Source: a bacterium (GTDB taxonomy: Bacteria > JACRDZ01 > JAQUKH01). From it: a DNA stretch of 48,236 nt. Position 1 is the stretch's first letter. Every line of letters starts with the position of its first letter. Positions 1-48,236 of this stretch are shown piece after piece. Made by a program: the position numbers and the translations under genes. The stretch covers positions 1-48,236 of the forward strand of contig JBFMCF010000124.1 in the NCBI GenBank assembly GCA_040754625.1, read 5' to 3'. Below the pieces are notes generated by a model that made no database searches, was not told the origin of the DNA, and was given only the letters and a program-made list of their open reading frames with translations.

Positions 1-31
1 GCAAAGACAAAATGGACTAAAAATGTAACAG

Positions 32-1138
32 CTACACTTCGATTAAATTGTATTTACGAAAACCCAATCCCAGTTTTTCCGCGTAATCAAGCTGAATATT
101 CCAGTCAATATGAGGGTAAATACCTTTGAATTTGTCCTCGCCGGGCAATATGTTGTTTGTAAGCCGTGTATTTGCCAATCCCTGGGTTTTGTTCACTAAA
201 TCAACGCTTGCCTGGTCAATCGCGACAGGGTCAAGAGAGGCGAGTATTCCTATATTTGGAACAATAGGGCTGTCTGAAAACGGGTAGCAGTCGCATTGCG
301 GAGAAACATCCAGTATAAAATTAAAAAAAGCCGATTTATGCTTTTTATTATAAAGTACCGCGTACGCGTATTCAACTATTTTTTCCTGGAATACGGAAGT
401 ATCCGGGTTCCAGTTTATCTGTATGGCTTTGCTTTGGCATATTGCGAGGCATTCTCCGCATCCTATACATTTCGACTGGTCAATTTGCGCGTTGGTTTGA
501 GTTAAAGTAATCGCATTTCCCGGGCACCATGAAACACATCTTTTACACAAAGTGCATTTATCTTTTTTAACTTTTGGCCGGACATCGGAATGCATGGCAA
601 GTTTCCCGCCCTTGCTGCCGGAGCCCATTCCGATATTTTTTAAAGCCCCGCCGAAACCTGAGAGCTCGTGCGCCTTGAAATGGCTTAACGCAATAATACA
701 GTCAGCCTGTGCGATTTCCTTTCCGATCAGGGCTTTCTTAAAATGTTTTTGGTTTATTGTCACTTCTTCATAGGAGGCGCCTTTAAGGCCGTCCGCGATT
801 ATTGAAGGGACACCCACGGTTGAGTATGTGAAACCGTTGGCAATCGAGGTTTCCAGATGGTTTACCGCGTCGGACCGGGATGCCAGATATAAGATATTTG
901 AGTCGGTTAAAAAAGGGTATGAATCATCTTTTTTTAGTAATTCGGCGATTTTTCTCACAAATATCGACCTTATAAAAGACGAATTTCCTTTTTCCCCGAA
1001 ATGGATTTTTACAGCGGCGAAATCTTTTGGCGAAACACAGTTTGACACCCGGCAGGATTTATACAGCCGTTCTATTTTTTTAAATAGATTATCCTCTGCT
1101 TTTAATTTTAAAGAGGCAAAATATACGGGGGAATTCAT
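32..1138 (-). CDS. DUF362 family protein with two 4Fe-4S clusters
   Basis: A 368-residue protein with an N-terminal DUF362 domain and a ferredoxin insert. Two CxxCxxC-type clusters are visible: C195/C198/C201/C205 (CTLCKRCVSWCP) and C224/C227/C230/C234 (CIGCGECLAIC), the pattern of bacterial 2x[4Fe-4S] ferredoxins. DUF362 proteins are cytoplasmic iron-sulphur proteins without a firmly assigned reaction; an electron-transfer role is inference. I start it at the ATG at 1138; an upstream in-frame TTG at 1171 would overlap secF and is less likely. It lies 2 bases downstream of the secF stop on the same strand, so it is probably co-transcribed with secDF. The family is clear, the function is not. 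Confidence 0.85.
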   Translation of the reverse strand: MNSPVYFASLKLKAEDNLFKKIERLYKSCRVSNCVSPKDFAAVKIHFGEKGNSSFIRSIFVRKIAELLKKDDSYPFLTDSNILYLASRSDAVNHLETSIANGFTYSTVGVPSIIADGLKGASYEEVTINQKHFKKALIGKEIAQADCIIALSHFKAHELSGFGGALKNIGMGSGSKGGKLAMHSDVRPKVKKDKCTLCKRCVSWCPGNAITLTQTNAQIDQSKCIGCGECLAICQSKAIQINWNPDTSVFQEKIVEYAYAVLYNKKHKSAFFNFILDVSPQCDCYPFSDSPIVPNIGILASLDPVAIDQASVDLVNKTQGLANTRLTNNILPGEDKFKGIYPHIDWNIQLDYAEKLGLGFRKYNLIEV

Positions 1139-1140
1139 TA

Positions 1141-2061
1141 TTATTTTTTTCTTGGGAAAATCTTTTCCCAATCTATTAGAATCGGCGCGGCTATATAAAC
1201 TGTTGAATATGTGCCTGAAATGAATCCAATAACAAGCGCAAAAGCAAAATCATGTATCACAGGCCCCCCAAAAAGAAATAAAACAACAACACTGAAAATT
1301 GCGGTCAAAGTAGTTAATATCGTCCTGGAAAGGGTCTCATTTATACTTCTGTTAACCAGGGAAGGATAATTATCCTTTGGATATAAACGTATATCTTCCC
1401 TTATACGGTCAAATATTACGATAGTATCATTTACTGAAAAACCGATTAACGTCAATATCGCGGCCAAAACGGTTAAATTAAATTCTTTATTCAAAAATGA
1501 AAAAAAGGAGAGAGTGATTAAGACGTCATGTATCAGGGCCAGAACAGCCGCAAGGCCGTATTTGAATTCAAAACGGAAACTTAAATAAATTATTATTCCA
1601 AGCCATGAAAAGATCGTTGCCAAAACAGCCTTGGATTTTAAGTCCTTGCCTACTAAAGGGCCGACATATTCGACACGCTCAAAGCGGATTTTATTTTTGC
1701 CGAATTTATTTTCAAAAGCCTCTGTTATTTGTTTATTTACTTTTTCATATACTGTGCCTTCCGCGTTTTCCGCCACTTTTTCCTTATTTATACGAATGAT
1801 TATGCTGTTCCTGTTCAAAACCTGTTGTATGGTGCTTTCTTCAAGGTTGATTGTTTTAAGGACCGACCGGACTTCTGCGACATCAGGATTATTTTCAAAA
1901 GCAATCTCCATAAGGACGCCTCCCCTGAAATCCACGCCCAAATTCAGCCCGCCTTTTATAATCATGGAAATTATTCCCGCTGTTATAATAACAAGTGAAA
2001 TTGTTATTGCTGTATACCTGTATTTGACAAAATCAAAATTTATATTACGGAATAAATTCAT
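1141..2061 (-). CDS. secF: Protein translocase subunit SecF
   Basis: A 306-residue inner-membrane protein of the SecDF accessory complex, which uses the proton motive force to help complete export through SecYEG. The N-terminal membrane segment is followed by the SecF signature GVDFRGGVLMEI and a periplasmic domain, then a cluster of five hydrophobic segments in the second half (around FSVNDTIVIFDRIRED), typical of the RND fold. The ATG at 2061 is preferred because GGAG lies 5 bases upstream; a GTG at 2067 overlaps that ribosome binding site. It follows secD by 12 bases. Length and motifs are normal for a stand-alone SecF. Confidence 0.97.
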   Translation of the reverse strand: MNLFRNINFDFVKYRYTAITISLVIITAGIISMIIKGGLNLGVDFRGGVLMEIAFENNPDVAEVRSVLKTINLEESTIQQVLNRNSIIIRINKEKVAENAEGTVYEKVNKQITEAFENKFGKNKIRFERVEYVGPLVGKDLKSKAVLATIFSWLGIIIYLSFRFEFKYGLAAVLALIHDVLITLSFFSFLNKEFNLTVLAAILTLIGFSVNDTIVIFDRIREDIRLYPKDNYPSLVNRSINETLSRTILTTLTAIFSVVVLFLFGGPVIHDFAFALVIGFISGTYSTVYIAAPILIDWEKIFPRKK

Positions 2062-2073
2062 GGACACTCCAAC

Positions 2074-3420
2074 TTAAATGCTTATTTTCTGGGTCCTGCT
2101 CGCATTGGACTCCTGCAAAATTTTAGAAAGCACAACGGCCGTAAACATGCTTGATAAAAGGCCGATTGTTAAAGTCACGGCAAAACCTTTTACGCTTCCG
2201 GTCCCAAACCAGAATAAAAATACAGCGGAAATAATTGTCGTAAGATTAGCATCAAAAATAGTAATAAACGCTTTTTTATAGCCATTTTCAATTGAAGACC
2301 GGACGCTTTTTCCCTGTGCTATTTCTTCGCGAATACGTTCAAACACCAGGATATTAGCGTCAACCGCCATTCCAAAGGTCAGGATTAAACCTGCAATACC
2401 CGGCAAAGTTAATGTTGCGTTAAAAAGCGACATTATGGCAATTGTTATTATCATATTGATTAATAAAGCAAAATTGGCAATCACCCCTGAAAACTTATAA
2501 TAAAAAAGCATGAATATCCAGATAGTCAATAGGGAAACAATGCCGCATAGTATGCCGCTTTTAATTGAATCACTGCCGAGGCTCGGCCCGATAGTCTGCT
2601 CCTGGCCTATTATAACAGGGCAGGGTAAAGCGCCTGCGCGAAGGACAATGGATAGATCCGCAGCTTCTTCCATGGTAAAATTACCGCTTATTTCGGCGCT
2701 GCCGCCTGGTATAAGTTCCCTGATAACAGGAGCTGATTTTACCACTCCGTCAAGGACGATGGCAAGTCGCCGCCCTACATTATCGCCTGTTATATCCGCG
2801 AACATCCTGGTGCCTTCGTCATTAAAACTTATTGTTACTCTCGGCTCATTAAATTCTCCAAATTTTATTTGTACATCTTTCAGATATTTCCCGGTAATTG
2901 ACGCCTTTTTGTTTATCAGGATCTTTTCATGGCTGACATTTCCTCTTTCATCTTTATGTTCTATTGTTAAAAGATCATCATATTCCGGTATCTGGTTATT
3001 TTTAACAGCGCTCTGTAAATCTGTCTGTTCATCTACAAGCTTGAATTCGAGCATGGCGGTTTTACCGATTAATTCTTTGGCCCTGTTCGGGTCTTTTATG
3101 CCGGGCAGTTCCACTATAATTTGATTTGTTCCCTGCCGCTGTATGATTGGTTCGGCAACCCCGAACTGGTCTATGCGGTTCCGGATAATTTCCTTGGCAA
3201 CCTCAACCGCGTCATCGGCATTTGATCCTTCAGGAAGTTTTGATGTGTCAACCTCAAGGATGAGATGAATCCCTCCCTGGAGGTCAAGGCCGAGGTTTAT
3301 GCTTTTTTTAGGCAGATATTTTCCTATAATTTCAGGAAAGGTTATGTTTGCCGTAGGCATGGCATATAATAATGCCGAAGCGATTATTAATATTGCTATA
3401 TATAATTTTAATTTTTTCAT
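2074..3420 (-). CDS. secD: Protein translocase subunit SecD
   Basis: A 448-residue SecD, the partner of SecF in the SecDF-YajC complex. It has an N-terminal membrane segment, the hallmark NLGLDLQGGIHLILEVD near residue 42, a periplasmic P1 region with GVAEPIIQRQG and IVELPGIKDP, and C-terminal membrane helices containing FGMAVDANILVFERIREE. The length is at the short end for SecD, so the periplasmic domain is compact. It is the first gene of the leftward secD-secF-DUF362 unit. The start at 3420 has no obvious Shine-Dalgarno sequence. Confidence 0.97.
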   Translation of the reverse strand: MKKLKLYIAILIIASALLYAMPTANITFPEIIGKYLPKKSINLGLDLQGGIHLILEVDTSKLPEGSNADDAVEVAKEIIRNRIDQFGVAEPIIQRQGTNQIIVELPGIKDPNRAKELIGKTAMLEFKLVDEQTDLQSAVKNNQIPEYDDLLTIEHKDERGNVSHEKILINKKASITGKYLKDVQIKFGEFNEPRVTISFNDEGTRMFADITGDNVGRRLAIVLDGVVKSAPVIRELIPGGSAEISGNFTMEEAADLSIVLRAGALPCPVIIGQEQTIGPSLGSDSIKSGILCGIVSLLTIWIFMLFYYKFSGVIANFALLINMIITIAIMSLFNATLTLPGIAGLILTFGMAVDANILVFERIREEIAQGKSVRSSIENGYKKAFITIFDANLTTIISAVFLFWFGTGSVKGFAVTLTIGLLSSMFTAVVLSKILQESNASRTQKISI

Positions 3421-3441
3421 GATTATAAAAATTAGTTATAT

Positions 3442-3470
3442 ATTCTACGAAAAATATTTAGTTATGTCAA
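3442..3470 (-). promoter_or_regulatory. Sigma-70 type promoter for secD
   Basis: On the minus strand TTGACA (3470-3465) is followed after 17 bases by TAGAAT (3447-3442). The predicted transcript start near 3435 leaves only about 15 bases of untranslated leader before the secD ATG, with no Shine-Dalgarno sequence. Confidence 0.75.
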
Positions 3471-3508
3471 TAAGTTTTTGATTATTATTTGTAAATTTTA
3501 TTTTTTTC

Positions 3509-3537
3509 TTGACGGAATAAACATACTTTAGTATAAT
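3509..3537 (+). promoter_or_regulatory. Sigma-70 type promoter for the multihaem protein gene
   Basis: TTGACG (3509-3514) and TATAAT (3532-3537) are separated by 17 bases. The gene starts at 3629, so a leader of roughly 85 bases is expected. The start codon is preceded by AGGTAGGGGG. Confidence 0.8.
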
Positions 3538-3628
3538 AATAATCTTCGCAAGTAACAAATCTTAAAGAGGGATTTCTTAAAATATTAAATAAAATTTAAA
3601 AAATAATTTAAATCAGGTAGGGGGAAAC

Positions 3629-6600
3629 ATGAAAAATTTTTCTACTAAGATATTATTAATAATATTAGCTTTAGCAATAATTTTTCAATTTAAGAATTTA
3701 AGTTATGCCCAGAATATACCAGCCTGTTCTTCGTGTCACAATGTTCCGGGAGGGCAGTTTTCAGTCGCTCCCGTAGATTTAAATAATTGTAATATATGCC
3801 ACGCAAATCTTATAGCAGGTACCTGTGACAGCGGCACGGTATCAACTCCTTACGGAAATTATAAAAGCAGCCCCCCGGACTCAAACGGCAATGTCCTTCA
3901 TTCTGAACACGCGGGAATAAATAATCCGTCCGCAGACCCAAGCTGTCAAAACTGCCATATACAGACAGATTGCAATACATGTCATACAACTGTTAACCAC
4001 AATGCCCATTTTAGCACAGACCCGTCTTATCTGCCGAGAAACTTGACTGTTGCCAACGGGACAAGCGTTTACAATAAGGATTTCAATTGCGCGAATTCAT
4101 TATGTCATAACACTATTGCTAATTCTGTTGCGAATACAAGCAGGGTTCTCGCGATAGACAGCCAGACTTATGGAAGTATATCAATCGATGCCGGAGACAG
4201 CCCTAAAGGCATAGCGGTAAATAATAATACAAACCGGGTTTATATAACGAACTATAACAGTAATACTGTTACAGTAATAGATTCCGACACGAGCAGCATA
4301 AGTTTTAACCAGGCGATAGGAACAATTAGTGTGGGTAATAACCCTTATGATATTGCGGTAAATGTAAATACAAATATTATATATGTGACTAACACATCGG
4401 ATAACACAGTTTCAATAATAGATGGTAGCTCAAATCTTGTAATTGCGGCAATTAATGTGGGGCTTTACCCGAGAGATATAGAAGTTAATTCAGCGACTAA
4501 CGAGGTGTATGTGGCAAATTATGGAGGCGGTTATATTTCGGTAATAAATCCGGACATGGGTAACCAGGTTTCCAATATTTTTGTCACCGGCATAAAACCG
4601 CAAGGCATGTATGTTGACAGTGTTTCCAATAAGATTTATTTGGGCGTAATGGAAACGAACCCGGACCCACAGGTAAAAGTTTATAATATTCTGGTCATTG
4701 ACGGCGGGACAAAATCTGTTACAGGCAATATTGCAAATACGGGGATCAGCAACGACATAGTTTTAAACGCGCCAGCCAATCGAATATATAGTGCGTCTGA
4801 TGATAAAATAGTTGTAATTGACAGCAATAGCCTTGGGATAATGCAAAACATAAATATAAATAATAGTGTTATTACAAGTGTTGCGATTTATCCGGAAGCA
4901 GGGCGGCTCTATGCGGCGGTTAAAAATAGCGACAACAGTGAAACTCTTTATGTCTTGAACAGCATAAATGACAGCTATGATATAATTAACACAATCCAGT
5001 TGGTAAAAAACACACAAAAAGTAAGGGTAAATAATAATAACGGCTATATATATATTTCCGGAGGATTATCGACTATTGTGCCGGAAACAAACCCTTCATG
5101 TTTTAATTGCCATACGGATGTTTCAAAACATTCTCCTTCATATCATGACCCCAATCCGAGGCAGACAGAGAATGCTGTATGTAATTTATGTCATAACCAG
5201 ACTAATTTGATTGATATTCATAGCGCATATAACTGGAGCTGTGTTTCATGCCATGTGGGGATGGGGCCAAATTACGGACAAACAGCTCTGACTGTAATAA
5301 ACGTATACAAAACGATATCTAATCCAACTTACGCGGACAAGGCGGGATGCCAGGACTGTCACCCCAATGTAACAGGGACAAAGGGTGAGCCTATTTCCCT
5401 GCAGAACAGTAATCATATAACATTGCATGACCCGAACCCGAGACAGACAGAAAACGCAGTATGTAATTTATGCCACAGCCAGGCTAATCTGTCGGCTGTT
5501 CATACGGCGGTAAGCTGGGATTGTCTGGCATGCCATAACGGAACAGGTCCGAAATACGGAACTACGGCAGTTTCAGTAATAAATGCGTATGCTTTATCGG
5601 GAAAAACTTACGCGGACAAGGCGGGATGCCAGGATTGTCACCCGACAGTAACAGGGACAAAAGGAAACCCCGTATCACTTGATAATGCAAGTCATTATGC
5701 TTTACATGATCCAAATCCAAGACAAACAGAGAACACAATATGTAACTTATGTCATACAGGGACAAATCTGGCAATTGAACATAAGAATAACAATTGGAAT
5801 TGTGACGCGTGCCATCTGGGAACAGGTCCGAATTCAGGTGCCGCGGCGCAGACATATATAGCGTTTTACATGTCATTGCCGGATACTGCAAAAACATATG
5901 ATGCTAAAGCAGGATGCCAGGATTGCCATTCAACGGTTACAGGTGTAAAAGGTAATTCCGCGTCACTTTCAAATAGTACTCACGTAACACTGCATATACC
6001 GAACCCCGCAACAAGTACACCGTGTAACACGTGCCATAATACTGCCCTAACTTTGCCGGAATTGCATAAAAATATTGCAGATGGATGTCTGGGGTGCCAT
6101 AGTGATACGGCATGGACAGAAGCGAAACAGGCAATTGCAAAATACCACGCGAACCCGATACCTGAAAACAGGGCGGGGTGCACGGATTGCCACGGCCAGG
6201 TAAGCCATACATGCGTTACATGCCATGAAGAACAGAGAAACGCGAGAAGGCCGGTAACACCCGAGTTTGGATTGAATTCTCATCATGTCGCGGGCGTGGT
6301 CAGCCCGGAAGACTGTATGTCCTGCCATAATACAGACAATCATGGAAGCGGGATTGTGTATCTGAAAAACATAGATGGTGAAGGAACAATCGCCTTTGAT
6401 CCCAACGATGCAGATTCTTTAAATCCTTTCTGCCTGGGATGTCATGACGCGGACAGCAAAAATTCAGTTCCTTTTACAGACGGGAAGAAACCAATATCAT
6501 CAGGCAGAAACTGGGACAGCACGGATATTGAGACTAAATATTCAAATACAGGAACAGCGGATTCCAATAAATATCCGCCGACACAAACACCTCCGGGTCA

Positions 6601-8641
6601 TTCGTCAACAGGATGGAAATATAACACTGTCCCGAATGAAAAGAAGGCGTATTCGCCGCATGGGAACCCTGCGGCAAACCAGCCTAATGGAAATACTTCA
6701 GATAAAGCTGTGCCGTGTTTTGGATGCCATAACTCACATGGCTCAAGTTTGCCGGCTTTAATTAAGACAACAGATAATTATTTACCATCAAGTATTGAAG
6801 ATTTCTGCTGGGACTGTCATTTGAATGATGACGTGAATGCTCCTTATAAGGCATCAGATTATTTAAATGATGCGGATAATAATATAGTGAGAGATTATAC
6901 CGGCGATGACAGGTGGGGTAAAAATGACGGGACAGGTTTTAAAGGTGACTGGATGGGAACATTTACTTACAAAAACGGAAGGTTTGTGAGCAGTCATTTT
7001 TATCCGAGCAAAACACATGACTCAACAGGGATATGGCAGAGAAATCCCATCAATTGCACGGACTGCCATGATCCCCACGGTGTTAATTCGAGCCTTACAA
7101 ACGCGCAGTATATGGTTCCTATTTTGAAAGGGACGTGGCTGATATCCCCGTATAAAGAAGACAGGGCGCCGATGGCAAGTTTCGAGAGCCAGATGAATGA
7201 TCCTTATTTTTCAGGCGGAGGAGAACCGGTACCAAGCGGAGCGCCTCAGGGCGGTAAAAAACCGCGCGCGAATCCCGATCTGGATTTTAACAACCCGCCC
7301 AATCCCGGCGGGGGGTATCCCAATAAGACCGGCGGGCAGGGGCATGAAGGGTATTTTATTGACGCAAATACATTTGGAGCAATTAATAAATATACAAGCA
7401 CATGGATTGGTGCCAGGGCATGGGACAACGGGAAAATAATCACATCCAACAGGATAACCGAAGATGAAACCAAATTTGCGGGTCTGTGTTTAAAATGCCA
7501 TAATAAAACGGCGTTAAAGACAATCTGGGGCGGGCACGGTGTTGTCAAAGGCTGGGGAGGCGCAAGCAAAGACATATTTACAAGCAACATGGCGAGAGGT
7601 CAAGAAAAAGCTAAACCCGGCGCTGGTGTCCATAATATGGGGCAGTATAGCGATGGAGACGGTAATTATGCCCGCGGATACCGCTGGGATGTTGACCCGC
7701 GCTCCAATTATCAGCAAAAATCAGGGTATATCCAGACCGATTATCACCAGTTTGTCTGTTCGAAATGTCATTCACCTCACGCGTCGAGATTACCAAGACT
7801 GATGATAACAAATTGTATTGACACAAAAGGAAACCATACCGATTATCCTTATGAGCTGAACGATTTGGCGACTAATTGTCATGATACAAATGACGGCGCG
7901 GGATGGAATAACAAAACTCCATGGATTGAACCGACGGACCCTGTTACAACAGCAACAGTTGATACCGCTCAAATTGTGCCGAGTTCATCAACTGTTTTGA
8001 CCGGAGAAAGCAAGACATTGACTTTCATGGCGAAAAATAACAAGACTTACACATTGAAATATTTCACTGCGGAGTTTTCTTACAATTATTCAGTTCTGGA
8101 TATTTCGAATTTGAACTGTACGCCGCCGGCAAGAATAGCTTCCATAGATGCTAACAACAGGACAATTACTCTGAGATGGGAGAATATTAACCCGAGGATT
8201 GTGATGATGGCGACATTTGACTGCAAGAGCGATTATACAGGAAATTACGAGATAACAAAAAGCAATATAGAATATAAAGATGAAAACGACAATGTATACT
8301 ACGGCACCTGCAATAATGCCGTAATTAATGTAGTAGATACTATACCGGATACTCAGTCGCCAAGCGTACCTGCTAATTTAAGATATACGAGCAAAGGCCG
8401 GAATTATATTAGTCTCGCGTGGAATGCCTCTACAGATAACGTGGGTGTAACAGGTTATAATATTTACAGAAAAAAAGGGTCATACGGCACATGGTCAAAA
8501 GTTGGGACTTCACAGGTTCTTTCATATAATGACACAGGGTTAAGCAGCAGTACTACTTATTATTACAAAGTATCGGCATATGATGCTGCTGGCAATGAAT
8601 CAGCACAGAGCAGCCAGATTTCAGTGACAACTTCAAAATAG
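3629..8641 (+). CDS. Giant multihaem c-type cytochrome with YVTN beta-propeller and fibronectin III domain
   Basis: A 1670-residue secreted protein with a signal peptide (hydrophobic residues 8-23, likely cleavage after SYAQ). I count 25 CxxCH haem-attachment motifs and one CxxxxCH (CANSLCH), 26 potential c-type haems. Four CxxCH and the CxxxxCH lie before residue 170. Residues of about 180-485 form a YVTN/NHL-type beta-propeller (IAVNNNTNRVYITNY and similar blades) with no haem motifs. The remaining haems lie between about 490 and 1380, including three near-identical ~94-residue repeats. A beta-rich region follows, then a fibronectin type III domain (about 1577-1670). The likely place is periplasm or cell surface, in electron transfer; the fused adhesion-like modules suggest surface exposure. 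The electron donor and acceptor are unknown. Confidence 0.93.
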   Translation: MKNFSTKILLIILALAIIFQFKNLSYAQNIPACSSCHNVPGGQFSVAPVDLNNCNICHANLIAGTCDSGTVSTPYGNYKSSPPDSNGNVLHSEHAGINNPSADPSCQNCHIQTDCNTCHTTVNHNAHFSTDPSYLPRNLTVANGTSVYNKDFNCANSLCHNTIANSVANTSRVLAIDSQTYGSISIDAGDSPKGIAVNNNTNRVYITNYNSNTVTVIDSDTSSISFNQAIGTISVGNNPYDIAVNVNTNIIYVTNTSDNTVSIIDGSSNLVIAAINVGLYPRDIEVNSATNEVYVANYGGGYISVINPDMGNQVSNIFVTGIKPQGMYVDSVSNKIYLGVMETNPDPQVKVYNILVIDGGTKSVTGNIANTGISNDIVLNAPANRIYSASDDKIVVIDSNSLGIMQNININNSVITSVAIYPEAGRLYAAVKNSDNSETLYVLNSINDSYDIINTIQLVKNTQKVRVNNNNGYIYISGGLSTIVPETNPSCFNCHTDVSKHSPSYHDPNPRQTENAVCNLCHNQTNLIDIHSAYNWSCVSCHVGMGPNYGQTALTVINVYKTISNPTYADKAGCQDCHPNVTGTKGEPISLQNSNHITLHDPNPRQTENAVCNLCHSQANLSAVHTAVSWDCLACHNGTGPKYGTTAVSVINAYALSGKTYADKAGCQDCHPTVTGTKGNPVSLDNASHYALHDPNPRQTENTICNLCHTGTNLAIEHKNNNWNCDACHLGTGPNSGAAAQTYIAFYMSLPDTAKTYDAKAGCQDCHSTVTGVKGNSASLSNSTHVTLHIPNPATSTPCNTCHNTALTLPELHKNIADGCLGCHSDTAWTEAKQAIAKYHANPIPENRAGCTDCHGQVSHTCVTCHEEQRNARRPVTPEFGLNSHHVAGVVSPEDCMSCHNTDNHGSGIVYLKNIDGEGTIAFDPNDADSLNPFCLGCHDADSKNSVPFTDGKKPISSGRNWDSTDIETKYSNTGTADSNKYPPTQTPPGHSSTGWKYNTVPNEKKAYSPHGNPAANQPNGNTSDKAVPCFGCHNSHGSSLPALIKTTDNYLPSSIEDFCWDCHLNDDVNAPYKASDYLNDADNNIVRDYTGDDRWGKNDGTGFKGDWMGTFTYKNGRFVSSHFYPSKTHDSTGIWQRNPINCTDCHDPHGVNSSLTNAQYMVPILKGTWLISPYKEDRAPMASFESQMNDPYFSGGGEPVPSGAPQGGKKPRANPDLDFNNPPNPGGGYPNKTGGQGHEGYFIDANTFGAINKYTSTWIGARAWDNGKIITSNRITEDETKFAGLCLKCHNKTALKTIWGGHGVVKGWGGASKDIFTSNMARGQEKAKPGAGVHNMGQYSDGDGNYARGYRWDVDPRSNYQQKSGYIQTDYHQFVCSKCHSPHASRLPRLMITNCIDTKGNHTDYPYELNDLATNCHDTNDGAGWNNKTPWIEPTDPVTTATVDTAQIVPSSSTVLTGESKTLTFMAKNNKTYTLKYFTAEFSYNYSVLDISNLNCTPPARIASIDANNRTITLRWENINPRIVMMATFDCKSDYTGNYEITKSNIEYKDENDNVYYGTCNNAVINVVDTIPDTQSPSVPANLRYTSKGRNYISLAWNASTDNVGVTGYNIYRKKGSYGTWSKVGTSQVLSYNDTGLSSSTTYYYKVSAYDAAGNESAQSSQISVTTSK
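5141..6010 (+). repeat. Tandem ~280-bp coding repeats inside the multihaem gene
   Basis: Three consecutive units begin near 5143, 5425 and 5703, each encoding HDPNPRQTEN, then CNLCH, then WxCxxCH and finally KAGCQDCH. A fourth, decayed start (HIPNPATSTPCNTCH) follows near 5993. Each full unit carries three haem motifs in about 94 residues, so the haem chain has grown by tandem duplication. Confidence 0.9.
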
Positions 8642-8695
8642 AAAATTAAATGGCCCCGGTTTAATCAGGGGACGCTCTAAAGGGGGTGAATTTTA

Positions 8696-8755
8696 ATGAA
8701 AATTAAATACATGAAACCGGCTATAATCAAAACTTCTTACATCCATCCTTGCTAA
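8696..8755 (+). CDS. Possible 19-residue peptide with very strong ribosome binding site
   Basis: A short ORF encoding MKIKYMKPAIIKTSYIHPC. It is preceded by AGGGGGTGA 8 bases before the ATG, stronger than most sites in the window. It lies between the multihaem gene and a terminator, so it should be on the same transcript. The YMKPAI stretch fits the YxxPx(L/I) motif seen in leader peptides of some ribosomally made, modified peptides, and it ends in Pro-Cys. No modifying enzyme is nearby. It may equally be a chance ORF; I do not assign a function. Confidence 0.45.
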   Translation: MKIKYMKPAIIKTSYIHPC

Positions 8756-8780
8756 GAATTTTTTTAATCTTTTATTCTGT

Positions 8781-8822
8781 AAACTACCCTGCCAGCTTGA
8801 TGAGGCGGGGTAGTTTATTTTA
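8781..8822 (+). terminator. Intrinsic terminator after the multihaem gene
   Basis: AAACTACCCTGCC (8781-8793) pairs with GGCGGGGTAGTTT (8804-8816) over 13 bp with one G-T wobble and a 10-base loop, followed by a short T-rich run. Confidence 0.8.
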
Positions 8823-8860
8823 GGGAAAAGAATGTGTCGTTGAAAAATAAATAAATTATG

Positions 8861-8890
8861 TTGACAAATATCATACAACCATATTACAAT
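8861..8890 (+). promoter_or_regulatory. Promoter of the PIN toxin pair, apparently leaderless
   Basis: TTGACA (8861-8866), 18 bases, TACAAT (8885-8890). The expected transcript start falls at about 8896-8898, on the ATG at 8897, and no Shine-Dalgarno sequence precedes that ATG. Confidence 0.65.
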
Positions 8891-8896
8891 TAATAC

Positions 8897-9433
8897 ATGA
8901 TAATTTTTGATTCCTCAACAATAATTCTTTTGTCAAAAATAGAAATATTAGAGCTGTTTGTTGAAAATTTCAAGGGTAAAATATTAATACCTGAAAAAGT
9001 CAAGTTTGAAATATCCAGGGAAGATAAACAAGACTATTCCTTAGTATCGGGTTTAATTAAAAACAAGAAAATAGGCATTCAAAAAGCGGGGGATGAAAAA
9101 CAAATACAGAAATTGATGAAAGATTTCAATATAGGAGAAGGTGAAGCGGAGGTATTGGTGCTTGCCCTTCAGGAGAATGCAAAAGTTGTCGCGACAGACG
9201 ACAGAAACGCGATAAAAGCGTGCAAAGTGCTGAAGATAGATTTTTTAACCGCTATTTCAATTTTGCTTAGAGCGTTTGAAAAGAAATTAATTGATGAAGA
9301 AAGAATGCTGATCAAACTGCAGAAACTTAAAATGTTCGGAAGATACAGCGTTCCGATAATCGAAGATGCGGTAAAAAGAATAAAAAGGAGAGAAGAAGAT
9401 GGCAACCAAAACACTAAGCATAAGAATGAGTGA
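8897..9433 (+). CDS. PIN-domain protein, probable type II toxin (DUF3368-like)
   Basis: A 178-residue PIN-domain protein, the fold of VapC-type endoribonucleases. The acidic residues expected for metal binding are present: D5 (IIFDSS), E83/E85 (GEGEAE) and D101/D102 (VVATDDRNA). The GEGEAE block and the C-terminal length resemble DUF3368 proteins. The downstream gene overlaps it by 35 bases and looks like its antitoxin, so the toxin comes first, opposite to most type II pairs. The start has no ribosome binding site but fits a leaderless transcript. Its target RNA cannot be told. Confidence 0.8.
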   Translation: MIIFDSSTIILLSKIEILELFVENFKGKILIPEKVKFEISREDKQDYSLVSGLIKNKKIGIQKAGDEKQIQKLMKDFNIGEGEAEVLVLALQENAKVVATDDRNAIKACKVLKIDFLTAISILLRAFEKKLIDEERMLIKLQKLKMFGRYSVPIIEDAVKRIKRREEDGNQNTKHKNE

Positions 9434-9698
9434 CGATGATTACAAGTTCCTTTCCCGGCTTGCGAAAGAAGAGAAGGAGGATGTTTCAAAGGCCGTAAGG
9501 GAACTTGTCGATACCGGCCGGGTGATGCTCGCGATAGAAAAATACAAAAAGTCGGAAGCTTCTCTCGAGAAATCCGCGAAAATCGCGGGTGTTTCCATAT
9601 CAAAAATGATGGATATTTTAAAGGAATATTGTGTGGATACGAACCTGGATTTTGAAGATTATCTTGGGAGCTTAAATTCAATACGAAAAATCTGGTAA
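9399..9698 (+). CDS. Probable antitoxin (UPF0175/RHH-like)
   Basis: A 99-residue protein with an N-terminal ribbon-helix-helix-like stretch (LSIRMSDDDYKFLSRLA) and a following helix-turn-helix-like segment (SAKIAGVSISKMMDILKEY), the layout of UPF0175 proteins often paired with DUF3368 PIN toxins. It starts inside the toxin gene with a good site (AGGAGAG before the ATG). It probably binds the toxin and autoregulates the pair. Family assignment is by pattern only. Confidence 0.7.
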   Translation: MATKTLSIRMSDDDYKFLSRLAKEEKEDVSKAVRELVDTGRVMLAIEKYKKSEASLEKSAKIAGVSISKMMDILKEYCVDTNLDFEDYLGSLNSIRKIW

Positions 9699-9742
9699 GT
9701 AGCGAAATTTATTCTTTATTTAATCCGGACATTTCCTTCCCC

Positions 9743-9771
9743 TTGACTTTATATCAGTATAATTATATACT
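9743..9771 (+). promoter_or_regulatory. Promoter of dnaE, nearly leaderless
   Basis: TTGACT (9743-9748), 17 bases, TATACT (9766-9771). The predicted start at about 9778 leaves at most a few bases before the dnaE ATG at 9781, which has no Shine-Dalgarno sequence. Confidence 0.7.
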
Positions 9772-9780
9772 TTATAAATT

Positions 9781-12700
9781 ATGGTTCATTCGCATTTTGT
9801 TCATCTTCATGTTCATACAGAATACAGCCTCCTGGACGGCGCGTGCCGCATTGACGATCTGATAAAACTTGCCAAAAAATATCATATGCCCGCCCTTGCC
9901 ATAACCGACCACGGTAATATGTTTGGTGCGATAGAATTTTATGAAAAGGCAATGAAGGAGGGTATAAAACCGGTCATCGGGTGCGAGGTATATATTGCGC
10001 CCAACAGCCGCTTTGAAAAAGAATCCAGGGGAATTTCTGACGCATCATACCACCTTGTTCTCCTCGCAAAGGACAAGACAGGCTACAAAAATTTAATGGA
10101 ACTTGTAAGCAAAGGGTATCTTGAGGGGTTTTATTACCGGCCGAGAATCGATAAGGAGATTTTAAGGGAGTTTAGCCGCGGCCTTATTTGCTTGAGCAGC
10201 TGCCTGAAAGGAGAAATCGCAAACTTGATTCTTTCAGGGAGATTGGATGACGCAAAAAAAACCGCGAATTTTTATAAGGACATTTTTCCGCCAGGGGATT
10301 TTTTCCTGGAAATTCAAAATAACGGTTTAAAAGAACAGTCGGCTGTTTCTGAAAGTTTGATTATGTTAAGTAAAGAACTTGAAATTCCCCTGGTTGCCAC
10401 GAGTGACTGCCATTATCTTCAAAAAGAAGATGCGAAGGCACATGACATGCTCCTTTGCATCCAGACAGGTACCACCCGCAGTGACCCTAAGAGAATGCGG
10501 TTTTCTTCTGAAGAATTTTATTTCCGCTCTCCAGATGAAATGAATGGACTTTTTAAAGATATTCCTGAGGCAATTTATAATACTATTGATATTGCTGAAC
10601 GGTGCAACCTTGAATTATTTTTTGATCAAATTTATCTGCCTCACTTTGAAGTCCCGCGCAATGATACTCCTCTTAATTATCTTGAACGGCTTTGCAGGGA
10701 AGGTTTGAAAAAACGCTATGGTGAAATTACTCCTGAGATTGAAAACAGGTTGAATTATGAGTTGAAAGTTATCAATAAAATGGGTTACCCGAGTTATTTT
10801 TTGATTGTCTGGGATTTTATACGATATGCAAAAGAACATGATATCCCTGTAGGGCCCGGCAGGGGGTCTGCTTCAGGGAGTATTGTGTCTTATGCGCTGG
10901 GAATAACCAATCTTGACCCGATAAAATACGGGTTGATATTTGAAAGGTTCTTGAACCCGGAAAGGGTGAGCCTTCCTGATATAGACATTGATTTTTGTTA
11001 TGAAAGAAGGGCTGAAGTAATTGATTATGTAACAAAAAAATACGGCGTGTCGAATGTGGCCCAGATTATCACATTCGGGACCATGGCCGCGCGGGGTGTT
11101 ATTCGCGACGTGGGAAGGGTTTTGGATATGTCTTACGCGGAGGTTGACAGGATTGCGAAATTAATACCTTTTGAACCTGACATAACGCTCGATAAGGCGC
11201 TTAATTCGGAAGAGGAGCTTTCAAGGCTTATTAATACAAGGGAGGATGTTAAGGAGTTGTTCGATATTGCAAAAAGGCTTGAAGGTCTCACACGCCACGC
11301 TTCGATGCACGCGGCAGGTGTTGTTATTTCTAAAGATAATCTTACGAATTACGTCCCTCTTTTCCGCGGCGCGAACAATGAAGTGATTACACAATATGAC
11401 ATGAATTCGATTGACAGGATAGGACTTTTAAAGATTGATTTCCTGGGATTGCGCACTTTGACGGTTATTTTTGATACAATTCAGATAATAAAAAGGACCA
11501 AAAATATCAATGTGAATCCCGACGAACTTGTGATGGATGACCCGGCAACTTATAAGGTTTTAATCAATGGGAATTCAATCGGAATATTTCAGCTTGAAAG
11601 CAGGGGAATGAGGGATTTACTCAGGAAATTAAAACCGGGGACTTTTGAGGATATAATCGCCCTTATCGCTTTATACCGCCCCGGTCCCCTGGGAAGCAAC
11701 ATGGTCGATGATTTTATTAAATGCAAGCATGGTTTGATGAAGATAAAATATCTTCATCCAAAACTTGAAGATATCCTGCAAACTACCTATGGAATAATAC
11801 TTTACCAGGAACAGGTTATGAAGATAGCTGAGGCCGTGGGTAATTTTACAATGGGGCAGGCTGACATTTTACGAAAGGCAATGGGGAAAAAGATCCCGGA
11901 GGTCATGGATCGCCAGAGAAAGACTTTTGTTGAAGGCGCGAAAAAAAACGGGATCGATCCCAAAATTTCCAATGAGATATTTGACCTGATGGCGAAATTC
12001 GCGGGTTACGGTTTTAACAAGTCTCATAGTGCCGCTTACGCGATGGTGGCATACCAGACAGCTTATCTTAAAACACATTTTCCGACAGAGTTTATGGCCG
12101 CGCTTCTGACGTCTGAAATGGGTGATAATAAAAAAATTGTTTTATATGTTGAGGAATGCCGCAGGATGAACATTGATGTACTGCCACCCGATATTAATGA
12201 AAGTTTTGCAAAATTTACCGTGGTTAAAGAAAGGGTGATACGTTTTGGGCTTAACGCGGTAAAAAACGTCGGCGAGGCTGCAATTGAATCTATAATTTCA
12301 GGGAGAAAACAGCTTAAAAAATACAAAACACTTTTGGAATTTTGCAAGACCGTGGATTTAAGGGCTGTAAACCGGCGTGTAATCGAAAGTTTAATTAAAT
12401 GCGGGGCGTTTGATTCGTTGGGAATTTACCGCTCCAGGCTCCTTGCGACCCTGGATGAAACAATGGAAGTCGCCTCGGGGATTCAAAAGGATAAACAATC
12501 AGGCCAGTTTTCTTTGTTTGGGGCCGAGGAAAATGGTGGCCGGGAAATCAAAATACCTGATATTGAGGAATGGCCGGAAAGCCAGCTTTTAAACATGGAG
12601 AAGGAGATGCTTGGTTTATATATTTCAGGGCACCCGTTAGACCATTATAAAGAAGAAGTAAAACAATGGACAAATTGCAATACGACGGATTTGATAAATA

Positions 12701-13245
12701 TGTCGCAGGATGATGAGGTGCGTATCGCGGGAATTATCAGTTCTATAAAGAAGACAATTACAAAAAAAGGCGATAAGATGGGTTTTGCCGGCCTGGAAGA
12801 CAGGCATAGTGTGGTGGAAGTTATTGTTTTCCCGTCTGTATTCAAGAATGCGGGAGAATTCCTCAACGAGGATGTTTTGATATTTGTGATGGGAAGATTG
12901 GATTTTTCAGGGGAACAGAATGAAAGAGTTAAAATAATCGCAGAAGAGATAATCCCGCTTTCTCAAGTAAAGGAGAAAATGACCGATATAATCCATATCA
13001 GGATAAATACGTTAGGATTAGAAAACAGTTTATTGGAAGAAACTAAAAAAATACTAAACAGCCATAAAGGCCGATGTTCCGTTTATTTGCATTTTTTAAA
13101 ACCTTCAAAAGACGAAATTGTCCAAAAATTAAATTCTGATTATCTTGCCGCGCCCTCAAGTGAATTGATAGACGAAATTGAAAAAATCCTTGGTGACGGC
13201 AGTATTTGGTTCAGCAGCCGGAAAATATTTTTGAAAAATGGTTGA
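9781..13245 (+). CDS. dnaE: DNA polymerase III alpha subunit
   Basis: A 1154-residue replicative polymerase of the DnaE type. The PHP domain begins at the N-terminus (HLHVHTEYSLLDGACR). The polymerase core contains GPGRGSASGSIVSYALG and the catalytic PDIDIDFCYERR, with a further conserved stretch at GFNKSHSAAYAMVAYQTAYLK. An OB-fold domain follows near residue 980 (VRIAGIISSIKKTITKKG). The length is typical. It makes the bulk of the new DNA at the replication fork. The next gene, accA, has its own promoter overlapping the dnaE stop. Confidence 0.98.
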   Translation: MVHSHFVHLHVHTEYSLLDGACRIDDLIKLAKKYHMPALAITDHGNMFGAIEFYEKAMKEGIKPVIGCEVYIAPNSRFEKESRGISDASYHLVLLAKDKTGYKNLMELVSKGYLEGFYYRPRIDKEILREFSRGLICLSSCLKGEIANLILSGRLDDAKKTANFYKDIFPPGDFFLEIQNNGLKEQSAVSESLIMLSKELEIPLVATSDCHYLQKEDAKAHDMLLCIQTGTTRSDPKRMRFSSEEFYFRSPDEMNGLFKDIPEAIYNTIDIAERCNLELFFDQIYLPHFEVPRNDTPLNYLERLCREGLKKRYGEITPEIENRLNYELKVINKMGYPSYFLIVWDFIRYAKEHDIPVGPGRGSASGSIVSYALGITNLDPIKYGLIFERFLNPERVSLPDIDIDFCYERRAEVIDYVTKKYGVSNVAQIITFGTMAARGVIRDVGRVLDMSYAEVDRIAKLIPFEPDITLDKALNSEEELSRLINTREDVKELFDIAKRLEGLTRHASMHAAGVVISKDNLTNYVPLFRGANNEVITQYDMNSIDRIGLLKIDFLGLRTLTVIFDTIQIIKRTKNINVNPDELVMDDPATYKVLINGNSIGIFQLESRGMRDLLRKLKPGTFEDIIALIALYRPGPLGSNMVDDFIKCKHGLMKIKYLHPKLEDILQTTYGIILYQEQVMKIAEAVGNFTMGQADILRKAMGKKIPEVMDRQRKTFVEGAKKNGIDPKISNEIFDLMAKFAGYGFNKSHSAAYAMVAYQTAYLKTHFPTEFMAALLTSEMGDNKKIVLYVEECRRMNIDVLPPDINESFAKFTVVKERVIRFGLNAVKNVGEAAIESIISGRKQLKKYKTLLEFCKTVDLRAVNRRVIESLIKCGAFDSLGIYRSRLLATLDETMEVASGIQKDKQSGQFSLFGAEENGGREIKIPDIEEWPESQLLNMEKEMLGLYISGHPLDHYKEEVKQWTNCNTTDLINMSQDDEVRIAGIISSIKKTITKKGDKMGFAGLEDRHSVVEVIVFPSVFKNAGEFLNEDVLIFVMGRLDFSGEQNERVKIIAEEIIPLSQVKEKMTDIIHIRINTLGLENSLLEETKKILNSHKGRCSVYLHFLKPSKDEIVQKLNSDYLAAPSSELIDEIEKILGDGSIWFSSRKIFLKNG

Positions 13246-13271
13246 TGTTTCTGTTAAAAATATGATATAAT
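13242..13271 (+). promoter_or_regulatory. Promoter for accA and the downstream gene run
   Basis: TTGATG (13242-13247) overlaps the dnaE stop codon; TATAAT (13266-13271) follows after 18 bases. accA starts at 13305 behind a GAGGAG site. The ten genes from accA to 25677 overlap or nearly touch, so this is a candidate promoter for all of them. Confidence 0.7.
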
Positions 13272-13304
13272 TTTCCCTAAAATAAATGTTTTAATGAGGA
13301 GATT

Positions 13305-14255
13305 ATGAGCAGTATACCTTTGGAATTTGAAAATGAAGTATATATTTTGGAGAAGAAGATATTTGAGTTAAAAAAGACGGAAAACGCGGCTAAAAATTTA
13401 ACAGAAGCCAGGGAATTAGAGGAAAAACTTGCACGGGTAAAGGAAAAAGTTTACGCATCACTGACCCCGTGGCAAAGGGTTCAGTTGGCCAGGCACCCGC
13501 AGCGTCCTTACACACTTGATTATATTAAATTAATCATTGATGATTTTATTGAGCTTCGCGGTGACAGGTTGTTTTCCGATGACCAGGCAATTGTTGGCGG
13601 TATAGCAAAATTTGATAATCAGTCCATAATGGTTATCGGCCATCAAAAGGGAAGAGGCACAAAGGACAATTTAGCCCGTAATTTCGGCATGCCGCATCCT
13701 GAAGGATACCGGAAAGCAAGAAGATTGATGAAATTGGCTGAAAAATTCGGTTTTCCTGTAATCACATTTATTGACACACCGGGTGCCTACCCGGGGATCG
13801 GCGCGGAAGAGCGGGGACAGGGTGAGGCCATTGCAAATAATATGGAAATAATGGTACGGCTTCAGGTCCCGATTATATGCGCGGTTATCGGAGAAGGTTC
13901 AAGCGGAGGCGCGTTAGCCATTGGAGTCGGGGACAAGATTTTAATGATGGAAAATGCTATCTATTCGGTTATTTCTCCTGAAGGCTGTGCGGCTATACTC
14001 TGGAAAGATTCCGCGAAAGTGGAGGAGGCTGCGGAGGCCTTAAAACTTACCGCGCCGGATTTATTGAAGTTCGGTGTCATTGACGAGATAATACCTGAAC
14101 CAATCGGAGGCGCGCACCGTTTAAAAGAAGAGGCTGCCAGGAATTTAAAAAATTCCATAATAAAAAATCTGAAATTGTTACAGTCTATTCCCCTTGGACA
14201 TTTGTTAGAAAATCGTTTTGATAAATTTAAAAAAATGGGAAGATTTATAGAATAG
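13305..14255 (+). CDS. accA: Acetyl-CoA carboxylase carboxyltransferase subunit alpha
   Basis: A 316-residue AccA, the alpha half of the carboxyltransferase that moves CO2 from biotin to acetyl-CoA, the first step of fatty-acid synthesis. It has the helical N-terminus (LEFENEVYILEKKIFELKK), the ARHPQRPYTLDYI block and the crotonase-like core with GEGSSGGALAIGVGD and SVISPEGCAAILWKD. Its usual partner accD is not in this window. The biotin-carrier domain two genes downstream is AccB-like, which links the two functionally. Its stop codon shares one base with the GTG of tsaC. Confidence 0.97.
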   Translation: MSSIPLEFENEVYILEKKIFELKKTENAAKNLTEARELEEKLARVKEKVYASLTPWQRVQLARHPQRPYTLDYIKLIIDDFIELRGDRLFSDDQAIVGGIAKFDNQSIMVIGHQKGRGTKDNLARNFGMPHPEGYRKARRLMKLAEKFGFPVITFIDTPGAYPGIGAEERGQGEAIANNMEIMVRLQVPIICAVIGEGSSGGALAIGVGDKILMMENAIYSVISPEGCAAILWKDSAKVEEAAEALKLTAPDLLKFGVIDEIIPEPIGGAHRLKEEAARNLKNSIIKNLKLLQSIPLGHLLENRFDKFKKMGRFIE

Positions 14256-14941
14256 TGGAGATTATTCGCCTTAAATCCGGAAATATTTCAGCGGCTGGAA
14301 TAAAAAGAATAAGAGATGTTTTAAAAAATGACGGGTTGGTAATTTTCCCGACAGATACTGTATATGGTCTGGCAGGAAACGCAGGCAGCAGTTTTGCACT
14401 CGAAAAGATATATAAATTAAAGAAAAGACCGAAGGATAAACCGTTTATAATTTTTGTTCCTGATATTGATTCCTTAAATAAACTTAAAATTAAGTTTGTT
14501 CCAAAGATAAAAAAGTTGCTTAATGTATTTTGGCCCGGAGCAGTTACTTTTATTTTTAGAAAAATCCCCCTTAATCCCCCTTTTTCAAAGGGGGAAAGAG
14601 GGGGATTTAAAAGAAGCGAAACGATAGCGGTTCGTATTCCCGGCCATCCGGTTGTTCTTGCCATACTTAAGGAATTTAACGGCCCGCTTGTGGTTACAAG
14701 TGCTAATATTTCGGGGAAAGAGGCACCTATTTATTTTAAACAAATAGACGCTGAGATTTTAAAAAATACTGATATAGCGGTTGATGAGGGTATTTGCAGG
14801 TTTGGTGTTGTGTCAACTATTGTTGATGTTAGTGAAAAAGAATTGAAAATTTTGCGGGAAGGCGCGGTTCCAAAAGAAAAAATAATAGAAATTTGGGGAG
14901 AATTAAATGGGGAAAAAGGCAAAAGTTTTAAAGAGTCCTGA
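14255..14941 (+). CDS. tsaC: Threonylcarbamoyl-AMP synthase (YrdC/Sua5 family) carrying an in-frame repeat insertion
   Basis: A 228-residue YrdC-domain protein that makes threonylcarbamoyl-AMP for the t6A modification of ANN-decoding tRNAs. Signatures are VIFPTDTVYGLAGNA near residue 30, KLKKRPKDKPFIIFV and the C-terminal TSANISGKEAP. Between VTFIFR and the conserved TIAVRIPGHP there is an extra peptide KIPLNPPFSKGERGGF (residues 103-118) encoded by a dispersed palindromic repeat. The GTG start overlaps the accA stop by one base. The enzyme is probably still active, since all core motifs are kept. Confidence 0.93.
   Translation: MEIIRLKSGNISAAGIKRIRDVLKNDGLVIFPTDTVYGLAGNAGSSFALEKIYKLKKRPKDKPFIIFVPDIDSLNKLKIKFVPKIKKLLNVFWPGAVTFIFRKIPLNPPFSKGERGGFKRSETIAVRIPGHPVVLAILKEFNGPLVVTSANISGKEAPIYFKQIDAEILKNTDIAVDEGICRFGVVSTIVDVSEKELKILREGAVPKEKIIEIWGELNGEKGKSFKES
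14562..14608 (+). repeat. Dispersed palindromic repeat (family 1) inside tsaC
   Basis: A 47-base imperfect palindrome running from AAATCCCCC to GGGGGATTT, translated in frame as part of tsaC. Its closest relative, also 47 bases and in the same reading frame, lies at 20825-20871. Confidence 0.9.
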
Positions 14942-16796
14942 TAAAAAAACGGTAAAAGTCACAGATACCACCTTGCGTGACGCTCATCAATCTCTCTGGG
15001 CGACACGTATGCGGACGGATGATATCCTTCCTATCGCGAGTAAAATTGATGAAGTTGGTTATTATTCGGTTGAGGTTTGGGGGGGCGCCACATTTGACGT
15101 CTGCATGCGCTATCTTAACGAAGACCCGTGGGAAAGGCTAAAATTAATAAAAAAATATTTTAAAAAAACTCCTCTCCAGATGCTTTTACGCGGGCAGAAC
15201 ATAGTCGGGTATAAAAATTACCCTGATGATGTGCTGGACATTTTTATTAAAAAATCAGTTGAAAACGGCATAAGTATCTTCAGGATTTTTGATGCGTTGA
15301 ACGATGTCCGTAATTTGGAAAAAGCGATTGAAATCACAAAAAGAGAAGGGGCGCATGCCCAGGGTAATATTTGTTATACCGTAAGCCCCTTTCATGATAT
15401 TAAACATTATCTTGATTGCGCCCGCAGGCAGGTAAATTTGGGGGTGGATTCCTTAAATATCAAGGATATGGCGGGGATATTGACCCCATATATTGCCTAT
15501 GATTTAATAAGCGCACTAAAAAGTGAATTTAAAATTACAATTCAGCTCCACTGCCATTCTTCCTCAGGCATGGCCGCTGTAAGCTACCTGAAAGGTATTG
15601 AGGCAGGTGCGGATATTATTGACTGCGCGTCTGCGCCTCTTGCCCTTTATACTTCCCAGCCTGCTATAGAAACCATGATAGCCATCCTGCGTGACACTGA
15701 TAAAAAAATGAATTTTAACATGGCTAAATTAAAAGAAGTGTCCGACTACTTTGAAGCCCTTTCAGAGAAGAAAAAATTAATGCGGCCTCAGCAGTCGCTG
15801 ATAGACATCGCGGTCATAACTCACCAGGTCCCTGGGGGCATGGTATCAAATTTAATTGCCCAGCTGGATAAACAGAAGGCGCTTGATAAACTCGAAGAAG
15901 TTCTTGTTGAAATCCCGAAGGTGAGGCAGGAGTTAGGCTATCCTCCTTTAGTTACGCCTACAAGCCAGGTAATCGGCACCCAGGCAGTATTTAACGTTTT
16001 AACCGGTGAAAGGTATAAAATTGTGCCGGAAGAAGTCAAAGATTATGTCAGGGGTTTATACGGCCGTTCACCCGCGCCTATGGATGAAAAGGTCAAACAA
16101 AAAATTTTAAAAGGAGAAAAATCCATAAATGTCCGTCCGGCTGATTTGCTTTCTCCTATAATGGAAAAGGTCAAAGCTGAATTGGAGCCGGATCTCGTGC
16201 AGAAAGAAGAGGATTATATTTCTTACGCGCTTTTCCCGAATGTCGCTTTGAATTTTTTCCGCTGGAGAAAATATCCTGAAAGATATCCGCCGGCTGAAGA
16301 CCCTCTTTCTGCGGTTAACGTTGAAGTTGAAAAAAAAGTAAAAGAGAAAGATACAGTCGAAGAAATAAAAAATATTGTAAAAGTTATGGAGGTTAACAAT
16401 ATTGCAGAATTAAGCGTGGAGGAAAAAGACAGCAAATTCAGGATTAAACGCAATATGGGTATTATGCTGGAATCAATTGAGGGATTAGTCGGCGGCACTA
16501 TAACCGAACCTTTAAAAATGGTCCCCGGCATTGTTGAAGAAGAAATCGGACAGGGTAAATTTTATGTTGAATCACCCATGATAGGAACATTTTACCGTGC
16601 TACATCGCCCACCGCTGAACCGTTTGTTGAAGAGGGGGATGAGGTAAAACCCGGCCATGTCATATGTATTATCGAGGCCATGAAACTTATGAATGAGCTC
16701 CAGATTGAAAAAAGAGGACGCATAGAAAAAATACTGGTTAAAAATTCGCAGCCGGTCGAAAAAGGGCAGAAATTATTTTTAGTGAAAGAATTATAA
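14907..16796 (+). CDS. Carboxyltransferase (OadA/PycB type) fused to an AccB-like biotin carrier
   Basis: A 629-residue fusion. Residues of about 15-300 are the TIM-barrel carboxyltransferase of oxaloacetate decarboxylase alpha / pyruvate carboxylase subunit B (DTTLRDAHQSLWATRMRT; IQLHCHSSSGMA), followed by the conserved PYC/OADA domain (QVPGGMVSNLIAQL). From about 480 the protein switches to an AccB-like N-terminal helix region (IKNIVKVMEVNNIAELSVEE), and the C-terminus is an AccB-type biotinyl domain (ESPMIGTFYRATSPTAEPF) with the biotin lysine K593 in EAMKLM. It probably moves CO2 between pyruvate/oxaloacetate and biotin. The biotin carboxylase is not nearby. The start overlaps tsaC by 35 bases but has GGGGAG upstream. 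Confidence 0.9.
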   Translation: MGKKAKVLKSPDKKTVKVTDTTLRDAHQSLWATRMRTDDILPIASKIDEVGYYSVEVWGGATFDVCMRYLNEDPWERLKLIKKYFKKTPLQMLLRGQNIVGYKNYPDDVLDIFIKKSVENGISIFRIFDALNDVRNLEKAIEITKREGAHAQGNICYTVSPFHDIKHYLDCARRQVNLGVDSLNIKDMAGILTPYIAYDLISALKSEFKITIQLHCHSSSGMAAVSYLKGIEAGADIIDCASAPLALYTSQPAIETMIAILRDTDKKMNFNMAKLKEVSDYFEALSEKKKLMRPQQSLIDIAVITHQVPGGMVSNLIAQLDKQKALDKLEEVLVEIPKVRQELGYPPLVTPTSQVIGTQAVFNVLTGERYKIVPEEVKDYVRGLYGRSPAPMDEKVKQKILKGEKSINVRPADLLSPIMEKVKAELEPDLVQKEEDYISYALFPNVALNFFRWRKYPERYPPAEDPLSAVNVEVEKKVKEKDTVEEIKNIVKVMEVNNIAELSVEEKDSKFRIKRNMGIMLESIEGLVGGTITEPLKMVPGIVEEEIGQGKFYVESPMIGTFYRATSPTAEPFVEEGDEVKPGHVICIIEAMKLMNELQIEKRGRIEKILVKNSQPVEKGQKLFLVKEL

Positions 16797-16799
16797 AAA

Positions 16800-18038
16800 G
16801 TGGAGATAAAATTTGATTTTTCTCGCATTTTAAAGGATACATTTTTTTTAATATTATCTTCTATTATAAGCAAAGCCTTTACATTTTTTTTTATAATATT
16901 TGCCGTCCGGACCCTTAAGGCAGAGAATTTCGGCATTTATGGGTTAATCCTTTCCATATTGGCAATCTTTACCATTATTTCAGATTTCGGCCTTCAATCC
17001 CTGACAATCCGTGAAGTCTCGCGCGATAAAAATTCAGCTTCTCAATACCTGTCCCACAATTTGATTTTAAAGATAGTTCTGGTTTTTTTATCATATCTTG
17101 GACTCTATTTTTTTGTGATTATTTCTAATTACCCTTCCCAGGTTAAAAATCTGATTTTGATAGCAGGATTTGGCTTTGTTGCTGATTCTTTCCGAAATAC
17201 CTTTAATGCATATTTTTTTATATATGAAAGAACAGACATATTGTCGTTTTTTAATGTTTTTGGCTCATTTATGAATGCAGTATCCGGGATTATTGTTTTA
17301 ATTTTGGGGTTTGGATTAAAAGGGATAATAATACAAACTGTCTTAATGAACTGGCTCCTTTTTATAGTGGTTTTTTTAATTGTGATAAAAAAATTTGTAA
17401 GGTTTGAATTTAAAATCAAATATGATTTTGTTAAAAAAGTGATAAAAGGTGCTTTCCCTTTTGCCATGTTAACGATTTTATCCGTTATTTATTTCAAAAT
17501 AGATACAGTTCTGCTTTCAATGTTCCAGAATGCCCGGGCTGTCGGCATTTATTCAGCCCCATACAAATTAGTAGAAGTTTTAATGTTTATTCCTGCAAGC
17601 TTAGCCGGGGTGCTGTTTCCTTTTGTATCATATTTTTCCATAAATTCATCAGAGAATCTTTTAAAAAGCTATCAATATTCTGTAAAAATTTTATTAATAA
17701 TTATTTTGCCTGTTGCAATAATTACGATTATTTTCGGAGAACAAATCGTTCTCCTGGCGCTTGGAAACGAGTTTACAGACTCGGGTTTTCCTTTAAAAAT
17801 TCTTATGCTGGCATTAATAATTATATTTATTAATGCACCGGCAGGAAATATTATCTATAATTCAAATTATTTATATTCGTTTATTAAATGGGCAGGTTTG
17901 AATACACTTCTTAATTTTATATTAAATTTGATTTTTATTCCTGCATATAGTTATAACGGCGCGGCATTTGTTACGCTTATTACAGAAATGACCGGCGCCG
18001 CCATTAATTTCTATTTTTTGAAAAAGATATTTGTTTAA
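16800..18038 (+). CDS. Wzx-type polysaccharide flippase (MATE/MOP superfamily)
   Basis: A 412-residue membrane protein with about 12 hydrophobic segments and the MOP-superfamily pattern: the N-terminal KAFTFFFIIFAVRTLKAENFG, IREVSRD after helix 2, and a central VIYFKIDTVLLSMFQNARAVG that matches Wzx/RfbX proteins. It should flip lipid-linked oligosaccharide units across the inner membrane. It starts at a GTG 3 bases after the previous stop with no clear ribosome binding site, and it is followed by glycosyltransferase genes, which supports a polysaccharide role. Confidence 0.88.
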   Translation: MEIKFDFSRILKDTFFLILSSIISKAFTFFFIIFAVRTLKAENFGIYGLILSILAIFTIISDFGLQSLTIREVSRDKNSASQYLSHNLILKIVLVFLSYLGLYFFVIISNYPSQVKNLILIAGFGFVADSFRNTFNAYFFIYERTDILSFFNVFGSFMNAVSGIIVLILGFGLKGIIIQTVLMNWLLFIVVFLIVIKKFVRFEFKIKYDFVKKVIKGAFPFAMLTILSVIYFKIDTVLLSMFQNARAVGIYSAPYKLVEVLMFIPASLAGVLFPFVSYFSINSSENLLKSYQYSVKILLIIILPVAIITIIFGEQIVLLALGNEFTDSGFPLKILMLALIIIFINAPAGNIIYNSNYLYSFIKWAGLNTLLNFILNLIFIPAYSYNGAAFVTLITEMTGAAINFYFLKKIFV

Positions 18039-18039
18039 T

Positions 18040-18966
18040 ATGAAACTTTCAATAATTATTGTTAATTGGAACACCGGAAATTTATTGAGAAACTGCCTGA
18101 GATCCATTTACGAAAATTACGGCCCGGCGGATTTTGAAGTTATAGTTGTTGATAATGATTCTAAAGACGGAAGCCCCAGGATGGTGGGAAAAGATTTCCC
18201 TGAAATTAAACTGATTAAAAACAAAGAGAACATGGGTTTCTCAAAGGCGAATAACCAGGCGATAGAAATATGCAGGGGAGATTACGTACTTATTTTAAAT
18301 CCCGATATAATTATTAAAAAAAATGCGATAGAAAACATGCTGGAATTTTTAAATGTTAATAACGATGCCGGTGCAGCAGGCGCCAAATTCCTTAACCCTG
18401 ATGGAAGTGTTCAAAAAGCGGGGTATTACCGGAGGTCTCCGTCCATAATTCAAATACTTTTATTTTATACAATACTTAACAGAATATTCAGGCATTTCCC
18501 GGGAATATGTTCCCGTTACTGGGAGAATGACGATATGGATAACCGGCACGAGGTTGACCAGATTCCGGGTGCCTGCGTTCTGGTTAAAAGAGAGGTCCTC
18601 GAAAAAACAGGAGGATTTGACGAGGATTATTTTATATGGTATGAGGATGTTGACTGGTGTTTCAGGATAAAAAGGGCCGGGTGGAAATTATATTATTGCC
18701 ATGATGCTGAAATGGTGCATTATGGCGGGCAGAGTTTCATAAATGTCAATTCGGGTGAAAAAATTATTCTGTTTTATGCGGGCTTATTAAAATATTTTCA
18801 AAAGAACCATTCAAAAACAGATTATTTTCTGGCACGTTCAATAATTACCGTAAATTTTTTGATTGTCAATACAGCCCAGATATTAATGTATCCTTTTGCG
18901 GCAAAAAAACGCGGGATTTGGCGGGACAATATTTCCGCGCGCTGGAGATTTATAAAAAATGCATAG
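18040..18966 (+). CDS. Family 2 glycosyltransferase (rhamnosyltransferase-like)
   Basis: A 308-residue GT-A fold enzyme. The N-terminus LSIIIVNWNTGNLLRNCL, VVDNDSKDGS and GFSKANNQAI are typical of the WbbL/rhamnosyltransferase subgroup, and the nucleotide/metal site LILNPDI is present. The acceptor motif region is DEDYFIWYEDVDWCFR. A C-terminal hydrophobic stretch may touch the membrane. I choose the ATG at 18040 over a TTG at 18031 inside the flippase gene. The sugar cannot be read from the sequence. Confidence 0.9.
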   Translation: MKLSIIIVNWNTGNLLRNCLRSIYENYGPADFEVIVVDNDSKDGSPRMVGKDFPEIKLIKNKENMGFSKANNQAIEICRGDYVLILNPDIIIKKNAIENMLEFLNVNNDAGAAGAKFLNPDGSVQKAGYYRRSPSIIQILLFYTILNRIFRHFPGICSRYWENDDMDNRHEVDQIPGACVLVKREVLEKTGGFDEDYFIWYEDVDWCFRIKRAGWKLYYCHDAEMVHYGGQSFINVNSGEKIILFYAGLLKYFQKNHSKTDYFLARSIITVNFLIVNTAQILMYPFAAKKRGIWRDNISARWRFIKNA

Positions 18967-20320
18967 AAACATTTTTAAAAATCGGTTTGATAATAAAAAA
19001 AACAAATGGCTGACATTGATTTTATTATTGTATTTTGTTCTTGCAATAAATTATGCTTTAAACGTTCCAATATTTGAAGCGCCGGACGAGCCGGACCATT
19101 TTGCGCATATAAAATATTTGGTAAATAATAAACGGCTGCCGTTTTTAAACGTAAAAACGGCAGATGAGCCTGCCACAGCGATACATCCGCCGCTTTATTA
19201 CTTTTTGAGCGCCATTATTTATGCCCCGTTCCAGGTTTTTGATCATCCGGTTGAGGTTATTCCCAATGAAAAATTCAGTTTAAAAAGCAGAAATAAATTT
19301 TTTCACGGTGAGGAAAAAATAATAAACCATATACCGTTTTATATTATAAGGTTGTTTTCCATTATGCTGGGAATGGGGACAATTATTTTCGGGTGGAAAA
19401 TCGCGGCAGAATTTTTTAGGGAGAATCATTATCTCGTTAATTTATCCGCCGCTCTAATCGCTTTTATTCCACAGTTTGTTTATGTCAGCAGTGTTATCAA
19501 CAGCGACAACCTGGCGAATTTTATTTCTACAATTGCTTTTTGGATTTTAATAAAAGTGGCCCAAAAAGAATATAATAGGAAAATTTATGTTGTTTTTTTG
19601 GGGATTTTGACGGGACTGGCGGCTATTACAAAATTTACAGTCCTGTTTTTAATCCCTTTTTCAGTTATTGTTTTTTATATTATAAAAAACAATAAAAAGG
19701 AGTTTTACGGTAATGTCATAATTATTTTTGTCCTTGTCATTGTTGTTTCCGGCTGGTACTATCTTAGAAACTACTTGATATACGGTTTTGCTTTGGGAGG
19801 GAATTTTGTGATAAAAAGAAGTATTTTCTCTTCGTATTTTATAAAACCTTTTGCGAATATCATGCTTCTTTCTTTTTTTGGGCTTTTTGGCTGGATGAGT
19901 ATACTTATGGGCAAACTTGTCTATTGTTTTTATATATTATTTTATGGATTTGGTTTTTTCACATCATTAGGATTCATTTTTAAAAATTCATCATTAACAG
20001 AAAAACATCCTGACATGAAAGTCTTAAATTGGATTTTGTTTTTAAGTATTATATTAAGTTTGGCGTCTAATATAAGATATAATATGAATAGCGATGATTA
20101 CCAGGGGAGGCATATGCTTCCGATTATTGCCCCTTTTGCGGTTTTAACGGTCCAGGGATTTTATTATATATTTTTTTGGTTCAAAGGAAAATATCTTATA
20201 AATCTATCGGAAAAAATAAAAACAATTTTTATTGTTGTGTTGATATTTGTCTTAGCGTATTTAAATATTTTTGTTGTTAATACCTACATTAAGCAGAGTT
20301 TTGCCGGGGCATTTATATGA
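18959..20320 (+). CDS. Polytopic membrane glycosyltransferase-like protein (PMT/ArnT or DUF2142 type)
   Basis: A 453-residue protein with about 11 hydrophobic segments. The first external loop carries EAPDEPDHFAH and later HPPLYYFLSA, the acidic and His-Pro-Pro motifs of GT-C fold enzymes that use polyprenyl-phosphate sugars. It probably adds a sugar to the polysaccharide or a lipid on the outer face of the inner membrane. It overlaps its neighbours by 8 and 4 bases, so translation is coupled within the polysaccharide run. Confidence 0.75.
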   Translation: MHRNIFKNRFDNKKNKWLTLILLLYFVLAINYALNVPIFEAPDEPDHFAHIKYLVNNKRLPFLNVKTADEPATAIHPPLYYFLSAIIYAPFQVFDHPVEVIPNEKFSLKSRNKFFHGEEKIINHIPFYIIRLFSIMLGMGTIIFGWKIAAEFFRENHYLVNLSAALIAFIPQFVYVSSVINSDNLANFISTIAFWILIKVAQKEYNRKIYVVFLGILTGLAAITKFTVLFLIPFSVIVFYIIKNNKKEFYGNVIIIFVLVIVVSGWYYLRNYLIYGFALGGNFVIKRSIFSSYFIKPFANIMLLSFFGLFGWMSILMGKLVYCFYILFYGFGFFTSLGFIFKNSSLTEKHPDMKVLNWILFLSIILSLASNIRYNMNSDDYQGRHMLPIIAPFAVLTVQGFYYIFFWFKGKYLINLSEKIKTIFIVVLIFVLAYLNIFVVNTYIKQSFAGAFI

Positions 20321-21243
20321 TTTCGATAATTATTGTGACATGGAATTCCGGAGAGCATTTATTTTCATGTTTGAAATCGGTTAAAAGCCAGACCGAAAAG
20401 GATTTAGAATTAGTTATTGTTGACAATAACTCAAGTGATTCGACAAAAGAAATAATAAAATCGTTTAAAACGGACATATTTATAGAAAATTCAAGCAACC
20501 TGGGGTTCGCAAGGGCAAATAACCAGGGTATCAGTGTCTCTAAGGGAGACTATATCCTGACATTAAATCCTGATGTGATCCTTGGCCCGCATTATTTAAA
20601 AAAAGTAAGAGAAGAAATTAAAAAAAAAGAAAAAACAGGTATGGTTTCAGGTATGCTGATAAGGCCCTCGGGGGTAATCGATTCACAGGGAATTTATCTA
20701 AGTAGCAGCAGGAGATTTTACGACATAGGGGAGGGGAGAGAATCTGGGACCCATCCAGGTTATGAACTGCTTGGCCCCTGTGCGGCGGCAGGTTTTTACA
20801 GCAGAAAAATGCTCGATGATATAAAAATCCCCCTTAGTCCCCCTTTTACAAAGGGGGAAATAGGGGGATTTGAATATTTTGATGAGGATTTTTTCGCTTA
20901 TATTGAGGACGTGGATTTGGCCTGGCGCGCAAATATCCTGGGATGGAAAGCGGCTTATTGCCATGACGCGGTAGCAACGCATTTCAGGGGGGGGAGCCGC
21001 ATTGATTCGCAGTGGAAGCAGTATCTTAGTTTTCGAAACCGTTATCTTATGATTATTAAAAATGAAAAGGTCACGCATTTAATGAGATACTTTTATCTTT
21101 TTATCTTATACGATTTAACCAGGGTGATATTTTTGTTTTTCAAAAATAAATATGTTACCGATGATAACCTGAAATTTTCAAATCTTTTAAAAAAGGCATG
21201 GAAGAAAAGAAAACTTATCCTGAAAAAACAGTTTCAATTATAA
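20317..21243 (+). CDS. Family 2 glycosyltransferase with in-frame repeat insertion
   Basis: A 308-residue GT2 enzyme: ISIIIVTWNSGEHLFSCLKS, IVDNNSSDSTKE, LGFARANNQGI, ILTLNPDV, and DEDFFAYIEDVDLAWR. It is paralogous to the genes at 18040 and 21198. Between MLDD and EYFDEDFFAY it carries IKIPLSPPFTKGEIGGF, encoded by the family 1 palindromic repeat, at a place where the paralogues have an unrelated or shorter stretch. The start codon overlaps the previous stop (ATGA). Catalytic motifs are intact. Confidence 0.9.
   Translation: MISIIIVTWNSGEHLFSCLKSVKSQTEKDLELVIVDNNSSDSTKEIIKSFKTDIFIENSSNLGFARANNQGISVSKGDYILTLNPDVILGPHYLKKVREEIKKKEKTGMVSGMLIRPSGVIDSQGIYLSSSRRFYDIGEGRESGTHPGYELLGPCAAAGFYSRKMLDDIKIPLSPPFTKGEIGGFEYFDEDFFAYIEDVDLAWRANILGWKAAYCHDAVATHFRGGSRIDSQWKQYLSFRNRYLMIIKNEKVTHLMRYFYLFILYDLTRVIFLFFKNKYVTDDNLKFSNLLKKAWKKRKLILKKQFQL
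20825..20871 (+). repeat. Dispersed palindromic repeat (family 1) inside a glycosyltransferase gene
   Basis: A 47-base palindrome from AAATCCCCC to GGGGGATTT, translated in the same frame as the tsaC copy to give a near-identical peptide (KIPLxPPFxKGExGGF). Confidence 0.9.
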
Positions 21244-22199
21244 TCATTAATTGGAATGGCGAGAAATATCTTCATGACTGTATTAAATCTGCCAGGTCGC
21301 AAAATTACGGGGTTTTTGAAATAATACTGGTTGATAACGCATCAAAAGATAATTCTTTATGTAGTTTACCCAAGGACGTTATTTTAATTAAAAATGATTC
21401 AAATAAAGGGTTTTGCGCGGCGGCCAACCAGGGAATTAAAACAGCTTCGGGGGAATTCATTATTTTATTAAATCAGGATATTATTCTTGACAGAAATTTT
21501 ATTAAAAAGATTATTGATACTTTTACGGAAAATAAAAATACAGGAATGGTTTCAGGCAAAATATTAAGAATGGATAAAAAGACGATAGATTCAACCGGCC
21601 AGTTTATGAATTATTGGCTGAAACCAGTTGAAAGGGGATATAATAAGAAAGACTATGGGCAATTTGATAAAAAAACGGAAATATTTTCAGTCTGCGGGGC
21701 CGCGGCATGTTATCGGAGGGAGATGCTGGAAGATATAAAAATTGAAATAAAAACGCAAGTGGATGAAAAGCAGGATGAGTATTTCGATGAAAATTTTTTT
21801 GCATTTTATGAAGATATGGATTTAGGATGGAGGGCACAGTCAAGAGGATGGAGGGCATTCTATAATCCGGAAGCAATTGTGTATCACCAGAGAGGGGGGA
21901 CGCAAAAGGGAAAACAGAGGTTCCAGATTTTAGGACGCTCTCCTGATTTACAGTTGAAGATTATAGCCAACAGGTATTTTATGATAATAAAAAATATTTC
22001 AAAAACGCATTTTTTGGTTTATTCACCGTTTTTGCTGATAAGAAGCACAATAGATTTACTGTTTATAATTTTTTATATTAAGAATTTTAAAAAAGTGCTG
22101 AATGAAATGATATTATTTAAGCCCGCATGGGAAAAGCGGGGTATAATTAAATCGAGAAAGTTGGTTTCTGATAAGATTATCCGGAAATTTATTGTTTGA
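21198..22199 (+). CDS. Family 2 glycosyltransferase
   Basis: A 333-residue GT2 enzyme of the same subgroup as its two upstream paralogues: SIIIINWNGEKYLHDCIKS, LVDNASKDNS, NKGFCAAANQGI, IILLNQDI and DENFFAFYEDMDLGWR. The N-terminus overlaps the preceding gene by 46 bases, but the ATG at 21198 keeps the full first beta strand. A C-terminal hydrophobic segment (FLVYSPFLLIRSTIDLLFII) suggests membrane association. The three paralogues in a row suggest successive addition of related sugars. Confidence 0.9.
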   Translation: MEEKKTYPEKTVSIIIINWNGEKYLHDCIKSARSQNYGVFEIILVDNASKDNSLCSLPKDVILIKNDSNKGFCAAANQGIKTASGEFIILLNQDIILDRNFIKKIIDTFTENKNTGMVSGKILRMDKKTIDSTGQFMNYWLKPVERGYNKKDYGQFDKKTEIFSVCGAAACYRREMLEDIKIEIKTQVDEKQDEYFDENFFAFYEDMDLGWRAQSRGWRAFYNPEAIVYHQRGGTQKGKQRFQILGRSPDLQLKIIANRYFMIIKNISKTHFLVYSPFLLIRSTIDLLFIIFYIKNFKKVLNEMILFKPAWEKRGIIKSRKLVSDKIIRKFIV

Positions 22200-22204
22200 A
22201 AAAT

Positions 22205-23236
22205 ATGAGCCTTATTTATTTGATAATATTTATATGTTCATTTTTGTTAGCCTTGTTTCTGACACCGTTTTTCAGGAATTTGGCACTTAGATTAAATATT
22301 TTAGATAATCCGGCGACAAATGCCCTGAAAACCCAGGATAAACCTGTGCCGTATCTTGGCGGGCTCGCTATCTATTTTTCCTTTATTATAGTTATTATCG
22401 GTGTGATAATGTTTTCCAGGCTTGAATTCAGCCCCGATATTGTGAGCATTATCATAGGAGGGACTGTAATCTGCCTCCTGGGGTTTATAGATGATATTTA
22501 CAAATTGAGGCCTTTAATTAAATTTGTTTTTCAGTTTGTAGCCGCATTAATTCTCATATATTTTGATTTAAGGCTGAAAATATTTTTTTTGCCAAAAGCA
22601 GTAAATATTTTATTGACAATTTTATGGATTGTCGGAATTACAAACGCGTTTAACCTGATTGATATTATGGACGGGCTGTCCGGCGGTGTGGCTTTTATCG
22701 CGGGCATGACCTTTTTGTTTGTAGGGCTGCCCACTAACCAGATTTTTATTATTCTGTTTTCCTGCGCCCTCACAGGTTCAGTTATCGGATTTTTGCCGTA
22801 TAATTTGAAGCCTGCTTCAATCTATATGGGAGATGCCGGGAGTCAATTCCTGGGATTTGTGCTTTCTGCGATAGCTATCGGTGAAAGTTATACTGCGGTA
22901 AACAATGCCGCACTTTTAAGCCCGATATTGATTCTTGGTATCCCGGTTTACGATACAATTCTTGTCTCAATACTGAGGATAAAACAGAAAAAAAGCCCTT
23001 TTTTGGGAAGCCCGGACCATTTTGCTTTAAGGCTGGAGGCACTGGGTATCGACAGGCAGTTTGTGGTCATTATAATTTATCTTTTGACCATTATACTGGG
23101 CCAGGCTTCCTATATTGCAACGCAGGTAAATCTTTACGGAGCTGTATTTACATATGCGTTAATTTGCCTTATGGCGGTGGTTTTCGGATGGAAACTGGGG
23201 AAGATAAAGATGGCGAGGGAAAAAACAGGTGAATGA
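22205..23236 (+). CDS. WecA/MraY-like undecaprenyl-phosphate sugar-1-phosphate transferase
   Basis: A 343-residue polytopic enzyme of glycosyltransferase family 4. Conserved cytoplasmic-loop motifs are visible: PVPYLGGLAIYF, GFIDDIYKLRP, NAFNLIDIMDGLSGG, YMGDAGSQFLGF and the His-containing SPDHFALRLEA near residue 275, characteristic of WecA-type rather than MraY proteins. It would start a lipid-linked polysaccharide by moving a HexNAc-1-phosphate to undecaprenyl phosphate. The ATG at 22205 is chosen; a TTG at 22196 overlaps the previous gene. Hydrophobic helices fill most of the length. Confidence 0.92.
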   Translation: MSLIYLIIFICSFLLALFLTPFFRNLALRLNILDNPATNALKTQDKPVPYLGGLAIYFSFIIVIIGVIMFSRLEFSPDIVSIIIGGTVICLLGFIDDIYKLRPLIKFVFQFVAALILIYFDLRLKIFFLPKAVNILLTILWIVGITNAFNLIDIMDGLSGGVAFIAGMTFLFVGLPTNQIFIILFSCALTGSVIGFLPYNLKPASIYMGDAGSQFLGFVLSAIAIGESYTAVNNAALLSPILILGIPVYDTILVSILRIKQKKSPFLGSPDHFALRLEALGIDRQFVVIIIYLLTIILGQASYIATQVNLYGAVFTYALICLMAVVFGWKLGKIKMAREKTGE

Positions 23237-24521
23237 ACCAGTGGTAATTCTTGGGGCGGGACTGACCGGCCTTAGTACGGCATATCATTTGAACAAAGAT
23301 TATCATATTTTTGAAAAAGAAAATGAGGTCGGGGGTCTTTGCCGGTCATATAGAGTTGATGGATTTACTTTCGACTATACAGGGCATCTTCTATTTTTAA
23401 AAAACCCGTTGATAAAAAAACTGGTTGTTGATTTAATAGGGGATAATTTAATCAAGCATCAAAGAAAATCGTGGGTTTATCTGAAAAATCAATTGATTAA
23501 GTTTCCATTCCAGGCAAATTTTGGTTCACTGCCGGACAGTATAGCAAAGGAATGCCTGGGTGATTTTATTTTCACGTATGGTTATAATCAGGGAAAAAAT
23601 TATACTAACCTTTTGAAATGGCTGGAAAACAGGTTCGGCAAAGGATTGACGGGATGTTTTCTAAGGCCCTATAATCAAAAGATGTGGAAAGTCCCCCTAT
23701 CCGGGATAACACTCGACTGGGTAGATAAGTTTATACCCCAGCCTGATTTAAATGAGGTTATTGATGGTGTGCTGGATATCGGTCAAAAAAGATACGGTTA
23801 TAATACTGAGTTTTTTTATCCCAAAAAAGGCGGTATTTTTTCACTGCCCCTGGCGTTTAAAAAAGGTGTTAAAAATTTACATTTAGATGAGGAAGTTTCA
23901 GAAATATTTTTAGGAAAGAAATTAATACGCTTTAAATCAGGGAATGAAGTCTTATTTTCCAGGATTGTTTCAACGATCCCTCTGCCTGAACTCTTGGAAA
24001 TCATTAAAGATATACCGGTTGAAATAAAATCAAAAGCCAAAGACTTGCAATATACTTCAGTTTATAACATAAACCTGGGTGTTGATAAAAAATGCGGCCC
24101 GGGTGTTCACTGGATTTACCTGCCGGAAAAAAGGTACCCATTTTACCGGTTTGGCTTTGGTTCAAAATTTTCAAAATTTATGGCTCCGGAAGGGAGGTCG
24201 TCAATTTATGTTGAAATTTCTTATTCTCCCGGCAAACCGTTTAATAAAAAAGGCATGTTGGCCAATACAATCGAAAAATTAACTGAACTTAAAGTAATTT
24301 CTAATAAAATCGATATTAACGTAGTGAAAATACTGGATATTAAATATGCGTATATTATCTATAACCTTGCAAGGCAGAGATATTTAAAGTCTATTTTGGA
24401 TTATCTTGAATCCCAGGGTATTTTTTCATGCGGGAGATACGGCGCGTGGGAATATTCATCCATGAATGACGCAATTTATTGCGGGATGAACATAGCGAAA
24501 AAAATAAATGAAACCATGTAA
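23229..24521 (+). CDS. FAD-dependent amine oxidase / UDP-galactopyranose mutase-like protein
   Basis: A 430-residue flavoprotein with an N-terminal dinucleotide fold (VVILGAGLTGLSTAYHL), the acidic FEKENEVGGLCRSY linker and FDYTGHLLFL, shared by protoporphyrinogen-oxidase-like and UDP-galactopyranose mutase-like enzymes. The C-terminal FAD contact appears as IFSCGRYGAWEYSSMNDA. Its place among polysaccharide genes suggests a role in sugar or lipid-carrier modification rather than haem synthesis, but the substrate is not evident. The GTG start overlaps the previous gene by 8 bases. Confidence 0.82.
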   Translation: MNEPVVILGAGLTGLSTAYHLNKDYHIFEKENEVGGLCRSYRVDGFTFDYTGHLLFLKNPLIKKLVVDLIGDNLIKHQRKSWVYLKNQLIKFPFQANFGSLPDSIAKECLGDFIFTYGYNQGKNYTNLLKWLENRFGKGLTGCFLRPYNQKMWKVPLSGITLDWVDKFIPQPDLNEVIDGVLDIGQKRYGYNTEFFYPKKGGIFSLPLAFKKGVKNLHLDEEVSEIFLGKKLIRFKSGNEVLFSRIVSTIPLPELLEIIKDIPVEIKSKAKDLQYTSVYNINLGVDKKCGPGVHWIYLPEKRYPFYRFGFGSKFSKFMAPEGRSSIYVEISYSPGKPFNKKGMLANTIEKLTELKVISNKIDINVVKILDIKYAYIIYNLARQRYLKSILDYLESQGIFSCGRYGAWEYSSMNDAIYCGMNIAKKINETM

Positions 24522-25677
24522 AATAATTCAGATAGTTACTAAGCTGGAATTAGGCGGAGCACAGGTGATTGTGCTTGACCTGTGCAGGAAATTAATCGCG
24601 GAAAATATGGAGGTCATTTTAATCACAAATGACGAGGGGATACTTGTCCCCGACGCGAAAGCGATTAAAAATCTAAAGATATATTTTGTTCCCGAATTAG
24701 ACAGGAAAATAAATATTAAAAAGGACATAAAGTGTTTAATTACGCTTAGCAAAATTTTGAAAAAAGAAAAACCTTATATAGTCCATACACATAGCTCAAA
24801 AGCTGGTATTTTAGGGAGGCTCGCGGCAAGGATTAATAAGGTGCCCATCGTTGTCCATACCATTCATGGATTTGCATTTAATGAGAGCCAGAATGCATTT
24901 TATAATAAATTTATTGTTTTTTTGGAAAGACTTTCCGCCCGTTGGGCCGACATTTTAATCGCAGTTTCTTATGATGTAATGTTAAAAGGCCAGCATAAAA
25001 ATATCGGCAGGGAGGATCAATACAGGGTAATTTGTAACGGTGTTGATATTAGCTTGTTGAGAAATATAAAAATAGACAAAAATAATAAAATTAAAGAACT
25101 TAATCTTGATGCATCATTTCCAATAATAGGAATGATTGCCTGTTTAAAGCCGCAGAAATCCCCCCAGGATTTTGTTAAGGTGGCGGAGACGGTCCTTCAA
25201 AAAAATAAAAATGCGCAATTTATTTTGATAGGAGACGGTATTTTAAGAAATGAAGTCGAGATGTTAATAAATAATTATGAACTGGAAGATAATGTCCACC
25301 TTTTAGGATGGCGCAGGGACATTCCTGATCTTTTGTCCATTATGGATATTTTTGTTCTGACTTCTTTGTGGGAAGGGCTGCCTTTGACTGTTCTCGAGGC
25401 CATGACCTGTAAAAAGCCCGTAGTAGTGACTAATATCGACGGGAATAAGGATATCGTGATTGACGGGCAGAATGGTTTTTTGTGCGAACCGGGGAATATA
25501 AAACAAATGGCGGAAAAAATAATTTATTTGATCGAGAACCCTTATTATGCCGAAACTATGGGATTATCGGCCTACAGGTTTGTCCAGAACTTTGATAAAG
25601 AAAAAATGCTTGACGGGAACATTGAAATATATAAAAAATTGTCCAGGAAATCCTTGAATGAACAGGGTGTCCGGTAA
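24508..25677 (+). CDS. Family 4 glycosyltransferase (GT-B fold)
   Basis: A 389-residue GT4 enzyme. The N-terminal acceptor domain has IIQIVTKLELGGAQ, and HTHSSKAGILGRLAA and VHTIHGFAF follow. The C-terminal nucleotide-sugar domain has IGMIACLKPQKSPQDFV and the family signature EGLPLTVLEAM (the EX7E motif). It overlaps the upstream FAD gene by 14 bases and ends the polysaccharide run. The next promoter begins 23 bases after its stop. Confidence 0.92.
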   Translation: MKPCKIIQIVTKLELGGAQVIVLDLCRKLIAENMEVILITNDEGILVPDAKAIKNLKIYFVPELDRKINIKKDIKCLITLSKILKKEKPYIVHTHSSKAGILGRLAARINKVPIVVHTIHGFAFNESQNAFYNKFIVFLERLSARWADILIAVSYDVMLKGQHKNIGREDQYRVICNGVDISLLRNIKIDKNNKIKELNLDASFPIIGMIACLKPQKSPQDFVKVAETVLQKNKNAQFILIGDGILRNEVEMLINNYELEDNVHLLGWRRDIPDLLSIMDIFVLTSLWEGLPLTVLEAMTCKKPVVVTNIDGNKDIVIDGQNGFLCEPGNIKQMAEKIIYLIENPYYAETMGLSAYRFVQNFDKEKMLDGNIEIYKKLSRKSLNEQGVR

Positions 25678-25700
25678 ACTTATTTAATTCTAATATTTTC

Positions 25701-25728
25701 TTGACAAAAACGGAATTTATGGTATAAT
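25701..25728 (+). promoter_or_regulatory. Promoter of the sigma-factor leader RNA
   Basis: TTGACA (25701-25706), 16 bases, TATAAT (25723-25728) with TGG directly before the -10 (extended -10). The transcript would start near 25735, two bases before the first hexaloop hairpin. Confidence 0.8.
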
Positions 25729-25765
25729 TTTATTAAAATACAAAGAGGTATTAAAAGACATAGAT

Positions 25766-25807
25766 GTCTTCCAGCGGGTTTTTTGCCTGCGGGAAGACTT
25801 TTTTTTT
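25766..25807 (+). terminator. First attenuator of leader C
   Basis: GTCTTCC (25766-25772) pairs with GGAAGAC (25792-25798); an inner GCGGG/CCTGC stem continues it after one mismatch, with a TTTTTTG loop and nine Ts following. Confidence 0.88.
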
Positions 25808-25815
25808 GGAACTAT

Positions 25816-25861
25816 GGCGTTCCTTTTATCCGGTGATGGATTTAAGGGACGCCTTTTTTTT
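25816..25861 (+). terminator. Second attenuator of leader C
   Basis: GGCGTTCC (25816-25823) pairs with GGGACGCC (25846-25853), with an inner ATCC/GGAT stem, then eight Ts. It ends just before the GGGGAG ribosome binding site of the next gene. Confidence 0.85.
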
Positions 25862-25870
25862 GGGGAGAAA

Positions 25871-26389
25871 ATGAATTTTGAAAATATTGTGGAAAGAATT
25901 TCACCCACATTAAAAAATATTACATATAAACTTAACGGCCATTACACATTTTTTAACGATGATGACCTGTTCCAGGAATCGTTAATGCATCTCTGGCTGG
26001 AATACCAGGAAGGAAAATTGGACAATAAAACAGACAGCTATATTCTGCAGGGATGTTATTTCTATCTTAAAAATTACATACGTAAAGTAAACGCCGATAC
26101 AAAGTTTGTAAGCCTTGAAGCTTTAATTGATGATGGAAATAAGGCAACGAGAGAAATATTGTCTTTGAAAGACAAACATTCTGAAGATGATTTTGATAAT
26201 TTAAGCAACAAAATTTTAATTGAAAATATGATGAGAAGTTTCAGCAAGCGGGAAAGAGACATATTGACTTTAATAGCTAGGGGTTTTACAACAAGGGAAA
26301 TAGGTGAGAAATTGAATGTGTCGCATGTCGCGGTCATAAAAGTAACGAATAAAATTAAAGAAAAATGCGGGAAATACGTTAAGGCCTGA
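25871..26389 (+). CDS. Sigma-70 family (ECF-like) transcription factor
   Basis: A 172-residue protein with a sigma region 2-like N-terminal half (DDDLFQESLMHLWLEYQEGK, then YILQGCYFYLKNYIRK) and a C-terminal region 4-like helix-turn-helix (SKRERDILTLIARGFTTREIGEKLNVSHVAVIKVTNKIKEK). That HTH is also close to LuxR-type domains. The ATG at 25871 with GGGGAG upstream is chosen, since everything upstream is the leader and its terminator. No anti-sigma gene is adjacent. Because its mRNA carries an ANTAR-type leader like those of nif and amt, it may be part of the nitrogen response; this is inference. Confidence 0.75.
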   Translation: MNFENIVERISPTLKNITYKLNGHYTFFNDDDLFQESLMHLWLEYQEGKLDNKTDSYILQGCYFYLKNYIRKVNADTKFVSLEALIDDGNKATREILSLKDKHSEDDFDNLSNKILIENMMRSFSKRERDILTLIARGFTTREIGEKLNVSHVAVIKVTNKIKEKCGKYVKA

Positions 26390-26560
26390 AATTTCAAAAT
26401 CCCGTGCCAGCCATTTTAATATGAATTTACAGATACTACGATTCTCCTAAAAATCCACGCAAAGTTATAGCTATAGTGAATAAAGGCAAAAAAAACAAAG
26501 ACAAATAGACGAAAATAGTATAAAATATATTAAATAGAAAATAATAGCAGAGGCTCACAA

Positions 26561-29224
26561 ATGACCTTTTTATCCAAAAGAAAAAATATTTATTCTTTTT
26601 TTATCCTCTTATTTATTCTCTTAAACTTCATGCCGGCCTGCACCAAAACTGCTATTAAATCAGAAATAAACAAGATGCCTGTAGAAATGCCTGTATTTAA
26701 CGAGGTGCAGGAAAAAGAAAATAAGAAAGACCTCATTGAAAAATATAAAATTCTTATAAAAGAAATACAAAATACCAGGATTGAAAAAGAGAAAGTAATA
26801 GAACTGATCAATATGGATACTGATAAACGAAAAAGTGATGAAGAAAACAAAAAAATAGCCTATGCAAAAAACAGGGTTAAATATATTGACGAAGTATATA
26901 TTACACAGTTAGAGGAGCTTAAGGACACGGCAAAAAAACTAAGATATTTAAATTATCCCGCGAAAGTAAAAATATCTCTTGGAAAATATGGAGAAGCGCA
27001 AAATGAATTGGAACTATCGAGAGATAAATTGGATTCAATAAAAAACAAGATAAAATCGTTCCTGACTGAATACTGGTCTGAAAAAGCTGACGAAAAACAG
27101 GCGATAGCGGCTGTAAATGAGGCGAAAAGTATTCAGAAGGAATATGATGTCCTCGTAAAAATTATTAAAATAACAGAAAAAGAACTTGAAGTGATGGAAA
27201 AAGAATATAAAAATACAGATTATTTAAAAGAATATTTATCAGAATCAAAAAAACTTCTCGAAGAATATGAAGAAATCAAAAGAGAAGCAATAATTTCTAA
27301 AAATAGATTAGACTCGGTGAATAAAGAAAAAGATATAAAGAATGAATATGATGCCCTGATAAAAATGATTAAAATAACAGAGAAAGAACTTAGAGAGAAT
27401 GACCATTCGCAGGGGAAGACAAAACCTCTGGATTTTAAAACAGCAATAGATGAAAAGGAGAAAAAACTTCTGGAATATTATGAAGAGCTTCAGAAGGAAA
27501 TATTAACCCCCAAAAATAAACTCGATGAAATAAGGAGAACAATAGACATTTACACGGCTAAAGAAAGAGTAGCCAGTATTCGCGGAAATTATAAGGAAGT
27601 CGATGAATATAGGATTATGGCGGAAAAAACCGGGAGTGAGGCAAAAAAAAGCCAGAAAGAATATGATGCCCTGTTAAGAAAGATCAATAAAATCGAAAAA
27701 GAACTCAGAAATAAAGAATATTTAAAAGAAATTTTATCAGAAGCAAAAATGCTTTATGGAAAATATGAAAAGGCTGAAAATGAAAATGAGATCGCGAGAG
27801 ACAAATTAAATAAATTAAACGAACAAACAAATATTGATTTAAGTTATAGGGCATCTATGGTTAAAAGCTGGTCTGAATTAATGGATAAATATGAGGGGAA
27901 AGGTGAAGCCGATAAAGAGGAGATAGAAAACATCAGGAATAGATATTATGTCTCAGCAAAGGAACTTAAAATATTAGAGAAAGAACTTGGGGATATGGGA
28001 TATCCTGGAAAAATGCTATCAAGACCAGATATAAAAAAGCTTATCGAAATATACAGGGATATTAGAAAAGAAGTAAAGGCTGTAAAAAATGAAATGGACG
28101 GAATAAACAGACAAATAAATATTTATTTGTCAGGACAGGGAGCGGCGGAAATTCAACCGGATCCGGAAAAGGATAAGGTTGAGGCAATTAAAAATTCGGC
28201 AAAAGATCTTCAGGAGAAATATGATGGCCGGGTAAAGGAATTTTGGAAAATAAAAAAGGAACTTAGCAGTTCCGGTTTATCCCCGGAAGATAAAAATATT
28301 TTAGAAAGATGGATGGCGGCAGAAGAGGATAAAGTAAGACTTCTTGAAAGTTCTAAAAGAATTCAAAATGAAATAAAAACTCTTAAAAATAAAATGGATG
28401 AAATAAATGAAAAAATAAATTTTTACGCAGCTAAAGAAAGAGCAGTTGTTATTCGCAAAGACCAGGAAAATGCTGATGAATATAAAGAGGAGAAGGAATT
28501 TTTCATCAGCCAGGGGAAATGCATTCAGGAAGAATATGATAAATTAGCAGAAAAGATCAAACCAATTGAAATAAAACTCGAAATAATAGAAAGAATAATC
28601 AGGGCAATAGAAAAAAAACTTGGTTACCAGGATGGAAAATCGACAAAATTTGGAACAACGGAGTTTCTGGAGAGATATAAAATGGTTCTAAAAGAAATAA
28701 AAGTTACAGGAGATGAACTGGGCAGAACAAGCAGACAGATATATGTTTATTCGCCGGGACAGGGAGCAGAAGATATTAAGAAAAGTTTGGAAAAAGATAA
28801 AGTGCAAATTGAGGTAATTAAAAAGACGGCAGAAGGCCTTCAGGAAAGATATAATGACCTGTCAAAAGAACTTTGGGAAATAAAAAAAGAACTTGGTTAT
28901 TCTGATTGTTTAAGGATAAATGAAAATATTTTAGAAATGGAAATAACTGAGGAAGAGAAAAATGAAAGGCTTTTTGAAATATATGAAGGGTTCCAAAGTG
29001 AAATGAAAGCTTCCGAAGAGGAAAGATACCAATTGGATATAATACAAGCAGAGGGAATGATCTATTCGGATCTGCAAAGGACAGCAAAGTATGGTAACAA
29101 TCCGGAATCAGCCGAGGAATATAAGAGAAAGGCTAAAGCAGCCAGGGCTGAGAAAAGATGGCTCCAGAGAAAATATGACAATTTAAAAAAAGAACTCGAA
29201 ATAATAAAAAAAGAATTTCAATAA
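26561..29224 (+). CDS. Large coiled-coil putative lipoprotein
   Basis: An 887-residue protein with a signal sequence (hydrophobic residues 11-23) and a possible lipobox ending at C27 (NFMPAC). The rest is almost entirely charged Lys/Glu-rich helix predicted to form coiled coils. It contains repeated modules: GQGAAEI near residue 525 and GQGAEDI near 730, each followed by EKDKV and then KKEL about 35 residues later, and related AKER...DEY blocks near 330 and 620. I recognise no family. It may be a periplasmic scaffold or surface fibre anchored by lipid. Spacing from the sigma-factor gene is 171 bases, in which I see no clear feature beyond a weak TATAAA. Confidence 0.7.
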   Translation: MTFLSKRKNIYSFFILLFILLNFMPACTKTAIKSEINKMPVEMPVFNEVQEKENKKDLIEKYKILIKEIQNTRIEKEKVIELINMDTDKRKSDEENKKIAYAKNRVKYIDEVYITQLEELKDTAKKLRYLNYPAKVKISLGKYGEAQNELELSRDKLDSIKNKIKSFLTEYWSEKADEKQAIAAVNEAKSIQKEYDVLVKIIKITEKELEVMEKEYKNTDYLKEYLSESKKLLEEYEEIKREAIISKNRLDSVNKEKDIKNEYDALIKMIKITEKELRENDHSQGKTKPLDFKTAIDEKEKKLLEYYEELQKEILTPKNKLDEIRRTIDIYTAKERVASIRGNYKEVDEYRIMAEKTGSEAKKSQKEYDALLRKINKIEKELRNKEYLKEILSEAKMLYGKYEKAENENEIARDKLNKLNEQTNIDLSYRASMVKSWSELMDKYEGKGEADKEEIENIRNRYYVSAKELKILEKELGDMGYPGKMLSRPDIKKLIEIYRDIRKEVKAVKNEMDGINRQINIYLSGQGAAEIQPDPEKDKVEAIKNSAKDLQEKYDGRVKEFWKIKKELSSSGLSPEDKNILERWMAAEEDKVRLLESSKRIQNEIKTLKNKMDEINEKINFYAAKERAVVIRKDQENADEYKEEKEFFISQGKCIQEEYDKLAEKIKPIEIKLEIIERIIRAIEKKLGYQDGKSTKFGTTEFLERYKMVLKEIKVTGDELGRTSRQIYVYSPGQGAEDIKKSLEKDKVQIEVIKKTAEGLQERYNDLSKELWEIKKELGYSDCLRINENILEMEITEEEKNERLFEIYEGFQSEMKASEEERYQLDIIQAEGMIYSDLQRTAKYGNNPESAEEYKRKAKAARAEKRWLQRKYDNLKKELEIIKKEFQ

Positions 29225-29259
29225 TAAGACGGGAATAATAACAGTAATTTAAAAAATAA

Positions 29260-29288
29260 TGCACAAAATTCACTAAATATGGTATAAT
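29260..29288 (+). promoter_or_regulatory. Probable promoter of the PEP-CTERM gene
   Basis: TATAAT (29283-29288) with TGG directly upstream (extended -10), as in leader C. The -35 region TGCACA (29260-29265) is a poor match at 17 bases. The gene's AGGGGG site follows at 29305-29310. Confidence 0.6.
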
Positions 29289-29316
29289 CAATGAAAATTT
29301 TTTTAGGGGGATGGAC

Positions 29317-30234
29317 ATGAAAAATACAATCAAAATTAAAAAGATAACGGCGGGAATTATCTTATTCCTTGCTATGTTATTATCTCCGGGTGCGGTGAAG
29401 GCTGACACAATAACAACGTTTTACGCGATCACTCCCGCCGGAGGCTCCGATTCTCTTATTGGTTTCCAGCTTGATTCCATCAATAACGGGATAATCGAAG
29501 TTACAACGAATGTCCCGCTTACGCTGAACGGCGCAGCGCCCAACATTTTTACAAATTCACTTTCATTCAGCCCGTCGGGAGAATTATACGCATGGAGTTC
29601 AAGAAGCACGGTCCCTGACCCGCTGACCGGGGAGTTTACAGGCCAGCTTTACACGATAGACAGGTTTACGGGAGAGATTACATTGATAGGCGACGGAGGA
29701 GAACCTTACTGGATGAACGGCATGGCTTTTGATTCCGACGGGAAACTCTGGGGGATTGAAAATAACTTATACTCAATAGATACCGCGACAGGCGCAAGGA
29801 CAAAGGTCAGCAATAATTCTATAGGCAGCGGGCACCGCGGATTAGCTTACGATTTTTCGAATGATGAATTATACGCGTGGACCGGTTTCACGAACATAGC
29901 CGACCAGGTACTTAAAATAGACAGGGCTACCGGTGCCGCTGTGAATGTGCCGATAAATTTTAACCTTCAGATGGAAAGGGTGGGGACGGAATTTGACCCT
30001 GTTACCGGTAATCTGATAGGTTTGAGGGACGGCAACCTCATATACAGCGTGAATCTTGGCACGGGAAACGCCGAATATCTTGGAAAACTTTATCTGAATG
30101 GAAGCGATAATATCCAGGCCAACGGCCTTACGGTCCTGCAAACGCATGTGACTGTCCCGGAACCCTCAACAATGATATTGCTCGGAAGTTTATTACTGGG
30201 CGCGAGTGTTTTCAGCAGAAAGAAAAGGACATAG
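29317..30234 (+). CDS. PEP-CTERM sorting-domain exported protein
   Basis: A 305-residue exported protein with a signal peptide (IILFLAMLLSPGAVKA) and a C-terminal PEP-CTERM signal: VPEPSTMILLGSLLLGAS followed by a basic RKKRT tail, which exosortase (EpsH) recognises. The middle is a beta-rich repeat region (LYTIDRFTGEITLIGDGG, LYSIDTATGARTKV, VLKIDRATGAAV) resembling a beta-propeller of the DUF4394/NHL kind. PEP-CTERM proteins usually accompany exopolysaccharide clusters, in line with the upstream sugar genes. I start at the ATG at 29317, 6 bases after AGGGGG; an ATG at 29311 directly abuts that site. Confidence 0.88.
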   Translation: MKNTIKIKKITAGIILFLAMLLSPGAVKADTITTFYAITPAGGSDSLIGFQLDSINNGIIEVTTNVPLTLNGAAPNIFTNSLSFSPSGELYAWSSRSTVPDPLTGEFTGQLYTIDRFTGEITLIGDGGEPYWMNGMAFDSDGKLWGIENNLYSIDTATGARTKVSNNSIGSGHRGLAYDFSNDELYAWTGFTNIADQVLKIDRATGAAVNVPINFNLQMERVGTEFDPVTGNLIGLRDGNLIYSVNLGTGNAEYLGKLYLNGSDNIQANGLTVLQTHVTVPEPSTMILLGSLLLGASVFSRKKRT

Positions 30235-30255
30235 CGATAGAATAATTGAACAACC

Positions 30256-30290
30256 GGTTACCGGAACGGTTAAAATTTTACTTGTATAAT
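30256..30290 (+). promoter_or_regulatory. nif promoter with a GGTTACC element
   Basis: GGTTACC (30256-30262) lies exactly 22 bases before TATAAT (30285-30290), inside the shared context TTACTTGTATAATCAGA. The same motif and spacing occur before the amt cluster (40176-40210). There is no TTGACA-like -35, so an activator or alternative sigma factor is likely. No sigma-54 motif was found in 30235-30524. Confidence 0.65.
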
Positions 30291-30322
30291 CAGAAGCACA
30301 TAGATGTGTAGAAAAATACAAA

Positions 30323-30357
30323 GGCGTCCCGATGAAATATCGGGATGCCTTTTTTTT
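30323..30357 (+). terminator. First attenuator of leader A
   Basis: GGCGTCCCGAT (30323-30333) pairs with ATCGGGATGCC (30339-30349), 11 bp with one wobble and a five-base loop, followed by eight Ts. Confidence 0.88.
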
Positions 30358-30366
30358 AAATGAATT

Positions 30367-30386
30367 ACCCCGATGTTCATCGGGGT
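30367..30386 (+). repeat. CCCCGATG palindromic repeat (family 3)
   Basis: ACCCCGATG TT CATCGGGGT, a perfect hairpin between the two attenuators. Related units lie at 40289-40306 and 40318-40339 in leader B. Confidence 0.8.
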
Positions 30387-30439
30387 TCAATTCGCACTAT
30401 CATCCTGATACATCGGGATGATGTACTCATTGAAGACAG

Positions 30440-30486
30440 GGGTGTCTTTTTTGTTCCATGAAGAGGAAAAAAATGACACCCTTTTT
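30440..30486 (+). terminator. Second attenuator of leader A
   Basis: GGGTGTC (30440-30446) pairs with GACACCC (30475-30481), extended by a T-rich/A-rich stem and TTCC/GGAA around a seven-base loop, then five Ts. It ends 38 bases before the nifH start. Confidence 0.82.
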
Positions 30487-30509
30487 GTTTTTGAAACAGC
30501 TTCTGCTAA

Positions 30510-31343
<834 letters not shown>

Positions 31344-31390
31344 TAAATTATCAGAAATATTAAAAAATAAAAATAAGGAGGATAATTAGT

Positions 31391-31738
31391 ATGTCAAAGA
31401 TGGTAATGATACGTTCAATTGTAAGGCCTGAAAAAGTTAATAAAATAATGGGTGAATTATATGAAGCGGGCTTTCCCGCTGTAACAAAGATTGATGTAGT
31501 GGGACGCGGAAAACAGCGGGGGATAAAGGTCGGAGATGTCGTTTATGACGAATTGTCAAAAGAAATGCTTTTAATGATCGTTGATGAAAAAGACAAGGAG
31601 TTCATAATAAACATAATAATAAAAAACGCGAAAACGGGGGAAGGTGCTTTCGGTGACGGGAAGATCTTTGTCAGCCCTGTGGATGAAATTTACACAATAA
31701 GCACAGGGGTGAAAGAATATCCGGAAGAAAATCAATAA
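31391..31738 (+). CDS. nifI1: PII-like nitrogenase regulator NifI1
   Basis: A 115-residue GlnB-family protein (MVMIRSIVRPEKVNKIMGEL; GRGKQRGIKVGDVVYDELSK in the T-loop region; GDGKIFVSPVDEIYTI at the C-terminus). In methanogens NifI1 forms a complex with NifI2 that binds and inhibits NifDK when ammonium is plentiful, relieved by 2-oxoglutarate. Its place between nifH and nifD is diagnostic. It is preceded by AAGGAGG. Confidence 0.95.
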   Translation: MSKMVMIRSIVRPEKVNKIMGELYEAGFPAVTKIDVVGRGKQRGIKVGDVVYDELSKEMLLMIVDEKDKEFIINIIIKNAKTGEGAFGDGKIFVSPVDEIYTISTGVKEYPEENQ

Positions 31739-31781
31739 TATAAGTCTCATAAGACATATATGACCTATACAGGAGGATTCA

Positions 31782-32141
31782 ATGAAAGAAGTTATGGCAA
31801 TTATTCGTCAGGAAAATATTAATAAGACAAAAAATGATCTGGTTAAAGAAGGGTTTCCGAGTTTAACAGCACGGAAAGTTCTGGGCCGGGGGCGGATGAG
31901 CGTGGAATTTGACCTTGCGGAAAATTCAGGAATAAAAGCGGAAGGCCTTTCACGGGGCTCACGCCTTATGCCAAAGAGGATCATTACAATTATAGTGAAG
32001 GATGAAGAAGTAGATAAAGTTGTTGGCGCGATTATCAGGTCAAACAGTAAAGGTAACAAGGGAGACGGAAAAATATTTGTATTGCCGGTTACTGAGGTAT
32101 ACCGAGTGCGGGATAATAAAAGAGATAATGAAACGCTATGA
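31782..32141 (+). CDS. nifI2: PII-like nitrogenase regulator NifI2
   Basis: A 119-residue GlnB-family protein (KEVMAIIRQENINKTKNDL; LGRGRMSVEF; longer T-loop region ending LMPKRIITIIV; GDGKIFVLPVTEVYRVR). The longer T-loop with RGSRLMPKR is typical of NifI2, the subunit that contacts dinitrogenase. It sits 43 bases after nifI1 and 16 bases before nifD. Together they imply fast post-translational shut-off of nitrogenase by ammonium. Confidence 0.95.
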   Translation: MKEVMAIIRQENINKTKNDLVKEGFPSLTARKVLGRGRMSVEFDLAENSGIKAEGLSRGSRLMPKRIITIIVKDEEVDKVVGAIIRSNSKGNKGDGKIFVLPVTEVYRVRDNKRDNETL

Positions 32142-32157
32142 AAATGAGGGGGATAAT

Positions 32158-33795
32158 ATGTCTGATAAAGAAAAATTAAAAAATGCAAGGATAAACGCGG
32201 GGAAGAAAGCAGTGAAAGAAATATTAAGTGAGTACCCGGCAAAAACCGCCAAGAACAGGGACGAACATATTATTGTTAAGGAAATTAAAAAAGGCGAGTG
32301 CCAGAAGATAAAAGCCAATACCAGGACGATTCCCGGGATCATCACGAACAGGGGATGCTGTTTTGCCGGTTGCAAAGGCGTTGTATTCGGCCCTATTAAG
32401 GACATGGTGCATATTGTGCACGGCCCAATCGGGTGTTCTTATTATACCTGGGGCACGCGCAGAAATAAAGCAAGGTCTGATGACGCGAAACAAATATATT
32501 CGGCGTACGCGTTTTCAACGGATATGCAGGAAAGCGATATCGTATTCGGCGGCGAGAAAAAACTTGAACAGGCGGTTAGGGAGGCATTTGAAATATTCAA
32601 GCCTGCGGCAATTTCAATACATGCTACCTGTCCTGTGGGCCTGATAGGTGATGACGTCCAGGCGGTCGTGCGCCGCATGCAGGCGGAGCTTGGTGTAATG
32701 GTCCTTGCTTTAAATTGCGAAGGTTATAAAGGAGTAAGCCAGTCGGCCGGGCATCATATCGCGAATAACAGGCTCTTTAAAGATGTAATAGGCCTGAAGG
32801 ACAAAAAATACAAAAATTCTTTTACTGTAAATGTTCTGGGAGAATATAACATCGGAGGTGACGGCTGGGAGGTCCACAGGATCTTGAACGAGATCGGTTA
32901 TGAAGTAATCTCGACTCTTACCGGTGATGCCGGGATCGAGGATATTACCCTGGCGCATAACGCCAAATTAAATGTCGTGCAATGCCACCGGTCTATCAAT
33001 TATATGGCAGAGATGATGGAAAAGAAATTCAGTATTCCCTGGATAAAGGTAAACTTTGTCGGTGTGAACAGCATCTGTGAGACCCTTAGGAACATCGCGA
33101 AGTTTTTCGGTGATAAAGAGTTAATAAAAAGAACGGAAGCATTTATTAAAAAAGAAAGAGAACAGATCGATCCTGTAATAAAAGAATATAGAAAGGGAAT
33201 TCAGGGGCGGACGGCAATGCTTTTTGTGGGCGGGTCGCGCAGCCACCATTATCAGGATATTTTCAGCGAATTGGGTGTAGCTACGGTTATGGCCGGGTAT
33301 GAATTCGCTCACAGGGATGATTACGAAGGAAGAAAAGTAATTCCGGACATAAAACCTGACGCGGACAGCAAGAATATCGAAGAGTTAACTGTCGGGCCAG
33401 ATGAAACCAGATATTATGAGCCTGATAAAGATAAAATAAAAAAACTCATTGCTGAAGGTGTGCCGGTTAATGAGTATGAAGGTATGTACGCGGCATCTAT
33501 GGAAGGCGCTTTGATAATTGACGACCTTAACCATTATGAAACTGAAAAACTAATTGAAATATTAAAACCGGATATTTTTTGTTCAGGGGTTAAAGATAAA
33601 TACGCCATTCAGAAAATGGGTATACCTTCAAAACAGCTGCACTCATATGATTATTCAGGGCCCTATGCCGGATTTAAAGGCGCTGTTATTTTCGCGAGGG
33701 ATATTTATATGACGTTTAACAGCCCGGCATGGCAGTATATCAGGCCGCCGTGGGAAATAGAACCGGAAATGACAGGTGAATTAAATAAAAGATAA
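32158..33795 (+). CDS. nifD: Nitrogenase molybdenum-iron protein alpha chain
   Basis: A 545-residue NifD, the catalytic alpha subunit. P-cluster cysteines are visible at C72 (FAGCKG), C93 (HGPIGCSYYTW) and C158 (HATCPVGLIGDD); FeMo-cofactor ligands are the cysteine of NVVQCHRSINYM and the histidine of QLHSYDYSGPY. An insertion of roughly 50 residues near VGPDETRYYEPDKDKIKK matches the clostridial/methanogen-type NifD and explains the length. The ATG at 32158 has GAGGGGG upstream. No anfG or vnfG is present, so this is the Mo type by context. Confidence 0.96.
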   Translation: MSDKEKLKNARINAGKKAVKEILSEYPAKTAKNRDEHIIVKEIKKGECQKIKANTRTIPGIITNRGCCFAGCKGVVFGPIKDMVHIVHGPIGCSYYTWGTRRNKARSDDAKQIYSAYAFSTDMQESDIVFGGEKKLEQAVREAFEIFKPAAISIHATCPVGLIGDDVQAVVRRMQAELGVMVLALNCEGYKGVSQSAGHHIANNRLFKDVIGLKDKKYKNSFTVNVLGEYNIGGDGWEVHRILNEIGYEVISTLTGDAGIEDITLAHNAKLNVVQCHRSINYMAEMMEKKFSIPWIKVNFVGVNSICETLRNIAKFFGDKELIKRTEAFIKKEREQIDPVIKEYRKGIQGRTAMLFVGGSRSHHYQDIFSELGVATVMAGYEFAHRDDYEGRKVIPDIKPDADSKNIEELTVGPDETRYYEPDKDKIKKLIAEGVPVNEYEGMYAASMEGALIIDDLNHYETEKLIEILKPDIFCSGVKDKYAIQKMGIPSKQLHSYDYSGPYAGFKGAVIFARDIYMTFNSPAWQYIRPPWEIEPEMTGELNKR

Positions 33796-33798
33796 TAT

Positions 33799-33885
33799 GA
33801 ACTCCTCCCAACCTCCTCTTTAAAAAAAGAGGAGGAGAAGAAGAAGTTCCCCCTCTTTTTTTAAAGAGGGGGACAGGGGGAGTTC
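33799..33885 (+). repeat. Nested palindromic repeats (family 1-like) between nifD and nifK
   Basis: An outer GAACTCC...GGAGTTC pair encloses two hairpins, CCTCCTCTTT/AAAGAGGAGG and CCCCCTCTTT/AAAGAGGGGG. It fills almost the whole 110-base gap and could stabilise or process the nif mRNA, or cause partial termination. Confidence 0.85.
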
Positions 33886-33905
33886 TAACATAGGAGATAA
33901 AGAAA

Positions 33906-35279
33906 ATGTTAGATGCAACGCCTAAAAAAATAGCAGACAGAAAAGCTCTAAGAATTAATCCGGCAAAAACCTGCCAGCCGATTGGAGCGATCTACGCGGC
34001 GCTTGGAATTCATAAATGCCTTCCGCACAGTCATGGTTCCCAGGGTTGCGTGTCTTTTCACAGGATGCACCTTACAAGACATTTCAGGGAACCGGCAATG
34101 GCATCGACAAGCTCGTTTACCGAAGGTACTTCGGTATTCGGAGGGAACGCGAATTTAAGAGAGGCTATAAAAAATGTGTTTCAGGTTTATAAACCTGATT
34201 GCCTGGCAATACATACCACATGCCTTTCTGAAACAATAGGGGATGATGTGCCTGGTATTATAAGAAACGCAAGTGATTTAATCCCTGAGGGGAAATATGT
34301 GATTCACGCGAATACCCCGAGTTATGTGGGAAGCCACATAACCGGTTTCGCGAATATGACAAAGGCCATGGCGGATTATCTTGCTGAAAAGAACCTGCCG
34401 GGGGTGTCAGACAGGCTAAATATTATTCCGGGATTTGTTGAACCCGCTGATATACGGGAAATAAAAAGGATATTAAATATGTTTGGAATAAAATATAACC
34501 TCTATCCTGATACGTCTGATGTTATGGATGCGCCGCAAACAGGAAAATACAGCTTTTATCCGAGCGGAGGAGCCCCGATCGATATGATAAAAGCCTCAGG
34601 ATCAGCAAAGGCCACAATATGTATGGGCCCTTATTCTTCTATGCCCGCCGGCATAGCCTTAGACAATAAATGCGGGGTTGAACTAGTCTCAATAAACGTG
34701 CCTGTCGGCATAGAAGCCACAGACCGGTTTATCATGAAATTACTGGCTTTAACAGGACGCAAAACTCCTCCGGAAGAAATAATAAACGAAAGAGGGCGGC
34801 TGGTGGACCTTATGACAGATACAAATTTTCAATATCAGGGAAAACGTGTGGCGATCTTTGGAGACCCGGATATGGTGATACCGATGACGGATTTTATTGT
34901 AAGTCTAGGATTAATACCGGTTTACTGTTTGACAGGAACACCAGGTGAAAGGTTTGTGAACGATATAAAAAGAATTTGCGAAAAAGTGTTCCCGGATGTA
35001 AGAGTGGAAGCCCAGGCAGACCTTTTTCTTTTGCACCAGTGGCTTAAAAATGAGAAAGTGGACCTGATTATTGGAAATACTTACGGGAAATATATTTCCA
35101 GGGCGGAAGGTATTCCTCTCGTCAGATTCGGATTTCCGGTCCTGGACCGGATCGCTTATCCGTATTTCCCGAATGTGGGGTACCAGGGAGCGATAAGGTT
35201 ATTAGAGAAAATAAGTACCGCTTTGCTCGATAAACAGGACGCTGACGCGCTGGATGAAGATCTTGAATTGGTTATGTAA
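33906..35279 (+). CDS. nifK: Nitrogenase molybdenum-iron protein beta chain
   Basis: A 457-residue NifK. P-cluster cysteines are C23 (AKTCQPIGA), C48 (GSQGCVSFHR) and C106 (HTTCLSETIGDD), with the nearby TSSFTEG serine region. It lacks the extended N-terminus of proteobacterial NifK, as is usual for the clostridial-type enzyme with a long NifD. The start has a TAGGAGA site. It forms the alpha2-beta2 dinitrogenase with NifD. Confidence 0.96.
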   Translation: MLDATPKKIADRKALRINPAKTCQPIGAIYAALGIHKCLPHSHGSQGCVSFHRMHLTRHFREPAMASTSSFTEGTSVFGGNANLREAIKNVFQVYKPDCLAIHTTCLSETIGDDVPGIIRNASDLIPEGKYVIHANTPSYVGSHITGFANMTKAMADYLAEKNLPGVSDRLNIIPGFVEPADIREIKRILNMFGIKYNLYPDTSDVMDAPQTGKYSFYPSGGAPIDMIKASGSAKATICMGPYSSMPAGIALDNKCGVELVSINVPVGIEATDRFIMKLLALTGRKTPPEEIINERGRLVDLMTDTNFQYQGKRVAIFGDPDMVIPMTDFIVSLGLIPVYCLTGTPGERFVNDIKRICEKVFPDVRVEAQADLFLLHQWLKNEKVDLIIGNTYGKYISRAEGIPLVRFGFPVLDRIAYPYFPNVGYQGAIRLLEKISTALLDKQDADALDEDLELVM

Positions 35280-35280
35280 A

Positions 35281-35321
35281 AACCGTTCAAACGGTTTGAA
35301 CTGTTTAAACTGTTTAAACGA
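35281..35321 (+). other. Intercistronic hairpins between nifK and nifE
   Basis: AACCGTTCAAACGGTT (35281-35296) and GTTTAAACTGTTTAAAC (35304-35320) are short palindromes without a T-run, so they are more likely mRNA-stability or pausing elements than terminators. Confidence 0.5.
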
Positions 35322-35329
35322 AAGTAAAA

Positions 35330-36679
35330 ATGCAAATATTAGCTGAAAGAGAAAAATCTATATACAGAAAAACTTCAGGTTGTAGTTTTTCCATAGACTG
35401 TGAAAAAGCGAGCCTTGCAGGAGCGGTCAGCCAGCGGGCCTGCGTGTTTTGCGGCGCCAGGGTTGTATTGAATCCGATTACCGACGCGTTGCATTTAATA
35501 CACGGTCCAATCGGATGCGCGAGTTATACCTGGGATATCAGGGGGAGCTTAACGAGCGATTCAGAAATTTACAGGAACAGTTTTTCCACCGACATGAAGG
35601 AAAAGGACGTCATCTTTGGCGGGGAACAAAAGTTAAGAAGCGCTTTAAAAGAACTTATTGAAAAATTCAGGCCAAAGGCGGTTTTTGTTTTCTCAACATG
35701 CATAGTCGGGATCATTGGCGATGACCTTGAATCTATCTGTAAAACGGCAGAGTTGGAATCGGGCCTCCCAGTTATTCCTGTCCAATCGCCCGGTTTTGGA
35801 GGCACAAAAGTATCAGGATACCTGGCGGCGTGTGACGCGATATTTAAACTGATATGTAAGGGTGATGCGTATAAAACAAAAAGAGAAACGATCCCTTACA
35901 GCCTGAATATACTGGGGGATTTTAATATTGGAGCGGAACTGTGGATCGTAAAAGATTGTCTGGAGCGGATCGGCATTAGCGTGGTTTCTACTATTACGGG
36001 GGATGGCAAAATAAGCGAGATACAAAACGCGCCCCTGGCACAATTGAATATTCTGCAATGCGCGGGTTCGATGGGGTATCTCGCGAAAAAAATACAGGAA
36101 GACATAGGAACGCCGTTCATTAAAATCAGTTTTTTTGGGCAGGACGACACGATAAGATCGCTATGGATGATTGCTGAATATTTTAACAAAAAAGAAATTA
36201 CTGATAAAACTGAAAAACTTATAAAGGAAGAAATGGCAAAGTACGGCCCGAAGATCGAGAAATACAGGGCGGGAATAAAAGGCAAAAAGATCGGGATATA
36301 TGTCGGGGGAGCGTTTAAAGCCAAATCCCTGATAAAGGCGTTTAACAGGCTGGAAGCGGAAGTTGTTTTTGTAGGGACACAAACTGGAAATAAAGAAGAT
36401 TATGCTGAAATATCAAACATGACAAAACCGGGTACGGTTATTATTGATGATACGAATCCCATTGAATTGTCAAAGTATCTTAAGAATAAAAAGGCGGACC
36501 TTCTGGTCGGCGGAGTAAAAGAACGATATCTTGCTTACAAGATGGGAATCGGTTTTTGCGATCACAATCACGAGCGCAAATTCCCCCTGGCGGGTTTTGC
36601 GGGAGATCTTGAATTTACGCGTGAAATACATACTTCATTGATGAGCCCGGTCTGGAGAATAATGGAAGATGAAAAATAA
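35330..36679 (+). CDS. nifE: FeMo-cofactor scaffold protein NifE
   Basis: A 449-residue NifD-like scaffold on which NifB-co is matured to FeMo-co. It has the cluster-binding cysteines in ACVFCGARVV, HGPIGCASYTWD and FSTCIVGIIGDD, and resembles NifD in layout. Its order after nifDK and before nifN, with an 11-base overlap with nifN, identifies it as NifE rather than a second NifD. Only a weak ribosome binding site precedes the ATG. Confidence 0.95.
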   Translation: MQILAEREKSIYRKTSGCSFSIDCEKASLAGAVSQRACVFCGARVVLNPITDALHLIHGPIGCASYTWDIRGSLTSDSEIYRNSFSTDMKEKDVIFGGEQKLRSALKELIEKFRPKAVFVFSTCIVGIIGDDLESICKTAELESGLPVIPVQSPGFGGTKVSGYLAACDAIFKLICKGDAYKTKRETIPYSLNILGDFNIGAELWIVKDCLERIGISVVSTITGDGKISEIQNAPLAQLNILQCAGSMGYLAKKIQEDIGTPFIKISFFGQDDTIRSLWMIAEYFNKKEITDKTEKLIKEEMAKYGPKIEKYRAGIKGKKIGIYVGGAFKAKSLIKAFNRLEAEVVFVGTQTGNKEDYAEISNMTKPGTVIIDDTNPIELSKYLKNKKADLLVGGVKERYLAYKMGIGFCDHNHERKFPLAGFAGDLEFTREIHTSLMSPVWRIMEDEK

Positions 36680-38072
36680 AACGGCGCTGAAAGAAAATTA
36701 TGCCACGGTTAACCCCTGTTATAACTGTATGCCCTTAGGCGCGATAATCGCGGGTTCCGGGTTTGAAAAAACATGCACTCTGCTTCATGGATCTCAGGGC
36801 TGCGCGACTTACATGCGCCGCCACCTTTCGAGGCATTTTCAGGAACCGGTTGACGCGGGCTCGTCTTCTTTAAATGAAAAAGACGCTATTTACGGCGGTG
36901 AAGAAAACCTGAAAAAAGCCGTAATAAATATTTATAAGCAATATGATCCAAAGATGATAGTGGTCATAAGTACCTGCCTGTCTGAAACAATAGGCGATGA
37001 TATTCCCGCGATAATTAATGAAATTGAAAACATTTCAAAGGCAGTGAATATCCCTCTGGCGCATGTTTCGTGTCCGAGTTATGCCGGCAGTTATACGAAC
37101 GGGTACTGGAAGGCTGTAAAAGCGGTACTGGAAAAGAAAGCAAAACAAAATACGGAAATAAAAGTTGATACTATAAATATTATCCCGGGTATCGTTACTC
37201 CAAAAGACCTCAGATGTTTGTCTAAATTGGGGAAAGAATACGGGATCAAGTTTAATATCTTTGGGGATTATTCGGAAAGGTTTGACGCTCCTTGGAATAA
37301 AGTACATAAAATCATGCCGGATGGCGGCACAAAGCTGAGTTCCGTGGAAGATGCCGGAGATGCCGCCGCGACCATAGAGTTCTCTGTTAACCATCCTGAA
37401 ACGGATTCGCCGGCTGTTTTTCTTAAAAACAGGTTTGGTGTACCTTTTTACAGAATACCTTATCCCGCGGGGCTAAAAAATACGGACAGGTTTTTTAAAA
37501 TATTAAAATCGATAACAGATAAAGATACGCCGGCTGAAATCCAAAAAGAGAGAGGCCGTCTGCTTGACGCGATGGCGGACGCGCATAAGATATTGTTTGA
37601 TAAAAGAGCTGTTATATTTGGCGATAGTGAGTATATGTTAAGTGTTTACTGTTGTTTGAAGGAATGGGGTATGAGATTCAGCGGAGTGGTAAGTGATAAA
37701 GACCTGAATCTGGATATAATTGAAAATGATTATAAAAATATTATAGGCAATAAAAGGGAAGATGCAAAAACGCTGTTTATAAACAACGGCAGCATGCATG
37801 ATCTTGAAGAATGGCTTAGATCAAATAAGATCGATATTTTACTGGGCTCGAGCATGGGCTCTTCAATATCGCTGAAATATGATATTCCACTGGTGAGGCG
37901 AGGATTTCCGATACACGACCGTTTTGGTGCCGGAAGATCATTGACCATAGGTTATGAAGGAACTCTTGCATTGCTTGATGATGTTTCCAACGCGTTTGCC
38001 GGGATACTTCACTCATCGTTCAGAAAAGACCTTGGAAACAAATATTTAAATAAAGAAAGGGATTATTTATGA
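36669..38072 (+). CDS. nifN: FeMo-cofactor scaffold protein NifN
   Basis: A 467-residue NifK-like partner of NifE. Conserved points are NPCYNCMPLGA, HGSQGCATYMRRHLSRHFQEP and ISTCLSETIGDDIP. It overlaps nifE by 11 bases and nifB by 4, so the cofactor-assembly genes are translationally coupled. There is no sign of a fused NifX domain here; a NifX-like domain instead sits at the end of NifB. Confidence 0.95.
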   Translation: MKNKTALKENYATVNPCYNCMPLGAIIAGSGFEKTCTLLHGSQGCATYMRRHLSRHFQEPVDAGSSSLNEKDAIYGGEENLKKAVINIYKQYDPKMIVVISTCLSETIGDDIPAIINEIENISKAVNIPLAHVSCPSYAGSYTNGYWKAVKAVLEKKAKQNTEIKVDTINIIPGIVTPKDLRCLSKLGKEYGIKFNIFGDYSERFDAPWNKVHKIMPDGGTKLSSVEDAGDAAATIEFSVNHPETDSPAVFLKNRFGVPFYRIPYPAGLKNTDRFFKILKSITDKDTPAEIQKERGRLLDAMADAHKILFDKRAVIFGDSEYMLSVYCCLKEWGMRFSGVVSDKDLNLDIIENDYKNIIGNKREDAKTLFINNGSMHDLEEWLRSNKIDILLGSSMGSSISLKYDIPLVRRGFPIHDRFGAGRSLTIGYEGTLALLDDVSNAFAGILHSSFRKDLGNKYLNKERDYL

Positions 38073-39304
38073 AAATCTCAACTGAAATATCTCATCCATG
38101 TTTTTCAAGTGAAGCTGCGTGCAGGTCTGCCAGGCTGCATTTACCGGTCGCGCCCGAATGTAATATTCAGTGTACCTACTGCAAACGAAAATATGACTGC
38201 GTTAATGAAAGCCGGCCAGGGGTGGCCAGTTCCATTATTTCCCCTGAAGAAGCACTGGAAAGAGTCAAGCTTGTGGAAAATAAATTCCCAAATTTAAAGG
38301 TTATTGGAATAGCCGGGCCTGGAGATACACTCGCGAATCCAAATGAGGTTTTTAAAACCTTCAGGTTGATACGCGATTATAATGATAAACTGAAATTTTG
38401 TTTTTCGACAAACGGGGTTAATGTGGTAAAACATCTGAAGGAGATCAGGGAAACAGGCGTAAAATACATTACCGTGACAATCAATTCACGGAAAGTGGAT
38501 GTCGCGAGGACTTTTTACCGCTGGGCGAAGGACGGAGATACTTTCCATAAAGGAGCACTGGCCGCCCATTATATACTCGAAAAACAGGAAGAAGCCCTGG
38601 CCGCTTTAAAAGAAGAAAACATACACTTAAAAGTAAATTCCATATTCATACCCGGCGTTAATGATAACGAGATGAAAGACCTGGCAGAGTTCGCGAAAAA
38701 TTATGGCGCTGAAATACATAATATAATGCCGTTCATTCCGACGAAGGGAACATACTTTGAAAATTTTCCGATGGCCAGCAGAAAAACTCTCATCCATCTG
38801 CAAAAAGAAATGTCCTCCATATTGCCGCAGATGACGCATTGCAGGCAGTGCCGGGCGGACGCGGTTGGGAACGTTATCGATGAAAAACCCATTTTTATTG
38901 AAAACGGTAAAATAGAAGAAATATGCGTGTGCGGTAATAACAAAAATGATCAGTCTGCTAATGAAAACAAAATAAAACGTTTCGCTGTGGCTTCTAAAAA
39001 CGGTTATCTGGTGGACCAGCATTTTGGGCACGCCAATGAATTCCTTATATATGACGCTTCGGCAGAAGGTATTAAATTTGTTGAGAGAAGGAAAATGGGA
39101 CAATATTGTTACGGCCAGGAAAATTGCGAGACGACTGATCAAAAAATAAATAAGATCACCGGCTTACTTTCTGATTGCAACGGTTTACTGGCGCTCAGGA
39201 TCGGGGACGCGCCGAGAAAAGCTTTGGAAGATAAAGGAATTCATGTGAATATGACTTGCAATAGAATAGAAGACGCGATCCGGGAGAATTGTTTGTATTT
39301 ATAA
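38069..39304 (+). CDS. nifB: FeMo-cofactor biosynthesis radical SAM protein NifB with NifX-like domain
   Basis: A 411-residue fusion. The radical-SAM core starts at the N-terminus with cluster cysteines C31/C35/C38 (CNIQCTYC), the SAM-binding GIAGPGDTLANP and conserved FSTNG. From about residue 305 a dinitrogenase iron-molybdenum cofactor-binding (NifX/NafY-like) domain follows (VASKNGYLVDQHFGHANEFLIYD). NifB makes NifB-co, the 8Fe-9S-carbide precursor. It is the last recognised nif gene; nifV, nifU, nifS and nifA are not in the window. Confidence 0.96.
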   Translation: MKISTEISHPCFSSEAACRSARLHLPVAPECNIQCTYCKRKYDCVNESRPGVASSIISPEEALERVKLVENKFPNLKVIGIAGPGDTLANPNEVFKTFRLIRDYNDKLKFCFSTNGVNVVKHLKEIRETGVKYITVTINSRKVDVARTFYRWAKDGDTFHKGALAAHYILEKQEEALAALKEENIHLKVNSIFIPGVNDNEMKDLAEFAKNYGAEIHNIMPFIPTKGTYFENFPMASRKTLIHLQKEMSSILPQMTHCRQCRADAVGNVIDEKPIFIENGKIEEICVCGNNKNDQSANENKIKRFAVASKNGYLVDQHFGHANEFLIYDASAEGIKFVERRKMGQYCYGQENCETTDQKINKITGLLSDCNGLLALRIGDAPRKALEDKGIHVNMTCNRIEDAIRENCLYL

Positions 39305-39306
39305 GT

Positions 39307-39335
39307 TTGAAATAGTAAATGGTTTTTGATATAAT
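39307..39335 (+). promoter_or_regulatory. Promoter of the nucleotidyltransferase pair, nearly leaderless
   Basis: TTGAAA (39307-39312), 17 bases, TATAAT (39330-39335). The predicted start at about 39342 leaves roughly four bases before the ATG at 39346, and there is no Shine-Dalgarno sequence. Confidence 0.7.
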
Positions 39336-39345
39336 ATAAAAAATA

Positions 39346-39927
39346 ATGATAAAAGAGCAAAAGATATTAAAGAAAGCAAAAAAAATTGCTGATCCTTTCA
39401 AAAGACAGCTTTATGTTATTGGTATACTAACTAAAATTTTAGAAAAATTTAATGTCAGGCCGGTTGTTGTCGGTGGATTCGCGTTGGAATTTTATACGAC
39501 AGGGGGATATAATACCGGTGATATTGATTTAGTTTTTGCGGATTACGGTCTTTTAAGTAAAATTATGGTTGATTTGGGGTTTGAAAGGGTGGGAAGGCAC
39601 TGGATAAGCAAAGAATTAGATGTTTTCATTGAAGCGCCGGGGTCAAACCTTACAGAGGGTGAAAAAGGGCATCTAAGCCGTGTTGAAATTGATGATTTAC
39701 ATGTTTATTTAATCGGGATAGAGGATTTGATAGTTGACCGCATGAATGCTTATGTCCATTGGAAATCACAGGATGATGGATATTGGGTAAAAGAATTGCT
39801 TTCGATACATAAAGGAAAGTTTGATAGAAAATATTTAAATAAAAGATGCAAAGAAGAAAAGACACTGGAAGCTTTCAAAAAATTAGAAAAGGATTTAAAA
39901 GGAATTGTAAATAATGAGAAATTATAA
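39346..39927 (+). CDS. Nucleotidyltransferase-fold protein (DUF6036/AbiEii-like)
   Basis: A 193-residue protein with the minimal nucleotidyltransferase motif: VVVGGFALEFYTTGGYNTGDIDLVF (GG followed by DxD near residue 58) and a third acid in ELDVFIEAPG. Such proteins include antitoxin- or toxin-like transferases in abortive-infection and type IV toxin-antitoxin systems. It overlaps the next small gene by 14 bases, so the two form a pair. Whether it modifies a tRNA, protein or anything else is unknown. Confidence 0.7.
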   Translation: MIKEQKILKKAKKIADPFKRQLYVIGILTKILEKFNVRPVVVGGFALEFYTTGGYNTGDIDLVFADYGLLSKIMVDLGFERVGRHWISKELDVFIEAPGSNLTEGEKGHLSRVEIDDLHVYLIGIEDLIVDRMNAYVHWKSQDDGYWVKELLSIHKGKFDRKYLNKRCKEEKTLEAFKKLEKDLKGIVNNEKL

Positions 39928-40132
39928 TTATGATAGCTTTATAAAAGAAAAAAAAGACAAATTTTTTTCGCTAAGGGCGGAATTAAGAAGAAAGCGAAAT
40001 GGTGTGAGCCGTTTACGCTCGCGGGATGAACGTAATTGCTTAATTTTGTGGAATAAGGCACGCTGGGAGAAGATGTTAAGCAGCGGTGAATTAGTGGAAA
40101 TAGGCCCGCGCGCGTGGCGAGTAAAGCTATAA
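39914..40132 (+). CDS. Small basic protein paired with the nucleotidyltransferase
   Basis: A 72-residue basic protein rich in Arg and Lys (RAELRRKRNGVSRLRSRDERN), with a C-terminal WEKMLSSGELVEIGPRAW that resembles a small winged region. It starts inside the preceding gene, which suggests translational coupling. I do not recognise the family; partner or antitoxin of the nucleotidyltransferase is the simplest inference. Confidence 0.6.
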   Translation: MRNYNYDSFIKEKKDKFFSLRAELRRKRNGVSRLRSRDERNCLILWNKARWEKMLSSGELVEIGPRAWRVKL

Positions 40133-40175
40133 TAAAAAATATAAATTCCGCATTCCAACAAAAGTTTAATCAGTT

Positions 40176-40210
40176 GGTTACCAAAAACAAAAGTTTATTA
40201 CTTGTATAAT
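40176..40210 (+). promoter_or_regulatory. Ammonium-operon promoter with a GGTTACC element
   Basis: GGTTACC (40176-40182), 22 bases, TATAAT (40205-40210) in the context TTACTTGTATAATCAGA, identical in motif and spacing to the nif promoter at 30256-30290. Confidence 0.65.
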
Positions 40211-40241
40211 CAGATACACATTGAAGTGTAAAAATAACAAA

Positions 40242-40278
40242 GGCGTTCGTCATGGATAATGGCGGATGCTTTTTTTTT
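40242..40278 (+). terminator. First attenuator of leader B
   Basis: GGCGTTCGTCAT (40242-40253) pairs with ATGGCGGATGCT (40259-40270) with several wobbles and a five-base loop, then eight more Ts. Confidence 0.82.
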
Positions 40279-40288
40279 AATGAAGACA

Positions 40289-40339
40289 CCCCGATATTTT
40301 TCGGGGTAGTCTGAATTAACCCCGATGTACATCGGGGTT
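40289..40339 (+). repeat. Two CCCCGATG-type palindromic repeats (family 3) in leader B
   Basis: CCCCGA...TCGGGG at 40289-40306 and the perfect palindrome AACCCCGATGTACATCGGGGTT at 40318-40339 (quoted as two halves: AACCCCGATGT, ACATCGGGGTT) separate the two attenuators, as in leader A. Confidence 0.8.
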
Positions 40340-40403
40340 TGGTTCGTACTATTACTTCTGTTCACACTTCGTGTTTCATAAGTAATGTACTCATCAAAGA
40401 CAC

Positions 40404-40446
40404 AGGCGTCTTTTAATCCAAAAACGGATATAAAGGCGCCTTTTTT
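40404..40446 (+). terminator. Second attenuator of leader B
   Basis: AGGCGTCTTT (40404-40413) pairs with AAAGGCGCCT (40432-40441) over 10 bp with one wobble, an inner ATCC/GGAT stem, then Ts to 40446. Confidence 0.85.
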
Positions 40447-40472
40447 ATTGGGCGTCAAAAAAAGGAGAACAC

Positions 40473-41171
40473 ATGAAATATTTTAAAGTTATTTTATTAC
40501 TGTCAGCTATTCACTTTTCACTATTCACTATTTCAAACGCGACACCGTCAACCCAGATATGGAATCCTTCAACGGATATTCAGGCCGTTAAAACATGGCA
40601 CCTGGGCATTGATAATTACTTTTCTGTAAAAGACAACAAGGATAATCCCGTGGCTTTCCCGACGGATGTCGGATTGACTTATGGTTTGGTGAAAAATCTG
40701 GAAGTAGGTATTGATTTTTTTGAGCCTTCCGAAAATCCAGCCCAATTTAACGTGAAATATGGATTTTCTGAAAAGGAGGTTATCCCAGCAATAGCTTTTG
40801 GTTTATGCAACGCGGGGACAAAAAAAGATGTGACTGATTACAATATTATTTACGGGGTGATCGCGAAAACATTTAATCCCATCGGGAGAATATCTCTTGG
40901 TTATTATACCGGGAATAAAAAACTTCTGATTGATGAAAATGGAGACAAAGAAAATACCGGGCTGATTGCCACATGGGATAAGGCAATAACAGACAAAGTT
41001 TGGGCCGCTGTTGATTACGCGTCAGGCAAAAGCTGGTATGGTTCAACAAGTTTTGGTTTCTCTTATTTATTCGCGCCAAATACAAGCATAATATTTGGTT
41101 ACACTATTTATAACAATGACAAGATTACTGTAAATGATACTTTTACGACACAATTAGATATTAATTTCTAA
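40473..41171 (+). CDS. Outer-membrane beta-barrel-like protein of the ammonium operon
   Basis: A 232-residue exported protein with a signal peptide (VILLLSAIHFSLFTISNA) and alternating hydrophobic strands ending in an aromatic residue (LDINF), as in outer-membrane barrels. Strand-like segments include VGLTYGLVKNLEVGIDFF, GRISLGYYTG, FGFSYLFAPN and IIFGYTIYNN. It is the first gene behind leader B and 46 bases before amt, so its expression should follow nitrogen status. The family is not recognised; a porin or a structural barrel are both possible. An AGGAG site supports the start. Confidence 0.7.
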   Translation: MKYFKVILLLSAIHFSLFTISNATPSTQIWNPSTDIQAVKTWHLGIDNYFSVKDNKDNPVAFPTDVGLTYGLVKNLEVGIDFFEPSENPAQFNVKYGFSEKEVIPAIAFGLCNAGTKKDVTDYNIIYGVIAKTFNPIGRISLGYYTGNKKLLIDENGDKENTGLIATWDKAITDKVWAAVDYASGKSWYGSTSFGFSYLFAPNTSIIFGYTIYNNDKITVNDTFTTQLDINF

Positions 41172-41177
41172 AAGTAT

Positions 41178-41197
41178 GGGTTTGATTAATCAAACCC
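41178..41197 (+). other. Perfect palindrome before amt
   Basis: GGGTTTGATT directly followed by AATCAAACCC. It may be an operator, an mRNA processing hairpin, or a partial terminator; no T-run follows. Confidence 0.5.
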
Positions 41198-41217
41198 TCT
41201 GAAGGGAGTTGACCATA

Positions 41218-42675
41218 ATGAAAAGAAAAGAAATGTTTAAAAATATCTTTGAAATGCTGTTTATAAGCTGTCTTATATTTGGAAGCATAAATTTAGTAAG
41301 GGCTGAAGAGGCCGATACAGCCATGGAAATGACAGCCCCCGCGGCTGAAGCGCCAGTGGAGGTTTCAGTGCCACAAGCTGATCCCAGCGGGGCCGCGACA
41401 CTGGAACAAAATACTCAAGCGCCAGTTGATTATGTCTGGATTTTAGTTTGTGGATTTCTAGTGTTTTTTATGCAGGCAGGTTTTGCTATGGTTGAAGCAG
41501 GTTTTTGCCGCGCGAAAAATGCGACCAATCTCATGGCAAAAAATACAATTGATTTTGTTATTGCTTCATTATTCTTTATGGCCTTTGGTTTTGCAATAAT
41601 GATGGGCCAGGATTATAATGGATTGATCGGGACAACAGGCTGGTTTTTGCGGGGCTCAAATTATGATGTAGGAAGATATTTAATGTTTTTCTGGCAATTG
41701 GTTTTTGCAGGGACTGCCGCGACTATTGTTTCAGGAGCAGTCGCGGAACGGCTGAAATTTAAAGCATATTTTATGTATAGTATTATTGTAACCGCGATAA
41801 TTTATCCGATATACGGGCATTGGGTTTGGGGTGGAGGCTGGCTTTCGAAGCTTTCTTTTGGCGCGGGCCATGTTGATTTTGCCGGCTCGGGAGTTGTGCA
41901 TACAGTCGGTGGTTTTGTCGGCCTGGCAGGCGCTATAGTTTTAGGCCCCAGATTCGGCAAATTCAGTAAAAACGGCGAATCAAAAGCGATACCCGGCCAC
42001 AGTATCACATTAGCCGCATTAGGTACTTTTATTTTATGGTTCGGCTGGTTTGGATTTAATCCGGGTTCAACCTTCTCCGCTCATCAATTAAGGATTACTG
42101 TTGTCGCGGTGAATACAAATATGGCGGCGGCGGCAGGTGCCGCGGTGGCGCTACTTATTGTATTTATGAAAACAAAGAAATGGGATGTTGGCATGATGCT
42201 GAATGGTTGTTTAGCGGGCCTGGTAGCGGTAACTGCCCCTTGCGCTTGGATTGAAGCATGGGCGGCAGTTGTTATTGGAGGTATCGCGGGGCTGTTGGTT
42301 GTACTAAGCGTGTATTTTTGGGAGTCCAGAGGCGTTGACGATCCTGTTGGTGCGGTAAGTGTCCATGCGGTAAATGGTGTTTGGGGCCTGATTAGCGTAG
42401 GTTTGTTTGCTGATGGGACGTACGGATTGTGTACTACTTCCGGCCCTTTGGTCCAAGGCCTTTTTTATGGCGGCGGTTTTGGCCAGTTAATCGCTCAGAT
42501 CATTGGAGTAATAACCTGTGTCATCTGGGCTTTTGGTTTGGGCTATATTTCATTCAAATTAATGGACAAAAAATTTGGTATCAGGGTATCTCCTGAAGAG
42601 GAATTAAGTGGATTGGATATTCCTGAACATGGGACACCGGCATATCCAGATTTTTATACGAATAAACACAATTAG
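41218..42675 (+). CDS. amt: Ammonium transporter Amt (first copy)
   Basis: A 485-residue Amt with a cleavable signal-like N-terminus (MLFISCLIFGSINLVRA) and an Ala/Pro/Glu-rich periplasmic linker before the 11-helix core. The pore histidine pair is seen in GSGVVHTVGGF and VSVHAVNGVWG, with the conserved aspartate in GHVDFAGS. The trimeric channel brings ammonium across the inner membrane and is gated by GlnK. The ATG at 41218 with GGGAG upstream is chosen over a TTG at 41209. A palindromic repeat separates it from glnK. Confidence 0.96.
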   Translation: MKRKEMFKNIFEMLFISCLIFGSINLVRAEEADTAMEMTAPAAEAPVEVSVPQADPSGAATLEQNTQAPVDYVWILVCGFLVFFMQAGFAMVEAGFCRAKNATNLMAKNTIDFVIASLFFMAFGFAIMMGQDYNGLIGTTGWFLRGSNYDVGRYLMFFWQLVFAGTAATIVSGAVAERLKFKAYFMYSIIVTAIIYPIYGHWVWGGGWLSKLSFGAGHVDFAGSGVVHTVGGFVGLAGAIVLGPRFGKFSKNGESKAIPGHSITLAALGTFILWFGWFGFNPGSTFSAHQLRITVVAVNTNMAAAAGAAVALLIVFMKTKKWDVGMMLNGCLAGLVAVTAPCAWIEAWAAVVIGGIAGLLVVLSVYFWESRGVDDPVGAVSVHAVNGVWGLISVGLFADGTYGLCTTSGPLVQGLFYGGGFGQLIAQIIGVITCVIWAFGLGYISFKLMDKKFGIRVSPEEELSGLDIPEHGTPAYPDFYTNKHN

Positions 42676-42710
42676 CCATTAAGAAACACCGTTTTCAAAA
42701 TAATATTAAT

Positions 42711-42738
42711 GTAGGGGCACGGCATGCCGTGCCCCTAC
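42711..42738 (+). repeat. GTAGGGGC palindromic repeat (family 2) between amt and glnK
   Basis: A perfect 28-base palindrome: GTAGGGGCACGGCA followed by TGCCGTGCCCCTAC. The glnK ribosome binding site GGAGG starts two bases after its end. Confidence 0.9.
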
Positions 42739-42752
42739 CGGAGGAAATTAAA

Positions 42753-43091
42753 ATGAAAAAAATAGAGGCAATAATACGGCCCGAAAAATTAGAGGCTGTC
42801 AGGAAGGCGCTGGAAAAAGTAAGTTATTCAGGCCTTATGATCACGGAAATTGAAGGGCATGGCAAGCAAAAAGGGGTGGTTCAGCAATGGCGCGGTGAAA
42901 AATACAGGGTGGAACTTCTTCCAAAGATAAAAGTTGAGCTGGTTGTTAAAGACAATGAAGCAGATCCTGTAATTAAATCAATCATTGAAAATGCTAAGAC
43001 AGACGCGGTTGGAGACGGGAAAATATTTGTTTATAATATTGAGGATGTAGTGAGAATAAGGACGGAAGAAAGAGGCGAAAAGGCATTGTAA
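42753..43091 (+). CDS. glnK: PII signal protein GlnK (first copy)
   Basis: A 112-residue PII protein: KKIEAIIRPEKLEAVRKAL, T-loop GVVQQWRGEKYRVELLPK with the uridylylation-site tyrosine Y51, B-loop DAVGDGKIFV and C-loop VRIRTEERGEKAL. It senses 2-oxoglutarate and ATP/ADP and blocks Amt. The ATG at 42753 behind GGAGG gives the standard length; an in-frame ATG further upstream lies inside the palindromic repeat. Confidence 0.97.
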   Translation: MKKIEAIIRPEKLEAVRKALEKVSYSGLMITEIEGHGKQKGVVQQWRGEKYRVELLPKIKVELVVKDNEADPVIKSIIENAKTDAVGDGKIFVYNIEDVVRIRTEERGEKAL

Positions 43092-43098
43092 TTTTAAT

Positions 43099-43156
43099 GT
43101 AGGGGCGGCTCTTGCGGCCGCCCCAAAAATAAGGGCAGGCGCAAGACCTGCCCCTA
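43099..43156 (+). repeat. Composite GTAGGGGC palindromic repeat (family 2) after glnK
   Basis: GTAGGGGCGGC...GCCGCCCC followed by GGGCAGGCGCAAGACCTGCCC and CTAC. Two units of the same family are joined, with outer ends GTAGGGGC/GCCCCTAC. Confidence 0.85.
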
Positions 43157-43181
43157 CATATAAATTGTGGGTAAAAACATC

Positions 43182-43361
43182 ATGATAGATAAAGATTTAA
43201 TAGACAAAATTATTTTATTAAAAGCGGAAAGGAGGTACACGCTTTATGATTTGTCCAAGATACTGGATGTCCAAATCGCGACAATCGAAAGGTGGCTGAA
43301 AACAAATAGAATAAATAAAGTATACGCGAATCTGGTAAAAGAAAAATTAGGGATAAATTAA
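43182..43361 (+). CDS. Small helix-turn-helix protein in the ammonium operon
   Basis: A 59-residue protein with one clear HTH (YTLYDLSKILDVQIATIERWLKTN), like MerR/excisionase or phage-Cox-type DNA-binding domains. The start could instead be a GTG at 43167; neither has a good ribosome binding site. It lies between glnK and the second amt, both sides carrying the same strand, so it may regulate them. The real target is unknown. Confidence 0.65.
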   Translation: MIDKDLIDKIILLKAERRYTLYDLSKILDVQIATIERWLKTNRINKVYANLVKEKLGIN

Positions 43362-43428
43362 GTATTTTTTTTGCCTTGCAATTATTCATTTGATTAATTA
43401 AATAAAAAATTAACAGGAAAGGAGAGTT

Positions 43429-44757
43429 ATGGATTTAAAAGTTGCCCTGGATACGATGTGGGTCCTGGTTACGGCGATGCTTGTGTTTTTTATGAATCTT
43501 GGTTTTGCGTTTGTTGAGGCTGGCTTCGCGCGCGCTAAAAACTGCGTGAATATTTTATCGAAAAATTTCGTTGTATTCGCGGTTTCCTCGCTTGGATTTT
43601 TATTATTAGGATGGGGCCTTATGTTTGGAGACGGCAATGGTTTTATAGGTTTGAATGGGCTTTTATTTTTGGGCGGCGCGGATAATTCTCCCGCGGTTGG
43701 AGATGCTTACCAGGGTGTATATTCGGCTATGTCCTGGGCAGGTGTTCCTTTGATGGCAAAATTTTTCTTTCAGCTGGTTTTTTGCGGAACTGCCGCGACG
43801 ATTGTCTCCGGTGCTGTCGCGGAAAGGATTAAATACCTTTCGTTTATAATATTTTCTTTTATATTGACGATGTTTATTTATCCGGTTGTCGGACACTGGA
43901 TATGGGGCGGCGGTTGGCTTTCGAAAATGGGAATGTTTGATTTCTCGGGTTCAACAGTAATTCATTCGCTTGGCGGGTGGTCCGCTTTAGCGGGGATATT
44001 GGTGCTTGGGCCGCGTTTTGGAAAATATAACAGTGACGGCACAGTGAACGCTATCCCGGGGCATAATTTGTCCATGGCGACATTGGGAACTTTCGTCCTG
44101 TGGTTTGGTTGGTTCGGTTTTAATCCTGGTTCAACTATGGCCGCGAACGCGCAGGCTATAGGGCACATAGCCGTTACAACAAATACCGCGGCCGCGGCGG
44201 CAATAATGAGCGCGACGATATTTTCATGGGTATTTTTAGGAAAACCTGATCTTGGCATGACTCTGAACGGATGCCTGGCGGGCCTTGTCGCGATTACCGC
44301 GCCGTGCGCTTTTGTGAGCGTGGGGAGTTCCCTTATTATCGGCCTTATTGCCGGGGTCCTGGTGGTCCTTGCGGTAATATGGTTTGATAAAATTAAAATT
44401 GACGATCCAGTGGGCGCGACGTCCGTGCATCTCGCGAATGGAATTTTCGGGACGATATGCGTGGGCTTGTTCGCCCAGGACAAAATCACAGGCACCGCAA
44501 CAGGCAACGGACTCCTGTTCGGCGGCGGGACAAAACTTTTGTTCGCGCAATTAACAGGTGTTGTGAGCGTGGGATTATTTACTTTTCTTGCTTCATTGAT
44601 AACATGGATTATAATAAAAGCGGTATTTGGTTTAAGGGTCAGCTTGCAGGAGGAAATTGAGGGATTGGACATCGGGGAACACGGGAATTCGGCTTATCCC
44701 GAATTTTTGACGAGGAAACCGGGATATTCATTCCTGGGGGTAAAAAACGGAAATTAA
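43429..44757 (+). CDS. amt: Ammonium transporter Amt (second copy)
   Basis: A 442-residue Amt without the signal peptide and linker of the first copy; the core starts directly (DTMWVLVTAMLVFFMNLGFAF). Pore histidines lie in GSTVIHSLGGW and TSVHLANGIFG, the conserved aspartate in MFDFSGS. The two copies share the core but differ enough to be old duplicates. A good AGGAGAG site precedes the ATG. Confidence 0.96.
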   Translation: MDLKVALDTMWVLVTAMLVFFMNLGFAFVEAGFARAKNCVNILSKNFVVFAVSSLGFLLLGWGLMFGDGNGFIGLNGLLFLGGADNSPAVGDAYQGVYSAMSWAGVPLMAKFFFQLVFCGTAATIVSGAVAERIKYLSFIIFSFILTMFIYPVVGHWIWGGGWLSKMGMFDFSGSTVIHSLGGWSALAGILVLGPRFGKYNSDGTVNAIPGHNLSMATLGTFVLWFGWFGFNPGSTMAANAQAIGHIAVTTNTAAAAAIMSATIFSWVFLGKPDLGMTLNGCLAGLVAITAPCAFVSVGSSLIIGLIAGVLVVLAVIWFDKIKIDDPVGATSVHLANGIFGTICVGLFAQDKITGTATGNGLLFGGGTKLLFAQLTGVVSVGLFTFLASLITWIIIKAVFGLRVSLQEEIEGLDIGEHGNSAYPEFLTRKPGYSFLGVKNGN

Positions 44758-44804
44758 CGCCCCCTCAATCCCCCTCTTTAGTTAAAGAGGGGGAAGGGGG
44801 AGTT
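44756..44804 (+). repeat. Palindromic repeat (family 1) before the second glnK
   Basis: AAC.CCCCC...CCCCCTCTTTA paired with TAAAGAGGGGG...GGGGGAGTT. It overlaps the amt stop codon region and runs almost to the ribosome binding site of glnK. Confidence 0.85.
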
Positions 44805-44815
44805 GGAGAATAAAA

Positions 44816-45154
44816 ATGAAAAAAATTGAAGCGATAATAAGACCTGAAAAGATAGACGCGGTCAGGGTCGGCCTTGAAAAGGTCGGATACGCGGGCATAA
44901 TGATAACGGAGATACAGGGGCACGGCAAGCAGAAAGGAATCGTCCAGCAGTGGCGGGGTGAAAAATATAAGGTGGACCTCCTGCCAAAGATTAAAATTGA
45001 AATAATTGCGAAAGACACAGACGTGAAAAAAATAGTAAATACGGTAATCGACAACGCGAGAACCGGCGAAGTCGGCGACGGCAAGATATTCGTTTCGAAT
45101 ATCGAAAACACCATACGGATACGCACGGGCGAGGAAGGAGATATTGCGATTTAA
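44816..45154 (+). CDS. glnK: PII signal protein GlnK (second copy)
   Basis: A 112-residue PII protein close to the first copy (KKIEAIIRPEKIDAVRVGL; T-loop GIVQQWRGEKYKVDLLPK with Y51; EVGDGKIFVSNIENTIRIR). It is paired with the second amt, so each transporter has its own PII. It is the last gene before a strong terminator and closes the ammonium operon. Confidence 0.97.
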   Translation: MKKIEAIIRPEKIDAVRVGLEKVGYAGIMITEIQGHGKQKGIVQQWRGEKYKVDLLPKIKIEIIAKDTDVKKIVNTVIDNARTGEVGDGKIFVSNIENTIRIRTGEEGDIAI

Positions 45155-45173
45155 GAAAACTATTTATTCTCGT

Positions 45174-45201
45174 GGGCCCCGGTAATATCGGGGCCCTTTT
45201 T
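45174..45201 (+). terminator. Intrinsic terminator of the ammonium operon
   Basis: GGGCCCCG (45174-45181) pairs with CGGGGCCC (45189-45196) around a seven-base loop, followed by five Ts. Confidence 0.92.
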
Positions 45202-45265
45202 ATTTCAAACCACGGCCATTCGAAAAATTATTGATAAGGATATGAAATGTGATTTTATTTTTCTA

Positions 45266-45294
45266 TTAACAAATACGTATAATAGGCGTATATT
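45266..45294 (+). promoter_or_regulatory. Promoter with repeated operator-like words before the second toxin-antitoxin pair
   Basis: TTAACA (45266-45271), 17 bases, TATATT (45289-45294). The direct repeats CGTATAATA and CGTATATTA cover the spacer and -10, a plausible autoregulatory operator. AGGAGG follows at 45303-45308. Confidence 0.55.
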
Positions 45295-45318
45295 ATCAGC
45301 ATAGGAGGAATTACTGAG

Positions 45319-45548
45319 ATGCGAAAAGAAAAATTAAACATCACATTAGACAGGGATTTAATAGAATATGCAAAGATTTACGCGGAGCAACAACGGACGT
45401 CTATATCTGAAATTTTTACCGTGTTAAAGAGAACGACCCAACCGAGATAATCATAAGGGACCCTGAATTTAAGGAAGGCCTGCTGAAAACTATTTCCAAA
45501 ATACGCTCGGGAAAAATGAAATGGCATAAATACGATGAGGTGTTTTGA
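45319..45548 (+). pseudogene. Frameshifted antitoxin gene (RHH/DUF6364-like)
   Basis: The first frame reads MRKEKLNITLDRDLIEYAKI...TSISEIF, a ribbon-helix-helix antitoxin N-terminus, and then meets a stop at 45448. A second frame continues PTEIIIRDPEFKEGL...MKWHKYDEVF and ends at 45548, sharing one base with the toxin start. The two parts fit one antitoxin of about 76 residues with a one-base loss (or two-base gain) near 45415-45430. It may be a true mutation, a sequencing error or, less likely, programmed frameshifting. Confidence 0.7.
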
Positions 45549-45862
45549 TGAATGTCCTTTTCAGCGATGATTTTTTGGATTCCTTAAAAAAATACGGCTC
45601 GATAAAGAAGGACATAAAAAGAAAAGCGGACATGATTATTGAAAATCCCGTGGTTTTGGGTGAACCGTTGAAAGGCAATTTTAGAGGGTTTTATAGTTTT
45701 CCTGTAAAAAGGAATTTTATAATCATATTTTTATACTGTAAAGTCTGCCGCAAAAAAGGTGGCAATGAAACAGTCCGGTGCGGTGATTGTAACGATAATT
45801 CTGATGAAATAATCAAATTTATCGATATCGGCCCGCATGACAAGGCTTATGGGGAAAAATAA
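45548..45862 (+). CDS. ParE/RelE-family toxin
   Basis: A 104-residue protein with the RelE/ParE layout: FSDDFLDSLKKYGSIKKDIKRKADMI at the N-terminus, then GEPLKGNFRGFYSFPVKRNFIIIFLY and a C-terminal IDIGPHDKAYGEK like YafQ/HigB-type mRNA interferases. An unusual insertion CKVCRKKGGNETVRCGDC carries four cysteines and looks like a small zinc knuckle. Its antitoxin gene directly upstream is frameshifted. The ATG at 45548 overlaps that gene's stop. Confidence 0.75.
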   Translation: MNVLFSDDFLDSLKKYGSIKKDIKRKADMIIENPVVLGEPLKGNFRGFYSFPVKRNFIIIFLYCKVCRKKGGNETVRCGDCNDNSDEIIKFIDIGPHDKAYGEK

Positions 45863-45867
45863 ATAAT

Positions 45868-45980
45868 TGAGCAGTAGGGGAGTTTTTCCGACTGCTCACC
45901 CTGAGCAACGCGAAGGGGCTCTTGTATATTTATGGATCCTTCGTCACTTCGTTCCTCAGGAAACAACATCCCGAAAGTCG
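45868..45980. repeat. Gene-free stretch with dispersed palindromic fragments
   Basis: TGAGCAGT (45868-45875) pairs with ACTGCTCA (45891-45898). Next, CCCTGAGCAACGCGAAGGGG and CCTTCGTCACTTCGTTCCTCAGG-like arms (about 45899-45960) form an imperfect long inverted repeat of a kind found scattered in environmental genomes. I see no gene in 45863-46277. Confidence 0.6.
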
Positions 45981-45990
45981 TATTAAAAAG

Positions 45991-46032
45991 AAGCTGGATA
46001 ATATGACAAATGGGATATTATCCAGCTTTTCA
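45991..46032 (+). terminator. Strong intrinsic terminator
   Basis: AAGCTGGATAATAT (45991-46004) pairs perfectly with ATATTATCCAGCTT (46015-46028) around a 10-base loop, with Ts following. It insulates the toxin pair from the next transcription unit. Confidence 0.85.
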
Positions 46033-46080
46033 AATCTAATATTCGTAAACAGTTAGGTCAAGAAAATATTTTAATTGCCT

Positions 46081-46109
46081 TTGACAGAGATGTAAAAAAC
46101 TGATATTAT
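46081..46109 (+). promoter_or_regulatory. Strong promoter before the cassette-like region
   Basis: TTGACA (46081-46086), 17 bases, TATTAT (46104-46109). Transcription would start near 46116, just upstream of the nested palindromes. Confidence 0.7.
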
Positions 46110-46132
46110 CCAGAAAACTACATAATAATATG

Positions 46133-46265
46133 TTCTCCCCTTCGCTGCGCTCCGGGGAGAACGAGGCAGTTGAGCAGAGAACTCCTGTTTCACCCCTCCG
46201 CTCCGCTGCGGGGAGAACCAGGAGTTCGAACAGATGCCCTTCGGGCACTGCTCAACTGCCTCGTT
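46133..46265. repeat. GC-rich nested palindromes, cassette-boundary-like
   Basis: TTCTCCCC/GGGGAGAA (46133-46161) is followed by an 18-base arm AACGAGGCAGTTGAGCAG (46160-46177) whose perfect complement closes at 46248-46265. Inside are GAACTCCTG/CAGGAGTTC and GCCCTTCGGGC hairpins. The outer AAC...GTT ends and about 106-base length recall integron attC sites, but the arms pair without the unpaired spacers of proven attC sites. Confidence 0.55.
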
Positions 46266-46277
46266 ATTGGTGATATA

Positions 46278-46927
46278 TTGATTTATAAAAAAACAACTAC
46301 AATAATTTTAATTTTATTAACTCCTTTAATAATTGGAGCTTCTTTTTTCACAATTGAAACTAATTTTGATTCTTCTATTTCAATCGACAATGAACTAATT
46401 GGACAATGGAAAACAATAAACTTTAAAAATAAATTTGAAACAGATAAAGAAAAGGCTTTTAAAAATTTTTATTTATTAGGAAAAGTAGATATTATTATTA
46501 TGATATTATCTTTTCAAGTGAATTTGAATGGGAAAAATTAAAAAATGACAGCATTGATTTTGATATTGCCTATTTGAAAGGGATTCCATTTGAAGCGAAT
46601 TCAAAAAAATATATTGCTGTTCAGTTTTTATCTGTTTTAAAAGGAAAATCGTTTGAAAATAATCCAAATAAAGACCCGCATAAATATTTTTTATTATCAT
46701 ATGAAATTAATAACAATAAATTAATAACATTTCAAGTCCCAGATACAAATTTTATTAAAGCAATTAATAACAAAAGATTAAATGGTATTCATGATGGAAA
46801 AATAATATTATCAACAAATGTTCAATGTACCATAGAAGAGTTAATTAAATTTTTAACTGAAATAGAAATAAATGGAAAAAATATTAATGAAAGAGATATA
46901 ATTGAATTTCAAAAAGCAAATTATTGA
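46278..46927 (+). pseudogene. Frameshifted gene for an AT-rich exported hypothetical protein
   Basis: From a TTG near 46278 the frame reads a signal-peptide-like start (IILILLTPLIIGASFF) and continues to about 46490. There a (TAT)4 tract is read in frame -1 to give DIIFSSEFEWEKLKNDSIDFDIAYLKG and the rest to 46927, about 216 residues in all. I recognise no family. The gene is more AT-rich than the flanking palindromes. Slippage in the TAT repeat, real or a sequencing error, explains the break. Confidence 0.55.
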
Positions 46928-47107
46928 ACATAACTTATCATTACATCGGAAAATTGCCGCTATCGCGGCAATTTCCGCTGAACTCGGTGTTCAGGCGCGC
47001 TGCGCGCGCCTGAACGGCGAGTTGCGCTTTCGCACTCGCCCGATTTGTTCAGACGTCGCGCTGATTCGCGCTCCTGAACAAATCGTTCGAGCGCATTCGC
47101 CGTTAAA
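46928..47107. repeat. Cluster of four GC-rich hairpins between AT-rich genes
   Basis: Consecutive hairpins are TTGCCGC/GCGGCAA, TTCAGGCGCGC/GCGCGCCTGAA, GGCGAGT/CTCGCC and CGATTTGTTCAG/CTGAACAAATCG. The outer ends are ATAAC (46930) and CGTTAAAA (47101), again cassette-boundary-like. GC content is far above that of both neighbouring genes. Confidence 0.6.
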
Positions 47108-47596
47108 ATGAAATTAATAAAAATTAATTATTATATTGCATCATTTATATTTTTAATTCTATTTTTATTTTATCCTAAATATCTAAAAACCATGATAGAT
47201 TTTGGAAAGGCTGAAATAGAAGGCGAAGTGATAGAGATATATAAAGAACCTCAGGTTATCAACAATCCCCCAGAGCCATCTACATATTTTGTTGCCAAGA
47301 TTAAGGTTAATCGAATTCTACCGGGTTATGAAGGTGGGATGATATCTGAAATTGAACATGTAAAAGAAGACGGGGGAGAAGTAATTCTGGATATTTTTCA
47401 TATTGGGTATAAAACTGAATTGGATCAACGGACTTTTCTTCCCGATAAAATCTTTATTGGTACTCTCAGCTATTCATACAGAGAATATCATAAAATTCAT
47501 TCTTCCCAAACTGTATGGAGCCTTGAGTTATCAAAGATATTAAATGACTCAGAAACAGAAGACTATAAAAAGCAAGAAAAGGAAAGAAATAAATAA
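47108..47596 (+). CDS. Membrane-anchored hypothetical protein
   Basis: A 162-residue protein with an N-terminal hydrophobic anchor (IASFIFLILFLFYP) and a beta-rich outer part (AEIEGEVIEIYKEPQV, FVAKIKVNRILPGYEGG). No family is recognised. It overlaps the next ORF by 53 bases. Since that ORF has haem motifs but no export signal, the two may be one gene broken by a frameshift in the A-rich overlap. Confidence 0.55.
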   Translation: MKLIKINYYIASFIFLILFLFYPKYLKTMIDFGKAEIEGEVIEIYKEPQVINNPPEPSTYFVAKIKVNRILPGYEGGMISEIEHVKEDGGEVILDIFHIGYKTELDQRTFLPDKIFIGTLSYSYREYHKIHSSQTVWSLELSKILNDSETEDYKKQEKERNK

Positions 47597-47930
47597 ATAT
47601 ATAAATCCTCACACTAAACTTCCCTGTAAAGAATGTCATAAAAAAATGGAACAGTTTGACAAAGAGAAAGAAATTACCAAAAAAGAATTTAATTACGAAG
47701 AATTAAGCACGTTATGCAATAAATGTCATTCTCGCCGTCGTGACCGAGAGCATCCAGCGGAGTGTGCTCATACAGTTAAGCCTAAGATAGCGAAAGTTCC
47801 TCCGTCGAATTTTCCACTGAATTCTAACGGTGAAATTACATGTATTACCTGTCACAATGCATGTTCTAACTTTTCCAACCCACGTCTTCTACGTGGCGGA
47901 TTTAGTTGCACTATGTGTCACATAGTGTAG
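47544..47930 (+). CDS. Tetrahaem-motif ORF without its own signal peptide
   Basis: A 128-residue ORF with four CxxCH motifs (CKECH, CNKCH, CITCH, CTMCH), the pattern of a small multihaem cytochrome. Haem attachment needs export, yet the ORF begins with a lysine-rich, non-hydrophobic stretch inside the previous gene. A +1 frameshift joining it to the anchored ORF upstream would give an exported protein of about 270 residues. Confidence is for the haem-motif coding region, not the start. Confidence 0.6.
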   Translation: MTQKQKTIKSKKRKEINKYINPHTKLPCKECHKKMEQFDKEKEITKKEFNYEELSTLCNKCHSRRRDREHPAECAHTVKPKIAKVPPSNFPLNSNGEITCITCHNACSNFSNPRLLRGGFSCTMCHIV

Positions 47931-48045
47931 AAAAGTAGTAAAAAGCTTATGGTCGAGTAGACCAACAGAACTTCCCGGAAAGCTTGGGTACATAAAAGTA
48001 TAAAAGTTATGAAAATAAAAAACAAATAAAAGCTTTTAACCAGAT

Positions 48046-48109
48046 GCTCCACCGGATTTTGAACAGCCGGCAAAAAAATCGCCGTCTGTTCAAAACCGGT
48101 GAGCTTTTT
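48046..48109 (+). terminator. Long imperfect terminator hairpin
   Basis: GCTC/GAGC, ACCGG/CCGGT, TTTTGAACAG/CTGTTCAAAA and CGGC/GCCG stack with single-base bulges into one long stem, followed by five Ts. It separates the accessory region from the next gene. Confidence 0.75.
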
Positions 48110-48218
48110 CGTTTTGCCTGTCGAAAAACCCCTATTTTCATCAAAAAGTACTTTCTTTGTATTAAATAATCAGGTATAATGTAAACAATATATTATAACT
48201 GAAAGGAGAAAGCATTAA

Positions 48219-48236
48219 ATGGCCCGCTATAAGAAC
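48219..48236 (+). CDS. Start of a gene cut by the window end (perhaps rpsD)
   Basis: ATG with an AAAGGAGA site 10 bases upstream encodes MARYKN before the window ends. Ribosomal protein S4 often begins MARY, but six residues cannot decide it. A TATAAT lies at 48175-48180. Confidence 0.4.

Follow-up and report, generated by a model that had tools for sequence, protein, structure and literature searches.

A hexaloop leader RNA before the nif operon and a predicted ANTAR-type nitrogen regulon in a sparsely sampled bacterial phylum

The nif operon of the window (the whole 48,236-nt stretch of DNA analysed here) lies behind two intrinsic terminators, and the question is how RNA polymerase passes them. 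A preliminary description of the sequence proposed antitermination by an ANTAR-domain protein that binds hairpins with six-base loops. Comparison of leader sequences and genomes, presented below, indicates that the nif operon is very probably under ANTAR-type transcription attenuation.

The leaders and their promoter element

The elements before nifH are as follows, all on the plus strand.

30256-30290, plus strand: conserved promoter-like element GGTTACC-N16-TTACTTGTAT(AAT), before the nifH leader
30296-30309, plus strand: P1 hexaloop hairpin, GCAC-ATAGAT-GTGT
30318-30327, plus strand: P2 hexaloop hairpin, AC-AAAGGC-GT, its loop and 3′ arm within terminator 1
30320-30357, plus strand: intrinsic terminator 1, beginning exactly at the P2 loop (hairpin, -22.9 kcal/mol)
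30433-30448, plus strand: single hexaloop hairpin, AAGAC-AGGGGT-GTCTT, five Watson-Crick pairs, about 75 nt after terminator 1
30438-30486, plus strand: intrinsic terminator 2, containing the loop and 3′ arm of the AGGGGT hairpin
30525-31343, plus strand: nifH, first gene of the controlled operon nifH-I1-I2-D-K-E-N-B, which extends to about 39304

Direct reading bears out the preliminary description in that two hairpins with A at loop position 1 and G at position 4 (A1/G4) run into a terminator; it also confirms, together with terminator prediction, a third such hexaloop overlapping a second terminator just before nifH. The P1 stem, likewise read directly, has three Watson-Crick pairs and one G-U pair and is compensated across ten leaders; a linker of 8 nt separates it from P2. 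The 5′ arm of terminator 1 consists of the P2 loop and 3′ arm, thus P2 and the terminator are mutually exclusive, as are the AGGGGT hairpin and terminator 2. In fold predictions of the leader in isolation the terminators prevail. A TATAAT sequence at 30285-30290 is situated between the upstream PEP-CTERM gene (end 30234) and P1, and given this motif the 5′ end of the transcript is likely to be just ahead of P1.

Two features of this leader count against the ANTAR reading. P2 has only two pairs, a weakness the preliminary description had itself pointed out, and with a folding energy of +2.2 kcal/mol alone it cannot form by itself; in several paralogous leaders the P2 stem is longer, with 3 to 6 pairs. 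In addition, no recognisable P1 is present in the module ahead of terminator 2.

The nifH start codon with a ribosome-binding site is the ATG at 30525, directly after terminator 2, and not the in-frame ATG at 30513. Further downstream, the nifD frame (32020-33795) exceeds its family profile, with 514 residues matched over 466 positions. An insertion of the kind known from clostridial NifD would fit the extra length, and the true start probably lies downstream of the listed TTG. We take the presence of NifI1 and NifI2 within the operon to suggest an extra, post-translational layer.

The whole arrangement is repeated once more in the window, at 40176-40447, before a porin-like/amtB/glnB/amtB operon.

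40176-40210, plus strand: the same promoter-like element, before the amt-operon leader
40215-40230, plus strand: P1, TACAC-ATTGAA-GTGTA
40236-40247, plus strand: P2, AAC-AAAGGC-GTT, with a linker of 5 nt from P1
40239-40278, plus strand: terminator 1
40396-40413, plus strand: single hexaloop, AAAGAC-ACAGGC-GTCTTT, situated in terminator 2
40402-40447, plus strand: terminator 2, followed by the porin-like ORF (40473), amtB (41209), glnB (42729) and amtB (43429)

Between the nifH and amt-operon leaders all hexaloops keep A1 and G4, the loops of P1 and of the third hairpin differ elsewhere, and the terminator stems are altered on both sides, i.e., are compensated. Between the two terminators there are palindromic CCCCGATG...CATCGGGG repeats (window 30365-30425 and 40285-40380) that resemble a small dispersed repeat; these are also found in intergenic regions of the sister genome, the only other one of the genus (L168 around 7790-7830 and 11000-11060, minus strand).

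A third leader in the window, detected by the hexaloop/terminator scan and by covariance models, precedes a luxR-like ORF at 25814.

25737-25752, plus strand: P1, AATAC-AAAGAG-GTATT
25755-25806, plus strand: P2, AAGAC-ATAGAT-GTCTT (25755-25770), overlapping an intrinsic terminator (25766-25806)

This tandem is very clean (5+5 pairs), and a scan for A1/G4 hexaloops overlapping terminators finds one at its sister-genome counterpart as well. The RNA regulator would thus have a DNA-binding regulator among its targets. Elsewhere in this genome a leader of the same plan is found before the third amtB (G000:C84) and the tandem unit is also ahead of the glutamine synthetase gene (glnA); gltB is preceded by a single hexaloop with terminator, read directly beside a weak match (E 0.4) of model R2 described below. 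In the sister genome the leaders precede amtB, a porin-like/APC-P-II/glnB operon, a glutamine amidotransferase gene and the gene of a type III glutamine synthetase (GS-III). Every leader examined has A1/G4 loops, which are of six bases throughout the genus of the window, and linkers range from about 2 to 17 nt. Membership of this regulon is a lower bound. It should be noted that in one ANTAR-led operon of the sister genome an amino-acid permease and a P-II domain are joined in a single protein (L168:9103-10971, minus strand).

The element GGTTACC-N15/16-TTACTTGTAT precedes many of the leaders, and also an Omnitrophota nifH leader (L082); the glnA leader carries a shorter TTACC form. Exact sites number three in this genome (nifH, the amt operon and the third amtB) and three in the sister genome, with none in two relatives within the phylum and none in reversed controls. 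The motif (G)GTTACC-N-ACTTGTAT is also seen at the sister kdp operon, which has no hexaloops and a c-di-AMP-riboswitch-like leader. Outside the window the sites are at L167:7968, L250:2871, L168:11949, 8050 and 3007 (minus strand), L224:4462 and L082:5789. Sigma-54 elements were also sought. As the preliminary description had noticed, none is evident at nifH: a scan for TGGCAC-N5-TTGC (-24/-12) upstream of the gene returned chance-level degenerate matches only, and a sigma-54 promoter was rejected, there being no recognisable -24/-12 site in the leader. A sigma-54 gene is present in the genome.

Since the promoter motif is conserved before many leaders, initiation at nif may also be regulated. 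It should be considered whether nif is mainly controlled at this level through GGTTACC/ACTTGTAT, by an activator or an alternative sigma factor, with ANTAR attenuation secondary, the RNA providing a fine adjustment. The conservation of the element at many leaders, at the hexaloop-less kdp operon and at the Omnitrophota nifH leader speaks for this explanation, which we regard as unlikely although it is the strongest competitor. However, the luxR-like, gltB and GS-III modules lack the element and have ordinary-looking promoters, thus it is the RNA element that is common to the regulon. Moreover, two serial strong terminators would stop most transcription unless there is read-through.

The single GAF-ANTAR protein

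An ANTAR gene near the nitrogen genes was sought, and exactly one is found in the genome (63.9 bits, against a cut-off of 27.3). A genome devoid of such genes, the case raised beforehand as contrary to the proposal, is thus not what is seen. The gene does not encode the response regulator that had been expected, but a GAF-ANTAR protein of 240 aa; it is directly behind glnA and co-directional with it, starting 1 bp after the glnA end. In the sister genome, too, there is a single ANTAR gene (92% identical). Two more distant members of the phylum have neither the ANTAR gene nor the RNA, and one of these (78% complete) has nifH and porin-amtB genes. Thus in four genomes of the phylum the RNA occurs where the ANTAR gene does and is missing where the gene is missing. 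Counting against the ANTAR reading, the hexaloop/terminator scan shows no such leader at the ANTAR gene's own operon.

The ANTAR domain was aligned to the EutV structure 6WSH, whose numbering is shifted by two from that of PMC8934654, the source for the roles of EutV residues in contacting G4 and the loop. The equivalents of R142, K143, E146, K149, Y164, M172 and R175 are kept; the main G4-contacting residues, Tyr164, Arg142 and Lys149, are among them. Changes at other EutV contacts, E160S, R168Q, N173D and R177S, count against the ANTAR reading; E160 is also a G4 contact, and the last three are peripheral. The GAF part weakly matches the GAF portion of a Nif-specific regulatory protein of known structure (9qq6, E 0.004), and because of this match it is plausible that the domain senses a small nitrogen-status ligand.

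The attenuator could be real and yet respond to a different trans factor, its hairpins being recognised by another RNA-binding protein or by a small ligand. Rfam does not name the leader and ANTAR binding is here predicted from sequence, both of which leave room for such a factor. However, C-closed A1/G4 hexaloops with P2 in the terminator are the described substrate of ANTAR proteins (PMC3369931, PMC8934654), RNA and ANTAR gene go together in the four phylum genomes, and leaders with the motif precede ANTAR genes outside the phylum (see below). A different factor is therefore very improbable.

Covariation, covariance models and chance expectation

Rfam searches at curated and permissive thresholds gave nothing above the cut-offs, a result that cannot tell for or against an ANTAR RNA. 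A strict tandem scan (4+4 pairs) gave one chance-looking match, the threshold being too strict for real leaders. Alignment was done on trimmed cores, because the longer leaders were misaligned by MAFFT. Covariation in the first five leaders alone was no better than in shuffles. Among ten leaders from four genomes, the A1/G4 loops, whose loss from homologous nif leaders was to speak against the proposal, are kept while other positions vary, and the C-G closing pair is found in 10 of 10. The ten-leader alignment was fitted to model R1, trained on five leaders, and leans towards the structure for that reason; in it 97% of cells are paired, three pairs have double changes and 8 cells are changed on both sides, and none of 500 shuffles matches it in percentage paired, double-change cells or covariation score.

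Outside its training set, R1 detects leaders in two genomes that do not belong to the phylum, in both cases directly ahead of GAF-ANTAR genes, and in these leaders P1 has a seven-base loop (AACGTTA and AATGTGA, with A1 and G4, i.e., AxxGxxA; L145:6011-6049 and L146:8014-8060, minus strand). Model R2, built from the ten leaders, was used to search 78 genomes. Matches at E ≤ 0.1 are confined to G000, G001, G030 and G070, all of which have a GAF-ANTAR gene, plus one match in G042. Those new to training precede the glutamine synthetase gene of this genome and the GS-III gene of the sister genome. A held-out model, R3, was made from leaders of three genomes only, the sister genome and the two that do not belong to the phylum. 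R2, whose training included the window, was used to position the R3 alignment, but the window did not enter the R3 parameters. In the whole 2.75-Mb genome the top five R3 matches are, in rank order, the amt-operon, luxR-like, glnA, nifH and amtB3 leaders, with E-values from 0.0002 to 0.014 (nifH, E = 0.009). In 10 of 11 other genomes R3 has no match at E ≤ 2.

Several weak model matches that are inside coding sequence or have no fitting terminator were rejected (G067, G030:C5:5109, G070:C61/C80/C102, G000:C66, C85 and C97, G030:C109, G041:C49:22252).

In the loci analysed, the hexaloop tandem is found upstream of 9 of 294 strong terminators (two of the 9 are duplicate copies), against 0.15 expected by shuffling. 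All but one are leaders described above, and the remaining one is the nifH leader of Desulfoscipio geothermicus. Comparable hexaloop-terminators precede nifH in other phyla: when 80 other nifH leaders were examined, drawn from several phyla, six had an A1/G4 hexaloop of at least four pairs in a terminator, against 0.15 expected. The genomes of two of these six, D. geothermicus and the Omnitrophota member, were checked for ANTAR genes and both are positive; the latter, whose leader has the same promoter motif, encodes a GAF-GAF-ANTAR protein.

Single A1/G4 hexaloops in terminators before nifH are seen in several Bacillota, in a Eubacteriaceae genome, a Clostridia MAG and two Propionispira (L065, L068, L114, L116), 94-135 nt upstream of nifH and without an evident P1.

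That the hairpins are ordinary, with terminator 1 ending the upstream PEP-CTERM gene and the hexaloops arising by chance, is scarcely credible: this gene does end only 86 bp before terminator 1, and a two-pair P2 is weak by itself, but the same block of promoter, loops and terminator is found again where the upstream genes are unrelated, the ten leaders covary, tandem-bearing terminators far exceed their expected number, and the held-out model recovery already contradicts it.

Proposed mechanism and comparison with known systems

The elements and their mutual exclusivity, the conservation and covariation of the leaders, regulon membership, the single ANTAR gene and its co-occurrence with the RNA in the phylum are established from sequence. 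Transcription of the nif operon would begin just before P1 and, unless prevented, would stop ahead of nifH, at terminator 1 or else at terminator 2. In fixed-nitrogen shortage the single GAF-ANTAR protein is thought to turn active. It would then bind the A1/G4 hexaloops on the nascent transcript and keep P2 and the later single hexaloop folded; with the loops and 3′ arms of the held hairpins withheld from the terminators, RNA polymerase would read into nifHI1I2DKENB. This protein would also control the amtB/glnB operon, the third amtB, glutamine synthetase, gltB and the luxR-like gene, together a nitrogen regulon, and in this little-known phylum a single RNA antitermination regulator would thus govern nitrogenase along with the rest of nitrogen assimilation. 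Binding and antitermination in this scheme are inferred, as are the sense in which the switch responds, the ligand of the GAF domain and the way in which single hexaloops act. RNA antitermination, as first proposed, is supported by the leader comparison, the held-out model and the ANTAR gene; its further part, that this operates rather than NifA/sigma-54, is not fully established, in view of the sigma-54 gene and the conserved promoter motif.

A broader reading may be put forward tentatively, namely that one GAF-ANTAR protein replaces NifA/NtrC as master nitrogen regulator, acting both on dual hexaloops and on stand-alone single-hexaloop terminators, with nif and amt gated by the two in series. 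EutV binds single hexaloops but requires a correctly spaced pair for antitermination (PMC8934654), and this counts against the ANTAR reading of the single-hexaloop second module. The single-hexaloop terminators before nifH in Bacillota and Omnitrophota, if true targets, would contradict this rule of both hexaloops. The search model and these natural single-hexaloop modules can be used for testing the minimal needs of ANTAR antitermination.

The leaders resemble those of Enterococcus faecalis eut/EutV and Klebsiella nasF/NasR (PMC3369931, PMC8934654) in their two small A1/G4 hexaloop hairpins with a C-G closing pair, in the overlap of P2 with an intrinsic terminator and in the nitrogen genes downstream. 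They differ in that the regulator is a GAF-ANTAR protein, and not a response regulator or NIT-ANTAR protein, and in the added single-hexaloop/terminator module; seven-base P1 loops in two genomes outside the phylum are a further difference. Linkers in E. faecalis eut are 5-12 nt long; those of nifH (8) and amt (5) are within this range, but some leaders here have 13-17 nt, which counts against the ANTAR reading.

Pelobacter carbinolicus is known to have ANTAR target RNAs in three nitrogenase-related transcription units, and in Desulfotomaculum nitrogen regulons the Amt, P-II, glutamate/glutamine synthesis and nitrogenase genes are together under ANTAR RNAs (PMC3369931). The same gene set is found here, in a different lineage and with a different sensor, and the nif and amt leaders have terminators in tandem.

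As in P. carbinolicus and Geobacter sulfurreducens, nif units carry ANTAR target RNAs, here in another, sparsely sampled phylum. For G. sulfurreducens, GnfK/GnfR and nif units with such RNAs were reportedly described by Ueki and Lovley in 2010. The gnfK/gnfR genes are named as nitrogen-fixation regulators (PMC7962754). Geobacter has a two-component pair, whereas here there is one gene beside glnA and one regulon over nif, amt, glnA and gltB. Thus ANTAR control of nitrogenase is already known, and what is new is the lineage, the unusually complete regulon and some variant features.

Follow-up and report, generated by a model that had tools for sequence, protein, structure and literature searches.

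A tandem ANTAR-type hexaloop leader before an ammonium transport operon, and a candidate sigma factor for a proposed two-layer nitrogen regulon

The leader at positions 40,215–40,446 of the window (the whole analysed stretch of DNA, 48,236 nt of contig JBFMCF010000124.1, assembly GCA_040754625.1, GTDB lineage Bacteria; JACRDZ01; JAQUKH01) is, judged from its sequence, an ANTAR dual-hexaloop antiterminator, and we put at about 0.85 the probability that it acts as an ANTAR antitermination switch in a nitrogen regulon with two layers of control, sigma factor and ANTAR. ANTAR target RNAs are described as two short hairpins with six-base loops carrying A at position 1 and G at position 4 (A1/G4), the second hairpin overlapping an intrinsic terminator (PMC3369931, accessible text); the identification rests on an A1/G4 hexaloop pair overlapping a terminator, which is this published motif. 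ANTAR control of nif and amt operons is already known, since the same text reports such elements before PII, amt, nitrogenase and glutamine/glutamate synthase genes. What appears to be new, on sequence comparison, is the link of the leaders to a sigma factor and promoter motif, as well as the tandem layout of hexaloop and terminator.

The amt leader begins directly behind a bipartite promoter-like motif, GTTACC-N17-ACTTGTA (40,177–40,206, exact match); this and all other window features given below lie on the forward strand. The hexaloop hairpin P1, TACAC[ATTGAA]GTGTA (40,215–40,230), is followed by P2, AAC[AAAGGC]GTT (40,236–40,247), which has 3 bp and is kept in relatives, and by terminator 1, a stem plus U tract (40,239–40,278). 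With a 5-bp P1, a 3-bp P2 and a 5-nt linker, the leader has the geometry of an ANTAR target. The terminator 1 stem begins with its 5′ arm inside the P2 loop, so that P2 and terminator 1 are mutually exclusive. Folding further gave an extra hairpin, ACCCCGA/TCGGGGT (40,288–40,307), without a counterpart in the nif leader or in relatives, a hairpin CCCCGATGTACATCGGGG (40,320–40,337) that among leaders is present in both of those in the window and nowhere else, and a long stem with a bulged T, TAC-t-ATTACTT/AAGTAAT-GTA (40,347–40,389). A third hexaloop hairpin, P2′, AAAGAC[ACAGGC]GTCTTT (40,396–40,413), is overlapped by terminator 2 (40,404–40,446), whose 5′ arm begins in P2′. Direct reading of the sequence thus bears out the order of elements proposed in the first-pass annotation (P1 with loop ATTGAA, P2 with AAAGGC, terminator 1, a stem, P2′ with ACAGGC, terminator 2), together with its observation that all three short hairpin loops carry A1 and G4. 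The predicted fold of the whole leader reached −93.2 kcal/mol against −49.3 ± 4.3 for shuffled sequences (z −10.3).

The same element order was found at 30,296–30,486 before the nif operon, in agreement with the homology that had been claimed for the two leaders. Behind an exact copy of the promoter-like motif (30,257–30,286) lie P1, GCAC[ATAGAT]GTGT (30,296–30,309), P2, TAC[AAAGGC]GTC (30,317–30,328), with a weak stem of only two canonical closing pairs, terminator 1 (30,320–30,357), hairpin CCCCGATGTTCATCGGGG (30,368–30,385), a long stem (30,395–30,425), P2′, AAGAC[AGGGGT]GTCTT (30,433–30,448) and terminator 2 (30,440–30,486), the terminators, hairpin CCCCGATGTTCATCGGGG and long stem by folding and the hexaloop hairpins by sequence. 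A1/G4 loops occur in both window leaders, and the nif leader also folds better than its shuffles (z −8.6). The long stems had been said to pair equally well through compensating change, with the same bulged T. Both-sided changes were indeed present at 4 of 10 compared pairs, and pairing holds at all ten positions in amt but at nine in nif, where one outer pair is C·A; the bulged T is seen in amt, whereas the nif stem folded alone favours a U·G pair. Only the two window leaders of this genome share the long stem and the CCCCGAU hairpins, relatives having neither, and the stems between terminator 1 and P2′ look like lineage-specific spacers.

Two more leaders are present in the genome from which the window comes, the third upstream of another amt gene and the fourth upstream of a glutamine synthetase gene. 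A covariance model built from five leaders found leaders in 12 of the 26 genomes searched, including independent ones in Candidatus Omnitrophota. Each Omnitrophota leader found by the RNA model carries GTTACC-N17-ACTTGTA although the motif is not part of the model. The motif lies just upstream of every RNA-model leader at a spacing of exactly 17, the sole exception being a weak match (L132, E 0.09) that was taken as chance. In genome G003, the nearest nif relative, nifH is not preceded by a leader of this kind, and neither the promoter motif nor a sigma factor match was found.

The P1/P2 alignments were curated by hand, automatic picking having misassigned some leaders, so that a fairer test of the loop rule is given by hairpins picked by stem sequence alone (CAC-N6-GTG within 100 nt of the promoter motif). 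Such a hairpin was found in 29 of 44 leaders, with G at loop position 4 in all 29 and either A (22) or G (7) at position 1; any other loop size gave 0–5 hairpins and the upstream control two. The relaxed position 1 fits the EutV structure, in which contacts are made to G4 but not to A1 (PMC8934654). Covariation, the statistical check that the first-pass annotation had proposed for its fold, was scored for P1 at 0.274 over 31 leaders, a value reached by none of 500 shuffles; one P1 pair is G-C in 14 leaders, A-U in 11 and G-U in five. This supports the view that the RNA fold is under selection. P2 gave no covariation support, its three inner pairs being kept in an almost invariant sequence, as would be expected if the P2 sequence must also form the terminator, which begins within P2 in most leaders. 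Two leaders (L205 and L174) lack a clean P1, and a gapped P1–P2 pattern at fixed spacing gave no matches.

In the window genome (2.75 Mb, 98% complete) there is a single ANTAR protein; it is of the GAF-ANTAR type, 240 aa long, with an ANTAR domain above the Pfam cut-off (PF03861, E 3.4e-17). Its gene (L001, 1468–2190) lies immediately downstream of a glutamine synthetase gene, its start adjoining the end of that gene. The protein matches Rv1626, EutV and NasR; in a comparison covering four species of the window's phylum, its closest named relatives are from Candidatus Omnitrophota. In a by-eye comparison, the counterparts of EutV R142, K143, Y164, M172 and R175 are kept, and four contact residues are altered (K147 to Arg, N173 to Asp, E160 to Ser and R177 to Ser), E160 and R177 being RNA-binding residues in EutV (PMC8934654). 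The E160 counterpart is also missing from two Omnitrophota ANTAR proteins compared.

The proposed reader of the promoter motif is an ECF-like sigma factor encoded at 25,814–26,389. It scored 49.4 bits against TIGR02937 (cut-off 42.9) and below the cut-off against Pfam sigma models, contains region 2 and region 4 of the sigma-70 family, and is 47% identical to a sigma factor encoded directly upstream of an Omnitrophota amt leader. Its AlphaFold model (mean pLDDT 75) matches sigma-factor structures domain by domain, the whole-chain arrangement being uncertain. Of 23 genomes, 17 contain exact motif matches, 45 sites in all, and the reversed-pattern control gave none; in 193 Omnitrophota genomes there were 85 matches in 39 genomes against 12 isolated reversed-pattern matches (our count). 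Among the 23 genomes, 15 have the sigma gene, all of them with the motif, and six lack both. The gene stands directly before many leaders, about 150 nt or less upstream of the motif in 14 of the 15, the window genome being the exception. In the 193 Omnitrophota genomes, sigma gene and motif were both present in 33, motif only in 6, sigma gene only in 19 and neither in 135 (Fisher p 7e-18, the related genomes not being independent), and the motif lies 3–109 nt downstream of 28 of 53 sigma genes. We infer that the sigma factor reads GTTACC-N17-ACTTGTA, co-occurrence and adjacency being no proof. Like ECF-type sigma factors, the candidates have about 170–190 aa, sigma-2 and sigma-4 regions and a bipartite motif with a fixed 17-nt spacer; unlike the usual members, their gene is found directly before ANTAR leaders of nitrogen genes.

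A second hairpin-terminator unit is not confined to the window. Twelve leaders, both window leaders included, have (A/G)GAC[R..G..]GUC as a P2′ over a second terminator. In all 12 the P2′ 5′ arm is complementary and G4 is present, and the conservation of this arm, which is dispensable for terminator 2, points to use of the P2′ hairpin itself. No separate P1 accompanies P2′, and the existing P1 lies farther away than a linker accepted by EutV would allow. In a published proposal, the ANTAR dimer first binds P1 and afterwards passes to P2 (PMC8934654), and a P1–P2–P2′ series would extend that model. The porin-amt leader of a sister species (L167; G001:C20) contains a single unit whose terminator resembles terminator 2 of the window, as though recombination between P2 and P2′ had removed terminator 1.

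Three other explanations were weighed against these data. ANTAR might control only P1–P2 and terminator 1, with P2′ and terminator 2 a plain terminator or decayed copy passed by some constant readthrough; several leaders with one unit only and the missing P1 next to P2′ speak for this, and it is a minority possibility that we consider doubtful, given that an arm not needed for terminator 2 remains complementary, with G4, in every tandem leader. A different objection concerns the promoter: the ANTAR reading may be right and the motif still be read by the housekeeping sigma factor with an activator at GTTACC, the ECF-like sigma factor being otherwise employed. In the window genome the motif does run into TATAAT (ACTTGTATAAT), a good −10 hexamer, but relatives have ACTTGTA without TATAAT, the spacing of exactly 17 in all RNA-model leaders would be expected if a single sigma factor reads both blocks, and the co-occurrence and adjacency of sigma gene and motif also count against it, which makes this explanation improbable.

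Tandem terminators are known in other attenuators too, and this is the sole point in favour of regarding the leader as a riboswitch, a small-RNA target or a leader-peptide attenuator instead of an ANTAR target. Against it stand an Rfam search of the window that matched no family, the agreement of loop rule and hairpin sizes with ANTAR targets, and the position of the gene for the only ANTAR protein next to glnA, and we regard an origin of this kind as very improbable.

The reading of the leader as an ANTAR switch would work as follows. In the first layer, the ECF-like sigma factor (25,814–26,389) would direct RNA polymerase to GTTACC-N17-ACTTGTA upstream of P1. In the second layer, whose mechanism is known from EutV and NasR and whose parts are recognized here by sequence, P2 would be absorbed into terminator 1 and transcription would stop when no active GAF-ANTAR protein is present, whereas an active dimer would bind P1 and then P2, block terminator 1 and let the polymerase continue. 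Passage through P2′ and terminator 2 would need a second capture, either by the dimer passed along from P2 or by another one, and the second unit may tighten the off state. Nitrogen status is the probable signal and would reach the switch by way of the GAF domain or of the adjacent glutamine synthetase. In the window genome the regulon would comprise nif, ammonium transport with PII and one glutamine synthetase. Specifically, the nif leader precedes nifH (30,513–31,343, PF00142), two PII-like nifI genes and nifDKENB-type genes. The amt leader is followed by a gene for a porin-like secreted protein of no assigned family (40,473–41,171, in the same place in relatives), an ammonium transporter (41,209–42,675, PF00909), a PII protein (42,729–43,091, PF00543), a second ammonium transporter (43,429–44,757, PF00909) and a second PII protein (44,816–45,154, PF00543). 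The porin-like protein, which lacks a Pfam match and whose gene is kept at this position in both phyla, ahead of amt, may form an ammonium channel in the outer membrane.

The leaders resemble the targets of EutV (eut, E. faecalis), NasR (nasF) and AmiR (amiE) in their two short A1/G4 hexaloop hairpins, in the position of P2 in the terminator 5′ arm, and in having an ANTAR protein in the genome and nitrogen genes downstream (PMC3369931 and PMC8934654, accessible text). They differ from these targets, as described there, in that relatives often have G as the first loop base and that a second P2′-terminator unit follows P2 in the tandem leaders; the regulator here is also a GAF-ANTAR protein and not a response regulator. 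ANTAR regulons described in Pelobacter carbinolicus (nitrogenase) and Desulfotomaculum acetoxidans (13 elements in six units) similarly place leaders of nif, amt, PII and glutamine/glutamate synthase genes under ANTAR, but they belong to other phyla, and the accessible text of PMC3369931 mentions neither a linked sigma factor nor a promoter motif in common. In the open-access literature we found neither an ECF sigma factor described in connection with ANTAR leaders nor any account of ANTAR control in Omnitrophota, which is not proof of absence.

Sigma-54 control of nitrogen genes is familiar from Proteobacteria; the present results suggest a different arrangement, in which a dedicated sigma factor is combined with filters at the RNA level. 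For host bacteria known mostly from metagenomes they provide a concrete, testable nitrogen-control circuit with named candidate regulators, and the tandem leaders offer a test of the published movement of ANTAR dimers between hexaloops.

Across the genomes, genes behind the motifs encode glutamine synthetases I and III, glutamate synthase, ammonium transporters and PII, with nifH in the window. In three genomes (L165, L190 and L193 in G001, G096 and G082, respectively) the motif precedes a c-di-AMP riboswitch (RF00379, 63–81 bits) with no ANTAR leader behind the motif; in L165 the downstream gene is KdpA by Pfam, and in the other two the downstream products have similar N-termini. In the window genome, one motif (L170; G000:C112:13397-13426, minus strand) stands before a TrkA-type potassium-transport gene, again with no ANTAR leader. 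The presence of kdpA-type and trkA-like genes behind the motif suggests that potassium uptake shares this promoter with the nitrogen genes. A broader scheme, to which we give slightly better than an even chance, is that in Omnitrophota and the small phylum of the window a dedicated ECF-like sigma factor starts nitrogen transcripts, each branch then having its own RNA filter to control elongation (ANTAR hexaloops, or the c-di-AMP riboswitch for kdp behind the same motif), and that tandem leaders hand one dimer along.

A class I amidotransferase and an Hcp-like protein are also encoded behind motifs. At one locus (L176; G078:C42) the place of amt behind the sigma gene and an ANTAR leader is taken by a prismane/Hcp-family gene.
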